A stretch of 64,000 nucleotides of DNA from contig OX467084.1 in NCBI GenBank assembly GCA_950106755.1, forward strand, positions 37,141,213 through 37,205,212, in the 5' to 3' direction. The stretch is from Climacium dendroides (taxonomy: Eukaryota; Streptophyta; Bryopsida; Hypnales; Climaciaceae). The notes below the pieces were generated by a model. It did not search any database, had not been told where the DNA came from, and saw only the letters and a program-made list of their open reading frames with translations. Of the stretch, positions 1-64,000 are shown one piece after another. The stretch's first letter is position 1; every line of letters starts with the position of its first letter. A program made the position numbers and the translations under genes.

Positions 1-107
1 TGTTCCAAACTCGGATCGATCAGTTGGTTTCCAGGGAGAACTCGATTTTGAGTACGGGCACGTCGAATTCGATATTGACCCTATGCTTATGTTGTGGACG
101 AATTCAG

Positions 108-1305
108 AAGAAAGACAAGGTGTCGGTCCTGACCAGCACAATCGACTACATCCGGCAACTGAATTTACGAATCTCAACCCTGAAGAAGGTAGAAGAGGAA
201 GCCAAGATCCCAGCAACGTCAAAACTGGAAGCCGAAGCGGGGTCTGCAACCATGGACAGGGAGGAGGAGCTGTCAGTGTTCAGTGAATCGGACCGTCCTT
301 CCACTTCTTCCCCAGTTGAGGGAGCGCCTGCAGTGGTGGTAGAGGGAGCGCCAGGAGATGACACGTGGGTGATTAGAGTGGAGGCCAATAACCGATCCCG
401 GTCGTTAATCCAGTTGTTGAATGTCTTACTGGATCTCGAGCTTGGGGTTGTCACTGTGGATTTTGGGAGTTTGAATGGACGGTTTCATGCTAATATCTGC
501 GTTAAGGTATGCTTCCTGTACTTGCTTTGAAATTAGTAATTGCAAGAAAAGTTCATTGTTAGTAGTGTTGTTTTGTAACCGACGAGATTTTGATTTGATG
601 ACAGGATTCATTATGATTTTAACCTTGTAGTTTGTGCTTAGTTCAGTGTTTCTGATAGCTTCAACTGTAACGAATGAATGTGATTAAGGTAGCCTGCTGT
701 AACTCAGAACTCATATTCTCTACATAAGTTAGCATTGATGTTGATGATACAGACAATTTAAGGTAGCCTGCTGTACAATGGACGTAAACATTGGGGTACA
801 TTCTAGAACCAAAAAATTTACCTTCGGTACAAACCTTCAGATTCATAGGAGGGCAAGTTAACTTATGCACTGGAGGTAAATTTATTTGCTCTGGAATGAA
901 CGCCAGGGTATGCAAAAGGTTTATGTGAATTTTTCTCCATGCTACCTTTACCTAACAAAGTGCATCATCAATTAATGTCAATGCCACTGTCCAGAGGATA
1001 TGAGTTCTGAGTGATATGAGGGAATGACACATATCATTGAATTCCTGTCGTGAACTTTCCGTGTCTCCAAATCCTGGTGGGGTTTAGTAGATTGATTGTT
1101 TGCAGTATCACATAGATCCCATTTTATCACTTCAAATTCGTCCGTAATTAATAGTAACTCCTAGATGTTGAAAGTTGAAAGTGCTAACACGTCATGGTTT
1201 GGCGTGCAGAATTCGAAGAATTCGAGTACGAGCAGTGCTGAGCTCCAAGCGACGCTATGTAGAGTGCTAGAAGCACGTGATAGCTCAGTTACCGGCTCCG
1301 ACTAG
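108..1305 (+). CDS. bHLH transcription factor, last two exons (5' part outside window)
   Basis: The first exon (108-506) opens with KKDKVSVLTSTIDYIRQL, which matches helix 2 of the plant bHLH domain (compare the KIDKVSILDDTIEYL-type helix of IIIf proteins). An acidic, Ser-rich linker follows, then an ACT-like domain (DDTWVIRVEANNRSRSLIQL, then LLDLELGVVTVDFGSLNGRF). The donor GT at 507 (aag|gtatgc) and the acceptor AG at 1208-1209 (gtgcag) join in phase 0. The second exon (1210-1305) adds 31 residues ending in a short helix (LQATLCRVLEARDSS) and TAG at 1303-1305. Exon 1 is taken to start at 108, after TTCAG, because bHLH similarity begins exactly there; helix 1 and the basic region must lie upstream. 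The ACT-like region usually mediates dimerisation. No disabling change is visible. The subfamily is not resolved. Confidence 0.8.
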
Positions 1306-3713
1306 TAGAACCTCAATTGTTATTTTGAAGAGCTCCCGTTAACCCGTGAAGGACGGGCTGGTGATCGTGGAAATCAGCCTTTTCGGTATCGTGTGAATCA
1401 TTTGCTTAGAAAGCCCAAGAGCACCCATTGGAGGTCAAACTACTTTGGAAGACCTTCCGTTTTCACACGAAATTCCATCTGCACTTCTGTCCTACGTAGA
1501 AGGATTCTCTGTCCTCCGTCGGACACTTAGTGTCTGCGGCGTCCTTCTAGGGTTGATGTGCACAAGTTGCATTTCCAAAAATTAGTTGCAGGTTCATGCT
1601 GGGCCACAGAGAGCTTATACTCATCCATACCGATTCTCTGTAGTTTAATTTTTGGAAAGCGAAAAAGAAAAGCAAGTTTTTCCAGCGCCAAAGCAGTTCC
1701 AAAAGTAAAGTCAACTTGCCCCGGCCATTGTATAACAGTTGGTCAATTTATACTGAACTGATTGCTTTTCAGTCAGAGAACAAGAATAAACTCCGGTCCT
1801 AAGACCGCCGTAATGAAGAGTCTATTGGGGTAGTAAGTTCTTCTAAATCTTCCACTAAGGGAGTGCGCCACCGTACTGGCTTACTCTATATACCCGTTTT
1901 TCATTCAATAGAAAAGCATTTACAGTAAGGTAGAACTATCCATTACCACACAGATTTTCTATCTAGGTACTTTGGAGAAGCTATTTGTCAGCTCTCATAT
2001 TTTTCAGAGATTGAATTGTTTGAGAGAAGTCAATTGCAAAAAGAATGAAGACATTCCGATAAGAATTGAATTTTTTTGTGATTTTTCAAAGCTGAAGTAT
2101 GAGTAGACACTTGTTGAAGCATGATCAGACCATTGTTGAAGCTTGGGTTGATGTGTCCGCTCGCCAAGTGCATTGCCATCATGGTTAAGAATTAATAAGA
2201 TTGTGGTAATAGATGGGTTTAGGGAGAAACCTGTAGATGGCGGAATTGGGAGGAACCTGTAGGTGGCGGGATTGGGTACTTCGTGGTATTGGGCAGTTCC
2301 ACCTCGTTTGCATTGTTCGCATTTTCAGATTGTTTCCAGATCATGCATTATTATACAATTTCCTGTTGCGCGCAAACCAGAATATGTGGATCTATACCGG
2401 AGGCCATAGGTACCTATCAATGCCCATCAGTGCAAAAGTCCTAGGGATTCGATCCCGTTGTGATTTGTCCGTGTTTCAGATCATGCGTAAAGATCCCAAG
2501 CGTAAGGACCCCATGCGTAAAGATCCCAAGCGTCGAGGATACTAGTATTTTTGCATTTATAATAAAAGCTGTGAGGGTCCTGGATCAGAGAATTCAGAAT
2601 CCCAAAGCTCATGTGGATCTGCGCATTTCAGTGGGATTGCGTGCCCGTACCAGAACTTAGACAAGTCCCCACACAGTGATTCCATCTCTCGCGCATTGTC
2701 AATGTATACAGATCACGGATGCGTAATGTGTCAATGCGTACAGATCATGGATGCGTAAGGTGTCAATGAGTCCAGATCATGAATGCGTAAGGTTGAGGAC
2801 ATTCACTGGAGTTGTTGCAATTGGGGGAAGAATCCTCCCATTCTTGATTTCATCTTGCCACTTATTGGAAATATGGAATTTCTCAAAAAAAAATTGGAAG
2901 TTGGATAAAGGAGCAATCAGGTGAGGTACTGCAGAAGAGGGTCATCTCTCCTTGGAACCCTGCGGCTGCCTTTTCGAGTAAGGTCCTCCTCACACTTCCT
3001 CGTGAGTGGCTGGCTTTTCCAGTAAGTTATGGTCCTCCTCAAACCTCGTCACAAGTGGCTTGCTTTTGAAGTACAGGCCTACGTAGACATCCTCACAATT
3101 TACCTTTTGTTCAAGTAAAGCTCCCTCTCCTTTGGTCTACAGCCGGGGAAAGTGAATTTCTTTGCGAAGGGAATGAAGGCTTGTTGACGTGGAAGTATCT
3201 CGAGCACTTTTTTCTCAAAAATAGAGATATTCCCTTCTGAAATTCATTGGATAGTAGGGTTGTAGGGTTATCCACAATAGCAAGGACAACATGAAAAAAA
3301 AAAATGAAAGAAGCACCAAAATGATGGATTCGTAGAATGCCAGTAGTTCTTGAACGACTTTTCTTGGTGATTTTGTACTTTTGATGGTTTATGGTGCCTT
3401 CTTTGAACATTCATGATGGTCTAATTTTTTATATATAGGAAATTTTGTTAAAATGGCGGTATTCCGTGTACCATTTTCAAACCACTCGATCTAAACCATA
3501 AAAGTGCCATCTATGAAAGGTATAGATTTTAGAAATCTTGGGTTTATATAGATTCTAAAAATCTAGTACCAATATAGATTTTAGATTGTGCAGCTTGAAC
3601 TATGAAAGTGAAGGTCATTGCCAAAAACACCATCCACTTTTTGTAGCAATTTGGCAAAATCTGCATTTCAGCATGAGAATACTATGAGTACTCTCATGCT
3701 ATGAGTACTAGGA
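1306..3713. other. Downstream of bHLH gene: 3' UTR, then no recognisable gene
   Basis: The first few hundred bases are probably the 3' UTR of the bHLH gene. Beyond about 1.8 kb there are only short ORFs without family features. Short direct repeats occur at 2484-2535 (GCGTAAAGATCCCAAGCGT type) and 2700-2795 (GATCATGGATGCGTAAGGTG type). Another pair (GTGGCTKGCTTTT type with GGTCCTCCTCA) lies at 2980-3070. Confidence 0.5.
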
Positions 3714-3897
3714 GTACTATGTAGCGGAAGAATCTCAACTGTTGATTGGAAAAATTGATAGCTAAAAGTATCATTGCAAGTACTATCAACTAATGAGTAT
3801 TGGAAGTACTATGTAGCAGAAGAATCTCAATTGTTGATTGGAAAAATTGATAGCTAAAAGTATCATTGCAAGTACTATCAACTACTTGCGAGTATTG
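3714..3897. repeat. 92-bp tandem duplication
   Basis: Two nearly identical units start with GTACTATGTAGC at 3714 and 3806. Each contains TTGATTGGAAAAATTGATAG and ends in AGTACTATCAACTA. They differ by only a few substitutions, so the duplication is fairly recent. No coding potential. Confidence 0.8.
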
Positions 3898-5724
3898 AAA
3901 CAATACTACAGGAAAAAAAAAAGACAAATTGTCATAGAAAATAATGAGGTATAAATTGATAATAAATAGAAAAATCATGACCAAAAAAAACTAAAAATTG
4001 GTTGTTTGAAAGGACTTGATGGTGATCAAATTTCACCAAAAAAAATAAAGTTGACACCTTCTTCAATGTTCAAAAGTGCTCATACAAGGGAGTCCTATTT
4101 CCACAGATCCAAAGGACATAAAATAATATATTTTTAAATAATCTTTGGTAGGCATATGTCCACCTAGTGTAAAAATAAACCACCAAAATTTCAACTCTAG
4201 ATCATTCAATTTGGGTACTCCGAACATAGTGAAAACCCCTAAATTTCAAATGTGATAAATTAAAAAAATTGCCTTTTATATATAAAATAATTTTTTTTAT
4301 TTCTAAAAAATAAGGGATCTAATGACTATCAAATTCTTAGGACTTGGGATTCAAAAGTTATACTAAAAGGTAACAACGTCACTCCAATTGTGACGGAGAA
4401 TAGGACCAATGTTTTTTGCAATGACCTATGACATATAGGACAAGTGTAGATTTCAAACATTTAAAAATAGTATATATTTCAAAAATCTAGGTCAATTCTA
4501 CATTTCAGATTGCACAATCTAAACCATAAAAACTACAAATGTAGTGGAATGGCATTTTTGTAATAAAAGTGCCTATATACATTGATAGTGTTGATAATGG
4601 GTTCTCAAATCTTAATCATTTAGGTGGTTTTACCTTAACTTCTAAAGGACCAAACACTATTTTTTGGCAACATATTGATTTTGGGTAGCTCACTACAAAA
4701 TATGAACTAAATTTTTATTTTTTTCTTTGAAATTTTTACACAAGATGTGTCCAAGGAATAGCTTTAACCCTGGAGACCTAGGACCTTTTTGGATTTATAA
4801 ACATTATTGCTTTTGAGATGTGAAGTGTTTTAGTTCAAAATGTCAGAAAGCTATAGAAATTTCAACCATACAGTCTTGTAGTGTACTTATTGTAGATGAT
4901 GTGAATAAGATTTGGAATCATTTGGCCACATAGATTGCAAGATTGTAATGTTCAAGTGTAGAAAATACATGTTGAAATTTTCCTAGCAACACATTTGGAG
5001 GTGAAACTAATTTCTAAACCTACTCCAAAGAAAAAATTTGAAACTGTAAAGTAATTCAATACCAACATACAAATATACTGGTAAAAAAAATATCATTGAA
5101 TTGATCCATTGTGTTTCTAAAAAGTGGTTTTGAAATGTCAAAAAATAAGAAGAAAATTTAGAAAAAAAACATTTGAGGTTGGACTTCTTTCTATTACAAA
5201 AAATCTCAATCATCATAACTTCTTGGATTGATATGAAATTTTAGCCACACAAACTAGACTAGTATACACAACTTTTCCAAAAACAATTATTAGAAACAGA
5301 CATTGTATGAAGAAAAAAGTCGCCAAAGTTCACTGTAATCCAAAAATGTCAATATTTTGAACTTTGAATTACTCCCAAACATTCAAAACAACTTGGATTG
5401 GCATAAAAAATTTACCACAATAACTAGACTTCAAGAAGAACATAATCCAATAATTTTTTATTAAAAACAAATATTGGAGGAAGGAATACAAGCCCCCAAA
5501 TTTGCGGCCATAAAATATAGTTTACTGAACTCAATTCAAACTTCGATTGGCTTACAAAAAATCAGTAGTACTAGGATTGATCTGATAGTTTTACCACAAA
5601 CTAGTAGAGAGTGCAAATTTTCTAAACAATTTTACTGAATTCAGACATTGGATGTAAACCAACAAAAGTAACATCACTTTAAATTGAACTTGAAACTACG
5701 TGAGGATACTTTTGGTTCCTTTGG

Positions 5725-6450
5725 GTGGTAAAGGGTTAAAGACCAACAATTTCCATAACTTTTAACTATATAATTAAAAATTTATTGTATGATATGTAGT
5801 TTTCATTGATCTAAAGGCAATTCATAAATTTCTTTAAAATTACTTTTTTGAGAAATTAAAATTTATTTTTGAATTATAATTTTAGATCAAAATTTTATAT
5901 AACATTCATTTTTTTTTATGAATGTCAACATTGATATTATGAGGAGTTTTAGTTTGTAGGTAGTCATAGAATCTCTACTCTCAAGTAAATTTTAAAGTCC
6001 CTTATTTAACTCATTTTTCAATATCTTTGAAAAAAATAAAATCATTGGATGCAGATTGTTTATTACAACAATACAACATTACAACCATTGGATTGGCATT
6101 TTTGAATTCCATAATTAAATTCTTGACAATTCAATATTTTGAATCATATTTTATTTCTTTCCACTTATTATTTTTTCCCTATATGTTGTAAAATTCCAAA
6201 TATTTTGAAATTTTTTAAGCATAGTAGCATGTAGGCAACTTGCCTTGAAGAATGAATCCAAAGAGTAACCACCATTTTAGACAATTTTTTATACAAATGT
6301 AACCTTATAAAGTGCATTTGTTTGGTTTTTTAAGGGCAAAAAAAGATTTTTGTTACATGTTCTTAAAAATGTTTTTTTTCTAAAATTTGGTGCTTATACT
6401 AGAAATGGTAATTTTGGAGTGTTTTTGGAAAACATAAAATTATTATTATT
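5725..6450 (-). repeat. Member of dispersed family with TTAACCCYTAAA-type ends
   Basis: Blocks recur in the same order at 18.9-19.7, 26.7-27.4, 29.3-30.3 and 45.9-46.9 kb: AAAGGGTTAA end, CCATAACTTTTAACT, GAGGAGTTTTAGTTTGTAGG, GGATGCAGATTGTTTATTA, CAAAGAGTAACCACCATTTT and ATAAAGTGCATTTG. The order here is the reverse of the 29.3-kb copy. No coding frame; most like a non-autonomous DNA element. Confidence 0.55.
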
Positions 6451-6542
6451 GAAATCTGTGAGCATTCCAACCCCTCAAATCTAACCTCTTAAAATTGAAA
6501 GATTTCCTTATTTGACTAACACTATAAAAAACTAGTGTTTTT

Positions 6543-6713
6543 CAATGTCTAATTAGACGGATTTTGTTGGATATCCAATGTAACAACTTATGTTTTTTAT
6601 GTCAATAGTGACGTCCAATATAACATCTTTTTGTTGTATTGGATGTCATTGTTGACATAAAAAACATAGGTTGTTACATTGGATGTTCAACAAAATTCAT
6701 TTGCTTAGACATG
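6543..6713. repeat. Hairpin element with ~77-bp arms
   Basis: A left arm (6543-6620) containing TGTTGGATATCCAATGTAAC and GTTTTTTATGTCAATAGTGA is matched in reverse by 6637-6713 (GACATAAAAAACATAGGTTG, then TTACATTGGATGTTCAACA). The loop is about 16 bases. This is the structure of a small fold-back MITE. Confidence 0.7.
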
Positions 6714-9700
6714 GATTTCTTTTCAATGGTACGATCAAAGGACATGTCCCTTTCCTTGGAGCTCCAAGCTTGTTTTCACTACCAATCAATATGGTTTTAT
6801 TTTTAGGTGATAGTTTGGAATGAATTCAAAAGGGTATGGATTTTAGTAAAGGGTATGGATACGCGGCGCTAAAGGGTTAATGTATGGTTCAACTCTTTTT
6901 CATGCTTGATGTTAGTTTCTTATTTATTGACTCTAGATAGAATTGGAAGAGGCTATGAATTAGAAAGTTGGACATGAGAAAGTTTGATTGGACATTACTT
7001 GAAGAATGGGCTAGTAAGCCCTACATAGATAGAGATTCTTATAGCTTAGGTCCAAAAGTTTCAAGGCCTTTTTTCTATCAATATTCAATAACCACTCAAA
7101 ACTATCATTTCTATTGCAAAGAGCAAAAAAACTTTAAGATCATTTTTTTGTATATCTAACTATAGTATTTTATACTAGAACATTACAAAAATATTTGAAA
7201 GAAATTTCAAAAATTTTAACCACATAGATTGCAATATATTTACATTTAAAGTGAAAAAAAAATTTACCTTGTTCAATTGGATTTTTTGGCTTTGAATCTT
7301 CTTAACTTAAAACTTTTGCACTATTGCTTTTAAATTTTTTATTTTTTTATGTTGAAAAATTGAGTTGAAAGTTGTGGGAATTTGAAAAAAAACAACTTAA
7401 TTTTAACTCATTAAAAAATTAATAAGTAGAAAGAGGCTTAAGATTGAAGGAAAAACTAAACTCTTAATTAATAGCTCTAAGATGGAATTGAAATATACTA
7501 ATTTCATTAGTGAGATTGTTCTAGTAAGAGATTCAAACTTTGTGATTTTCTTTTTAAATTGTGAAAATTGAGTTTAGAAATGAAATAATGAACCCTATAA
7601 GTTACTTTTCAAGAAGTTGCTCTAATTGAGTAATTGCTTGAAAACAAGATTGTTCATAATTTTCACATAACAATTAACAAATATAAATGTAATGAATCAA
7701 ATCTTCTCATGTAGATAAAAAAATATCATCTATGAGAAGCAATTTTTTTTTAATTATAATTTTCAATTGCAGGATTTTATCTTGCTTGTTGAACTAAAAT
7801 TTAGACTTATTGTATTATAACTTCTGCTCCTAGGTACCAATTGCAATAAAATTTATATTTTAAAAAAACTAATGTTTTTTTCTATCTTCACAAAAAATTT
7901 AGAAAATCATGAGGAATATTGGGACCATAAGAACTTGCCTAAAATCCATTTTGTCACTCAATGGGACAATAAGACTTTAGAGGTTAGTTGCTTAATTTCT
8001 CAATTCTATCAATTTGTTGATGTTGCATTAGAGGACATTTGAGGCCTTTGGAAGACTATTTTAGGGTTGTTTTCTTTGTTGTGAACCATTGCTACATTGC
8101 CAAACTCTTAAATAATTAAAAAAAGCGTTTTCTACCATGCATTTGGCTTTCTAGTTGAACTTGCAACATTGAAGAAAGACAAAAAAATTTCCTACTTAAG
8201 TTGAATGTCAAGAACACTAAAATCTACAAAATGATATTTTAAATGGTAAAAAATTGATTTGATCCTCCAAAATTTGAGTAGCAACCTTTGACATCAAATT
8301 GCCAAAAGAGTCTAAATTCTATGTGAGTACCATTATAAAAGAAAATAAAATCCTTTGAGAAATTCAAAATTGTTAGGTAGGACCAATATTTCAATTTAAG
8401 AGCAATCAATTCAATGTGATTAGATTGCATGCAAATATGTCTTGTTGTCATTCCAAAAAATATATAATTTAAATAAAATTCAATTGCAATCTTCAATATA
8501 AATTGAAGTTTTTAAGACCAAGTAAACAATAGTATTTCATGAATTATAGAAAATTAAAATTATAATATAATGAAATTGACATATTTGTAATTTTTAGGAG
8601 AAAATTGCTAAATTTAGTTTGTAATTAGAAGAGTAATCATTTAAAACACTTTATCCATAGATTACAATAGAGACTCAAACATCATTTTATTAATTGAATT
8701 TAAATGCTATAGCCAAGCCCTATTGGCTAATATTCAAAGTAAAAAATAAGCTTATATTTGCAACCTAATTGTAAAAACTAGGTAAAAAAGACCAATTGTT
8801 GTTTAGATAGACAATCCTATTTTCAAGACAATGGAATTAGTTTGTCATTGTTAAACTTTTATAAATTCATTTGATTTTATTAGCAATTTAGAAAGAAAGG
8901 CGGACCATAGGAGAGCTACATTGTTGTATTAAAGCCCAAGTGGGAAACCCAATATTTTTAAATGGATTTGATTATGCAAGTTGTAAACTTGTGGCTCTTT
9001 CTTGCATGAGAGATGTTGCATGGGAAAGTTGAGTTGTTAAAGCAAGAAGGCTGAATTGTCAAAGCGGAAACAAACATCTTTCTTGCCAGAGTCATCTTTG
9101 AAATATTGATTAGAATTTGAAACTTGAGCTTTGCTAATCCTAGCAAGTATTACAAGGTCTCATGAATTTTGGATTTTGTCTATTAGTCCTAGGTAGTCAA
9201 AGTAATTTGTTGTGATTGCCATGGAATTTCAATTGTTGCATCAATTTTTGAATGCGCTGGTTCTATACTTTGGCATGCAGGTACAATTCCAAATTTGCCT
9301 TCTTCAATGTTTGACTTGTGCAATTTTGCAATCGTATTTTAGAAAAATATGCAATGATTGTGTGCAATTTCCTTTAGTTTTTGAGGACTCTTACAAGTGG
9401 CACCTATCTAGTCCTAATGAAGGACTTTAGCCAACCCTAATTTTGAACTAGACTGGCCAATGAGTATTACTGATGGTATGAATCTTCTATGCACTTGATC
9501 ACAAGCAATTCAAAGCAAGACAACACCACAACAATTGGCACATGTAAACCCTTGCAATTTAGAGACTTCTACAATTACACACGGAAACAAAATCTTAGTA
9601 GAGCATACCATCTGATGAGGATCTCATGAAGCAAGGACCTAGCAACTTGTGACATCAACTTCAATAATTCACAACACATTCATAAAATATCAAACTAACA

Positions 9701-10819
9701 CATACTTTCCCTCTCTTTTTGACTAATCTTGCAACATTTCTTCTTATCAAGATGTAAAACATTCATGTCCTATGCATCGTATAGAGTTGTCAAACATCTT
9801 GTACCTTCACATGGATTCCTTAAATTTCATGTACATTGCCATCAATGTGGTCTATTGGCCTAACATGCATTTGGCAATCCAGTTTTTGAAACTATAAAAT
9901 ATAGGTGTACAAACTTTGCACAAATCTCATACTTGTTGACATTCCAATCTTTGTTAAAGGATCAAATTTGAGTGGAGTTGATTATTGAAATCATTAGGAG
10001 ACTTTCTTGTTTGTTGAAGTTGAAAAGTGATTTTTCGTTCTTGTTTATAGATTCAATGTGAGCAAATTATGTTGCATTAAGCATTTTAGAAATCAAAATT
10101 GTGCAAAGTAGTTAACTTTATTGAGCATTTTCACTCATTCACTCATCGATCAAAACATAAATTCAATTTTTTGCAATGCACTTGAATTCAATTGTATATT
10201 CATCACTCACTCATCAATCAAGATTGCCATCACCAACACATTGACTTCCTATTCCTCCTCACTATCAATCAAGTCCTCAATCAGGTCAACATATAGTATG
10301 TGCAAATCTTATTCACTGATTTTGGTAGTATGGTATTGAGAATTGCCTCTCAAAATGTGTAATGTATTGCAATCATGGTTACATTAAAATCTTTGGGTCC
10401 GCTAGCTACTGTCCTTTATCTTAAATGAGCATGAGAATTTGGTCAAAGTTGTTATAAACTCTTGCCAAAGAATTGCCAACAAAACAACATGTTAAAAATG
10501 GCTTTGCGAGAATTGCTAGATGTCACAAACTAGTGTCCATATAAAGTTCAAGCTTAGGTAGAAAATAAATATAAACCTCTCATTATCCATGAAAGTGCGC
10601 TACATATACAAATTAGTAAATAAAATTTTGCTGAAAAACAAAGAGCTAGAGCGTACAACATTAATTTGTGGTTAGATAGTTTATTGTACCCCATCAATCC
10701 ATGCACTGGAAAACACCCAAGCTCAAATCACCAAGTGCACTATTAGAATTTATTGAAGAGGGTGAAAATGCTTTTTTTGGTTAAGTGAAGAGATTGGAAA
10801 CTATGTTAGGAGGAACATC

Positions 10820-11150
10820 ATCTCTAGTCCAGGACAAAGAAATCAAAATTGCACTCTTTAGGGGAAGCATAGACAATCAATTCGATCCTCTGGAAAAGAG
10901 ATGACAAAATTTAAAAATGAACTCAATAAACTACAGAATGAGCTAAGATCTTTATGGAGAGAGTATGAGGCAAGATGTAGTCATGAATCCAAAATCAATA
11001 TAAGGAAAGAATTAGAAGGCTAACTTTCAAATTCACATGAGATTTATGATTAGAGTGTAACTGAGATCTGAACTACTCACAAACAAAAGCTCAACAAAGT
11101 GAACATTGAACTAAAAAGAGTGAAATGGAAATTGGGTTGTTTGATTAGAA
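10820..11150 (+). pseudogene. Coiled-coil coding relic, possibly retrotransposon gag
   Basis: A plus-strand frame interrupted by a few stops reads KFKNELNKLQNELRSLWREY and later QKLNKVNIELKRVKWKLG. It is rich in Lys, Glu and Leu with heptad-like spacing, as in coiled-coil portions of retroelement Gag proteins. No RT, protease or zinc knuckle is seen next to it, so the assignment is weak. Confidence 0.25.
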
Positions 11151-11639
11151 CTCCATTTGGCATCCAAAGCCAAATCCACAAATGTAGGGATTTATACACC
11201 AATCTTTAACCTAAAGCTAGTTTTTAAAATTAGAGTTTGTTGACAGTATAAGAAAAAGTTGCTAATCAAGATGGGAATTGATATAAAGAATTGATTTCCT
11301 TACATAGATTGTGTTGGATATGAGTTCTGGATGAACGATCGAGCATTAACCTAAAGCTAGTTCAAAGTCAACCAGTAGAATTAGGTGGAATTGGAAAAAA
11401 AAAACGTTTGCAATTTGAAAACATCAATAGAAAAATCTATGAATTTTTTATTTAGAATACAAAATAAACAAATAATTGGATTTGGTACTTGAAAACCCAA
11501 TTCAAGTTGGTAATTGAAAGAAAATAGCCTAGAAAATACCTTATAAAACTCATAAAATATTCCAATATCATTTTAAAACAAATTACTTTAACAATGAAAT
11601 ATGCAAATTTTACACAAGTAAAAGAAATTTATATCTAAA

Positions 11640-11815
11640 ATTCATAAATTTGGGGCCTAAACTTATGAAGTTTTGGTTTAAAGTAAAAAAATTGGACTCA
11701 AACTTTATGAGTTTTGGGCCAAAACTTCATGACTTTGGGATCCAAACTTTACAAGTTTGGGGTCGAAACTTCATGAGTTTGGGGCCAAAACTTATGAAGT
11801 TTGGATCTATATTTT
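11640..11815. repeat. Degenerate ~28-bp tandem repeat
   Basis: About six imperfect units built on AAACTTATGAAGTTTTGG, CCAAAACTTCATGACTTTGG and GTCGAAACTTCATGAGTTTG. The 64-residue ORF across it (PKLMKFWF-type repeats) is only a translation of the repeat. Confidence 0.7.
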
Positions 11816-11845
11816 TTTACATTAAATTAGCTATATATCCATAGT

Positions 11846-11955
11846 GCATTATTTTCAACAATAGATGAATAGCATTATTTTCAACAATAGATGAATAGCA
11901 TTATTTACAACAATAGATGAATAGCATTATTTACAGCAATAGACGAATAGGATTA
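11846..11955. repeat. 26-bp tandem repeat, about four copies
   Basis: The unit CATTATTTTCAACAATAGAT + GAATAG is repeated head to tail, with slightly diverged later copies (TTTACAACAATAGATG, TTTACAGCAATAGACG). A simple minisatellite. Confidence 0.8.
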
Positions 11956-12559
11956 TGAATAGCTGAAGAAGTTAAATCTTGAATTCAATGTATACATGGA
12001 TTGAATTCTCAAATTGAAGACCATATGCACATTATTTGTAACGTGTTTGTTAACATAGACCCATTCAACTAAAAAACCAACATAGTTTAAGCTCCTCAAG
12101 ATAGGCATATTTCTTCTAAATGCTTCTTCTTTTGACAATCATAATTAGCTACTATCTCAAAAAAACAACGTGCATTGACTTCATAGAGCATAGAGTAAAC
12201 ATAGTGCTCTATGCTCTTTGTGAGTTAGATTTGGTTTCTGTTTACTAATTGTGCTAAAAACAACAATATCGTGAGCACTAGGATTTGTTTTTTCAATAGA
12301 TGGAAGAACTTGTGTAGCTAGGTTTGCTTGTTCTTCATCTACATTTGCACTAAAAACACTTCATATTGACCACATTCTATGAATCAATATTGATGAAAAA
12401 ACACTCAAAAAGTCACACTTTTAACGTTGCTTTTCTTTCTTTTCAAGGTAATTTTAAATGTAAAAACTATGTACTTGGATTTGGAATAGATCAAGACTAA
12501 TCTTTGACACCTTTTAGTTGCAATTTATTGCTATGATTTCTTAATCCCAAATAAAATCT

Positions 12560-12594
12560 AAAATACAAGTTTCTTTTTGAGACGGAGGGAGTAC
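12560..12594. mobile_element. Stowaway-like MITE terminus
   Basis: TTTTTGAGACGGAGGGAGTA at 12575-12594 matches the well-known Stowaway (Tc1/mariner MITE) end, CTCCCTCCGTYYC, followed by TA. The opposite end was not found in the preceding 450 bases. A similar CGGAGGGAGG word lies near 22680. Only one end is supported. Confidence 0.4.
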
Positions 12595-13050
12595 TTACAA
12601 TTCCATTTGTCAAGTTGTGAAAATAGAATAATAAGCTAATCAAGTTGTTGATATTTGCATCCTCTTGAATGCTAGAGCTGATGTCTTTTATTTAACAAAT
12701 TTATTGAATTACAAAATTGATGGATGTACTGCTCATATTTGTGGCACCTTTCAATAGATATGAAAACTATAAAAATTTTGTATGGTTTATAAGCTGGAGC
12801 TAATGCTAAACATTGTTGCATATACTACATGCAATCAAAGAAAAAAAAGTTATAGCATTTGAAGTACAAGCAATAGCAACTACAAAAAAAGAAATCACCA
12901 ACTTAGGAAGGAGGCTGGTTTTCTTCAAGTATTTGAAGCAAACATGTTTTTGTAGCAAAATAAATAAATAGATGGAAGCCCATTTTCTCTATTCTTCTTG
13001 AATAAATACACATTTGCACGTTACATGCTCTAAACTATATTTGTGAAAAA

Positions 13051-13750
13051 ATGCTCTACTTACACTTTCAATATTTTAGGATTGTAAGAGACAAACAAGT
13101 ACAACAATTAGCCATTCATGACATTGACAACATTCTATCAGCACCTGGGATGCATGGAGGATTTGTAAAAATATTCAAGGATCTAGATCTTAGTGGCAGA
13201 GCCAACAATGGGCCAAACAAACCTTCTTTAAAGTTTAAACAATACAAATACAACCAAACTTTTCAAAAAGTTATCTCTACCATGTGACTCAAATAGAATG
13301 TGGTATGATATGATACTTGCAGAGGGGAATGCAGCATTTGATGGATCAAGTCAAAGAGATTGAATGGCTTGTTGGTTTGACTTAGAGCACTTACTTCTAT
13401 ATTTTAGTAGCCATAATTTGACACCAGAGCAGTTTTCAAAGTTTGAAGAACTTGCAAATGCATTTGGAAAACTATTCATCAAAATACATGGCAAGCATCA
13501 TGTCACTTATTAGTCCTTCTAAACCTAATACTTGCTTAATATATCAATTCTACTTAACCCTTAAAAGACCAAATTTCTACTTTGAGTGAGTTTTCTACTT
13601 CGTATTATTTGTAGTGTCTCAAACTCTCTATAGAAGGTATGTCCTTCAGTTACACATTGCAAGACAGCTAGACAATAGTGTTCACTTCATGTCTTTGAAG
13701 CACCATGCAAAAATTTAATGGATCAAAGAGAATGGAGGGATATTAGTTAG
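13051..13750 (+). pseudogene. Broken plant transposon protein (unclassified)
   Basis: The frame 13051-13287 contains HDIDNILSAPGMHGGFVKIF and PNKPSLKFKQYKYNQTFQKV. After a +1 shift at about 13282 the reading continues WYDMILAEGNAAFDGSSQRD, a TGA, then WFDLEHLLLYFSSHNLTPEQ and FIKIHGKHHVTY. A plausible acceptor at about 13647 (gtccttcag) leads into LHIARQLDNSVHFMSLKHH. The sequence is clearly protein-like and resembles large transposon-borne proteins of seed-free plants (KDZ-like or similar), but I cannot fix the superfamily. A frameshift and several stops mean it is not functional. Confidence 0.5.
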
Positions 13751-14679
13751 AAATGAGTTGTTATTAAATAGAGCTATTGAGATCATTACTATAATTCACT
13801 AGCTACTCTATAACAATTGTTCTTGAGATCTATAACTAAGCATGAGCTATCAACTTGTTCTACAACCTAAATACATAATTCATTTACATTATCTTGGATA
13901 TCTTAGCAAAGTATACTTCCTATAGTTGTGGATTTGGAGAATTAAGTTATATTATATTCATAGTTTGGGTTAGCAAGGACTTTGTGCCTTCAAGAATTTA
14001 TTATCATTGCTAGACTTGTGCTAGTTCCATTACTAAAATCTATGTATAACATTAGTAACTGTTGTTACTGTGATTCAATAGCTACTTCGTGAAGTATAAT
14101 TTCGGGACATTGCAGAAATCAATGCAGAAAGTTAAATCACCTAAATCAATGTAGAAAAATGAATTTGATAAAAAAAAATCTATATAAGACCTTTGCAAAA
14201 GTCTAACAAAGTACTAAAAATTTAATTTAGCTTGTGTAATCTACCTCACATAAACTAGCTTGCATAAAATGGCTTCCATAAATTGGCTAGCAAAAGCTAG
14301 CTTGTATAATCTTCAACTTTTTCTCTTCAGTAATTTTCTTATCAATTCAATGACTAATTTTTTTACTTGGGCTCAGGCGTGTCTTCATTAAACATGGTCC
14401 ATGTTTTGTCACCGAGTATGGATCATTGTTTGTATGAAGTTGCCAAGGAATGGAATTTTCTCACCACGTTGCAAAAGTAGCATACCATCTTCATATACAA
14501 CATGGTGGAGCAAAATGTAAGATAAGCCTACTATTACAAATGTATGAGCATTGGTTTTGCATACAATAACATCGTCTAAGGAAGAACAATATGCAAAGCA
14601 TTCACATCACTATAGAAAGTGATCAATACAGAAAGTGATACAAATACAGATGAAATAATTTAAAAGCATAGCCGTGCAG

Positions 14680-15491
14680 CACTAATAGAAAAACAGTGAT
14701 CACCATAATAAAAAATTAACAAAAAAGTGTTCATGTCGTTTGTATCCTCAGTCGCATTGTCTTAGATAGTTCTTAACAAAAAACTGTTGTCCACTTTGTT
14801 ATGGTGGTCAAGTCAAAAAAATATATATATTATTAATTCATTTATAAATTTGCTCAATGAATGGCCACCACCTAGCAAGCCAAAAGTCGACCCAGCACAA
14901 ATCGCCACATAGACAAAAAAACAACACATAGATAGGACTATAAATTAGACTTTATAATTTAATTTTAAAAAATTAAACTTTATAATTTAATTAGAAGAAA
15001 GTTAAACTTTACAATTTATTAAGAAGAAAGAAGACCAATTTCCCATAACTTGAAGATTGGTGATAAAAAAGAGGTGACTTTGATGATTGAAGAGAAGAGA
15101 AAACAAACTCTTTATAGAAATGGGGTGGTAGAAGGTAAAATAAATCATATGGGATATGTGAATTAAGACTATGAGTGATTCACATATCCCATATGGTTTG
15201 TTTTACCTTTTATCACCCCACTTGTATAAAGAGCTTATCTTCTCCTCTCTATTATTACCAAAGTCACCTCTCTTTTGTCACCAATGAATGAGAGGTATGT
15301 TTTCTTAATAAAGAAGTGTTAACTTTTTTGTTGATTTGAACGTTGTATTATCTAAATTAACAAAAATTCAATGACCATTTTATTAGCTTGTATCCTAGTC
15401 AACAAAAAATTGTTAAAACAATCAACATAGTATCCTAGTCAACAAAAAATTGTTAAGTTTTTGTTGACTTGAACACTATTTACTAGTAGTG
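14680..15491 (+). mobile_element. CACTA-ended non-autonomous element, copy A
   Basis: It starts CACTAATAGAAAAACAGTG and ends in the inverted form ACTATTTACTAGTAGTG. The flanking trinucleotides CAG and TAG are close to the 3-bp target duplication expected of CACTA elements. Its centre (about 15067-15275) is itself a hairpin: GAGGTGACTTTGATGATT...ATCATATGGGATATGTGAAT is mirrored by ATTCACATATCCCATATGGT...CCAAAGTCACCTC. An almost identical copy lies in opposite orientation at 16456-17227, giving a 2.5-kb inverted-repeat structure. It encodes no transposase. Confidence 0.7.
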
Positions 15492-16121
15492 TAGGGAGGT
15501 CTCTATAAATTCAAGTTTAGTTGTACATTCTATTGAATGGAGATCAAATTGTGAAAGAGTAGGAAGTTGTTGGGTGCCTAAGATATTGAATGGAGAAGCC
15601 AAAGAGTAAGTAGGCATTGAATCTCATAGCTCTAATGCAAGTACACACCTAGCAATCTAACCAATAAAAACATGCTTTATCTCAATTGCAAAAATTGAAT
15701 GTTACAAATATAAGTATTTTTTAATATTTAATATACATATTCTTCATGGAGAATGTAGAGAGTATTCTATATTCTTTTTGGAACAATTCGTAATATCTAT
15801 AGAAGTCTCACATTTGCAACAATTTTGTACTTCTCACTTTGAGCATTGACCTAAGAGCATATTGACAACAAATAAATATTGATTCAACCTTTGTGAACTT
15901 TGTAGCACTAATTTAAAACACTAACTTTGTGAACTTTGCAATTTAAAAATCTTGGTCAATAGATTCAAGTTGAAGAAGAGGATAGTGTTATTTACGCTTT
16001 CTTGAATGACTCTACTTGGCTCACAAATGCACATGCCAAATTTTTCTTCAATATTTGATCCTACAACAATTAAAATCTCTTACCTCAAACTAGCAAGTGT
16101 CCATTTTGATCCAACTTCCAA

Positions 16122-16394
16122 CTAAAGAGTTTCTTCACAATTGTTAATATGGCAAATTATCTTCACCATTTCATTGTACTCCATTTGTTCTAAGTTCTCC
16201 CACTTTGATCCTTGAAGTAGGTGTTGATTGTATTGAATATTGACATATAATGTTGACTTACCTATGTGGTAGGAAAAGATAATTGTGGAGCAATCAACTA
16301 TACATTTGATAATATCAATGCCAACTGAAATTTTGTAATCCCATCTAGAGTCCATGAGAGAATTGAAGCTTTCTTCGGTTAAATGTATGAACAC
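16122..16394 (-). pseudogene. 90-residue coding relic between the two inverted CACTA-like copies
   Basis: The minus-strand ORF includes DSRWDYKISVGIDIIKCIV, then STLYVNIQYNQHLLQGSKWE and QMEYNEMVKIICHI. Its composition is far more protein-like than that of the surrounding DNA. It sits in the 964-bp spacer between two inverted copies of the same element, where a composite transposon would carry its gene. It could be a remnant of that cargo or older transposon sequence. No family recognised; no continuation found after the stop. Confidence 0.35.
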
Positions 16395-16455
16395 AAATAG
16401 TGTTGGAGTTTAGTGCAATGTTGTAGATGCAAACAAATCAACCATTACATGTATT

Positions 16456-17227
16456 CACTATTAGTAAATGGTGTTCAAGTCAACAAAAACTTAACAATTT
16501 TTTGTTGACTAGGATACAAGCTAATAAAATGGTCATTGAATTTTTGTTAATTTAGATAATACAACGTTCAAATCAACAAAAAAGTTAACACTTCTTTATT
16601 AAGAAAACATACCTCTCATTCATTGGTGACAAAAGAGAGGTGACTTTGGTAATAATAGAGAGGAGAAGATAAGCTCTTTATACAAGTGGGGTGATAAAAG
16701 GTAAAACAAACCATATGGGATATGTGAATCACTCATAGTCTTAATTCACATATCCCATATGATTTATTTTACCTTCTACCACCCCATTTCTATAAAGAGT
16801 TTGTTTTCTCTTCTCTTCAATCATCAAAGTCACCTCTTTTTTATCACCAATCTTCAAGTTATGGGAAATTGGTCTTCTTTCTTCTTAATAAATTGTAAAG
16901 TTTAACTTTCTTCTAATTAAATTATAAAGTTTAATTTTTTAAAATTAAATTATAAAGTCTAATTTATAGTCCTATCTATGTGTTGTTTTTTTGTCTATGT
17001 GGCGATTTGTGCTGGGTCGACTTTTGGCTTGCTAGGTGGTGGCCATTCATTGAGCAAATTTATAAATGAATTAATAATATATATATTTTTTTGACTTGAC
17101 CACCATAACAAAGTGGACAACAGTTTTTTGTTAAGAACTATCTAAGACAATGCGACCGAGGATACAAACGACATGAACACTTTTTTGTTAATTTTTTGTT
17201 ATGGTGGTCATTGTTTTTTTACTACAC
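16456..17227 (-). mobile_element. CACTA-ended non-autonomous element, copy B (inverted)
   Basis: The reverse complement of copy A. The inner end begins CACTATTAGTAAATGGTG at 16456, and the outer end reads ATGGTGGTCATTGTTTTTTT then ACTACAC. It contains the same internal hairpin (about 16635-16845). The arms agree over almost their whole length, apart from a short extra block in copy A near 15420 that repeats GTATCCTAGTCAACAAAAAA. The outer end overlaps the start of another CACTA-ended element at 17225. Confidence 0.7.
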
Positions 17228-17345
17228 TAAAATTGGTAAATAGTGTTGGTTAGACTAATTGTCAACAATAACACTAATTGTGATTTGCATGGTTAGTGTT
17301 AAAACATTATTTACCCATTCTAACACTATTTTAGCTCTAAAGTAA
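17225..17345 (+). mobile_element. Fragment of a second CACTA-ended MITE family
   Basis: It begins CACTAAAATTGGTAAATAGT and includes CACTAATTGTGATTTGCATG and CTAACACTATTTTAGCTCTA. The same words occur, in reverse order, in the fuller copy at 32838-33284. Here the element is truncated directly against copy B. Confidence 0.6.
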
Positions 17346-17394
17346 AATTTGGTCATTTCAACATTTCTACAAGAGTGCATTTAGTGTTAGATGG

Positions 17395-17640
17395 AAACAA
17401 AATATAGAAGTTGGAATGGTGGGGAAAAAGTAGTGTATGAAATGTTGAAATAAGCAATGAAATGCTAAAATAAATAATGAAATGTTGAAATAGACAATGA
17501 AATGCTGAAAGAGATAATGAAATGCTGAAATATATAATAAAATGCAGAAATAAACAATGAAATGCAAAAATGCAAAAATAAATAATGAAATGCTAAATTG
17601 ATGAAATGGACAATGAAATATTGAAATGTTGAAATTTTTC
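17395..17640. repeat. ~21-bp tandem repeat (ACAATGAAATGCTGAAATA type)
   Basis: About ten degenerate units of AATGAAATGCTGAAATAAAT, with TGTTGAAATA variants. The minus-strand ORF of 91 residues (FHCLFQHFI-like repeats) is an artefact of the repeat. Confidence 0.75.
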
Positions 17641-17700
17641 ATAGTTTATGTATAAGTTGCTAAATATAGCAACAACCAAAATACAACATAATAATCCTAG

Positions 17701-18800
17701 CTATAGGCCAAAAATTAAAGGAAAAATATAGTAAAATATCAAAAAAGATTTTAAAACTACCCTATTGAAATTGATCAATTCTTGCCCTTGGAAGTATTGC
17801 AAATGTTTTGCAATTATCTCTTGGAAATGTGGAAACAATTGTCCTACACTCCAAGATCCATCAAGTTCTAATGCCAGCCTCCAACAAATCATTGCTTTTC
17901 TAGCATAGGACATGTTGTCACCATCTACCTCTCGATTAACATCTTCTACACTATCAACAGCCAATTGTAGAAAAAAACGTTTTCCAAGATTTGTCAACTT
18001 TCCTAACCCATTGTCCATCTGCCCGGGGTGCATTTTGCCAAGCATTTTGTTGTATCAACTTAATTTTCTTGACTTCCCACTATCTTGTCCATACATCTTT
18101 GATTTTTGAAATGAGGAATGTATCTGCTGGTTGGTAAAGGTGAGTAGAACATGGAGGTAGAAATTTAAGAACTGTGTTTTTGGCAATTAAGACAGCAGCT
18201 AATCTAGAGGTCACAGAATGGCCGATACAATTATCAAGTTGTATGATCTTCATGTGTTGATGAAGATTGGCTTGATATGCACAAGGTTCCAAAAAGTATT
18301 CGGAGAAGATGGTTTGGTCCATCCAACTTTTAGGACCCGTTCTATAAGAAACCCTAGGAATATTATCAATCAAACCATGTATAGGATACCTCCTATTTTC
18401 ATTTGAGAAAATGAGCATAGGAGTTTCTACTGTGGTACGATGGCCTCCTGAAATGCGAACCACCATGGTCATAGACTCCCCACCCAAGACAACTTCACCG
18501 TTTTTGACAATTGTATCTCCCTAAAACCCTAAAGTTCGGCCATTATCAAGATTGACAATGAAATGCATTTCATCCAGGTTTTCTATGAGATTTTCATCAA
18601 ATTCCCTGAATGAAAATCCCCTTCATAAGACCTCTAAATGGTAGGTGGGCTGCATTTCGATTTGAAGCTCTTTTTTAAGGCTACAAGTCAAACGCCCACG
18701 TTGGGATAGAAGGACTATATTGTAGTTATCCATAAATTGATTGACCCAATTCGTTGTGATTTTGTTGACCAACAAAACTTTGTCTTTGGCATCGATAGAA
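17701..18800 (-). pseudogene. Pogo/Tigger-like DDE transposase pseudogene
   Basis: Minus-strand reading in order: TNWVNQFMDNYNIVLLSQRG (end of the DNA-binding region), LDEMHFIVNLDNGRTLGF (first catalytic Asp region), SMTMVVRISGGHRT, TIFSEYFLEPCAY, KIIQLDNCIGHS (second catalytic Asp), LKFLPPCSTHLYQPADTFLI (third acidic residue, DDD type) and KIKDVW. This is the DDE_1 layout of pogo/Tigger/CENP-B-like transposases. It is broken by TGA at 18625-18623, TAG at 18523-18521 and TAG at 18082-18080, plus a frameshift in a T-run near 17975 after which AVDSVEDVNREVDGDNMSYA continues. The N-terminal HTH is missing. Dead copy. Confidence 0.8.
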
Positions 18801-18934
18801 TAGATTGTGAAAATTAAAAATTAAAAATAATTTTAGCCAATACTCTTTACTATTCTCGTTGTTTGCACCCTTCAAGGGCTTACTTTATTCCTAGTGACTA
18901 GAATAGATATGAATTTTTGTTGGGATTCTAAATC

Positions 18935-19660
18935 CTTAAAGGTTAAAATTGTGTTTTTTGAATATAGTGATTTTGGGCAGCTCACTACAAACAATTTTTT
19001 TTTTTGCTGAATTTTTTATACAACATTTTCTTGAGAAGTAACTTCAAGGCCTAACAATTTTCATAATTTTTTACTACATGGATAAAAAGTTATTGTGCAA
19101 TATGTCATTTTCATTGCTTAGCGAGCAACCTCGGCAATTCAAAAAACTTTTTTTAAATCACTTTTCAAAAAAATAAAAATTTGAAGTTGGTTCTTTAAAT
19201 TTTATATATAAGTAGAAAGCTTTGAATCATTCCATTTTGATTAATGAGATGAAAGTTATGAGGACTTTTACTTTGTGTATAGGTATAGAGTCTTTGAAAA
19301 CCATAACTACCTGCAAACTAAGACTCCTCATAACTTTCATCTCATTAATCAAAATGGAATGATTCAAAGCTTTCTACTTGTATATAAATCTAAAGAACCA
19401 ATTTCAATTTTTTTTTTTTTTTAAAGTGATTTTTAAAGAAGTTTTTTGAACCGCCGAGGTTGCTTACCAAGCAATGAAAATAACATATCATGAAATAAAA
19501 TTTTAACCATGTAATTAAAAGTTATGAAAATTGTTGGGCCTTGAAGCTACTCCTTGGATACATGTGTGAAAATTGTAACAAAAAAGGATAAAAATTCCAT
19601 TCATAGTGAGTTGCTCAAAATCACTATATTGTTAAAAATGCAATTTTAATCTTTTGGGGT
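18935..19660. repeat. Palindromic (fold-back) member of the TTAACC-ended family
   Basis: The left arm, about 18940-19270, includes ATAGTGATTTTGGGCAGCTC, AGCGAGCAACCTCGG and ATTAATGAGATGAAAGTTAT. The right arm, about 19322-19655, mirrors it (ATAACTTTCATCTCATTAAT, CCGAGGTTGCTTACCAAGC, GAGTTGCTCAAAATCACTAT). The loop is about 50 bases. Ends: CCTTAAAGGTTAA on the left and TTTTGGGGTTAA on the right. Single-arm relatives occur at 29.3 and 45.9 kb. Confidence 0.7.
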
Positions 19661-20525
19661 TAATCAATGAGCCGGTTTCCAAAGAAATCGTTTGTTTAGA
19701 TGCCGTGTGAATTGTTGGCTTAACCCATAAATGACGTGGTGGCCATTTTTTGGTCAATGACAAAGAATCTTTGTATATAGGACAAAAGTACAACTATTCA
19801 TCCTCATAATTTTGCATGAAATGGGGAGGTCTCATATAGTTGTTTGTGTTCCAATGAGTGCTTTTCATTTTTTTAAGCCAACAATTTATACAATACTCAA
19901 ATAAATAGTTTTTACAGTGACAAGCTCGTTGTTTAAGGGTTAAAAAATGCAAAAGCATTCATTAAAAGATAAACTATTGTAGAAGACATTCTTTTTTTAC
20001 ACAAAATTTAGAAGATGAATAGTTGCATTTTTGTCCTAGATAGAGAGATTTTTTGTCATTTATTGGCCAGAAAATATCTTCCATATTGTTTATGGATTCA
20101 AAGAAAAGTATAAATTTTTAATAAATTTTGTCATTCTTAAAATACTGTGTGATGATGAAATTGCTTCCATTCTACATTAGAGATTAATTGGGCATATTTC
20201 ATAGGATTGAGAACAATATCCCAATACTAGTCTAGCAGTTCGATGACCTAGTACCGGTGACTTCTACACCAAGTCATAGTCCATTTTGTTATCTAATAGG
20301 TCAACCAAGGCTATTGTTGAGAAGACCTCTAGGTAATTGTCCATAATACCGCAATCCAATACCATAGAAACTTACATTGGATACATTTGCAGAATCTGAA
20401 TTCTTAAAGTTTTAAAAAGCCACAATCATAAACCGGAGCTATTTTTCTCAAGAGAACTCCAATCTCAAGTGTATGACCCTAGCCGATGGTCTTGGAGTAA
20501 TGGAAAGTTGCTCCTATAAGGCCAT

Positions 20526-20764
20526 ATTCGTTATATTGAGACTTTTGATAGTCTCATTTTTATCCTCGACTCGAAGATAAATCATAATAATTGTTCAATT
20601 TTAAGACTATTTGGTAAGTTGAGATTTCAATGTATTAATATATACAAAAACCTTTGATTTCCCAAAGGTTGCAAGCTCATCTTACCCTCGACTCGAGGAT
20701 AAATCACTATTCCTGTTTTAGGGTTGCAGTCTCAAAATGTGCAAATTGTCTCATTTTAACGAAT
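20526..20764. mobile_element. MITE with 8-bp target duplication (hAT-like)
   Basis: The element begins ATTCGTTATATTGAGAC and ends GTCTCATTTTAACGAAT (inverted). It is flanked on both sides by the direct repeat AAGGCCAT (20518-20525 and 20765-20772). An 8-bp duplication is typical of hAT elements. Internally, CCTCGACTCGAAGATAAATC and CCTCGACTCGAGGATAAATC are direct repeats. No coding capacity. Confidence 0.75.
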
Positions 20765-20879
20765 AAGGCCATCTATCCTACATGACTTCTTATAGTAGAT
20801 AACTCTTCAACTAGTAACGTCAATGAAAGAAATCCATTCCATTGAAATGGTTAGGTATCTTCCCTCCAACTTTTGAACC

Positions 20880-21640
20880 AAACTAAAAAGAGGTGTGGCA
20901 CAAGGTCAAATCTCAAAAAGAAGTGACCTTCATGTGGTTTGTATGGCATAATGCAGTGGCAATTCACTCTTTGAAAGCCAAAATCCATCTATGCTTGGTG
21001 CAACTGTTGCACCTCAGGTGTAGATGAAATCCCTATACATAGGTTCTATCAGTGCCTCTATGTTCTTGAGGTATGGGAATATTCACAATCCATTTTTCAC
21101 CACCTCTTAGGCAAATAACTGCTATTGAACCACCATACACAATTTGATCATATCCAATGTATTTTTGGCACAACTCTGCTTCATAGGTTTTTTAGCATTA
21201 GAGTCATCTAGTTTCTCCTACGTGGCTCTTCCCTTTCACTCATTTGGATTGCCCGCAACCACAAGGTCTTCTTCCAAAACTAGTGGCCATAAGGCTTAGT
21301 TCAACAAACTCTTTGGGATGCTTTACTAAATTCAGACGTGTTGCCCAATTGAAGATGAAGATTGCTGCTTGACAAAGGTCACAACAGGCCTCCCGTATTT
21401 GGAATAAGTTTGATAAGATTTGGCTCAAATCCTAGCTTCTTACCTTCCATGATGGTGATCATATTAGATGGCACAAGCGTTGCACTTTAGCTTGTCTTTT
21501 TAAATAGGCTAGTTTATATTCTCTTCCTAGTTTTTGTTCGTTACCTTGTTCATTATCTCTTCATTTGTCCAGCCTTTGTACTTGACTTCTTTGTACTTGA
21601 TCTTGTTTTTTTCATGCAGTGGGTCTCCTATTTGTTTGTT
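20880..21640 (+). pseudogene. LINE remnant (reverse-transcriptase zinc-ribbon region)
   Basis: Read across frames, the plus strand gives VTFMWFVWHNAVAIHS, HLCLVQ, SGVDEIPIHRFYQCLYVLEV and LLRGSSLSLIWIARNHKVFF. Together these resemble the zf-RVT segment found after the reverse transcriptase in plant LINEs (W-L-A-H, cysteine-rich, H-x-F-x-x-C, then W-x-x-W-x-x-R-N). Frames change and stops intervene, so it is an old fragment. No RT core is visible upstream. Confidence 0.45.
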
Positions 21641-21877
21641 TTTTTAAAAATTCCACGTTTGAGAACAACTGCTTTGAAATATAAATGCTAATATTTAGAC
21701 TTATATGTACATATTAGTTACAATTTTTGGCGTTGGAAACTTGGAATCGGGCCACTTTAATGAAATTGATGTGTGCTAAATCATCTAAGAAACTTACGAT
21801 ATTCCAGTAAGGAAAACAAGAAGCATCTCCCTATGAGAATGGACCGACTGCCAGTTCAAGAAATTGTCTACTATTTT

Positions 21878-23690
21878 TCAGAAACTCAAATACTTGGCAA
21901 ATTCCTGGTTATTTTCAGTACATTCGTTTACTGAACTGCCAGTCAGTTTCGATGGAACAGGGTCTTGAGCTTGTGCATCGTCCAATTGCTGCCTTAAACA
22001 CGTGGTCATACTCGATGAAATGGCATGCTTCAAACGGGGATTCAAAAGAGCATAGCACTCTAAAATCCAATGTTGCACAAGGGATCTAGAAAGACTGTCA
22101 ATTTTTTGAATTGATACCATTTTATCGAATATGACCCCGTGGATATTTCCTGATCCATGCAATTCAGGGAATCCTCAAGTTCATCAAGATCCTCATATTC
22201 GTTCAAAATAATGATGCAATTTCACGTAAGTACGTGACTTCTCCAGCAGCGTTCGTCTGGAACCGTGGATCTATACCAGTCCTACTTTTTAGAGTGCTGC
22301 ACATGAAAGTCACTAGTTTAGCACTTTGAAACACGCCGTTCAGTTGTAAGGAATATGACCATTAAATCCGTGATGGAATACGATGAAATTAAAGAATTGC
22401 GGATATTGTCAGCCAACGGTACCCCCTCCTTCCAGAACAAAGTGCATGCCCCACAGCTTTGTTGAAGAATATACCAATTTCATTCATCATATAGTGAAAA
22501 TAATAACTTGGAAGGGTTCCAAATTTTATATCATGAATGAATCAAGAACATTATTTGCATGTGTTCATTGCAACCTAAGTAAAATTGGACACAAGAGAAC
22601 CTCCATATGAACTACTCAAAACAATCTTAAAAACATTAATTAAAAACATGAGGTCCAAATTGGACATTTATTTCTGGACGGAGGGAGGCATCTAGAGACC
22701 GGGAGGGGCGAGGGTATGGGAATCGACGCTGCTCGCTAGCTCTTCTACACAACATACAAGACTAAATTTTCTATTCTATTTAATTCTGGATTCGGGTGAA
22801 GCACATGCGCATATTCGAAACAATGATTTGAACTTAAAATATATCAAATAATGTAGTTTATGCTACACTCTCTCGAAATTTCCGATTCCAATGAATATAA
22901 CCACCTGTGCGAGTCTGTTAGGAAACTTGAACTGCTATGCTTAGTGAAAACTGTATATTAATTACTAAGGTCGATCAGAGATGTAGTGTACTCACTCCAG
23001 ACTACTAATCGTGGTCCTGATGTTTCAACTTCAACCACATATTTCATATACGGCAAATAGTGACTGAAACTTCAAATCTGCTCCTGTCTTAAATTTTATA
23101 GGTCTGGACACTTGCAAGTCACGATTTTGGCACTCTGAAACACATCATTTTCATGAATATGACCGTCCTCACAATGCTTTTTCAACTGAGGGTTGAATTT
23201 TCATGTACTACTTTAGAAGCTTTCAATTATTAGAAAACTCAAATTACTGTATCGATCTGTCTGGAAAAGATTGTCTGGAAATAATTGAACCTCATGTATT
23301 TCAAGAAGAGTTGAGAAGGTCAGACGCAAACTTTCTTTAATCCAATTTCATTTTGTGTTTTGATGAACACATACTATATATGTTCTTCATGAATTCAGGC
23401 CCATGATTCAAAATTTGGATCCATCTGAATAATGGATTTCACAATATGTTCCATGAATTTGGAGCCAGAAGCTTCAAACAGCACTGCGGACACTGTTTCC
23501 GGGAAAGCATGTAAAAGAAGCAGAACAATCAGCAAGACATCCTGGCATGGCTAGCCATAAAAATTATTTCCTCTTCTGGTATTGGGCAATGTAATAGAGG
23601 ATCATCATCTCCAGCTCCAAATGGCAACTCATCTAATGATCTGCTAAACCTCTGGAGAATTTGCAGTTCAAATCAAAAAATTTCCTTAAG
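21878..23690 (-). pseudogene. Degraded multi-exon gene of unknown family
   Basis: Three minus-strand stretches look like exons of one gene. About 23690-23400: LQILQRFSRSLDELPFGAG, LLHCPIPEEEIIFMASHA, then after a one-base shift DVLLIVLLLLHAFPETVSAV and FMEHIVKSIIQMDPNFESW. About 23340-23220: LRLTFSTLLEIHEVQLFPDN. 22200-21878: DKMVSIQKIDSLSRSLVQHW, ECYALLNPRLKHAISSSMTT, QLDDAQAQDPVPSKL, ending TGA at 21878. The helical, Leu-rich character suggests a large helical-repeat host protein. I do not recognise it. Frameshifts and stops between blocks argue for a pseudogene. Confidence 0.4.
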
Positions 23691-23841
23691 TTGACAAAGT
23701 TATGTTGGGTGTTATATGGACCTTGGGTACCAATCCATCTTCCTATTCATTGGTGCCCAAAGGCCTCTTTCTTTTGTGACAAGTGACAGTTTGAAACATA
23801 TATCTATATCTTTCCAAAGTAGTCTACAGAGCGTTGTGTTG

Positions 23842-24082
23842 ATGCATGTCACTTTCTTTTCCGCCGGAATCACGTCAATTTAACCAATATCAGGGCCTCT
23901 ATACCCGAAGTTCCAGTTTAGGTATACAAGCAATGTTAATTGCCGCGTGAACCAGATTTCTAAAATTGGTGCACCCTTACTGATTAGACACTCCAGCCTT
24001 CTGCACCGAGAGCATCGCCACTGGGGTCACTTTGCCATGCCGAAGGTTGTTTGTCAGGCTCAAGAAGAAGAGCCCGTCTCTG
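23842..24082 (+). pseudogene. First-exon-like fragment, possible plastid-targeted protein
   Basis: ATG at 23842 (MHVTFFSAGITSI), TAA at 23881-23883, then an open frame of 66 codons: GPLYPKFQFRYTSNVNCRVN, ISKIGAPLLIRHSSLLHR, HWGHFAMPKVVCQAQEEEPV, ending at a canonical donor (TCTG|GTGAGT, 24083). The Ser/Arg-rich, acid-poor segment followed by VVCQAQEEE resembles a chloroplast transit peptide and its cleavage site. TAA could derive from CAA. No second exon was found downstream. It lies on the strand opposite the neighbouring gene remnant. Confidence 0.35.
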
Positions 24083-25600
24083 GTGAGTCTTGACCATCAT
24101 CCACCGTCTCCCTGCTTGCAACTTCTTAATTAGTAAACTTTGATGTGTATTCGTTGTATTCAAGGCTCAAGTTCTGTGTTGTGCTCATTCAATTGGGTGT
24201 GACAAGGCCAACCACAAGAAGCAAGACATGATCATACAAAATGTGGTGGAATGTGGGCTTAGTCAAGAAATAGGCGGGCTCTGTATCCTATTGAAAATTG
24301 TTTTGGTAACAATGTCAAAACTAGGTGTACTTAAGGGGCATTTTACACTATGTTCCAACTCCCAACTTTCTAAGTCCCAGTGCAAGGCCAAATTTCAACT
24401 TTCTTAGGTTGTAAAAGGTGAATAAAAAAATAGAAATGTGGAACTTGGGACTCATAGTGTGAAGGTCAAAGTCCCAACTCTAATTCCTAACTTGTCTCTT
24501 GTTTCATATTTAAGTGGATCATTTAAGTGATTTTGGAGTAGATGGTGACAAGTATGAGGTGATGGAAATTTTTGCCATATAGGAAGTTAGGAAATATAGG
24601 GATTGGCCAAATTATTTTGAATTTTATTCCCAAAATTGAAGTTATTATGAATTTTAAAAGTCAAAAAGTATTGTTGACCAATAGTCAAAGTCTAGAGTCT
24701 TCCAATTCCAAATTTTTGATCATTCAAGACTACTTTCTACTTTCTTGCTCACTACTTCCGGACAAGTGTCATAACCTTATTAGTCCCAACCTTGAGTAAT
24801 TTACCTAAAGACTAAAAGATTACATTCCAAGCTTGAATTCTAGCTTGAGGCTGGAAATAGCGCACCCTATAGGTTGGTTACTAGGTGTAGTTGACAATTG
24901 ATGCTTCTACCTTACTTTGGAGTGATATGGAACTTGCAACAGAGTGTGAAGTGTTTCTAACTCCCTAAATATGTCTAGATGTCACTCATACTTGACCCTC
25001 ATGCCTCAAGAAAGGCTGGAACATCTTTTCTCTCTCTCTACATACTTACCTTCTCTACTGATTCATTGCATAACCTGGGATGTACAGATTATGTAAGGTT
25101 CAGGAGGAGATAAATTTCAGACAAGCAGACAAATAGTCATGTCAAACAAGGCAATGCAGGAAGTACATGCACTTAATGGCATTCCTAACAAACAGAAAGA
25201 CATGGCCTCTTGAAGGATTTTGAAGTCTGTCTTAATTTGACCCATCTCCCTTGTTGTTTTGAATTATAACTTTTCCCCTTGCAATACTTATACAGTACTT
25301 GTTTCTAATGTGCAAAACGAAACAAAAAACAAAAAATCTTGCATGCAAAGATTTACAGATAAGAAGCTGCCCAAACAGCTTGTCCCACAAGTATGATTGT
25401 GAGCTGGCTAGCTACAAGTTTGCATTGAAGCTGCAACGTTGTGACTCAAACAAAACGCAAAGCTTGCTCCTAACCTTAGAGGAATAAAATTGTCAGATCA
25501 AGGAGTACGGCGCAAAGAAGCTAGCTTACAGCCATTACGCTTCGACTACACCAGCCAGAGGACCACTTTCCTTGTTGAATTTATGTGAGCACTCATACAT
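24083..25600. other. No gene recognised
   Basis: AT-rich sequence with short ORFs of random appearance. No splice-supported exon or terminal repeat was identified. Confidence 0.4.
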
Positions 25601-25628
25601 ATTAGCAACATGTCGCTGTAGCTTCTAC

Positions 25629-25850
25629 GTACACTACTACAAAACGTGTAGTTAGCAACAGTTTTTGCAATGGTCTTGCAATGCCTGCAATTTTGGTTTG
25701 AATGAGTTTGCAATGGTTTTTATTAGAGTATTTCACTGTATTTGTACTGGTTTTGCAATGCCCACAAGTTTTGTTTGAATAACTTTGCAATGGTTTAAAT
25801 TAGAGTATTGCACTGTATTTGCATTGGCATTGCAATTTTACTATTTGGTG
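25629..25850. repeat. CACTA-like end with ~90-bp tandem subrepeats
   Basis: CACTACTACAAAACGTG at about 25631 looks like a CACTA terminus. It is followed by two tandem copies of a block containing AGTTTGCAATGG, TTAGAGTATTTCACTGTATT and GGTTTTGCAATGCC. Subterminal repeats of this sort are usual for CACTA elements, but no opposite end was found. Confidence 0.4.
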
Positions 25851-25959
25851 AAAAGATGCAACCCCCCCTCTCTTGCCTCCCCGCCTTCATTTTTTATTTA
25901 AAAAATTTTTAGACTATAGATCTTCTCATAGGAAAAAAAATAAAACCAATCTCCAAGCT

Positions 25960-26250
25960 GTCAATCTGAGATACAAATACATATGTGAAAATAGATATAG
26001 ATATGGATACAAAATATAAATATGGATACTTGTACAAAAGATGGGTACGGGTACATGTTCAAAAAATGGATATAAGTATAGGATACAAAATACAAATACA
26101 AATACAAAATATGGGTACAAATACAAAAATATATGATACATACAGATATGAGTACAAATATAAGTACAAGTACAAAAGACATATACATGTACACACTAAA
26201 ATCCCATATCAATGTACACCCCCATGTCAATCTCAAATTACAAATTAGGG
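25960..26250. repeat. TACAAATA/GGATACAAATA low-complexity repeat
   Basis: Irregular repeats of TACAAATACAAATATG with ATATGGGTAC and GGATACAAAAT. Overlapping ORFs on both strands (Tyr/Lys-rich or Tyr/Phe-rich) are translations of this repeat. It is followed by a GGGTTGG-rich stretch (26262-26400). Confidence 0.75.
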
Positions 26251-26699
26251 ATGGCGGGGATGTTTAAGGTTGGGGTGAGGTTGAGGTTTGGATTGGAGTT
26301 GGGTTGGGGAGTTAAAAAAATATTTAATTTAAGTTGGGGGTTGGATTGGAAAATTTAAAAATATATATTTAATTTGGATGGGGAAGTGGGATAAACCTCT
26401 GCCTCACTATCCACTCAAAAGACATGTTACAATTTTACTTGTACAATTTTACAAGTACACTAGCATTCACAATGAAACTTCACAAGATTTAGCAACGTAT
26501 GTGGTATTGTTGTGTCTTCCATATTTGTGGTGAACATGCAATGTTTACAATAACAAATTTGTACTTTTATACTTTTATTTTTAGCACACTTTTGTCTTAA
26601 TTTTCAATAGTTCCTTTTTTTTTTGAATTATTTGTAATGTAATGGACGCTAGCACTTCCTAGTTATTTTTAAATTTCATGACATTATTTGAAACCTTGT

Positions 26700-27420
26700 A
26701 GGATAAATCTTAAGGAGTACAAGGGTTTGATGATGAGGTTCTTTTGGTTTTATAAAAAATCAAATAAAAAATATTCAACGTTTTATAAGTGGGCAAGATG
26801 ATGTCCTTCGTTTGTTGGACAGAAAAGTAGGGTGCAAAGGCACTCATCGAACCATTCTTATGGTAATGGCGACTGAGGTTGCCATTGCTATAAGTGTCTT
26901 GTAAAACTCTGTTTTAGTGTAATGAATTGAAAGTTAGAAATTGCTTTGTGCCTCTATGAATGAATGGAATTGTAATTTTTATTATTTTTTGAAAAAAAAA
27001 ATCATAGGATGTAGATTGTTTATTATAGCATTGCAACCATTGGGATTGGCGTTTTTCAATTCCATAAGCACATTCTCAACAATTTTGTATTTTAAATCAT
27101 TCTCTAATTGGTCTTGAAAAATGAATCCAAAGACTCAAAGAATAACCACTATTTTGGACTTATTTCATACAAATGAGACCTTGTGAAGTGCATCTGTCTT
27201 TTTTTTCTACAAGGCCAAAAGGGGATATTTGTCAATTCAAATACTAATATCTTGCAATGGACGTGGTTGAAATTTCTGAAATTTTTTCTACATCTTCTCA
27301 AATAAGCGTACTACAAGATCCTACAGTTACATGTGTCCCAATTTTTTTCTAAATTTTTGTACTTGTATTAGAAATTGTAGTTTTGGAACATTCTGAATGG
27401 AAATATAGTCAAGTAAGTTT
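26700..27420 (-). repeat. Reverse-oriented member of TTAACC-ended family
   Basis: Contains ATAGGATGTAGATTGTTTAT, GAATAACCACTATTTTGGAC, TTGTGAAGTGCATCTGTC and CTACAAGATCCTACAGTTAC, all shared in opposite order with 29.3-30.3 kb. Boundaries approximate. Confidence 0.5.
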
Positions 27421-29320
27421 AGGGGTAAGTTACCCCTATAGTTTTTCATGTACGTACACCCATGATCCTTAACAAGCTCTTTAATATGGATCCAGGTAAA
27501 CCAAATCCTACACCTATAAACAAATTGATCTGTAAAGTTTACACAGTTAAATAAATGTTACTCAAATGTTTGTGTCAACATTCATCCTTGAAATGAGATT
27601 GACAATCAAAGCATGACATTGTTGAAAATAGACTCGGAAACAAATGTCCAAGGAACCAAACCTGTGAACAAACCACTCCATGCTTTTCAATGTTGTGACT
27701 CATGGATGTATTCCAGTCTATAAACAAAAAATCATGGAATTAGTTTCATGGAATATCATAATAAACAGAGGCCATTTGTGTAATGATACTACGATCTACA
27801 TTTTGAAGCTTTTCCGCCTCTCACCTTACATCAAAATATCATGCTTCTTGAAATTGCTCCAATAAACAATACAAGAAATCAAACCAAAAAATAGAGCATG
27901 ATGACCCAATCTAAGTCGTGAATATTACCAGAAATTCTAAGAAACTCACCAAGTTGAGAAAGAACAATAGATCCACTGGAAAAGTGAAGAACGAGTGCCA
28001 AGATGTGCGGTAGAGGCAAATGAGATCAAAGTAGAAGATCAAACAAGATTGAAGTAAGATCAAAGCAAATCTAAGCAGATTGTTTTCATCCAACTTAACT
28101 TCATTGGTTATACCTTTTCCGTCCTATTTTTATCCATTTGTAATAGTGGCAATGTTGATGGATCGTGGTGGTGGCGATGTGACAAATGACGTACTATAGT
28201 GTGAGCAACCTGTCCTCTCAACACGACTTTCTTGCCAGCTGCAAGTTTCCAGCTCTCTATTTGCTTTTGTTCTGACAATGAGTTGCATTAGATGTAGCAT
28301 TGTTTTATATTAGTTGGAATAGTTGGAGTTCAATAATCGAGGCAGCAAGCAAATGCCGGTGGAAAGGACACCAAGTAATCCAGGTTCACAAGATCAGGGA
28401 CTTGTACGGGGAGAAATGACATTCGAACGAGTTCATACTGAAATCCAAATGTTGTAACTCTAGCAAGTTGCTGAGTTGTTGCTGAATCGGACCTGATTTT
28501 CTTTTAAAGTTGCTGCTGAGGTTTCAACACGCTTTCCAATGGGATATTTCAGCATTGACTGTCCCACCAAGACAAACCAAGGCTCTTGATACAATGTGAA
28601 AAGGGATTCGATAGGATTTTAGCCAGATTTAGGATTTATGACTATGTTGGTTAAAACCTTGGGATCTGTGCCTTGAATGCCATGTCGGAATAAAGCTATG
28701 ATAGTCTGTGTAGTCTCTATAGTCTTATGTATCTTCTTGTGTTTTACTCCTTGACACTAGTATTACTACTCGTCATTGATCTATTTTGTCCATGTGGCCT
28801 GCATTTTGAAGGTTTGGGATGTATTGAAATGTGTACACTTTGTATTGAAATGACCTTTTTGCAGGTTGAAAAGTAAAAATCACTTTTAGTGCAAACTACC
28901 TCATATGACAGTGTCAAAAGCATCTCCTTCTTGAATGCTATTTAGCAATTTGTTTTGTAACATCTCTTCTATTAAGTTTGCATGGTATATTCTTTGCAGG
29001 TTTAATTCCATGAAAGTCCAAAAAATATGAAACAACTTGGGTTAGATGCCAATTCCATTTTCTTCCTACCAAAATTTATTAAAAAATGTTTCAAGGAGTT
29101 TAGCTTCTCCCAAAAGGGAATCAACTCTTAACCCCTAAATGTCCAAGGTCTTTTTTGAGTTTCTAAGAATTTGCTCTAAAAGTCAACATTTTGATAAATT
29201 GTATCAATTTTAAAAAAGAATTGTAACCATACAAATTCAAACTAGACATGATAGAAACCATATAGGAAAAGAAACACAACAATATCACTTGTGGATTGAA
29301 AGATTATAATGTTCAATCAT
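27421..29320. other. No gene recognised
   Basis: No family similarity or credible exon chain found on either strand. The more GC-balanced part (28200-28760) has no sustained open frame. Confidence 0.4.
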
Positions 29321-29324
29321 GAGG

Positions 29325-30262
29325 ATGTTAACCCCTAAAGGTTTTTGACTATGTTTTTACCAAAACGCTTCAAAACTGCCATTTCTAGGACAAGTAGCAA
29401 ATTTTTGATAAAAAAACATTTTTGGACATATGTAACCATAGGATCTTGTAGTATGCTAGATTTTAAAGATGTGGAAAGTTTTTCAGAATTTTCAGCCGTG
29501 TAGATTGCAAGATATTAGTGTTTAAAGTGACAAAAATCCTTTTTTAAGTCCTGCAAAAACTTGGACAGCTGCACTTTAGAAGGTCACATTTGTATGAAAA
29601 GATGTCCAAAACGGTGGTTATTCTTTGGATTCCTTTTTCAAAGCAAGTTCGCTACATGCTTGAAAATTTTCAGATCATTTGAAATTGTATAACATATACA
29701 AAACAAATAGTAGATAGAAACAAATAGAGAATGATTGAAAATACTAAATTGTTAACAATTTCTTTATGGAATTGGAAAATTCCAATCCCAATAGTTGAAA
29801 AAATGTACACCTTATGTTTTATTTTTTTTCAAAAATACTAAAAATTGAGTAAGTTTATTTCAAAGTTTATTTTAGAGTAGAGACTATAACTACCCACAAA
29901 CTACTCCAAACTAAAACTCCTCATAACTTTTGATTCATTTTATCCAAATGGAATTATTCAAAGATTTTCACATAGATATAAATTTGAGAATCAATTTAAA
30001 TTTTTAATTTTAAAAAAACAATTTTTAAAGAAGTTTTCTTTTCTACCTGGGCTGCCCGCCGAGCAATGAAAAGAACATATCATGCAATAACTTTTGAACC
30101 ATGTAGTGAAAAGTTATGAAAATTGTTGCGCCTTAAAGCTACTCCTTGGGCACATGTTGCATGAAAATTTCAAAGAAAAAAAATAAAAACTCCATTTGTA
30201 GTTTGCTGCCCGAAATCGCTATGTTGTCAAAAAACGCAGTTCAGGGCTTTAGGGTTTAAACC
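29325..30262 (+). repeat. Best single-arm copy of TTAACC-ended family
   Basis: It begins GTTAACCCCTAAAGG and ends GGGCTTTAGGGTTTAA (inverted), about 0.94 kb. Internal landmarks: GGATCTTGTAGTATGCTAG, TAGATTGCAAGATATTAGTG, CTCATAACTTTTGATTCATT and AAGCTACTCCTTGGGCACAT. The copy at 45.94-46.88 kb follows the same order. Non-coding. Confidence 0.6.
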
Positions 30263-30953
30263 TTCAAAAGGGATTTGAAGTCTTTCAATCTTCTTTTCAC
30301 GTGTCAAATCTAAAAATTTGGTCACCAAAAAAATATGACAATAAAGACCCTAACATGCATAACCCCATTCAATTTATGGCTTCTCAAAATCTATTCTACA
30401 ATTTATTTAAATGAATTTCTAATGCGATTTTTTCTTCAAGATCTAGTGTATTTGAGGCTCATTTCCAAGAGCTCTCAACACTATGGAAAGTCAAGATCGC
30501 AATGGACACCCACGCACAAAATCTTGAGTTGGAAAATCATAATCAATCATTTTTAAAATCATATTTTTGATGCTAAGATTAGACTTCAAAAATATAAAAT
30601 ACTAAAAATAGCAATTTGATTAAGTTTTATTTAATTTCAAAGTATTGTCAACACCAAAATTTGGTGCCTTACGCATTTAGAGCATTCACAAGAAACCTGG
30701 CTCGGCAAACAAGTTGTGTTGTGTCAAATTTGTTAATGTAGGCCCGGTGTGATCTTGCTCCTTGACTCTTCTATGCCATGGCCCCACGGCAAGTTTTTAA
30801 TTGACCTACTGTTCATGCACATGTCATGTTGCTGGGCCAAATTGACAAAAAGCTGACGATTGTTCCTCAAAATACCCAGAATCACAGCGCACGGTACAAT
30901 AAGAGATGACACAAGAAGATGCCATGATAAATCATTTTGGGGGGTGGCCTGAT

Positions 30954-31191
30954 CTACACTAAATAGTGAAATTAGATTGCCCCACACTAAATTCTCAACA
31001 TTCCACACTATATAAATACGTACAGTTAGTGTAGGTGGATGCAATAATGTAGGAACCATGTGTGTTGCATGAGTTGGTGCACTGGTTCATGACTTGGGTT
31101 TAGAGAATTGCTTGTGCCTCCATCTGGACGAGTGGTGAGTCGTGAGGGAACTTTCCTGAATAAGGCAACCTAATTTCACTATTTAGTGTAG
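30954..31191 (+). mobile_element. MITE with CTACACTAAATAGTGAAATT ends, copy 1
   Basis: The left end CTACACTAAATAGTGAAATT at 30954 is inverted at the right end (AATTTCACTATTTAGTGTAG, 31172-31191). About 238 bp. Landmarks: CACACTATATAAATACGTAC and GTTGGTGCACTGGTTCATGA. A second copy, inverted, lies at 63282-63534. The ends contain CACTA, but no clear target duplication is seen. Confidence 0.75.
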
Positions 31192-32605
31192 ATTTCCCTG
31201 TCCCAAAGTCCAAAGTGGGGGGACATTACACTCAAGCTCAGTAACTACCATGCCGGGCCCAGGGTTGCTATTTTGTGAGTATATGAGCATGAGTTTGTGA
31301 GCATATAATTTTTTAGAGATTTCATGTAAAAATTTTGATCAAAATTTATTATTTTTGGTAAATTTTAGATCGGGAAAATTTAAAAAAATTATTAAAAAGA
31401 AAATTCTTTTGGAGAAATTTTTTAATTTAAAAAAAATCCGAAATTACAAATTTTAACAATTTGATGTGGCCGAACTACTGCCACATTAGATTGTGATTAT
31501 TTTTTTATTTTTTTATTTTTTATTAAATTATTTATTTTATTTAATATTTAAAAATTGGTACAACATAGCTACTGTTCATAGTTTTGGGAACCTCCTTGAA
31601 ACAGCCCATTGAAGGCTTGAATTTCATTGTAATGTTAGTAGCCCTTTGTAAGATTCAGATTTTTTTGATGTGTGAATTAAATTCTTTGTGTTTATTTTAT
31701 AGAGATTTAATTAAATGTCTTCTATAAGTCAAAAAATTTCAAGTTTTTTTTGGTGAAAATTTGAAATTATTGTGAATTTTGAAAATTAAAGTGAAAAAAA
31801 ATTGTATCAAATACAAAATATGTTTAAGAAATTTGGAAATTTCTCAATAGGTGTATATTATAGAGTGTAGAACATTATCAAGTATAAAAACTTTATTGTA
31901 TGATTCCAAATTAGAAAATAAGCAATTTATAGTAATAGGCCTAAAGTTTTTTAAATATCATTTTAGTGGCCTATAAAAATGATTTATTTTCTGTAGGGCT
32001 TTAAAATGATTGCTTTTAGGTCTAAAATTCAAATGATAAAAGAAAGCATAGAAAAAGTTGCCAAAATACACTACAAGATGATTTGTGGATTTTTCATTTT
32101 CTTATGTAGGAAAGTCAAGAAATATCACAAATAAGACATATTAAACTCCATTCATTGAATCTAATTACAAGAGATCTCTCCACCCAAAAAGAATTTGTAA
32201 GGGATTTTTTTTTATCCTAGAAGCATTCTAGAAATCATCCAAATGACACAAAATGTCCCTAAAGGCATTTGGTAAGGTTTTATTATGTGGACTTAGAATT
32301 AGTTGCTAGTTGAATTTTTGAAAGAACATGTGAGGTAGGAGGTTCATAAAGCTCCCATTTAAGAGTTGGTTGCATTTGGGAGGAATTCAACTCCTTGGAA
32401 AAAAAATTAAATAAATTTTTATAGAAAGAAAAATGGAATTAGCATCTAACCCAAGTTATTTTTTAATTATTTGAACTTGCATGAAATCATGCATGTACGA
32501 ATTTTTAAAGTTAAAACACAATGGTTACTTAAAGCATCCATCTTACATTTAACTAAATATGGACAAAAGACTTATTTCTATAATTTTTCAATATTTTAAT
32601 ACAAT

Positions 32606-32836
32606 CAGCGGGCCGTCGAGTTAGCCCCAAGTCGACGGCCCGCCGAGTGGCTTAAAATAGAATTTTTAATTAAAAAATATTTTATTTTTCTAAAAATAGA
32701 ATTTAGAATTTTAAAAATATTTTTTAATTCTAAAAATAATATTTTTTCTAAAAATAGAAAAAATAAAATATTTTTTAATTAAAAATTCTATTTTAGGCAC
32801 TCGACGAGTCAGCCGAGACTGTTGCCTGCCGAGACT
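32606..32836. repeat. GC-rich hairpin plus AT-rich palindrome
   Basis: GCGGGCCGTCGA and TCGACGGCCCGC (about 32608-32643) form a perfect 12-bp stem with a 12-base loop, in strongly AT-rich surroundings. Next to it, CTTAAAATAGAATTTTTAAT...TTTTCTAAAAATAGAA is mirrored by TTCTAAAAATAGAAAAAATA...ATTAAAAATTCTATTTTAGG (about 32650-32797). Probably a fold-back MITE. Confidence 0.6.
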
Positions 32837-32837
32837 A

Positions 32838-33284
32838 CTCTAAAGTTGGTAAATAGTGTTGGTTGATAATTAGTGTTGTTCCCTATTTTTTACCCCCAAC
32901 ACTATTTTTCAACTCATGTGAAAATAGTGTTAGGGCACTTAACTCCCGCCGTCATATTTTGGCTCTTCCCTCAAAATCTAAATTTCTGGCCCTTCCCTGA
33001 AAATCTAGATTTTTGGTCTTTCCTTAGAAATCTGAATTTCTGGCCCTTCCTTGGAAATCTGAATTTCTGACCCTTCCTTGGAAATCTGAATTTCTGGCCC
33101 TTCCCGATTGGACAAAAGGAGGCACCATTCTCCAAAAACTAAACTAGATCGAGGCAAATTTTTTTACCATAGAGCTAAAATAGTGTTAGAATGTGTAATT
33201 AGTGTTTTAACACTAACCTTGCAAATCACAATTAGTGTTAGTTCAGCTAATTAGTGTTGCCAACACTATTTACCAATTTTAGTG
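32838..33284. mobile_element. CACTA-ended MITE with internal 30-bp repeats
   Basis: The right end is CACTATTTACCAATTTTAGTG and the left end the inverse, slightly decayed (CTCTAAAGTTGGTAAATAGT). Inside, about five tandem units of GAAATCTGAATTTCTGGCCC + TTCC lie at 32965-33107. The plus ORF (NLNFWPF-type repeats) comes from these units. A partial relative is at 17225. Confidence 0.65.
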
Positions 33285-35340
33285 TACTGATTTAATTCTG
33301 GACTTTAAATTGTCCATAATTAGTTAAATCTATGTTATCCAACCCTTAAAATGTATACCACTTGTGCATTTGATGGTGCATTGAAGGAAACAAAATATAC
33401 TTTGTGTTAGTTAGAGGATGCTACTAAAAGCCTAGTTTATTTTAGAACCTTCTAACTTATCAAACAATAGTCGGCCTAAAATGCAATGAAAATGTTAGCA
33501 TGAAGGAGCTCCATCTAAGGGGTTATGACCATTTTGTAAGATTTTATTGAAGGTTGCTATTAGGTGATCCCAGAGGCATGAACACATGAGCCTAGAAGAC
33601 TATATACCTATTTTGTAAGTATTTATTATAAATACCTTCCATGATTATAGTGTAACTATGATAGAGGTACCTATATTATAGGTGTTTACATTATAAGCAC
33701 CTTCAATGGATGAAAAATTGTAATTCTGCCATGAAAATTTTGGCATGAGACCATCTCTATATTGATAACATGTGTGGCAAATTTTAAAGACAAAAGATGC
33801 ACACAAAAAGACATTTTGATTCTACCAACATGTGTCATTGGGAGAATGATTTTCATACCCCTAAAATTCCTTTGCATGGTCAAAAATTAGAACATATTCT
33901 TTGAGATCCATCCAAAACAACACCTTCTATAATTGGTCTATAAATGAAAATTTATCCACTTTTATAATTTTTGTAACCACATGATTTTATTCTTGACTAG
34001 TTCACATGTCTTGCACAAAAGAATTGGGATCTAAAAGCAATGTGGCTCTATCAAGATTTCAAACCCATAGCTTAACCCCTAAAAGACTAGCATGCATTTT
34101 TTGGTAACATAGAAATTTTGGGCATATATGTGTGATTAAAGATTTGAATATTTTAGGCTAAAATTTTATTAGAAGGTAGCCGTTGTTATTCTTAGTGTTT
34201 GAGTATGTTGACACCGACCTGCAAACTTTTATTGATACCTCGTGCCAAAGACCCGAATCTATGCTTCCTGCTTTAACTATTAAGGTTAGTATATGAACAT
34301 CTTTACCTTGAAGTTATTCTAGAGGTGGAATGATTGCTTGGGGCTAAACAATGGAATGGATCTCTCTTTGATGCAATGCTACATGCACCAAAGCAGCTTG
34401 AGTAAGATTCTTGCGGGCACATATAAAACCAACCCTAATTGAAAAAACAAAGGTCCGATTCTCGGATAAAATTTCAGAAATCTATTTTACAAAGAAGGGC
34501 AAGAATAACGTAAGGGTGGTATGAATGGACCAGGTCCTCAAATGTCAATCTACAAGATAGAGAGAAGATGCATGAAATGGTCTTTGAAGATTTCTAGAAG
34601 CGCCCTTTTCTACTTCACAAATGAAGTAGTTTAGCTCATATGATTGGTTGATTCTCGTCAGTTCCTTAGACCATTCATGAGTACTCTATTAGTCCATTTA
34701 TGGCCCCTCTACTACCAATGCTTTAGAAATTCATAGTAAATTCAAAACATACTAAAAAAGGCGTTTTTTGAGCCAAACTACCACTGACTTTGCCCATCCT
34801 CCAAAAATAAGTTTCAAATTCTTTACAAAATGGAACCAGCTGAACCTGAAATTCACTCTATTTCTAGGACCCTTACTTTAATAAGGGGCGGATTTCACTA
34901 GACACCCCATTTGCAGCAGCGTCAGCTACTTAATGGGGGCTCATCGTCATATCTCGTCCAAAATTTGTATCCCTCGCAGGTCGACTTCCTCTTTCCCTTT
35001 CTGGCTCCGCTCTTGGCGATCTCTTTTGTGGCCTTGTCTCCACATCACCATGTCGATCTCTTTTGTAGTGCCACCCATTCCCATTCTGTTCTCTGCTCCT
35101 TCCTCGCTCATATTTGTCTTTGTTCACTCCCCGGAGCTTCTCCTTCTCTCTCTGCATCCCAGCTCCTTCCTCTCTCTCTCCTTCTCACGGCTCGATTCTC
35201 TACCACAGTCTCTGTCTCAAGACTTATATCTATCCTTATCTTTCTCCCTATCTTTGTCCCTAGCAACTTCATAATCTCTCCCTCTCCCACAGTCCCTCTC
35301 GTGTCGACTTTGCGACATGTGGGTGTCTATAGATGATCTA
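33285..35340. other. No gene recognised; CT-rich tract near end
   Basis: No credible exons. 34980-35290 is CT-rich (TCTCTCTCC, CTTCTC runs), producing long open frames on both strands that look like composition artefacts. A TTAACCCCTAAAAG end similar to the dispersed family occurs near 34073. Confidence 0.4.
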
Positions 35341-35372
35341 GGTCACGACGGCAATGTAGGTTGAGGCAGCTT

Positions 35373-35781
35373 GCACTATAAGAAACCGACGTTTTTCCCT
35401 GCGTTTTGTTGTAACACGTCCTATTTTTTGACATCCACGCATTTCTGCAAAAACATAGGAAAAATGCCCAATTTTCTGTGACGTCCACCGTGACGTAGGT
35501 GCACAGAGGAAAATGCAGTTCATCGTCACTTCCGACACGCTGTTTAGAGTGATGTCCTGAACAATGTCTACCAACTTGTTGTGACGTCGAAAAAAACGCG
35601 TGAAAGCCACGTCAACGACTGCTGACTTCTCCACTGCGGTTGACTTCATTGAGGGTGCTGCTCGATTAGGGAAAGGCCTGCCTGACGTGGAAAAGTCCAG
35701 GGTGTGGGCAACTTCTTCCTTTTCTTCCAAAAAGAGATTTCTTACATGGATGGGAAGGCTTCCATCCATGTAAGAAAGACA
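35373..35781 (+). mobile_element. CACTA-like terminus and 40-bp palindrome
   Basis: CACTATAAGAAACCGACG at 35373 resembles a CACTA transposon end (CACTACAAGAAA type). It is followed by GC-richer sequence with repeated CGTCA/ACGTC words. At 35741-35781, TTTCTTACATGGATGG is mirrored by CCATCCATGTAAGAAA with a short centre. The opposite CACTA end was not found. The 143-residue minus ORF over this region has no family features. Confidence 0.4.
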
Positions 35782-35784
35782 TAG

Positions 35785-36400
35785 ACATTCTAATTTTTTT
35801 TTGAGTTTTTTTTTTTCTTTCTCATTCTTTTTTTCTTCTTCACCATGTAGAACTTACATGGAACTTAAAAAAAAGACTAAATGTGTTTGGACTTATTATA
35901 AATTCCATTAATTAGTGAAAATGAAAGCTTAGGAGGAGAAAGGAAGAGTAGGCATGCAAGTTATAATAGAACTTGCATTAAAAAAAATGTAATATAAAGA
36001 ATGCAGAGAAAATTAATTCGGAAAGGCATCCTAATTTTTTTTCTTTTCATTTTTTTTTGCTTCTTGCTTCTTTTTTTCTTCTTTGCCATCTAGGACTTAA
36101 TGGGAACTCCAAAAAAAGACTAAATTCAATTAGACTTATTGTAACTTCTATTAATTAGTGAAAATCCAAAGTTCAAAAAGGGAAGAGGAAGAGTAAGCAA
36201 GCAAGTTCTAGGAGAACTTGCACGAGAAAAAAAATATAAAGATTACAAAGAAAATGAATTTGGATTTACATCCTCATTCCTTTTCAATGCTTTGTTTTTT
36301 CCTTTTCCCTTGTGGTTTTCTTTTCACTTGTGACTTAGAAGGAACTTAATGAACAAAATGAATAAATTCAACTAGACTTAACATGAAAGATAAAGCTTTG
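35785..36400. repeat. ~240-bp tandem repeat, about 2.5 copies
   Basis: Successive blocks share TTAATTAGTGAAAATSMAA, GGAAGAGTARGCAWGCAAGT, AGAACTTGCA and AAAATKAATTYGGA words. Copies start near 35785 and 36025, with a partial third after 36270. Moderately diverged. Confidence 0.6.
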
Positions 36401-36529
36401 TGGAATCTTATTGGTAGTTGACAAGGGATTCTAAATTCTCTTAAAATATATTTTATGGACATTGTTTATAACTTCCATTAATAATTGATCCATACTATGT
36501 AGATAATTCATGTGAAAGTTTTAAAAACA

Positions 36530-36690
36530 AAATATCTTGAAAAAGATTCCTTTCACTTTTGAAAAGTATGAAAGAACCATAATGTAAAAGGTTTCCTCTC
36601 ACTTTTCAAAAGCATGAAAGAATTATAATGTAAAAGATTTTCTTTCAATTTTGAAAAGTATAAAAGAACTCTAATGTAAAAACTCTAATG
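36530..36690. repeat. ~60-bp tandem repeat, three copies
   Basis: Units contain CTTTTGAAAAGTATGAAAGA and TAATGTAAAAGGTTTCCT, repeated with small changes. Non-coding. Confidence 0.7.
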
Positions 36691-38720
36691 TAATTTATAC
36701 CCTCTAAGTATGTGGGATACTTTTGCAAATCACATTATAAATTTTTTAGTGTAGAGAACATACTAAATCCAAAATCAAACAATGACTTGCGATTCTCTTC
36801 AAATTACAACTTTGGGTAGGAGGCGATGCTTTGGATGCAACTCTTCACAATGCATCAACCTCATATTTCCAAAGGGTAGAGAACATCCTAATAAGATATA
36901 AACAATATAAATAAATATAAACAAAAATTTAAAACAATATATACAAAGTTTAAAAAAATACTCAAATATATTTAGATTAAATCAAAATATATTAAAAAGA
37001 GGATTTATTTTTATTTTTATAAATTTAGAGGTCTAATTATATATGTAAAAGATACAATGTAAAAGTTATAAATTTTATTTTAATTTATGTTAATAGTTAT
37101 ATTGATGTGGGATCCAAAAATATTTCAACCAATCATATTGAATGTAAAGCTATTTTGTTTTATTTTTATATTTTATAATAAAGTAATTTGTAGAAAATTA
37201 AAGATCCTAGCTTGTACTCATTGCAAGATTGTTTAGGGAGAACTTTAGCAATTAAATTTGTGCTTATTTTGTTAAACTGTTAAATTTTTATAATGTAAAA
37301 AAATTTGATTTATACCATGTTGAGAAATTGTGTACAAGTTTGAAAGGTACATGTTTTGAAATTAATTTTAGCAAATTTATGGAGAAACAAATTGGTATTA
37401 GATCTAATAGCAAATTCAATTTGTATAATTTCAAAATGATAAAGAGGTCCATTTGATAAAGTTTTCTTTTTAGGATAATCTCATCATTGGAATTAGTGTG
37501 TTTCTATTCTATCTTAAAATTGCAAGCAATTTAGTTTTTCTTTCAAAGTCATGGAATGTAGATTGTTTATTATAACATTACTACCATTGAGATTGGCATT
37601 TTTCAATTCCATAACTAAATTCCTAACAATTTAATATTGTGAATCATTTTGTAGTTCTTTCTACTTAGTATTTTTTTCAAGCATGAAGATGAAAAAATAA
37701 ATTCATTTTTTAATATTTATTTCAAACTTCTATCTCCAACATATTATAGAGAGTTGCTAATTCTAGGATTTACATATTTTTGGATAAACTTTTTGAAAAA
37801 TGAAATCAAGCCATTTAGAATAATACCCTTCAAAACTAAAGCTTCATAATCTTGGAATTGATAAGGTTTTTTATTCTCAAATATTAAAGAATGTACTCAA
37901 AGGCTGCCTCGAACTTTGAAGTATATATAGAAGGCTGTGACTTAATTTCTTATCTCATATTTAGAGATATTCATGATTTTTAGAAATTTTAATTTCTTGT
38001 GTTAGATTATGTATTTTTCATTGTATTCACCATTCGGATTTTTGATTGGAAGGGATTTGAAAGAGGAATTTATTCATGAAAAAAATGTTAGTGTTCATTA
38101 GCTTTGCCAAACCTATGTCTACAATGATGTTGTTTTCATTATGTTCTACAAGTTCAATCACTTTCAAATTTTTAGAGGATAGTACTAATTTATAAAAGAA
38201 CTCTAATCCAGAAGATACCATCAAAATGGAATTGTATACATATCAAATTTAGGCATTTAGCAATCTAAGTGCAGTTGCCTAGAATTTTTACAGTGAAAAA
38301 AAAAGAAATTCATACTTTGAACCTTTGGATCTCACTCAATTCAATGAATTTATAGATGAAAATTGGGAATTAGCTAAATAGTGAAGATAAGTTCAAGATC
38401 TTACGGTTGGAAACTAATTATATTTTATTATTTATTGCCTGCTTCTTATATTTCACAAACATCCCATTTTTGACTACTTTCTTCAAAATCCCTTCTAATA
38501 CTTTTAGAATTTAATAACTGAAAATCCAAAACTCAAAAGGGAAAATATAAAGCAGGTTGCTTGCCCTACCCGACCTCTTGCTCGTAAGTCGTTGGTGAGG
38601 TGGGTTTTGTCCATGTCTATCCCAAACTCTCTAGGTTCCTAATTCGGTACTTCCGCTTTGGCGTTGGTGGATCTTCGCAAGATTTGGTGTTTCATCCTTT
38701 GCTTTGTAGCCTCTAACACT
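36691..38720. other. AT-rich sequence, no gene
   Basis: No protein-like ORF. 37550-37680 matches the dispersed family (GAATGTAGATTGTTTATTAT, GAGATTGGCATTTTTCAATT). 38560-38720 is more GC-balanced and may belong to the element underlying the large palindrome that follows. Confidence 0.4.
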
Positions 38721-38832
38721 CAGTCACTTTGACGCGTTCGTTGACACATTCTCCTTGTCCCCTTGATGCGTGCATGCTTGAGTAATGTAGGATCCCAAGT
38801 TTTTTGTTCGTTGGAGAATGGAACCGAAGAAG

Positions 38833-41732
38833 TTGGGGAGAGAACCAAAAAGCTTGTAATATGCGTTCACACGGCGTGTGGTCGTGGTGAATAAGCCAAT
38901 GCTTGAATCGCGAAAGAGGAACTCAACGGTCTGGGGTAGGTCCGAGTAGGTCAAGTTCGAAACTATAAGTGTGTCCAAAACTACTCTTTTTCTCATTTTA
39001 CACCTTTGCCCTTTTTTCATCATTCACCTTCACACTTTAGTCTGTTGTTTGTCTTACTTCAATGTTGTTTTGTTTGAGTGTTGCCGTTGGTTTTTTATTT
39101 TGTTATTATTGTTGGGCGTTCTATTTTTTTTCCTTTAGAGCAGGAAGACTTGTACTTGAAGCATGAGTAATGATGTCTCTGGTATGTCTTTCTATTCAAA
39201 ATGAGCGTCAATTTCTACAACCAATTTTTTTCCTCAATAAACCCTAATGTTTTAATGAAATTGGGTGTCAAGAATTCTGTCTAAACCCCCAATTGAATGA
39301 CCCCCAACTTAATGACTCCAATTTGATGGACCCAATATTGATGAACCCAAAATTAAAGATCTATTTGAACATCTACCTCTAATTAAATAATTTAGAGCAA
39401 TTTGGAACTTTCTTTTCGTTTTAGGCTTTCTTTTTGTCTTTTACGTTTTCTTTTCACTTCTACGTTTTTATTGAGTTTGCCGTTCTTTGCTTTCTTTTTG
39501 CCTTCTGCGTTGCGTGCGCTTTCGTTGTCTTTGTTTTATTTTCGCCTTTTATGTTGCGTGAATTTTATGGTTTTGTCGTGTGCTTCGTGCTTGCTTGTGC
39601 GTTTCTGCTATGGCATTTGTTCTGTCCTCTTTTACCTTAGAGAAAGGGTTTTCATGTTTAGGCAACCTATGCTATTGTGGGAGGTTCATAAGAGACCTAA
39701 GGAGGTTCCAAACGTGGTTCTTGAGGAGGTATTCACTCCCGTCGAGGTGTTGGCAGTGGAACTGCAGGCAGCGCTACAGATAAAACTATAGGCAGCGCAG
39801 GTGAAGGCAGAGCTAGTGACGGCAAAGCTAGATGCCAAAGTGTAGTTGATTGAAGACAAGTTGGCGAATGTTACTTTGTTGCATGATGGAGACATTACTG
39901 TTTTTGTAGTACCATATGTCAATATATTAGTAGGTGACATCTTTGTTTCTAATGCTAAGTTTTTGTGATTTTTTTTACTTGAAATGAATTTACTATTCGG
40001 CAATGGAGTAACGGGTGGTTCTACCATATTGTGCAAGAAAGATACTGGCATGGGTGGCAGATTTTGAGGTTGAGTTGACTTGAGGATAAGTTGGCAGAAA
40101 CCCTGATGTGAGAAGAACCAAAGTCTTCAAACGCTACAAAGACTCCATTAGATGTGCAGGTGTGTTCAAGAAGTCTTACGTGGACTATGTGAACATAATC
40201 CATAATGTATTTGAGATTCGAAATATGTAAGCTCATTGGAGGACCGAAGCTAGTTTAGAAGTTATCGTGGCATTGGCCAGAAACCTCATTAATAGATTTC
40301 CAAAGTTGTTTGGGAAAAACCAAATTAATGAGCTTACATATTTCGAATCTCAAATACATTATGGATTATGTTCACATAGTCCACGTAAGACTTCTTGAAC
40401 ACACCTGCACATCTAATGGAGTCTTTGTAGCGTTTGAAGACTTTGGTTCTTCTCACATCAGGGTTTCTGCCAACTTATCCTCAAGTCAACTCAACCTCAA
40501 AATCTGCCACCCATGCCAGTATCTTTCTTGCACAATATGGTAGAACCACCCGTTACTCCATTGCCGAATAGTAAATTCATTTCAAGTAAAAAAAATCACA
40601 AAAACTTAGCATTAGAAACAAAGATGTCACCTACTAATATATTGACATATGGTACTACAAAAACAGTAATGTCTCCATCATGCAACAAAGTAACATTCGC
40701 CAACTTGTCTTCAATCAACTACACTTTGGCATCTAGCTTTGCCGTCACTAGCTCTGCCTTCACCTGCGCTGCCTATAGTTTTATCTGTAGCGCTGCCTGC
40801 AGTTCCACTGCCAACACCTCGACGGGAGTGAATACCTCCTCAAGAACCATGTTTGGAACCTCCTTAGGTCTCTTATGAACCTCTCACAATAGCATAGGTT
40901 GCCTAAACATGAAAACCCTTTCTCTAAGGTAAAAGAGGACAGAACAAATGCCATAGCAGAAACGTACAAGCAAGCACGAAGCACACGACAAAACCATAAA
41001 ATTCACGCAACATAAAAGGCGAAAATAAAACAAAGACAACGAAAGCGCACGCAACGCAGAAGGCAAAAAGAAAGCAAAGAACGGCAAACTCAATAAAAAC
41101 GTAGAAGTGAAAAGAAAACGTAAAAGACAAAAAGAAAGCCTAAAACGAAAAGAAAGTTCCAAATTGCTCTAAATTATTTAATTAGAGGTAGATGTTCAAA
41201 TAGATCTTTAATTTTGGGTTCATCAATATTGGGTCCATCAAATTGGAGTCATTAAGTTGGGGGTCATTCAATTGGGGGTTTAGACAGAATTCTTGACACC
41301 CAATTTCATTAAAACATTAGGGTTTGTTGAGGAAAAAAATTGGTTGTAGAAATTGACGCTCATTTTGAATAGAAAGACATACCAGAGACATCATCACTCA
41401 TGCTTCAAGTACAAGTCTTCCTGCTCTAAAGGAAAAAAAATAGAACGCCCAACAATAATAACAAAATAAAAAACCAACGGCAACACTCAAACAAAACAAC
41501 ATTGAAGTAAGACAAACAACAGACTAAAGTGTGAAGGTGAATGATGAAAAAAGGGCAAAGGTGTAAAATGAGAAAAAGAGTAGTTTTGGACACACTTATA
41601 GTTTCGAACTTGACCTACTCGGACCTACCCCAGACCGTTGAGTTCCTCTTTCGCGATTCAAGCATTGGCTTATTCACCACGACCACACGCCGTGTGAACG
41701 CATATTACAAGCTTTTTGGTTCTCTCCCCCAA
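38833..41732. repeat. Near-perfect palindrome, two 1.4-kb arms
   Basis: The left arm 38833-40237 is repeated in inverted orientation at 40327-41732, separated by 89 bases. The arms translate almost identically; for example GQRCKMRKRVVLDTLIVSN reads on the minus strand at 39023-38724 and on the plus strand at 41541. Differences are a handful of single bases, such as CGTGTT versus TGTGTT classes and one extra G near the outer edge. Each arm holds short, stop-broken coding relics with coiled-coil character (LEEVFTPVEVLAVELQAAL, LIEDKLANVTLLHDGD), perhaps retroelement Gag. The near-identity implies a recent inverted duplication. Confidence 0.9.
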
Positions 41733-42026
41733 CAGTTTGCTTAAAAAGGGGCTCCTCCCAACTACGACCGACGAACCCCACGCAAAGCAACACTCGTACA
41801 CACTCAAAACAACTTAAATGTCTATGGAAATCCAATTGTTGCTAAACATAGTGCCAACTATAACTTGTGGTCAAAGAAAATGAACAAGTAGGAACTCTAG
41901 CCACTCTAAACTTCAGCCTCACCGCAATTATAACCTTCAAACTTGTATTCAGTATCTAGAAGCTACATTTGACTCGAGATAACTCGTTAGCAGAACTTTG
42001 CATTCATGCTGATTGCCGACTGGCAC

Positions 42027-42973
42027 TCACCGAAATGGGACGATTTTGCCTTCAGATTCAGTCAACTTAGAATACACAGCCTGAAGCAACTTTGTAACAG
42101 GACCCACCTTGCCATCTCCGATCTATCCACCATCAATCTCCACGACCTGAGAAACACACGAAACTGAATGATCACTTACAATTCAACTTAGAAGATGCGT
42201 CCATAATAAATTTAAAATTGTTTAAATGGATTTAAGCTCATGAGGCAGCAATACTTAGAAAGCCCTAAATTGATGAAACAAAATTTCTACCTCACTTACA
42301 GGTGTCAACTCTTCCATCGTTCCAGTTGTGAACATCTAAAATTTTATGCAAACATATAAACGAATAAGGATGTCATAAAATGATAAGAAATGAGTTCCTA
42401 CAAGATTTGGTTATCACAAATCAGTGGGCAAAGGAAACGAATAAGGATGTCATAAAATGATAAGAAATGAGTTCCTACAAGATTTGGTTATCACAAATCA
42501 GTGGGCAAAGGAAACGAATAAGGATGTCATAAAATGATAAGAAATGAGTTCCTACAAGATTTGGTTATCACAAATCAGTGGGCAAAGGAAAGGAATCTGA
42601 TGCTGCACATGGATAATTGTAGTCCTTGTTTTCTAATATGTTATTGTACCTCATCCACTACGTGGAATTCCACAAGAGTGACTTTTCGCTCGACCATTGG
42701 AAGTCCCTCCTTGCGAACGACATCAATCATCTATGTAACACATGCAGGTTCAAGCAAGAAGTTTTGCAAAAGCTTGACCAACAAAGAGTGTGTAAGGGTT
42801 GAGATGTCTTTTAAGCGAGGAAATGCTCTGTTTCAACGAGCTAGCTCAATGAGAACTACACACCAAGTTCAGTGAGCAATATTTAATTGAAAAATACTCA
42901 CTGTAGCACGTGTGATGCCCGGTAAGCAACAGTCGGCATGAGGAGTCAGAACCCGTCCTTTCTTCACCATAAA
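42027..42973 (-). pseudogene. Class-IV PLP aminotransferase (D-amino-acid/branched-chain type), C-terminal four exons
   Basis: Four minus-strand exons with canonical sites, all phase 0. 42973-42902: FMVKKGRVLTPHADCCLPGI + TRAT. 42730-42650: MIDVVRKEGLPMVERKVTLV + EFHVVDE. 42335-42300: MFTTGTMEELTP. 42146-42027: VVEIDGG, TAG, IGDGKVGPVTKLLQAVYSKL and TGA. CLPGITR, E-F-H-x-x-D-E, F-T-T-G-T and I-G-D-G-x-x-G-P-V-T are hallmark blocks of fold-type IV aminotransferases (D-amino-acid transaminase, ADC lyase, BCAT). The catalytic Lys and N-terminal half would precede these exons, but no such exons lie between 42973 and the neighbouring pseudogene. The in-frame TAG (42125-42123) and the missing 5' half make it a truncated pseudogene. 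Confidence 0.8.
42361..42591. repeat. Exact 77-bp tandem repeat, three copies, in an intron
   Basis: CGAATAAGGATGTCATAAAA starts units at 42361, 42438 and 42515. The units appear identical except for the last bases of the third. The repeat lies between two aminotransferase exons, so it expanded within an intron. Confidence 0.9.
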
Positions 42974-43287
42974 CTGCAACCCAGATACCCCACATTGTCA
43001 CAAAATGTGACGAATTACTTGACAGAAGAAGCATCAAAATATGATTCTAAAAATATCTCCTGCAGCAAATAACCAAATGCTGCACTTTCTGGATTTGGTG
43101 AGGACTTTTTATCACTAGACGCATGAATAGCAGAAGGCAATATCCATAAATTTTTTTTTGGGCAAACCTAAAATAATAATCCTGTCATAGCTATCAAGAC
43201 GGATAACACGTGAAATTTGCTGTATTACATTTAATTGAGGTTACATGGTGATATCTAGTTTTGAGCTAACCTGTTCTGTTCAAATAT

Positions 43288-44944
43288 TCAAGAACTAAAC
43301 ACTGATCTAGCGGCCCCCTGCACCTGCCGGAGCTCGGCAGCTCGGGGTCTCTGGGCCTTGGACTGCGCAAGCATCTCGTCGTAATTCCGTTTCTCCATGG
43401 CGATTCCGCGGGGCTCTATGATCTTATCTGCAAGGCCGTAATCGATGGCCTCCTGTGGCCTGAAATACTTGGGTCTGCGGATATCATTGACGATCTCTTC
43501 CCTTGACTTGCCAGTTCCTGTAGCTAACAAATCTATGTAGTAGTCCGTATTGGCATCCAGCTCTCTGCCCTTGATCCACATGTCTGTTGAGGACCCGCTC
43601 GACTGGTTCACCTTCGGTGAATATAATTTGGTCGAAGAGCTGGGTTGAAGCGCAGCCCTTCTCACCAATTGACAGAAGCATCGCTGCCTGGCCAAAGGCT
43701 TGGCCACAGTTGATGGTGTACACTTTGGACTTGACGTACCTGATGGTATCCGCTATGGCGTAAGCTTCAGTCTCAAAACCAATGCTCTCTTTCTTCTCGT
43801 TTTGAGTTCCGGACGAGTTGATGTAAAAGTAAATAGGCTTGCTCGGATTGTCGAAGTCCAACCACAGAAGCTCAGCAATGATGAGTTCCGTGACAGCAGG
43901 CACTATAGCCATCCCCAAGTAGCAGATGCGGGCGTCGAGAAGCAGAGAAGGAAGATCTGGAGGAGCCGTCTTGGGCCGCCCGCCGGCGCTCCCTCCTCCT
44001 CTGTACATACTCACACTCATGCTCAACCTAGAAGGTGCACCGTCTAGCCCTGCTGCGTTCCACATTCCAGTACCTAAATATACACCCAAAAAAAAACCCA
44101 CCACGCATAAGAACAAATCACGTATGACCGCTAACCATCAACCAACAGCATAACCTGTGAACTATTCTCTAAGCACACGAGCTTAAAAGCAAACTGTGAA
44201 GCACAAACAAAACTACTGATAAATTCAACTGCTAACATTGTAACTGTATACTAACATGAACACAATATCCTACACCCTAATTATGAAAAGCTTAAGAGTA
44301 CCGAAATCAAAAGTGTTATACGTGATTAGTTTTAAATTTTAAATTTTCGGTTTCGAGAACCTTCAATGAAATGTGAAGAATCCTTGCAAAACAGAAAAAC
44401 TTCACAACAGTGGATAGGCACCTGAACTGGATAAGGTTGCGAAGGATAAATTGATAGAATGCCCTCTAATTCAATTCTACATTTCTGCAAGACAAACTCG
44501 TAATAGTCACTTCGCCTTTAAGAGCTTTAAACCCCAAGGGTTCATAATCTTGGTGAGCTTAGGGTCAAGAAGAGATTTGAAGAAAAGGCATTCTTACCTT
44601 CTTGGTAGCGATTAGCGGAGGAAATCGAAGCCTCGGTGACGCGCTCGGCTTGTCGCTGATAGGGATTATTCTCCACCATGAACATGTCCATCTGGGAGGG
44701 GCTCAACCCAAACACACTCGAAGTTCTTCGTCAACCCTTCCTTGAGACCATCCTTCCTGAACTGCTTCGGAATGTGGTCCAAGCTCCCACCTGCGCCCAC
44801 ACTCCCGCAACCCTACTCTCTGCTCTCCTGCACCTCGGCAACCCCTTCTGCCCCTTCCCGCACCCGAACACCTGCGACCTCTCCCCTCCGCAGGCCCGAG
44901 GGCGCTCCCACCACGCCCTGCGACGCAGCCATGGCCACCGCCAT
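43288..44944 (-). pseudogene. CLPR1-like: CLPR1-like plastid Clp protease subunit, decayed copy
   Basis: Exon 2 (44073-43288) carries GGRPKTAPPDLPSLLLDARI, CYLGMAIVPAVTELIIAELL, PIYFYINSSGTQNEKKESIG, TEAYAIADTIRYVKSKVYTI, NCGQAFGQAAMLLSIGEKG, then, in another frame, LQPSSSTKLYSPKVNQSSG, DMWIKGRELDANTDYYIDLL and AIDYGLADKI. Exon 1 (44944-44598) holds DHIPKQFRKDGLKEGLTKN and GLSPSQMDMFMVENNPYQRQ in different frames; the intron uses GTAAG and TTTAG. These blocks match plant ClpR1 of the chloroplast ClpPR core. ClpR subunits lack the catalytic triad, and no Ser-containing GQAASA motif is present here (GQAFGQAAM instead). Defects: a deletion shifting frame near 43655, another near 44708, and TAG at 44815-44813. 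Sequencing error could explain single shifts but hardly all three. Confidence 0.82.
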
Positions 44945-45129
44945 CACTCCCTTCCACCTCCTTTCTCACTCGATTCTTCTCCATTTCCCTCGAATTTTGT
45001 GGGTGATGGTAAGATGACCTCTCCGACCACGAAAGACGAAATCTTGTATCGAGTGGCGCGCACGCTTGTAGCAGCAGATTACAAAACCTCGAAGCAGAGG
45101 AAGGCCAAGAGAGTGCATCCCCCCACTTC

Positions 45130-45480
45130 ATTTGTACTGATGCAGTACTGCAACAAGAGCTGTACTGTACAGTATTTTTGTAGTGCTGCAAAGAGTACTG
45201 CAGTAATACAAAGACAATCGTTATTTCAAAGAAAAAACCCCACACCGCACTTGTATTTTATTAATATTTTATTATTATATTTTACAGTTATTTTTATTTA
45301 ATTGTATATCAATTGCAATATGTACCTTAACAATCCTTTTACTAATATTTTTGCAGTACTGCAAAAATAATGTTGTCATAACTCAAAATTTAAGTATATC
45401 TTTCATCTTCTTGCAGTATTGCATTTTAATAGTATTATACTCATACTCATGTAGTACTGCAAAAAAGTATTGAGAAGATA
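45130..45480. repeat. Scattered TGCAGTACTGCAA palindrome words
   Basis: At least five copies or near-copies of the self-complementary word TTGCAGTACTGCAA occur at about 45140, 45185-45210, 45353, 45412 and 45450, each followed by A- or T-rich sequence. Possibly a MITE cluster or a decayed microsatellite. Non-coding. Confidence 0.5.
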
Positions 45481-45939
45481 TATTTTAACAATATAGCATT
45501 AATCATAAGGCAATACACTATCAATATCATCACTAACATAAAATTTTGAATGAAATTGAATACGTAATTAAAGGATTTGATGATTACAACCCATATGAAT
45601 TTGGATAAAAATAGCAAGATTGGATGCAATTATTGATCAATGCATGAGTGGTTTAGGATTTTACATTCTACGTTTTTTATTTTAATCTTTGAATTAACAA
45701 TTTCAAAATAAACTAGGATAAAAAAAAATTTAATTTCTTTTTTCTTCTAGAAGGAATTAAATAAAATGAAAAAAATTAATAAAATTAATATAAACGAGAT
45801 ATTAATTTTAAAAATTACTAATATATAATTATTCTTTAATTTTATTGTTGATATATAATTTTTTGAAAAATATGAAAAAATCAATTACAATGTTGAAATG
45901 TATCTGTTTCTGTAATTTTCCAAATAAAAACACCCACTT

Positions 45940-46885
45940 TGTCAAGATTTTTGACTTTGTTTTCACTAAAAGCACTCCAATTTTGTCGTTTCTAGTACAA
46001 TGAAGTACAAAAAGATTAAATAAATCCATTTTTGGACACATGTAATTGTAAGATCTTATAGTAAGTTGGTTTGAAAAGGTGTGGAAAAAAGGTCAAAATC
46101 TTTCACCATGTACATTGCAAGATAGTAAGGTTTGATTTGACAAATATCCATTTTTTGGCCCTTCAAAAAACTGGGTAGCTGTACTTCGCAAGCTCACATA
46201 ATCACATATGTATGAAAAAATGGGTAATATGATGATTACTCCTTGGATTCATCCTTCAAGGCAAGTTGCCCCTATACTGTCTTGAAACATTTTAAATCAT
46301 TTGGAAATGTACAACATGTAGGGAGAAAATAGTAAGTAGATAGAAGTACATAATGATTCCAAATTCAAATTTATTTATATAATTCTAAAATGCCAATCCC
46401 AATGGTTGACATGTGGTAATAAATAATCTACACCCAATGTTTTTATTTTTTTTCAAAAGTATTGAAAATTGAGTCAAATAAAGGACTTCTAAGTGTATTT
46501 TAGAGTGGAGATTCCATAAGTAAACTCAAACTTTAAATCCTTATAACTTTCATCTCATTAATCAAAATGGAATCATTTATAGCTTTCTATGTATATAAAA
46601 ATCTATAAAATCAATTTCAATTTTTTTAAAGTTACTTTTAAAGCATAATTGTAAGCTGCCTTGGCGCCCTTTAAGGAGTAAAAATGACATACTATACAAT
46701 AATTTTTTGACAATGTAGTAAAAAGTTAAGAAATTGTTTAGCCTTAAAGCTACTCATTGGGTTAATCTTGTGTAAAAAATCGAAAGAAAAAAAATTAAAA
46801 ATTCATTTGTAATGAGCTGCCCAAAATTGCTATATTACCAAAAAAAAACATTGTTTATTGCTCTAGGCATTAAACCGTAAATGCC
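45940..46885 (+). repeat. Second long copy of TTAACC-ended family
   Basis: Same order as 29.3-30.3 kb: AGATCTTATAGTAAGTTGG, TACATTGCAAGATAGTAAGG, CCTTATAACTTTCATCTCAT, AAGCTACTCATTGGGTTAAT, GAGCTGCCCAAAATTGCTAT. The termini are less clear than in the 29.3-kb copy. Confidence 0.55.
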
Positions 46886-47109
46886 TAAGGGAAAACAAGT
46901 CTAACAACAAAAGATTGAAGTGCTATAGAATGTTACTTTTATAACTTTGGTAAAGTTTGGTTTAGGGTTTAGAGAGAATGAGAAGCATCATGTTTACAAT
47001 TGCAATTCATCATTTTTACACAATATTTCCTAGGATCAATAAAGATATTACATCATGCATAAATCATATAACATCCACTTAATTACATCTTAGTGTTTCC
47101 ATGTGAAAT

Positions 47110-49562
47110 ATAATTTCTATTTAAAATTTAAAATTATTTACAAAAAAATGTCCATCTTTTTGAAAGTGTGGAATAACATGAATAGCTTTCAAAATTGATG
47201 CTATCTCTATTACTTTGTATGATGCAGGACTATGTTCTACCCATTTCAATTTTGGACATCTCAAATTTGTATGCACTTCTTCCTCTTCGTACATATGCAC
47301 TAGACACAATTCTTTTGTTACGTTCATATCTTGTTGCCCTGATTTCATATTACATTTGAAGAGCAAACAAAGTTGTCCATATGATGTCTTCTCTTTCTCC
47401 CCTTCATCTTCCATCTTAATTGAGACACTTCTAAACCATTCTGTAGTATGGGAACTATTGCAGCTTTTGTGAATTTTTTTGTTTTTTATGTTAACTTTCT
47501 TGATTTTCAATAATACTACGACATTTTGAGGTTAATTCTCTATAGTTATTGGTTAGTATGGATTTTACTTGGGTTTCATCAATAGTGTTGGTCAATGGGA
47601 TGAAAGGGGTATCATCAATGGTAGCAGTTAGGGGTTGGTTGGTTGAATCAGGTGAAGACCAATTGTTCGTGGAAGTTGCCGCTCAGTCTGGAATGCGAGT
47701 CTAGAGCTCCTGCGCGGTGGTGTCCAGTAGTACGTGTGTAAACGTGGTGGAGATCTATAGTGCGTTGGGCGATTAGGCTGAGCGGAGTGATTTCTATAGT
47801 GGATGTGTAGTTTGATAGTGCGGGTTTGATAGTTGTTATCAAGAGCAGAGTGAAAATGCGAGGATCTATTGTAATATTTTAAGTTGTAATGAAAAACAGA
47901 GATGATTGAAAATCAATTATTGTGTACGTGTTATGTTTTCAATTGTTTTCAATTCCATGTGTGATGAATCTGGAATGGTTGTCTTATCTATTGTGAATGA
48001 ATTTGTGATGGATGCTGTGAATGGTAGATTATCTATAGGATGGGTTTGCCGCTTGTGAGTACATGAGTATTCTGGAATCGATGGAATGGGAATTGGAGTA
48101 TGTACAATTGTTTGATGTCTAAATTTATGGAGTAACTGTGGGTGAATTTAATTGTGTTCAATGGAGAATATTTTGAGTGCATAGGATTAGTATGTATAAT
48201 GTTTTATCTATAGTGAGCATGCTACTGGGTCAGAGCATCTATGGTGAGAAGATGGAGACTGTCTATGTTGTAGATCGATAGATTCATAACCGGGTAAAAT
48301 CGATAGAGTGTTTGAGTGAACAATTGTTTGAGTGAACAATTGTTTGAAAGTATTCGAGATGATGTTCTTAGAGCACAATCTATAGTGGGGAGAGTTGAAT
48401 ATACAAAGCAATCCTAATTGTAATTGCGATAGAATTTGAGAGATCAGTAGCTTAGAAGCCCTTGTATGACTGTGTCCATGGTTGCTAAGAAGTTCTCTAA
48501 CACCTGTTGAAACTGGAGCCGCCTGAGAAAGAAATCAACAATTGATGCAGTTGGTTGGTGAGGCAGATCTATAGAAGATTGAGGCTGGTGGATTTGAGAG
48601 CTAAAGAAAAGCTATAGGAAAGAAACAAAATTGATAAGTTTCAGACCCGGTTTCAATTATAATAAATTTAGATCTTATCTATGATAAATGTAGGACTGAA
48701 ATATTTTTCCCCTCCTTCAATTGTGTATAAACCAAAGAATGGATTAAATCCATTTCTTTATTAAATTACCCATTGCACTTTGCCTCCCTAAGAATGAACT
48801 CTAACTATAGGAATTCCTCAATGGTTCATCCATTGTAGAAAACTAAACTACACATTCTTTTCCATGAAAAGATGATGTAGCACGTGTAAACATTGGAGTG
48901 TCTCCATATCTTGAACTTTCACCTGGGCATAGAGCCACAGATCTATAAGATTGTAATACCTAATAATATAGTCAAATATTAAGATATAAGTGTTTTTTGA
49001 AGAAATAAAAAAATTTAAATTTAAATTCACAATAATAGACTAACTAAGGAAAATTGTATAAACCTATGCTCCCATCAAATTATTTTGATTCATATATGTC
49101 TCCAAAGACAATTTCAATTTCGTGAAAATTTCTAGTTGTAAAACCCTAGCCATAATGCGCTCCTTCTTTGATTGACCATTTTCCAAATATACTTCTCTTG
49201 CAGTATGAAAATCAAGATCAAACAACTCCATTTTCAAATTAATTTGAAAGCCAACCAAAATATGATGTCCATCCTCTAAAGACTAAAGTCTGCCATCATC
49301 ATAAAATAATCATAGCAGACAAATTAGAAGTTCAGAAGAATAGTATGGAATGATGTAAACAATCTTGAATATTATATAATTAAATGTGCTTTCAATGAGA
49401 AGACCAAAAATTAATGATGGTCTTTTGAAAAGAAATATTGACGTACCATCTCTAATACTATATTTTTTCCAATTGGTGGACAATATCCATCCCTTTCCAA
49501 TGCACTCATTCGTAGTGCTTCCAATCTTCTATTGTATTTTACAATAAAATCAAGGAATTGTT
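47110..49562 (-). pseudogene. Multi-exon transposon-type gene of unknown family
   Basis: Minus-strand blocks: about 49562-49447 QFLDFIVKYNRRLEALRMSA + ERDGYCPPIGKNIVLEM (donor GTACGT); 49282-about 49066 SLEDGHHILVGFQINLKMEL + DLDFHTAREVYLENG, after an acceptor (CTTTAG); about 48940-48837 VALCPGESSRYGDTPMFTRA + TSSFHGKECV, after CTTATAG; 47515-47121 TTEWFRSVSIKMEDEG, SYGQLCLLFKCN, TKELCLVHMYEEEEV, RCPKLKWVE, SYKVIEIASILKAIHVIPHF, HFFVNNFKF, stop. The last block has the feel of the C-terminal part of large plant transposon proteins (x-YGQ-x-x-LLF, CP-x-LKW, VH-V-x-P-x-F). A 1-kb stretch rich in ATCTATAGT words (47570-48650) separates the last two blocks. I cannot assign a superfamily or prove one transcript. 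Confidence 0.45.
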
Positions 49563-49609
49563 TTTTTGTTGCTAGCCCTATATGCAGTTTTCACCAATGC
49601 TATGAGGAA

Positions 49610-50760
49610 TGCTGGTATGTGAGCAGGGAGTGGCGAGCGAGGAGTAGGGAGTAGGAAAAAGTGAGCAGGGAGTGGGGATTTTAGGAAAAAAGACCCCTAC
49701 CTACTCCTATTACCGTGAAAAAGGGTACCTAAAACCGTGTAATAAGTTTGTTCCAAAAATATTAAATTTAAATTTTTTTTAATCGAATTCTGATCTAAAG
49801 CCATGGGATTTGGGAAGCTTAGATCTATAGCTATATAATATAAGCATTATGATCATATAATTTCAGACATTTAAAGTCTTCTACAAGAGCAAATAGTAGA
49901 GATAAGAGAATAAAAAATGATTTATTAAAATTTCATTTATGAAATTTAAGAGACCCTATTACCGTATACTTGTCATAAAATTTTAATTTATATTAAAAAG
50001 GGAATGTAAAGCCGCAGATTATTAAAGAAATTTGGATACTTAATAAAATGATGGTTTATAGTTTTAATAAAAGTAGAAGGAAATCTATGACTATGAATTT
50101 TTGTCATTTAAGACATTAGATGTTTTTGGGGGCATTTAGAAGACTATGGATTTTCGAGTTGTGGGAACTTTGGGAAGGCTACTATGTAGGTAGGCTCACG
50201 TTGTTGAGAGAATATCATGCTAGATTTTACTATCTTTTTAATTAATTATTAAATGTTTTTTAAAAATCAGTTTTCACTTTCAGTACTTTCTGATTTTTTT
50301 TTTCCTCCAAAAAATCAGACCAACAGTTGTTGGTTTACTGCACAGTGAACAGTTTTAGGGAACAATCCTAAAATAGACTCCTACAGAGCTAAAAAACATA
50401 TAATGCTTATAATGGAAACATCAAGTAGTTTAAAAAAATTGAATGAAAAACTATAATGCTACAATACCACCAAAAAAAAGACATATATAGTTATGGCATA
50501 ATATTGCAACCGTTATAGATTATAAGCAATTGTGAATCGTTTATAAACAAATCTTTTGTTGTAAAAATTTACACAATGAGAAATTGAATACTCACCAAGA
50601 TAAGAAGATACAATAAGTTTAAATATGTGGGTCACTTGGATATAGCATTCAACATTTAAAGCACACAATCAAATGCCTGTATAATATATATGATAGAGCA
50701 AATGCCATAAGATTAGAGGGCAATTTAGAGCCACAATAGTGAAATACACCGAAAAATGAA
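49610..50760. other. No gene; short GAGCAGGGAGTGG repeats at left edge
   Basis: 49619-49680 has GAGCAGGGAGTGGCGAGCGA and related words repeated three times. The remainder is AT-rich with no credible exon. It lies just downstream of the methyltransferase-like gene, but no terminal inverted repeat matching the far side (62.8-63.2 kb) was seen. Confidence 0.4.
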
Positions 50761-51699
50761 AACCACTCAAAGATCACCATTAGAGTTTAAGTCACTAGAG
50801 GTTGAACCTTCAATCTCAAATTCCTCTCTTTAATCTACCTCTATATCCAAGAACTCCTTTACCTTTGGATTATATTGAAGCTTTCGTCGATTCACTATTG
50901 GAGATGGAGCATCAATATATGCTTGAGCAATCTTCTCTGCATAAACTAGGAGAATGAAACTGAAAGGTGGACTCTACTCATTTGCATCTTGTACTTGCTC
51001 TACTACAGTGTCTCTGCAAGTCAAGAAAAAAAAGGTTAGTAAAATACAATGTAATTCAAATATTTTCATAAAATGAAAAATGGTGACATAACAAATGAAT
51101 CACAACTTACGCACAAGAGATGAATCGATTCCTCTTTGGCTTCTTTGTAGGTGGTTGATCAAGCGGTGGGGTAGTGGCTTTGTTCTTGGTTGTAGGAATA
51201 GAGGCTGTAATAGGGGCAAACGGGGCAGTCATGGCCTTAAAAATGAGAGGATCATCTTCTAAAGCTAAGATGTGCCACCCAGTCTCCAAACCAGCCTTGA
51301 TGGATGAATCTGTTGAAAAACAAAAGATACATGAATAAATTATGAAAAATCAACTCCAAAGAATGATAAATAGAACTTAAAATTGTAGAAGGAAAAATAC
51401 CTGTTGCAGCTTTGCAATCAAGGACAATATCTCCGGGCTTGCAAAATTGTAGGATGAGATCTTGCATAAAGGATAAGTTCTTCTCATGTGGCCCTCTCCA
51501 TGGAACTTTCTCGTTCATAGAAAGGTTTTCAATGTCCGTAAGATTGAAGAGAGCATCATTTTTCTCTAAAGGCTCACCATCATAAGAAGAGTCACGGTTT
51601 TCTTGGAATGAAAATCGTGAAGGAATCTCCCGCCGAATGAACAATTAAATCCAAAATTGAACAGACTGGAAACATCAAAAAGTTGAATGTTAAAAAGAA

Positions 51700-52485
51700 T
51701 TGTATCTCAGAAATTACAATGTCAAGGGAACTACAGAAATTTCAGAAATTGCAATGTCAAGGGAACTATAGGAATTTCAGAAATCATAATGTCAAGGGAA
51801 CAACAGAAAATTCAAAAATCACAATGTTAAGGGAACTACAAAAATTTCAGAAATTACAATGTCAAAGAAATCACAAAAATGAAGGACTTTAATGTTTATT
51901 TTAGAGTAGACTTTAACAAACTTCCTAAAAACTACCCACAAACTAAAACTTACAATGTCAAAGGAAATTTCAGAAATTACAATGTGAAAGACATCATTGA
52001 AATTACAATATCAGGAGAATTACAAAAATTTCAGAGATCACAATGTCAAAGAAATCACAAAAATGAAGGACTTCAAAATTTGTTTTAGGATAGATTTTCT
52101 ATAACTTCCTACAAACTTCTCACAAACTAAAACTTACAATTTCAAAGGAAATTTCAAGAATTACAATGTCCAAGAAATCACAGATATTACAATATTAAGG
52201 GAATTAGAAAAATTTCAGAAATCACAATGTTAAAGAAATCACAAAAATGAAGGACTTCAAAATTTGTTTTAGGTAGACTTTTTGTAACTTCCTACAAACT
52301 AAAATGTACAATGTCAAAGGAAATTTCAGAAATCACAATGTCAAAGAAATCACAGAAATTATGATGTCAAGGGAATTGCAAAAATTTCAGAAATCACAAT
52401 GTCAAAGAAATCACAGAAATTATGATGTTAAGGGAATTACAGAAATTTCAGAAATCACAATGTCAAAGGAACCACAGAAACTTTT
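51700..52485. repeat. Intronic tandem repeat, ACAATGTCAAAGAAATCACA family (copy array 1)
   Basis: About 800 bp of irregular head-to-tail units, mixing ACAATGTCAAGGGAACTACA, TTTCAGAAATCACAATGTCA and AAAGAAATCACAGAAATTAC. Larger units also repeat, including ATGAAGGACTTCAAAATTTG and ACTTCCTACAAAC. It fills nearly the whole 867-bp intron (51627-52493) between the motif IV-like and motif I-like exons. ORFs in it (NVKGITEISEITM-like) are repeat translations. Confidence 0.85.
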
Positions 52486-54669
52486 TCATTTACCGTTAGT
52501 GATGGGTCCCGTGCAGATGCAAGATGTAGCTCATCGATTCCCCACCAATCTTTGGCCAACTTCATGTCATATTGGTCAGCCAACTCATCAACTTCTTTTA
52601 GCAATCTTCGATCATCACAATGTATGAGTAGGAGGGCACCGTCATCATGCAAATACATATCTGCCATCTCGAAAAGAGTCTCAACGTAGTTCTCTTTGCG
52701 CTTGTTCCACTGTGGAATTGAAGTTGAAATACTTGGAACAGGTAGATTCTCTGGAATATTTGCAATGATCAAATCAAGCCCTGTATGCCTGTATTCCTTG
52801 CAAAAGTTGGATGTGACAGTACGATTGCGAGTAGCACTAATATGCACATTTCATACATGTAAAGTTGGAATTAAAACCTTTAAATTAATGGCATAAAAGA
52901 AGAAATGTTGGAATTAAGTTGAGAATACAATACCTTAGCTATAGTATCATGCAACCTTATCCATTGAGGATCAGGGCCAGTGGGCTCTTGTAAACTATTC
53001 AAAAGAGTGCTGAGAAAAGTGCACTCTACAAAGACATGAAGGGAGTCCTTAGGCTCTATCATTGAAGAGCTGGCTGAAGGAAACATGAATCCTTTCTTCT
53101 TTCGAATTCGGTTACCAATAGCATAAACAACATTCGATAAAGAGGAATCTGAAGCAGCAGGTGCAAGGCCATCATCATGGCCTTGGTCTGACATGGTGGT
53201 AGTCTCATGACTATGTGAAGGCACGGCTACAAGCTCATTTGCTTGAGACTTCTCTCTTTCGGCTTCTTCTTTCTCCGCCTTTTCTTTAGCCACCCTCTCC
53301 ATCTCTTCCTTCTTTTTCTTCGTAAGCCGCTTTTTCTTTGGTGCCTTCTCTTGTGGTTGATTGACTTCTTCTGCATCGTCAGGGTCAAGAAGAGCAAGTT
53401 GTCCACCATCAAGAGTTGTCCTCTCTGCAACCTTTGAGTCAGAGGTGTAATTTCGATGACAATCAAGGTACCACCTTCCCGCTTCCAAATGTGTAGCATT
53501 GAACTTCTTCAATTGCTCAAATGTGAACATGTAAAGATCATAGTCTTTTTGCAACCAAGAAAGGAAAAAGGGTGGTATGGTTTCTACTGAAATTGTATTT
53601 TTGGCAAGTAGAACCCGCATGAAGTACTTGAAGTCAAGGAGACAAATGTCATAATCGGCAAGTAATTCATGAAATAAAAAACAATAAGAACAAACAAAGC
53701 ATCATCAACTTCTAGAAGTAAAGGTAACAAATAGGAACCCAAAAAATAAGAAATAATAAAAACTACATAATAAAAGATTAAAGCAAGTAGATAAGTGCAA
53801 TAGTATGGTAGTACCTGTATACAATACGTCTCACTGCGCTCTCAGTTCCAGGGAACTCTTTAAATATAGACTTCTTTGTATAGAGTTTCAAATCTTTGTT
53901 TCCAAAGAACGGGATAAATGCTTTGTCCCAAAGCAAAATGCGCCAACTCTCAATATAATTAGAGGGCTTTCGAACTCCTTGTATGGTCCAATCTACGACA
54001 ATGTTTTCATCTTTGCAAATATTTGTAACCATCTTAACAACCGCCTCCTCCATCTATTAAAATGAAATGAAGAATGTTAAAAATACAATAAAATGAATTC
54101 ATAATAAATGCAAAGAAAAAAATGATTTTTGGTCACAATACAATACCTCAGCCCCCAAAGATGCTTTGTTGATCCAAAAATCTCAAAAGAGGTCCTCATC
54201 CTTGGATCTTGGAAAGCGATAAGATTGTCGAATTGTCAACGATGCATTCCACCATCTTAACCACCGTGCCTTGTGTTTTGCTTCAATGTTAGCGGTGGCA
54301 ATTTTTTGAAGCTTTTCAATTGTCATTTCAGGATTTGGATTTTTACTGAAGTGTCGATCAATTTGAGCACACAAAAACATTTACGTTAGATTGAAATGAA
54401 GCAATATATATAGATAAATTTAGATATTACAAGTTCAAATGGAGTAGAAATGAACTCATACCTCTTTGAGAAATTCATTTCCGTTCTTTGGATTTGCCAC
54501 CGCTAGGTATTTGTCATAGTCTTTGGCATGAACGGCCTTGACAAACTTGTCTGAGGCATTCTTCATTGCTTCCCAAATGCCTGGAGCAATCCTCTCTTGG
54601 AGTGGTGTCCGCATCGTGTACTTTCGAGCTGCTTCATCGGCGGCCACTACAATCTCCCACTGCAATTGA

Positions 54670-55430
54670 AAATCACAGAAATTACAATGTCAAAGGAAAT
54701 TTCAGAAATTACAATATGAAAAGAAATCACAGAAATGACAATGTTCAGGGAATAAGAAAAATTTAAGAAATTACAATGTCAAAAACACAACAGAAATTAC
54801 AATGTCACGGGAATTACCAAAATTCCAGAAATCACAATGTCAAAGAAATCACATAAATAGAGGACTTCAAAGTTTATGGTAGAGTAGACTTTCTATAACT
54901 TCCTATAAACTAAAACTTAGAATGTCAAAGAAAATTTCAGGAATTACAATGTCAAGGGAACTACAGAAATTTCAGAAATCACAATATGAAGGGAACTACA
55001 CTAATTTCAGAAATCACAATGTCAAAGAAATCACAGAAATGACAATGTTGAGAAAATTACAAAAATTACAATATCAAACATCATAGAAATGACAATGTCG
55101 AGGGAATTACAAAAATTTCAGAAATCACAATGTCAAAGAAATCACAAAAATGAAGGACTTTAATGTTTATTTTAGAGTAGACTTTAACAAACTTCCTAAA
55201 AACTACCCACAAATTGAAACTTACAATGTCAAAGGAAATTTCAGAAATTACAATGTGAAAGACATCACAGAAATTACAATGTTCAAAACATCACAAAAAT
55301 TACAATGTCCAAAACATCACAAAAATTACAATGTCCGAAAAATCACAGAAATTACAATGTCAAAAAAATCACAGAAATTACAATGCCAAAGGATTGTCAA
55401 AGGAATTACAGAATTGACATATAAATGTTG
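54670..55430. repeat. Intronic tandem repeat, same family (copy array 2)
   Basis: The same units as at 51.7-52.5 kb fill the 802-bp intron between exons 55657-55462 and 54659-54462. They include an almost identical larger block (ATGAAGGACTTTAATGTTTA then TTAGAGTAGACTTTAACAAA, at about 51880 and 55150). Expansion or exchange between two introns of one gene is implied. Confidence 0.85.
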
Positions 55431-56961
55431 CAAGAAAAATAAATTGGAAAGATGGTTGTACCTTATACAAGAAGGAGATGAAGACATTGACCGTCAAAGA
55501 AAACCAACTTAGTCTCATTGTCTTCACCTTCTCACAATATTGGTATTCTTCAAGAGAGATAAGGTCCTTGAAATCAGCAAGAGGTAGAACTCCAAAATTT
55601 CTAATTCGCCGCAATCGAGCTGGAATTGTACTCTTCACATGATCATGCTCAGTAGACCTACACATTACACAATGCATTTGCATGAGAATGAAATCAAATT
55701 TCATGGCAATGAATTCATATTTTGATCCAATGTAAATAGAACAAGAAACATACTAGTTAACATCACTCATTGCATTTAGCAAGTTTGCCACTTGACCTCT
55801 TGGATCAAGTATGATGCAATGGACTCATTTGTGCCAATCAAGTTCTGTAGGATGATAGTTGGTGATGTGTCGCATCCATGCCGAGACACGATGATTTCCA
55901 TCCCAAACATAAAACATCTTGCCTCTGAATTGGGCAAGGTCTTTATTTGCCCTCAACTCTTTTTCAAACTCCTCATTTACATGTTGCCAATGAAGACTCC
56001 ACCTTGCAATTTCTTTTTTAGTCATGTCCATAGTTTTTTCGAAATTGTTGTATGGTGATATGTATAGAACCTGATCACCATCTCGATAGCCATTCATGAA
56101 CTCACTCTCCAATCTTTGAACATCCATTTCACCAATTGGTCAAACCTCGTCCATAACAATCATTCGACAAAGAGGTATATGCAGGCGTGATTTAGAAATT
56201 GGTTGGATACGCAATGTGTTGATGAGTCCTGTAGTGTCCACTTTTAGCTATTTGCGGTGGAGTTGCTCGCTCTCCAATACACTGTTACATCAGGTGGACA
56301 TTCACGTCTTAGTTCATCATTTTCAGATTGAAGATCCATAGATGCAACCTTCAAAAGAATGATAGATAAAATAGCATTAGAGAAGTTTAAGGTAAGATTG
56401 TAAAGAGAGTGATTTACATTTAAAACTCCTTCCTTTGAATAATTGTACATACACAAAGTAATGGAAAAGACATAAAGTTGAGAACGTGTAGAAATTTCAT
56501 TTACCTCAACAATCGGAGGTACAACTCTTCCTGTTTCTCTTATAACAACCCTTTCACCATCATTGTTGTTCTCACCTTCTTCCTCCTTGACATATATGAT
56601 TTCAGTTTCTCCTTCTTCATTCATCTGATTGGTTCAAATCATTGAAGAAAACTTGACATAAGTGTTCTATTATATGTGAATGAAGATGAAAGGAAAATGA
56701 ACTCATTCTTAATCCTTGTTTACACCACCGTAGTATACAAGTAAGACAACACAAATATAACAATTTTGACAACTGAATTCCTAAATCATCTCAAAGCTCT
56801 AAAAAATTTGCACAATGCATATTGAGTTTCGTTTGAATTGAAGTAAACAACTAAAATTAGCTAAAAACTCATTCTCTTAGAAAACTAGAGAAGCTACAAG
56901 GAAATCATAAAATGGCATCTTTTCTCAAAGTTCAGCCTAAAGTAGTATAAGTTATGGACAA

Positions 56962-57601
56962 CCTCGTCAACGAGGACTAAATGAGGTGAGTACAATTCAA
57001 ACCAAAATATTGGCATTGGTACAAAAAAGGTGTAGATATTGTCCTTCAAAATAATTATGTTAAAAACAACCGAAGAATCTTAGCATTTAAAATTAGATTA
57101 GAAGTTGTTTTGGGTGTCCTCGTCAACGAGGACTCCCCGAAATGGTTGTGTCTAATTCAACCTAACGATTTGAGTAGAGAATGTGCAATTTTATGTTTCC
57201 TCGTCAACGAGGATTCCCGAAATGGTTGTAAACAAACCTACAATTATAGAATTCTTGATTAAAGTAGGCGCAGTTTTGGATATCCTCGTCAACAAGGATT
57301 CCTGAAATGGTTGTAAACTAAACAACGATCGTCACACTATTGATTCGAGCGGGCGCAGTTTGGGGTATCCTCATCAACGAGGACTCCTCGAAACTACAAG
57401 TCCTGAAATTGTTGCCCCCCAAAAAATGCACAAAACTCCTAACAAAAAATGATAGAACCCAAAAATTGAAGAATGAACCTCAATGTTTGGCTGAATGTCT
57501 TCTTGCGTTCCACGCAAAGCCATCGCCGAATGCACTACAAACTCTCCCTCCTCCATCTACAGCATGCAATTAGTACCAACGATAACGCCTCGTCAACGAG
57601 C
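56962..57601. repeat. Six copies of a 14-bp palindrome at ~83-bp spacing
   Basis: CCTCGTCAACGAGG (inverted repeat CCTCGT-CA-ACGAGG) occurs at 56962, 57118 and 57199. One-base variants are at 57284, 57369 and 57588. Consecutive spacings 81, 85 and 85 bp come from a diverged tandem unit that also contains CGAAATGGTTGTAAAC. The array lies in the 1.6-kb intron between the first two exons of the ParB-methyltransferase-like gene. Confidence 0.85.
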
Positions 57602-58610
57602 ACTCACCCTTTTGCGCCAAACCCTAAGCAACTTCGACTCGCAGTTGGATTGGTTTGCAATGTTGGCTTGAAAAAAAAAAAAAAAATATAAAATTGGTAG
57701 ACTTTGGCCAGCGCTTTATCTTGAATAGCATATATGATTTTGAGTAATTTCGTTCAAATTTTTTTTCATACATAGATTATAACCTTACAGTTGTTTCCAA
57801 TTTTTTTTCAGAATTTTTAGACTCACCAGACACCACTAATTTTATAGAAATCCTCAAAGTTCACAAAAAAGTCCGCGGGCAAGATTTGCCTAAAAATCTT
57901 CCGATTTTGAAGATTTCAGACCAGGCTCCAATATGCTGAAAACGTTTTTAGGCCATAAAACATTTAATAACTATCCGTTTTTTATGTGCCATATACCATT
58001 GGAATCGTCTTTTGTAAATACACAAGAAGGTCTATGCAGCTCTACCAAAAAAAATTCATACTAATTCAACGAACCACCTAATCATTTTGGTGTCTACTCT
58101 TCTACACTTTCAAGCATCTACTAGCTTCGTTATGTAATTAACCAGTAAATAGGTATTTAACAAGTGTTCTTCTAAACAAATTCTCACTACATCTTATTTA
58201 AAACATCAAATAATATGATATACTTACCAAATCTTGTCTATTTTGGGCAAGTTCTTCGCTATCATCATCACTCTCGTCCTCGCTTTTGCCCTTGCTCTGG
58301 TCATCTTCTTCGCCATCTATGGTGTCCTCATCTCTTTCAACCATAGGTAGTGGTTCTTCAATAATCTTATCAAGACATGAATAACCGTCACCAACAATGT
58401 CGGTCACTTCTTTGTCATCAAAATGAAGTACTTTACACGTCTCACCATAGTTATGCTCTCTTCTACCTAAAATTTTGGCCCTTCTCATCTTAGCTCTTGA
58501 TCTTTCCTTCGGAGTTGTGTAATATAGTTTACGTCTTTTTCTCTTCTTTTTTATCAACCTACTTGCAATCTAAGACTTAAGGATGTTGATTTCTTCAAGC
58601 ATCTGATCTA

Positions 58611-59656
58611 CCACACATCCATCCCGAAACAACAAGCATCACATTACTACTGTCTCTATCACCTCCAAACTATCTATTATTCAACCTTACTAACTATAGA
58701 AACTGTTCAAACAAACATTGAGTCTAATTTCAATACCTTTTTTAGCTATTCAAAGCCTTCAGAAATTGACAAAGGTGCATTATTCTCATCTCTCACAAAT
58801 CTACAATCTTCTTTCACAACAAGAATAAAAAACATCTATTTCATGCATAGCTACTGTAATACAAACTCAAACCTCTTTCAAGACCAAAGAAGTATTACAA
58901 TGATGTCCTACAACTCTAATAAAGATGGTAAGCAAGAGGTATTGACAAGAAGAACTTAAACTCTTGGGCAACAGTAAATGACAATTGTACAAGTCTGAAG
59001 CTTATTCAAATTATGAAATCTGACGGATCTATTATTGTAAATGCCATCTATTGTATAAATACTTTAGCAATCTTCTACTATAACGTAAACTTGCAAGTGG
59101 ATTTGGCGCTCCCACTACTAAAGAATAAATGTTTGTATTTCCTTTGATTCTTTGTTCCTATTTCATACAAATGACGGCTACTTCTAATGTGGGCCACTTC
59201 AAACCAAAATCTTGACAAATACTGTATTTCATTTATTTTTTAATTCATATTCATTATTAAATTAATTAACATTAGACATGTTTATTTTCATAATTGGATC
59301 ATTACTAATCTAACTAACTTATTTAACTTTATACTATTCTTAATCAATTTGGTATTATACTTTATTGTCTACTATGTCACCATTAGGTGTTTTTAGTGTG
59401 GTTCTCTTCTCTAATGAGGTTCTTTAAAGGGATCATAATTAATGTCACTTCTTCTACTCTTGTCAGAGTTCATCATTGATAATTTTTCAAACAATTTCCT
59501 AACTATCGCTAAAGCCGTTGTAAACTACTTCATCATCATACTAGCTAACTACATATTTGTTTCCAATACAATCTCTTTCTTTTCAATTCATTTCTTCTGA
59601 ATGCATTATGGACGAAAATTAGAATGGTATCTTCATGAGACTTCAATCTTTAAGCA
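58611..59656. promoter_or_regulatory. Divergent intergenic region between the two element genes
   Basis: The leftward gene starts at or before 58.6 kb and the rightward one at 59657, so about 1 kb of AT-rich DNA would hold both promoters. No firm TATA box or transcription start can be assigned from sequence alone. Undetected upstream exons of the leftward gene may also lie here. Confidence 0.35.
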
Positions 59657-62600
59657 ATGGTAGACTTTATAGAGATGGCTATTGTGAGGGCAAATGGTGA
59701 AGGGATTCTAATAACGTTTCTAGTAAGCAAAGAGGGATTTGCTGTGGTTTCTGCATTTCGATTAAGTCTTAGGTTCCAATTGAACGAGAAGTCACTTTAC
59801 ATTGATGTAGAGGTGTTTGATGACCATAGTGGAGACCTTACTCACACAATTGGTCAAGTCCTTGCTTCAAATGGTGTTGGTAGATTGTGGCATCTGAAAT
59901 CTGGTCAATTTAGGGTATATGGATTGCGTGAATCCATCATGGTAACTTCTACGAGCGTTTTTACACCTCGTCAGTCCTCTACGTCCTCTCTTGAAACAAT
60001 TCCGACAACACGAGTCAAATTAAAGTCTGATTTGAATGATGTCACCATTCTAAGTGATGATTCTGATGACAATTCTTCCAAGCAACTGCAAAGCTCTAAG
60101 ATTCGATGTTCTGAGTTAACTTTGCCGAGCTCTAGTATTTTGCCAACCTCAAGTAATTTGCCAAACTAAAGTACTTTGCCAACCTCAAGTACTTTGTCAA
60201 ACTCAAGTACTTTGCCCAACTCTAGAACTTTGCCCAGCTCTAGTACTTTGCCCAGCTTTAGTACTTTGCCCAGCTCTAGTACCTTGCTAAGTTCTTATGA
60301 ATAATTATTTGTCAATCCCTTTAGTAGCAACGAATCCATTACATCTGTTATTGATTATTTAAGAGAATTGCGTACATTGAAGGGATGTAAAAATGTCTTG
60401 AAAAAAATTGATTATGACACTATTACTATTCATAGAGTAAGTATATTACCTCCAACTTTCAATGGGGATGTCATTTTTGAGTTTCCACCACCTACTACCT
60501 CCACTGCTCTATCTCAAACTAAACAAATGACTCGGATGGATAAGCGGTATGATGGCCATGTTTGGTCTAAAACTATTACAACAAATATAACAAATACCAT
60601 GGGGTTAGCATTCCGTACATCTTCATGTGTAGGACATCTTCAATGCATCAATCCGGGCTATGAGTTCTTTAGTCGTATTCATCGAACCAAGCTTGTCAAT
60701 GAACTAGAATGGGAAGGGTTCACGCCATCACTATTTGAAGTAGGAAGTGCACATCCTCAAGGATCAACACTTGTTTGTAAATTATGCAAGCAACCTCCAT
60801 CCTATATTGTTAGGTGTTCCGCAAGGGTATATTATGTATTTAGAAAACAAAACTTCTCTCGTACATTTGTACATCTTGGCATTTATCAACATCCTGTCAA
60901 AGATGGTGAACTCAAAGACATCAAAGAGCGAACCCTTTTTCTTATTGGTGAATAGGTGGAGAGAACACCAGTTGCAACAAACTCTTCAATTGTGTTGGAG
61001 GCTACAAAAGAGCTTGTGGGAGAACTATTGCTATGTCCGAATGGAGTTCTAGTGAAGACCCTCAACATTGATGAGCTTCTTCCAGCTCTTGACAAGTACA
61101 AATACTTCAGCTACCCAAGTATTCAAAATGAGGTAACTTCATTCAAATACCTAAGGAGGTTTGGATTATGGATAGCATTACAAAATTGAAGGGGACAAGC
61201 ACTTGGGCATTTGTTTAGGAGAGTAAATTTCTAGGGCAAGGATCGGATATGGATAAAGTTTTTGTCTTCAAAATGTCGGAAATTGGACCCGGTAGTGGAT
61301 TAGACTTGGTCAAGCGAATGCAACCTAGCGGTGACCTTCAAGATACTTGGTTAATGTTTGATTATGTTAAACGTGTTAAGGGTTGGACTACCATGGCATG
61401 TCATGTCTACGACTCCATGTATTGTCGCATTTTAACTATTGTTGTTTGTAATATGCAATCTAAAGACTGCGCTGTTCAAATTGTATTATGGAAAAATTTA
61501 AATTCAGTTCTTACAATACATGGTATATCTCACCCTAAATTCAAGGAATTTATGGATGATAGTACCCAAACAAATTGGAATGCTATGAGGACAATTTATG
61601 GGTCAGGCGACATTCATGTTCCAATGGAAAATCAAGAAAGGACTTGCCTTTGCCATTGGACTCAATTAATGGAAAAGCATACAAAAGCTGATATTCGATT
61701 AGACTTACAAGATCAACATCGTTTGCTATGCAAACAATACAAGAATGCTATTTCCTTTGAAGAATCTGAAACTCGATATGTTGCCATCAAAGCTTGGTGG
61801 TTGTCATCTGGTGCTACGACAGAAGAAGGACTTCATCGATTGGAACTTTGGCTATCGTTCTAGCATTTCCGTTACCACCAATGGGGAAGATTTGAACAAC
61901 TTATAAGTATCTATTTTTCATCAATTCTATTTTAAATATCTATTTGTTTAAATCTATTTATAGCAAAAAATTCAAATTTAGTTTTATAACCATTATTAAT
62001 CAGTTAGACAATGTATGTATTGTATCCATGATTTCACTACAACTCTTATAAGTATTATAAATAGATCATCAAAAATAATATGAATTATTATTTATTGCAT
62101 TATTTATCAAACATTTTATATTAAATTAGAGACCAAGAATCCTTGTCAATGACAATAATGAGATTTGAATCTTCAATCACTTTATTTTTGTAACATTAAA
62201 AGTAGACATAATTTAGCATGTCTTGCCACTTCATCAACGACAATGACACGGCTTAACCTCCTCTCCTAGTTCTTTGATTAATAAATGACATGAACTAAAG
62301 AAGAGGTCTGTTTTCTTTGTCTTTGATGATAGAAAGTTTATTGTCTTTTTTTGATTCATATTATAATTTTCTTCTTACTTTGATTATTAGTTATACTATG
62401 AACATTAATAGTAATAATGTAATACTTACAATACATTTATATTTTTTCCTAACAAAATTTTCATTTTTGCTTTCATTGTCATTTCAGAATCTTAGTAAAT
62501 CTGAGCTCGCAAAAATGCCTTCTTGCAATTTAGCTGAAACTGTCCATAACAAGTGGCTTCAACAATCTGGAAATCGAAGAAATGATTTATATATTGCCAC

Positions 62601-62817
62601 TGTTGATGACTATGTAAGAAACTTCATGCAAATGGTCAAGTATTATCAATATCTTAAAGGCAATCAAGTTGGAACATGACCTGGAAAGGAAGAATTGTTA
62701 CTCCGAGTTGCCCAATGATCAGCGCAACGATTAGGGAATCCAAAGGTGCTCACTGAAGCTATGTCCAACATTCCAGAAGTGAAGGAGTTTCTCAATACAC
62801 TACAAGAGATGTGGGTA
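59657..62817 (+). pseudogene. MULE-like transposase gene, broken
   Basis: One frame runs from ATG 59657 to about 61165. N-terminal part of unknown type; a Ser/Leu/Pro heptad repeat; then YDGHVWSKTITTNITNTMGL and SSCVGHLQCINPGYEFFSRI (C-x5-C zinc cluster of GCM/FLYWCH type, common before MULE catalytic domains). After a shift: DMDKVFVFKMSEIGPGSGLD, TWLMFDYVKRVKGWTTMACH, KFKEFMDDSTQTNWNAMRTI, NQERTCLCHWTQLMEKHTKA (C-x-C-H-W). A separate exon at 62488 follows acceptor TTTCAG: NLAETVHNKWLQQSGNRRND, MQMVKYYQYLKGNQVGT. Probable catalytic Asp residues sit in MFDYV and FMDDS; the Glu is not fixed. Stops at 60167, 60301, 60953, 61216, 61861, 62677 and 62716. Identification rests on pattern memory, not a search. 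Confidence 0.6.
60110..60297 (+). repeat. Coding 21-bp tandem repeat (SSTLPxS heptads)
   Basis: About nine units of CTCTAGTACTTTGCCCAGC encode (S-S-T-L-P-x-S) repeats inside the transposase-like ORF; two units carry TAA in place of a sense codon. A Ser-rich, flexible linker that varies in copy number is likely. Confidence 0.8.
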
Positions 62818-63281
62818 TATTAAAGTTGACATTTCAGTATCGAATTGTTGAAATTTTTTTTTGCGTGCTGGAAGGTCACATTGAACAGTGCAAAAGATGG
62901 AAGAGAGGTCCAAAGTGTTGTTCAGTCACTAAAATTATGGAAAAGACGGAATTTCTAGTCCTACTGCAGAAAAGTCCTTTCGCGGTAGTTTCTAGGCAGT
63001 TGAAGTGGAATACAATTGGAGTATAGTTGTGCCGCCTTTTATTTCCATTTAGCTTTGAAAAAAATAAAAAAATAAAAAAGAATCGGAGAGTGCTAGTCCT
63101 TTCTAATTGGTAGCTGTGGTCACAACTATACTGCGTATGACTTGTCAGTAGGTAGAAGGAACAGTGGAAGTACATGGAAACTGTAGTGGAAAAACGAAAA
63201 TGTATTTTTCATCTCTTTTCACCGCATACATACAGACACAAAACCCCCGAAAAGTTCAGGTTCCTTATTTACTACAAAGTG
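62818..63281. other. No gene; short hairpin
   Basis: AGTATAGTTGTG (about 63019) and CACAACTATACT (about 63121) form a 12-bp stem around a 90-base loop with an A-rich run. Nothing else recognised. Confidence 0.4.
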
Positions 63282-63534
63282 TATACTAAATAGTGAAATT
63301 AGGTTGCCTGAACAATTAGGTTGCTTTACTCAGGAAAGTTACCTCATGACTCACCACTCGTCCAAATGGAGGTACAAGCAATTCTCTAAACTGAGTCATG
63401 AACCAGTGCACCAACCCATGCAACACATATGGTTCCTACATTACTGCATCCATTTACACTAACTATACATATTTATATAGTGTGGAATGTTGAGAATTTA
63501 GTGTGGGGCAACCTAATTTCACTATTTAGTGTAG
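63282..63534 (-). mobile_element. MITE with CTACACTAAATAGTGAAATT ends, copy 2 (inverted)
   Basis: The reverse complement of the 30954-31191 element. Starts TATACTAAATAGTGAAATTA (slightly decayed) and ends AATTTCACTATTTAGTGTAG. Shared internal words: CATGAACCAGTGCACCAAC, TATTTATATAGTGTGGAATG. It has an extra 14 bases near the left end relative to copy 1. Confidence 0.75.
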
Positions 63535-64000
63535 TTTCAAGCTTCTGCAAAGCTTAATGAAGCCACATCATCCTTCACCTGATATTAGCCTTTGCTAAAA
63601 GGCAATTGCTCTACTTCCTCTATTATACCATTGGTAATTAACTATCATATCATGGGACAATTACTTCCTCGATTATGGAAGGACTCTATTGTCACTTGTC
63701 AAATCCTGAAACTTTTATAAATGCATCACTTTATATGTAGTCAAAGATTAAGGAAATGGTACCTCATCATTCTCAATGAAATGACTTTTAATACAATTTA
63801 AGAAAATACTGCAAAATCAGATTCAATCTATGGAAACTTTAGTTAATCATGATCACTTCTGAGTTTTTGTGAAGCTTCACAATTACTTGCCATTTATAAC
63901 ACTCTTCCTATTCTATAGAGGCCGACACCTTTTTTTTCTCTCCTTCAGCACTCTGAGATCTCCTTCTACACATTCTTTGGCTTTCCCTTACAATGCAGTA
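63535..64000. other. Window end, no gene recognised
   Basis: AT-rich sequence turning CT-rich after 63920. No supported exon or repeat. Confidence 0.35.

Follow-up and report, generated by a model that had tools for sequence, protein, structure and literature searches.

A ParB/sulfiredoxin-like and DNA-methylase-like gene in a putative two-gene transposon of the moss Climacium dendroides

The window analyzed here is a stretch of 64,000 nt from Climacium dendroides (assembly GCA_950106755.1, contig OX467084.1, positions 37,141,213 to 37,205,212, forward strand). On its minus strand, from about 57556 to 50767, lies a decayed gene of 12 exons, in which a ParB-like domain is followed by a coiled coil and a beta-class DNA-methylase-like region. 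The six peptides on which the original prediction was built (IPLCRMIVMD, VWDGNHR, VHCIILDPRG, TGLDLIIANIPE, KPGDIVLDCKAATG and HILALEDD) were all located on this strand and in the claimed order. Of the bounds first given (50767..58610), the lower one stands, as the stop codon ends at 50767, whereas no exon was placed in 57557-58610, a segment that is also present in other copies. The feature is larger than the one first described and includes a transposon end at 49604 and, on the plus strand, a partner transposase gene (about 59657-62795).

The putative first coding exon (57479..57556; MEEGEFVVHSAMALRGTQEDIQPNIE) was placed by eye and has a GT donor. Exon 2 (56505..56624) encodes an acidic N-terminal segment and is 92.5% identical to its counterpart in the related locus L010. 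The ParB/Srx-like domain with DGNHR is found in exon 3 (55754..56348; two in-frame stops), recognized by its sequence and, for the fold, from relatives; the domain frame runs from 56241 to 55756. Exons 4 (55462..55657), 5 (54462..54659), 6 (54147..54362) and 7 (53815..54053) encode linkers and were delimited by comparison with relatives; exon 6 contains one stop, and its acceptor AG reads AA in the window copy. Exon 8 (52934..53627, start approximate) encodes a charged, coiled-coil-like segment with 143 matches in the genome. The motif-IV half of the methylase-like domain lies in exon 9 (52494..52841), which was placed from relatives and has lost its acceptor AG in the window copy. Exon 10 (51401..51665; one stop), placed by profile and relatives, encodes motif I (GDIVLDCKAATG) and PHEK, a block that reads PREK in relatives, and the SAM-side region continues in exon 11 (51111..51309; SSIKA...HILALEDDPLIF), identified by comparison with relatives. 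Exon 12 (50767..51013), read from the sequence, encodes a C-terminal segment with an acidic tail and ends in TGA after two earlier stops.

Of 12 loci, 11 keep the same succession, from the ParB domain through linkers and coiled coil to motif IV and then motif I, and the ParB and methylase exons are therefore regarded as one gene, as had been proposed; the twelfth locus, L017, spans 387 bases and retains only the coiled coil. Ten of the 11 loci gave a tblastn match to the last exon, which was found by eye in L019. The relative L048 yields a stop-free spliced reading of 1105 residues from the ParB exon, where the reading starts, to the stop codon, with a first exon containing ATG lying outside it; eight of its nine splice donors are GT and one is AT. 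Many gene copies are decayed. The window copy has four in-frame stops in nine core exons and two more in exon 12. Compared by eye with L010, it shows a 7-base length difference immediately before the ParB domain and two altered acceptor AGs. The D in its ATG-DSSIK stems from an altered splice-junction codon (relatives: TG-SSIK).

A sharp homology end, common to copies in different flanks, marks the terminal inverted repeat GAGGAATGCTGGTATGTGAGC (49604..49624, plus strand) on the 3' side of the gene, with GTGAGC/GGGAGC subterminal repeats inward. The opposite transposon end of the window copy was not found within the 64-kb window. The 21-bp element ends agree at 15 positions, and subterminal repeats are present. 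Regarding the far end, seven of eight stretches were compared; it was present in six and absent in L042, and the far stretch of L046, whose near end was not in the comparison, contains an end-like sequence. All seven copies with both ends read are flanked by target duplications of 9-10 bp: four have 10 bp, two have 9 bp, and the last has 10 bp with a single mismatch. No duplication could be read by eye in the subfamily-2 copy L020/L034. A degenerate, truncated copy of a divergent transposase gene, identified from relatives, lies at 59657..62795 on the plus strand. The transposase of the family bears a MADS...C-x-x-H block and, at its end, a SWIM-like C-x-C...C-x-H block, both of which it shares with the MuDR/MULE superfamily. 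The transposase had no Pfam match; PF10551 did not match the L033 or L047 proteins, and, judged by eye, its 60 genome matches and the 150 transposase places have no overlap. The element resembles MuDR/MULE elements in its terminal inverted repeats and target duplications of 9-10 bp (8-11 bp for MULEs, according to the part of PMC6446971 available). It is called MULE-like rather than filed as a MULE, because PF10551 does not recognize its transposase. The terminal repeats, target duplications, dispersed copies and pairing with a transposase bear out the original proposal of a mobile element, and the gene is almost certainly the second gene of a DNA transposon of about 14.4 kb belonging to an autonomous-type family.

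The transposase and ParB-methylase pair is present in all four subfamilies found. Based on 138 of the 143 coiled-coil places and all 150 transposase places, 45 of 46 nearby pairs are oriented head-to-head, and the same-strand arrangement occurs in subfamily 4. No coiled-coil match was found within 30 kb of 104 of the 150 transposase places; one of these (C1:35768786) revealed, on inspection, a diverged ParB-methylase gene that the coiled-coil search had missed. The gene is under purifying selection between two branches of subfamily 1 (sub1), for one pair of which a dN/dS of 0.13 was obtained.

Profile searches back the assignment of the C-terminal half as beta-class N4/N6 methylase-like, with matches in Pfam, PDB profiles and PHROGs that cover chiefly the motif-I side. 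PF01555 (N6_N4_Mtase) matched the spliced relative L012 with 29.2 bits (cut-off 26.7) and all six members at E-values up to 1; the joined motif-I and C-terminal exons of the window copy stayed under that threshold, at 16.9 bits (E 0.006). When the spliced L012 protein was used as a whole in a protein search, no match was obtained; relatives did emerge from alignment searches with the single halves. Motif IV, positioned by eye, precedes motif I, which is the beta-class order. The predicted Rossmann fold has a sequence basis, since the structure prediction covered the ParB half alone. Regarding the key residues noted as changed (NIPE, CKAATG), motifs IV and I are indeed non-canonical in relatives, but NIPE is particular to the window copy, and other sub1 copies mostly have DIPE. 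The suggestion that DPPY might be restored in relatives was not borne out: among 53 metagenomic relatives, 39 have D-x-[P/Q]-E-[N/G] at motif IV, three (P0009, P0033 and P0049) have D-x-x-E and 11 have no readable motif IV, whereas DPPY, DPPF, DPPW, NPPY and SPPY were not found. The [DNS]PP[YFW] signature of catalytic N4/N6 methylases is thus absent, and the aromatic position of DPPY/F/W is Glu wherever it can be read. This agrees with a binding or divergent role. Because DPPY was not found in the relatives and yet dN/dS is low, the gene product is probably a conserved binding protein and not a classical methylase.

That the methylase half works as an enzyme through its divergent motif IV (D-x-P-E) and modifies the element DNA, another base or RNA, e.g., by protective N4C or N6A marks, appears unlikely. 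The first D of motif IV, kept throughout the 39 relatives that fit the search expression, would suit such an enzyme, as would the invariant PREK block and the conserved R-H-I-x-A-x-E block (six sequences), the G-x-G in motif I of one metagenomic subfamily (DVNAGVG, without F) and the strong selection on the methylase exons in the one pair measured. It is opposed by the Glu in place of the aromatic residue, by the canonical motif in none of the 53 proteins, and by the absence of FxGxG from the four subfamilies of the C. dendroides genome, where motif I reads DCKAATG, DWNASTG, DCTTSTG or DCAAATG.

For the N-terminal half, an alignment of 125 sequences gave a predicted fold with a pLDDT of 88, whereas an earlier fold from only 12 sequences had reached a pLDDT of 51 and no significant structural matches. 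The prediction comprises four strands and two conserved helices, arranged as beta-alpha-beta-(helical insert)-beta-alpha-beta. Foldseek gave weak E-values, and the top matches belonged nearly all to the ParB/sulfiredoxin superfamily. On the basis of this model, which matches ParB and sulfiredoxin structures as the original prediction would have it, the half is assigned to that superfamily. GNHR falls at the G-x-x-R nucleotide-site motif, with N120 and H121 invariant and G119 and R122 conserved in at least 90% of the 125 sequences; the canonical ParB motif is GERR. No direct ParB match above noise was obtained in Pfam, NCBIfam or PHROGs, and ParBc was absent among the best 25 of 33 Pfam families in the profile search with this half. 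The ParB-like phrog_1033 was the commonest PHROG match, a weak one (38 of 125 sequences, best E 0.024). When PDB profiles were searched with the ParB alignment, no ParB was found, the best match (E 0.038) being a ribosomal protein.

The conserved DGNHR would also fit a ParB half that acts as an enzyme, namely an NTP-regulated nickase or nuclease that would aid excision or integration while the methylase half serves as a scaffold to hold the DNA. We regard this predicted activity as still less likely than an active methylase, as the transposase has candidate catalytic residues of its own. Nuclease and NTPase activities are reported for domains of the ParB superfamily, one of which, Bce_0392, is fused to an adenine methylase (available part of PMC5512222).

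Two further explanations were rejected. MULE-type elements are prone to pick up host gene fragments (PMC6446971, part available) and many copies are decayed, but a captured gene that is merely carried along (Pack-type passenger) without a role in transposition is very improbable given the retention of the pair in four divergent subfamilies and the low dN/dS of the pair measured. Endogenized viral DNA of the giant-virus type, suggested by weak structural matches that include ParB proteins of viruses and a phage protein named DNA methylase, is hardly tenable in view of the target duplications, terminal inverted repeats, two-gene content and many dispersed copies, and of a search of viral contigs with the methylase alignment and two patterns, in which none of 199 pattern stretches was confirmed as a relative.

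Six near-palindromes TCCTCGTNNACGAGGA (starts 56961, 57117, 57198, 57283, 57368 and 57587; 56961..57602) are located within intron 1 and immediately upstream of exon 1. The palindromes that precede the gene are subfamily-specific, with TCCTCGTNNACGAGGA in sub1, CATTCGGCGCCGAATG in sub2, GGGGTAGCNNNNGCTACCCC in sub3 and CCTCTCGGNNCCGAGAGG in sub4. Between two sub1 branches the palindrome identity is 0.88, a value biased because the sites were picked by matching, so that only the poor flank identities (0.39 and 0.45) are informative. That each branch examined has its own palindromes suggests a self-recognition system. Neither these palindromes nor the constant pairing of the gene with a transposase figured in the original prediction. 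ParB-parS systems combine binding of a cognate palindrome with CTP-dependent clamping, and the moss palindromes recall, by analogy, both parS and the repeats recognized by VANC, from which we infer a functional link.

As a whole, an accessory gene combined with palindrome recognition is the best explanation, and we hold it to be somewhat probable. The protein would be a sequence-specific DNA-binding factor whose ParB-side module recognizes the palindromes of its own family, perhaps loaded in a nucleotide-driven step like ParB itself, and the methylase-like half would be a scaffold that binds DNA or protein. The complex might keep the control region of the element open against host silencing, similar to VANC at VANDAL elements, or assemble the transposase there; palindrome binding together with such an anti-silencing or assembly role is plausible, if short of probable. 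More speculative, and on balance doubtful, is a eukaryotic, transposon-borne ParB-parS-like system, in which the protein would load on its own promoter-side palindrome array, spread as a clamp, mark self DNA, resist silencing and recruit the transposase, and in which protein and palindrome would co-diverge so that the control exerted by a subfamily is confined to its own copies. A fold known from prokaryotic genome partition, working together with a DNA-methylase-like region in a plant transposon, would be a second solution, structurally unrelated to VANC, by which a transposon recognizes and protects only its own copies. Unlike ParB-parS systems, the two-gene moss element has no ParA gene.

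The Arabidopsis Mutator-like VANDAL elements likewise combine a transposase with an accessory protein and, by analogy, share family-specific short noncoding repeats and sequence-specific self-recognition; the parts of the sources available attribute neither a ParB nor a methylase fold to VANC, and demethylation is a feature of VANC, whereas the moss gene is known from sequence. In prokaryotes and phages, ParB-methylase fusions such as Bce_0392 also join a ParB/Srx domain to a DNA methylase, but the moss gene differs in its size (about 1100 residues, 10-12 exons), its long linker and coiled coil, its altered motifs IV and I and its eukaryotic transposon context. Among the leading results of a literature search, mostly without subscription papers, no ParB-methylase gene in a plant transposon was found. 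Genes for epigenetic-type enzymes are carried by fungal DNA transposons with TET/JBP dioxygenases (PMC12730594) and by Mariner elements with methyltransferases (PMC3627910), as far as the available parts of both sources go; these are other enzyme families in other transposon superfamilies, and the available part of PMC12730594 does not mention ParB. The subfamily-specific pairs of protein and palindrome could be swapped in vitro, which makes self-recognition directly testable, and the conserved methylase-like domain, with an equally conserved D-x-P-E in place of the catalytic signature, is a candidate for a pseudoenzyme or a new chemistry.

The gene under study is split and occupies roughly 57556 to 50767 on the window's minus strand, where every peptide quoted in the original prediction was found. 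Twelve exons were placed with related copies as guides, most of them with GT donors and AG acceptors (judged by eye). This copy is decayed: four in-frame stops fall in the nine core exons (those scored for stops) and two in exon 12, two acceptors are changed, and a 7-base length difference from the related locus L010 precedes the ParB domain (the latter two by eye). The introns at 51707-52480 and 54670-55390 are filled by tandem arrays whose units measure 26, 35 and 61 bases (TTTGACATTGTAATTTCTGTGATTTC type).

The coiled-coil exon has at least 143 matching places in the 412.6-Mb genome. The ParB, linker, coiled-coil, motif-IV and motif-I exons follow in identical order in 11 of the 12 listed loci, the twelfth (L017) being a 387-base piece. 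The initial three subfamilies were the window type (subfamily 1), L011-L016 with L020 (subfamily 2) and L018 with L019 (subfamily 3); a fourth, L048, was discovered adjoining an open transposase frame. Spliced, L048 gives 1105 stop-free residues over ten exons, from the ParB exon through the stop, with the first exon outside the reading. Together with the common exon order this bears out the claim that the ParB-like and methylase-like blocks belong to one gene, and exon order and frame were thus kept across between-subfamily protein identities of 36-57% (ParB half) and 36-55% (methylase half). Among the 24 copies scored (L048 apart), core exons were stop-free in L010 alone; most copies in this genome have therefore decayed. 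The second intron of the subfamily 4 gene, near 5270 of L048, starts with AT, not GT, which would reflect damage to the donor or else an intron of a rare kind. When L048 4250-8652 was compared with L019 and L012, the ParB half was nearest subfamily 3 (57%); the methylase half was nearer subfamilies 1 and 2 (44-45%) than subfamily 3 (39%), as was the transposase (60-61% versus 49%). Subfamily 4 thus looks mosaic, which suggests that halves were exchanged between elements.

The N6_N4_Mtase profile (PF01555) was matched by all six spliced members, member 1 scoring 29.2 bits where the cut-off is 26.7, in keeping with the methylase identity first proposed; the window's own joined exons scored 16.9 bits, below that cut-off. 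A PDB profile search returned DpnA (E 0.002) and CcrM (E 0.008), with the region RGPREK...GDIVLD...TG...GRHILALEED aligning with the motif-I side of these methylases, and PHROG methyltransferase families agreed. On these sequence comparisons a methylase fold is predicted for the C-terminal half. Motif IV (placed by eye) reads D-I-P-E, D-C-Q-E or D-V-P-E, and motif I DCKAATG, DWNASTG, DCTTSTG or DCAAATG. The key residues were said to be changed, and both motifs are indeed altered in relatives too, but NIPE is the reading of the window copy, other subfamily 1 copies having mostly DIPE. Of 53 metagenomic relatives, 39 fit the motif-IV expression, all with D-x-[PQ]-E-[NG]; the remaining 14 comprise three with D-x-x-E (P0009, P0033, P0049) and 11 in which motif IV was unreadable, several being pieces with the PREK side (the conserved block beside motif I) alone. 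None of the 53 has DPPY, DPPF, DPPW, NPPY or SPPY, so that a restored DPPY, looked for in relatives, did not appear. One metagenomic subfamily has DVNAGVG, a G-x-G without F.

Between L010 and L031, which represent the two subfamily 1 branches, the ParB exon has a dN/dS of 0.092, the motif-IV exon 0.147, the motif-I exon 0.091 and the C exon 0.258, and the exons together 0.13 (a single pair, counted by the simple Nei-Gojobori method with stop codons left out). Inside subfamily 2, where copies are decaying, it was 0.38, and 1.02 for the motif-I exon. The low between-branch values make it appear that selection maintains the methylase half although its catalytic letters differ. We favor a scaffold role for this half; the rival reading is an active but unusual methylase.

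A sharp end, with flanks differing among copies, is shared 3' of the gene (window 49604). Both ends were read in the L027/L033 element (C1:43188759-43203126, 14,368 bases). The far end was retrieved for eight more subfamily 1 copies, of which seven were compared; it stood at the expected place in six and was missing in one, which gives seven copies with both ends. Target duplications flank every one of the seven: four are exact at 10 bp, two are exact at 9 bp, and one agrees at 9 of 10 positions. The terminal sequences, GAGGAATGCTGGTATGTGAGC and CAACGTTGCTAGTATGTGAGC, are accompanied by subterminal repeats of the GTGAGC type. These ends and duplications, with a transposase-like partner gene, uphold the mobile-element claim.

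The transposase-like gene lies on the strand opposite the ParB-methylase gene, as a 781-residue open frame in L033 and a decayed, truncated copy at about 59657-62795 of the window. The four proteins aligned all carry MADSAxANWNAxR...HW and, towards the C-terminus, C-P...C-K-H; what we take to be a SWIM-type C-x-C is complete in three of them, and the presumed first catalytic D, a candidate, is present in three and N in L033. Pfam gives no match, and PF10551 (60 genome places) overlaps none of the 150 listed transposase places (compared by eye); the transposon is therefore called Mutator-like, its superfamily left unassigned. At 60119-60295 an 18-base tandem repeat (9.8 copies) gives the transposase remnant a stretch rich in Ser, Thr and Leu.

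When 138 of the 143 coiled-coil places were set against the 150 transposase places, 46 transposases had a coiled-coil exon within 30 kb, head-to-head in 45, of which 36 were spaced 7.7-10.7 kb. Subfamilies 2 and 3 have this layout too (L034, L035); in subfamily 4 (L048, L047) the ParB-methylase gene lies upstream of the transposase, a 1259-residue open frame, on the same strand. The gene pair thus survived a change of orientation, and it is well supported that the ParB-methylase gene is the transposon's accessory gene. Six transposase places have one common score (406.1 bits), a hint of recent movement. Seven others in C38:16100451-16779756 (16.10-16.78 Mb), on both strands, have an equal score of 389.6, as in recent local duplication.

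Noncoding DNA at the 5' end of the ParB-methylase gene contains, in each subfamily, a palindrome of its own. The subfamily 1 form, TCCTCGTNNACGAGGA, occurs six times in the window (56961-57602) and 3-11 times in 12 other subfamily 1 copies; that of subfamily 2, CATTCGGCGCCGAATG, 0-6 times in eight loci, with none in L013 or L034; that of subfamily 3, GGGGTAGCNNNNGCTACCCC-like, twice in L035, once in L018 and not in L019; and that of subfamily 4, CCTCTCGGNNCCGAGAGG, five times in L048 and three times in L047, there beside the transposase. At up to two mismatches the forms of subfamilies 1, 2 and 4 had no match in 9, 9 and 11 other-subfamily loci, respectively. Whole-stretch palindrome counts exceeded all 20 shuffles for subfamilies 1, 2 and 4, and not for subfamily 3. 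In leader regions, picked post hoc, observed counts were reached by 0-3 of 100 shuffles, but among the window's 31 control tiles (mean 1.61) there is one with eight such palindromes. The subfamily 1 palindromes sit within an 85-base tandem array, and the DNA around them is unalignable over its full length between the two branches (flank identity 0.39, 0.45); the palindrome is present in both despite these diverged surroundings.

In fold, the nearest parallel is ParB, a protein that binds parS palindromes. The ParB-methylase protein may likewise recognize the palindromes of its own element and would then hold the element's control region active, with the methylase-like half as scaffold. The closest worked example is VANC of VANDAL elements, which binds short tandem motifs in its own elements' noncoding DNA and causes these elements to lose methylation (PMC10398659; PMC13317346). 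The ParB side could instead be a nickase, given the nicking activity that PMC5512222 describes for a ParB fused to a methylase.

Elsewhere in the window, a gene for a ClpP/ClpR-like protease subunit lies on the minus strand at 43288-44137 (ClpP/R-like match 43484-44134); this gene and the split genes would be consistent with a plant host. Also on the minus strand, 18080-18520 matches part of a different transposase (DDE_1, PF03184, E 8.3e-10). Near-identical 146-residue open frames on both strands, at 39686-40126 and 40438-40878, form a long inverted duplication.
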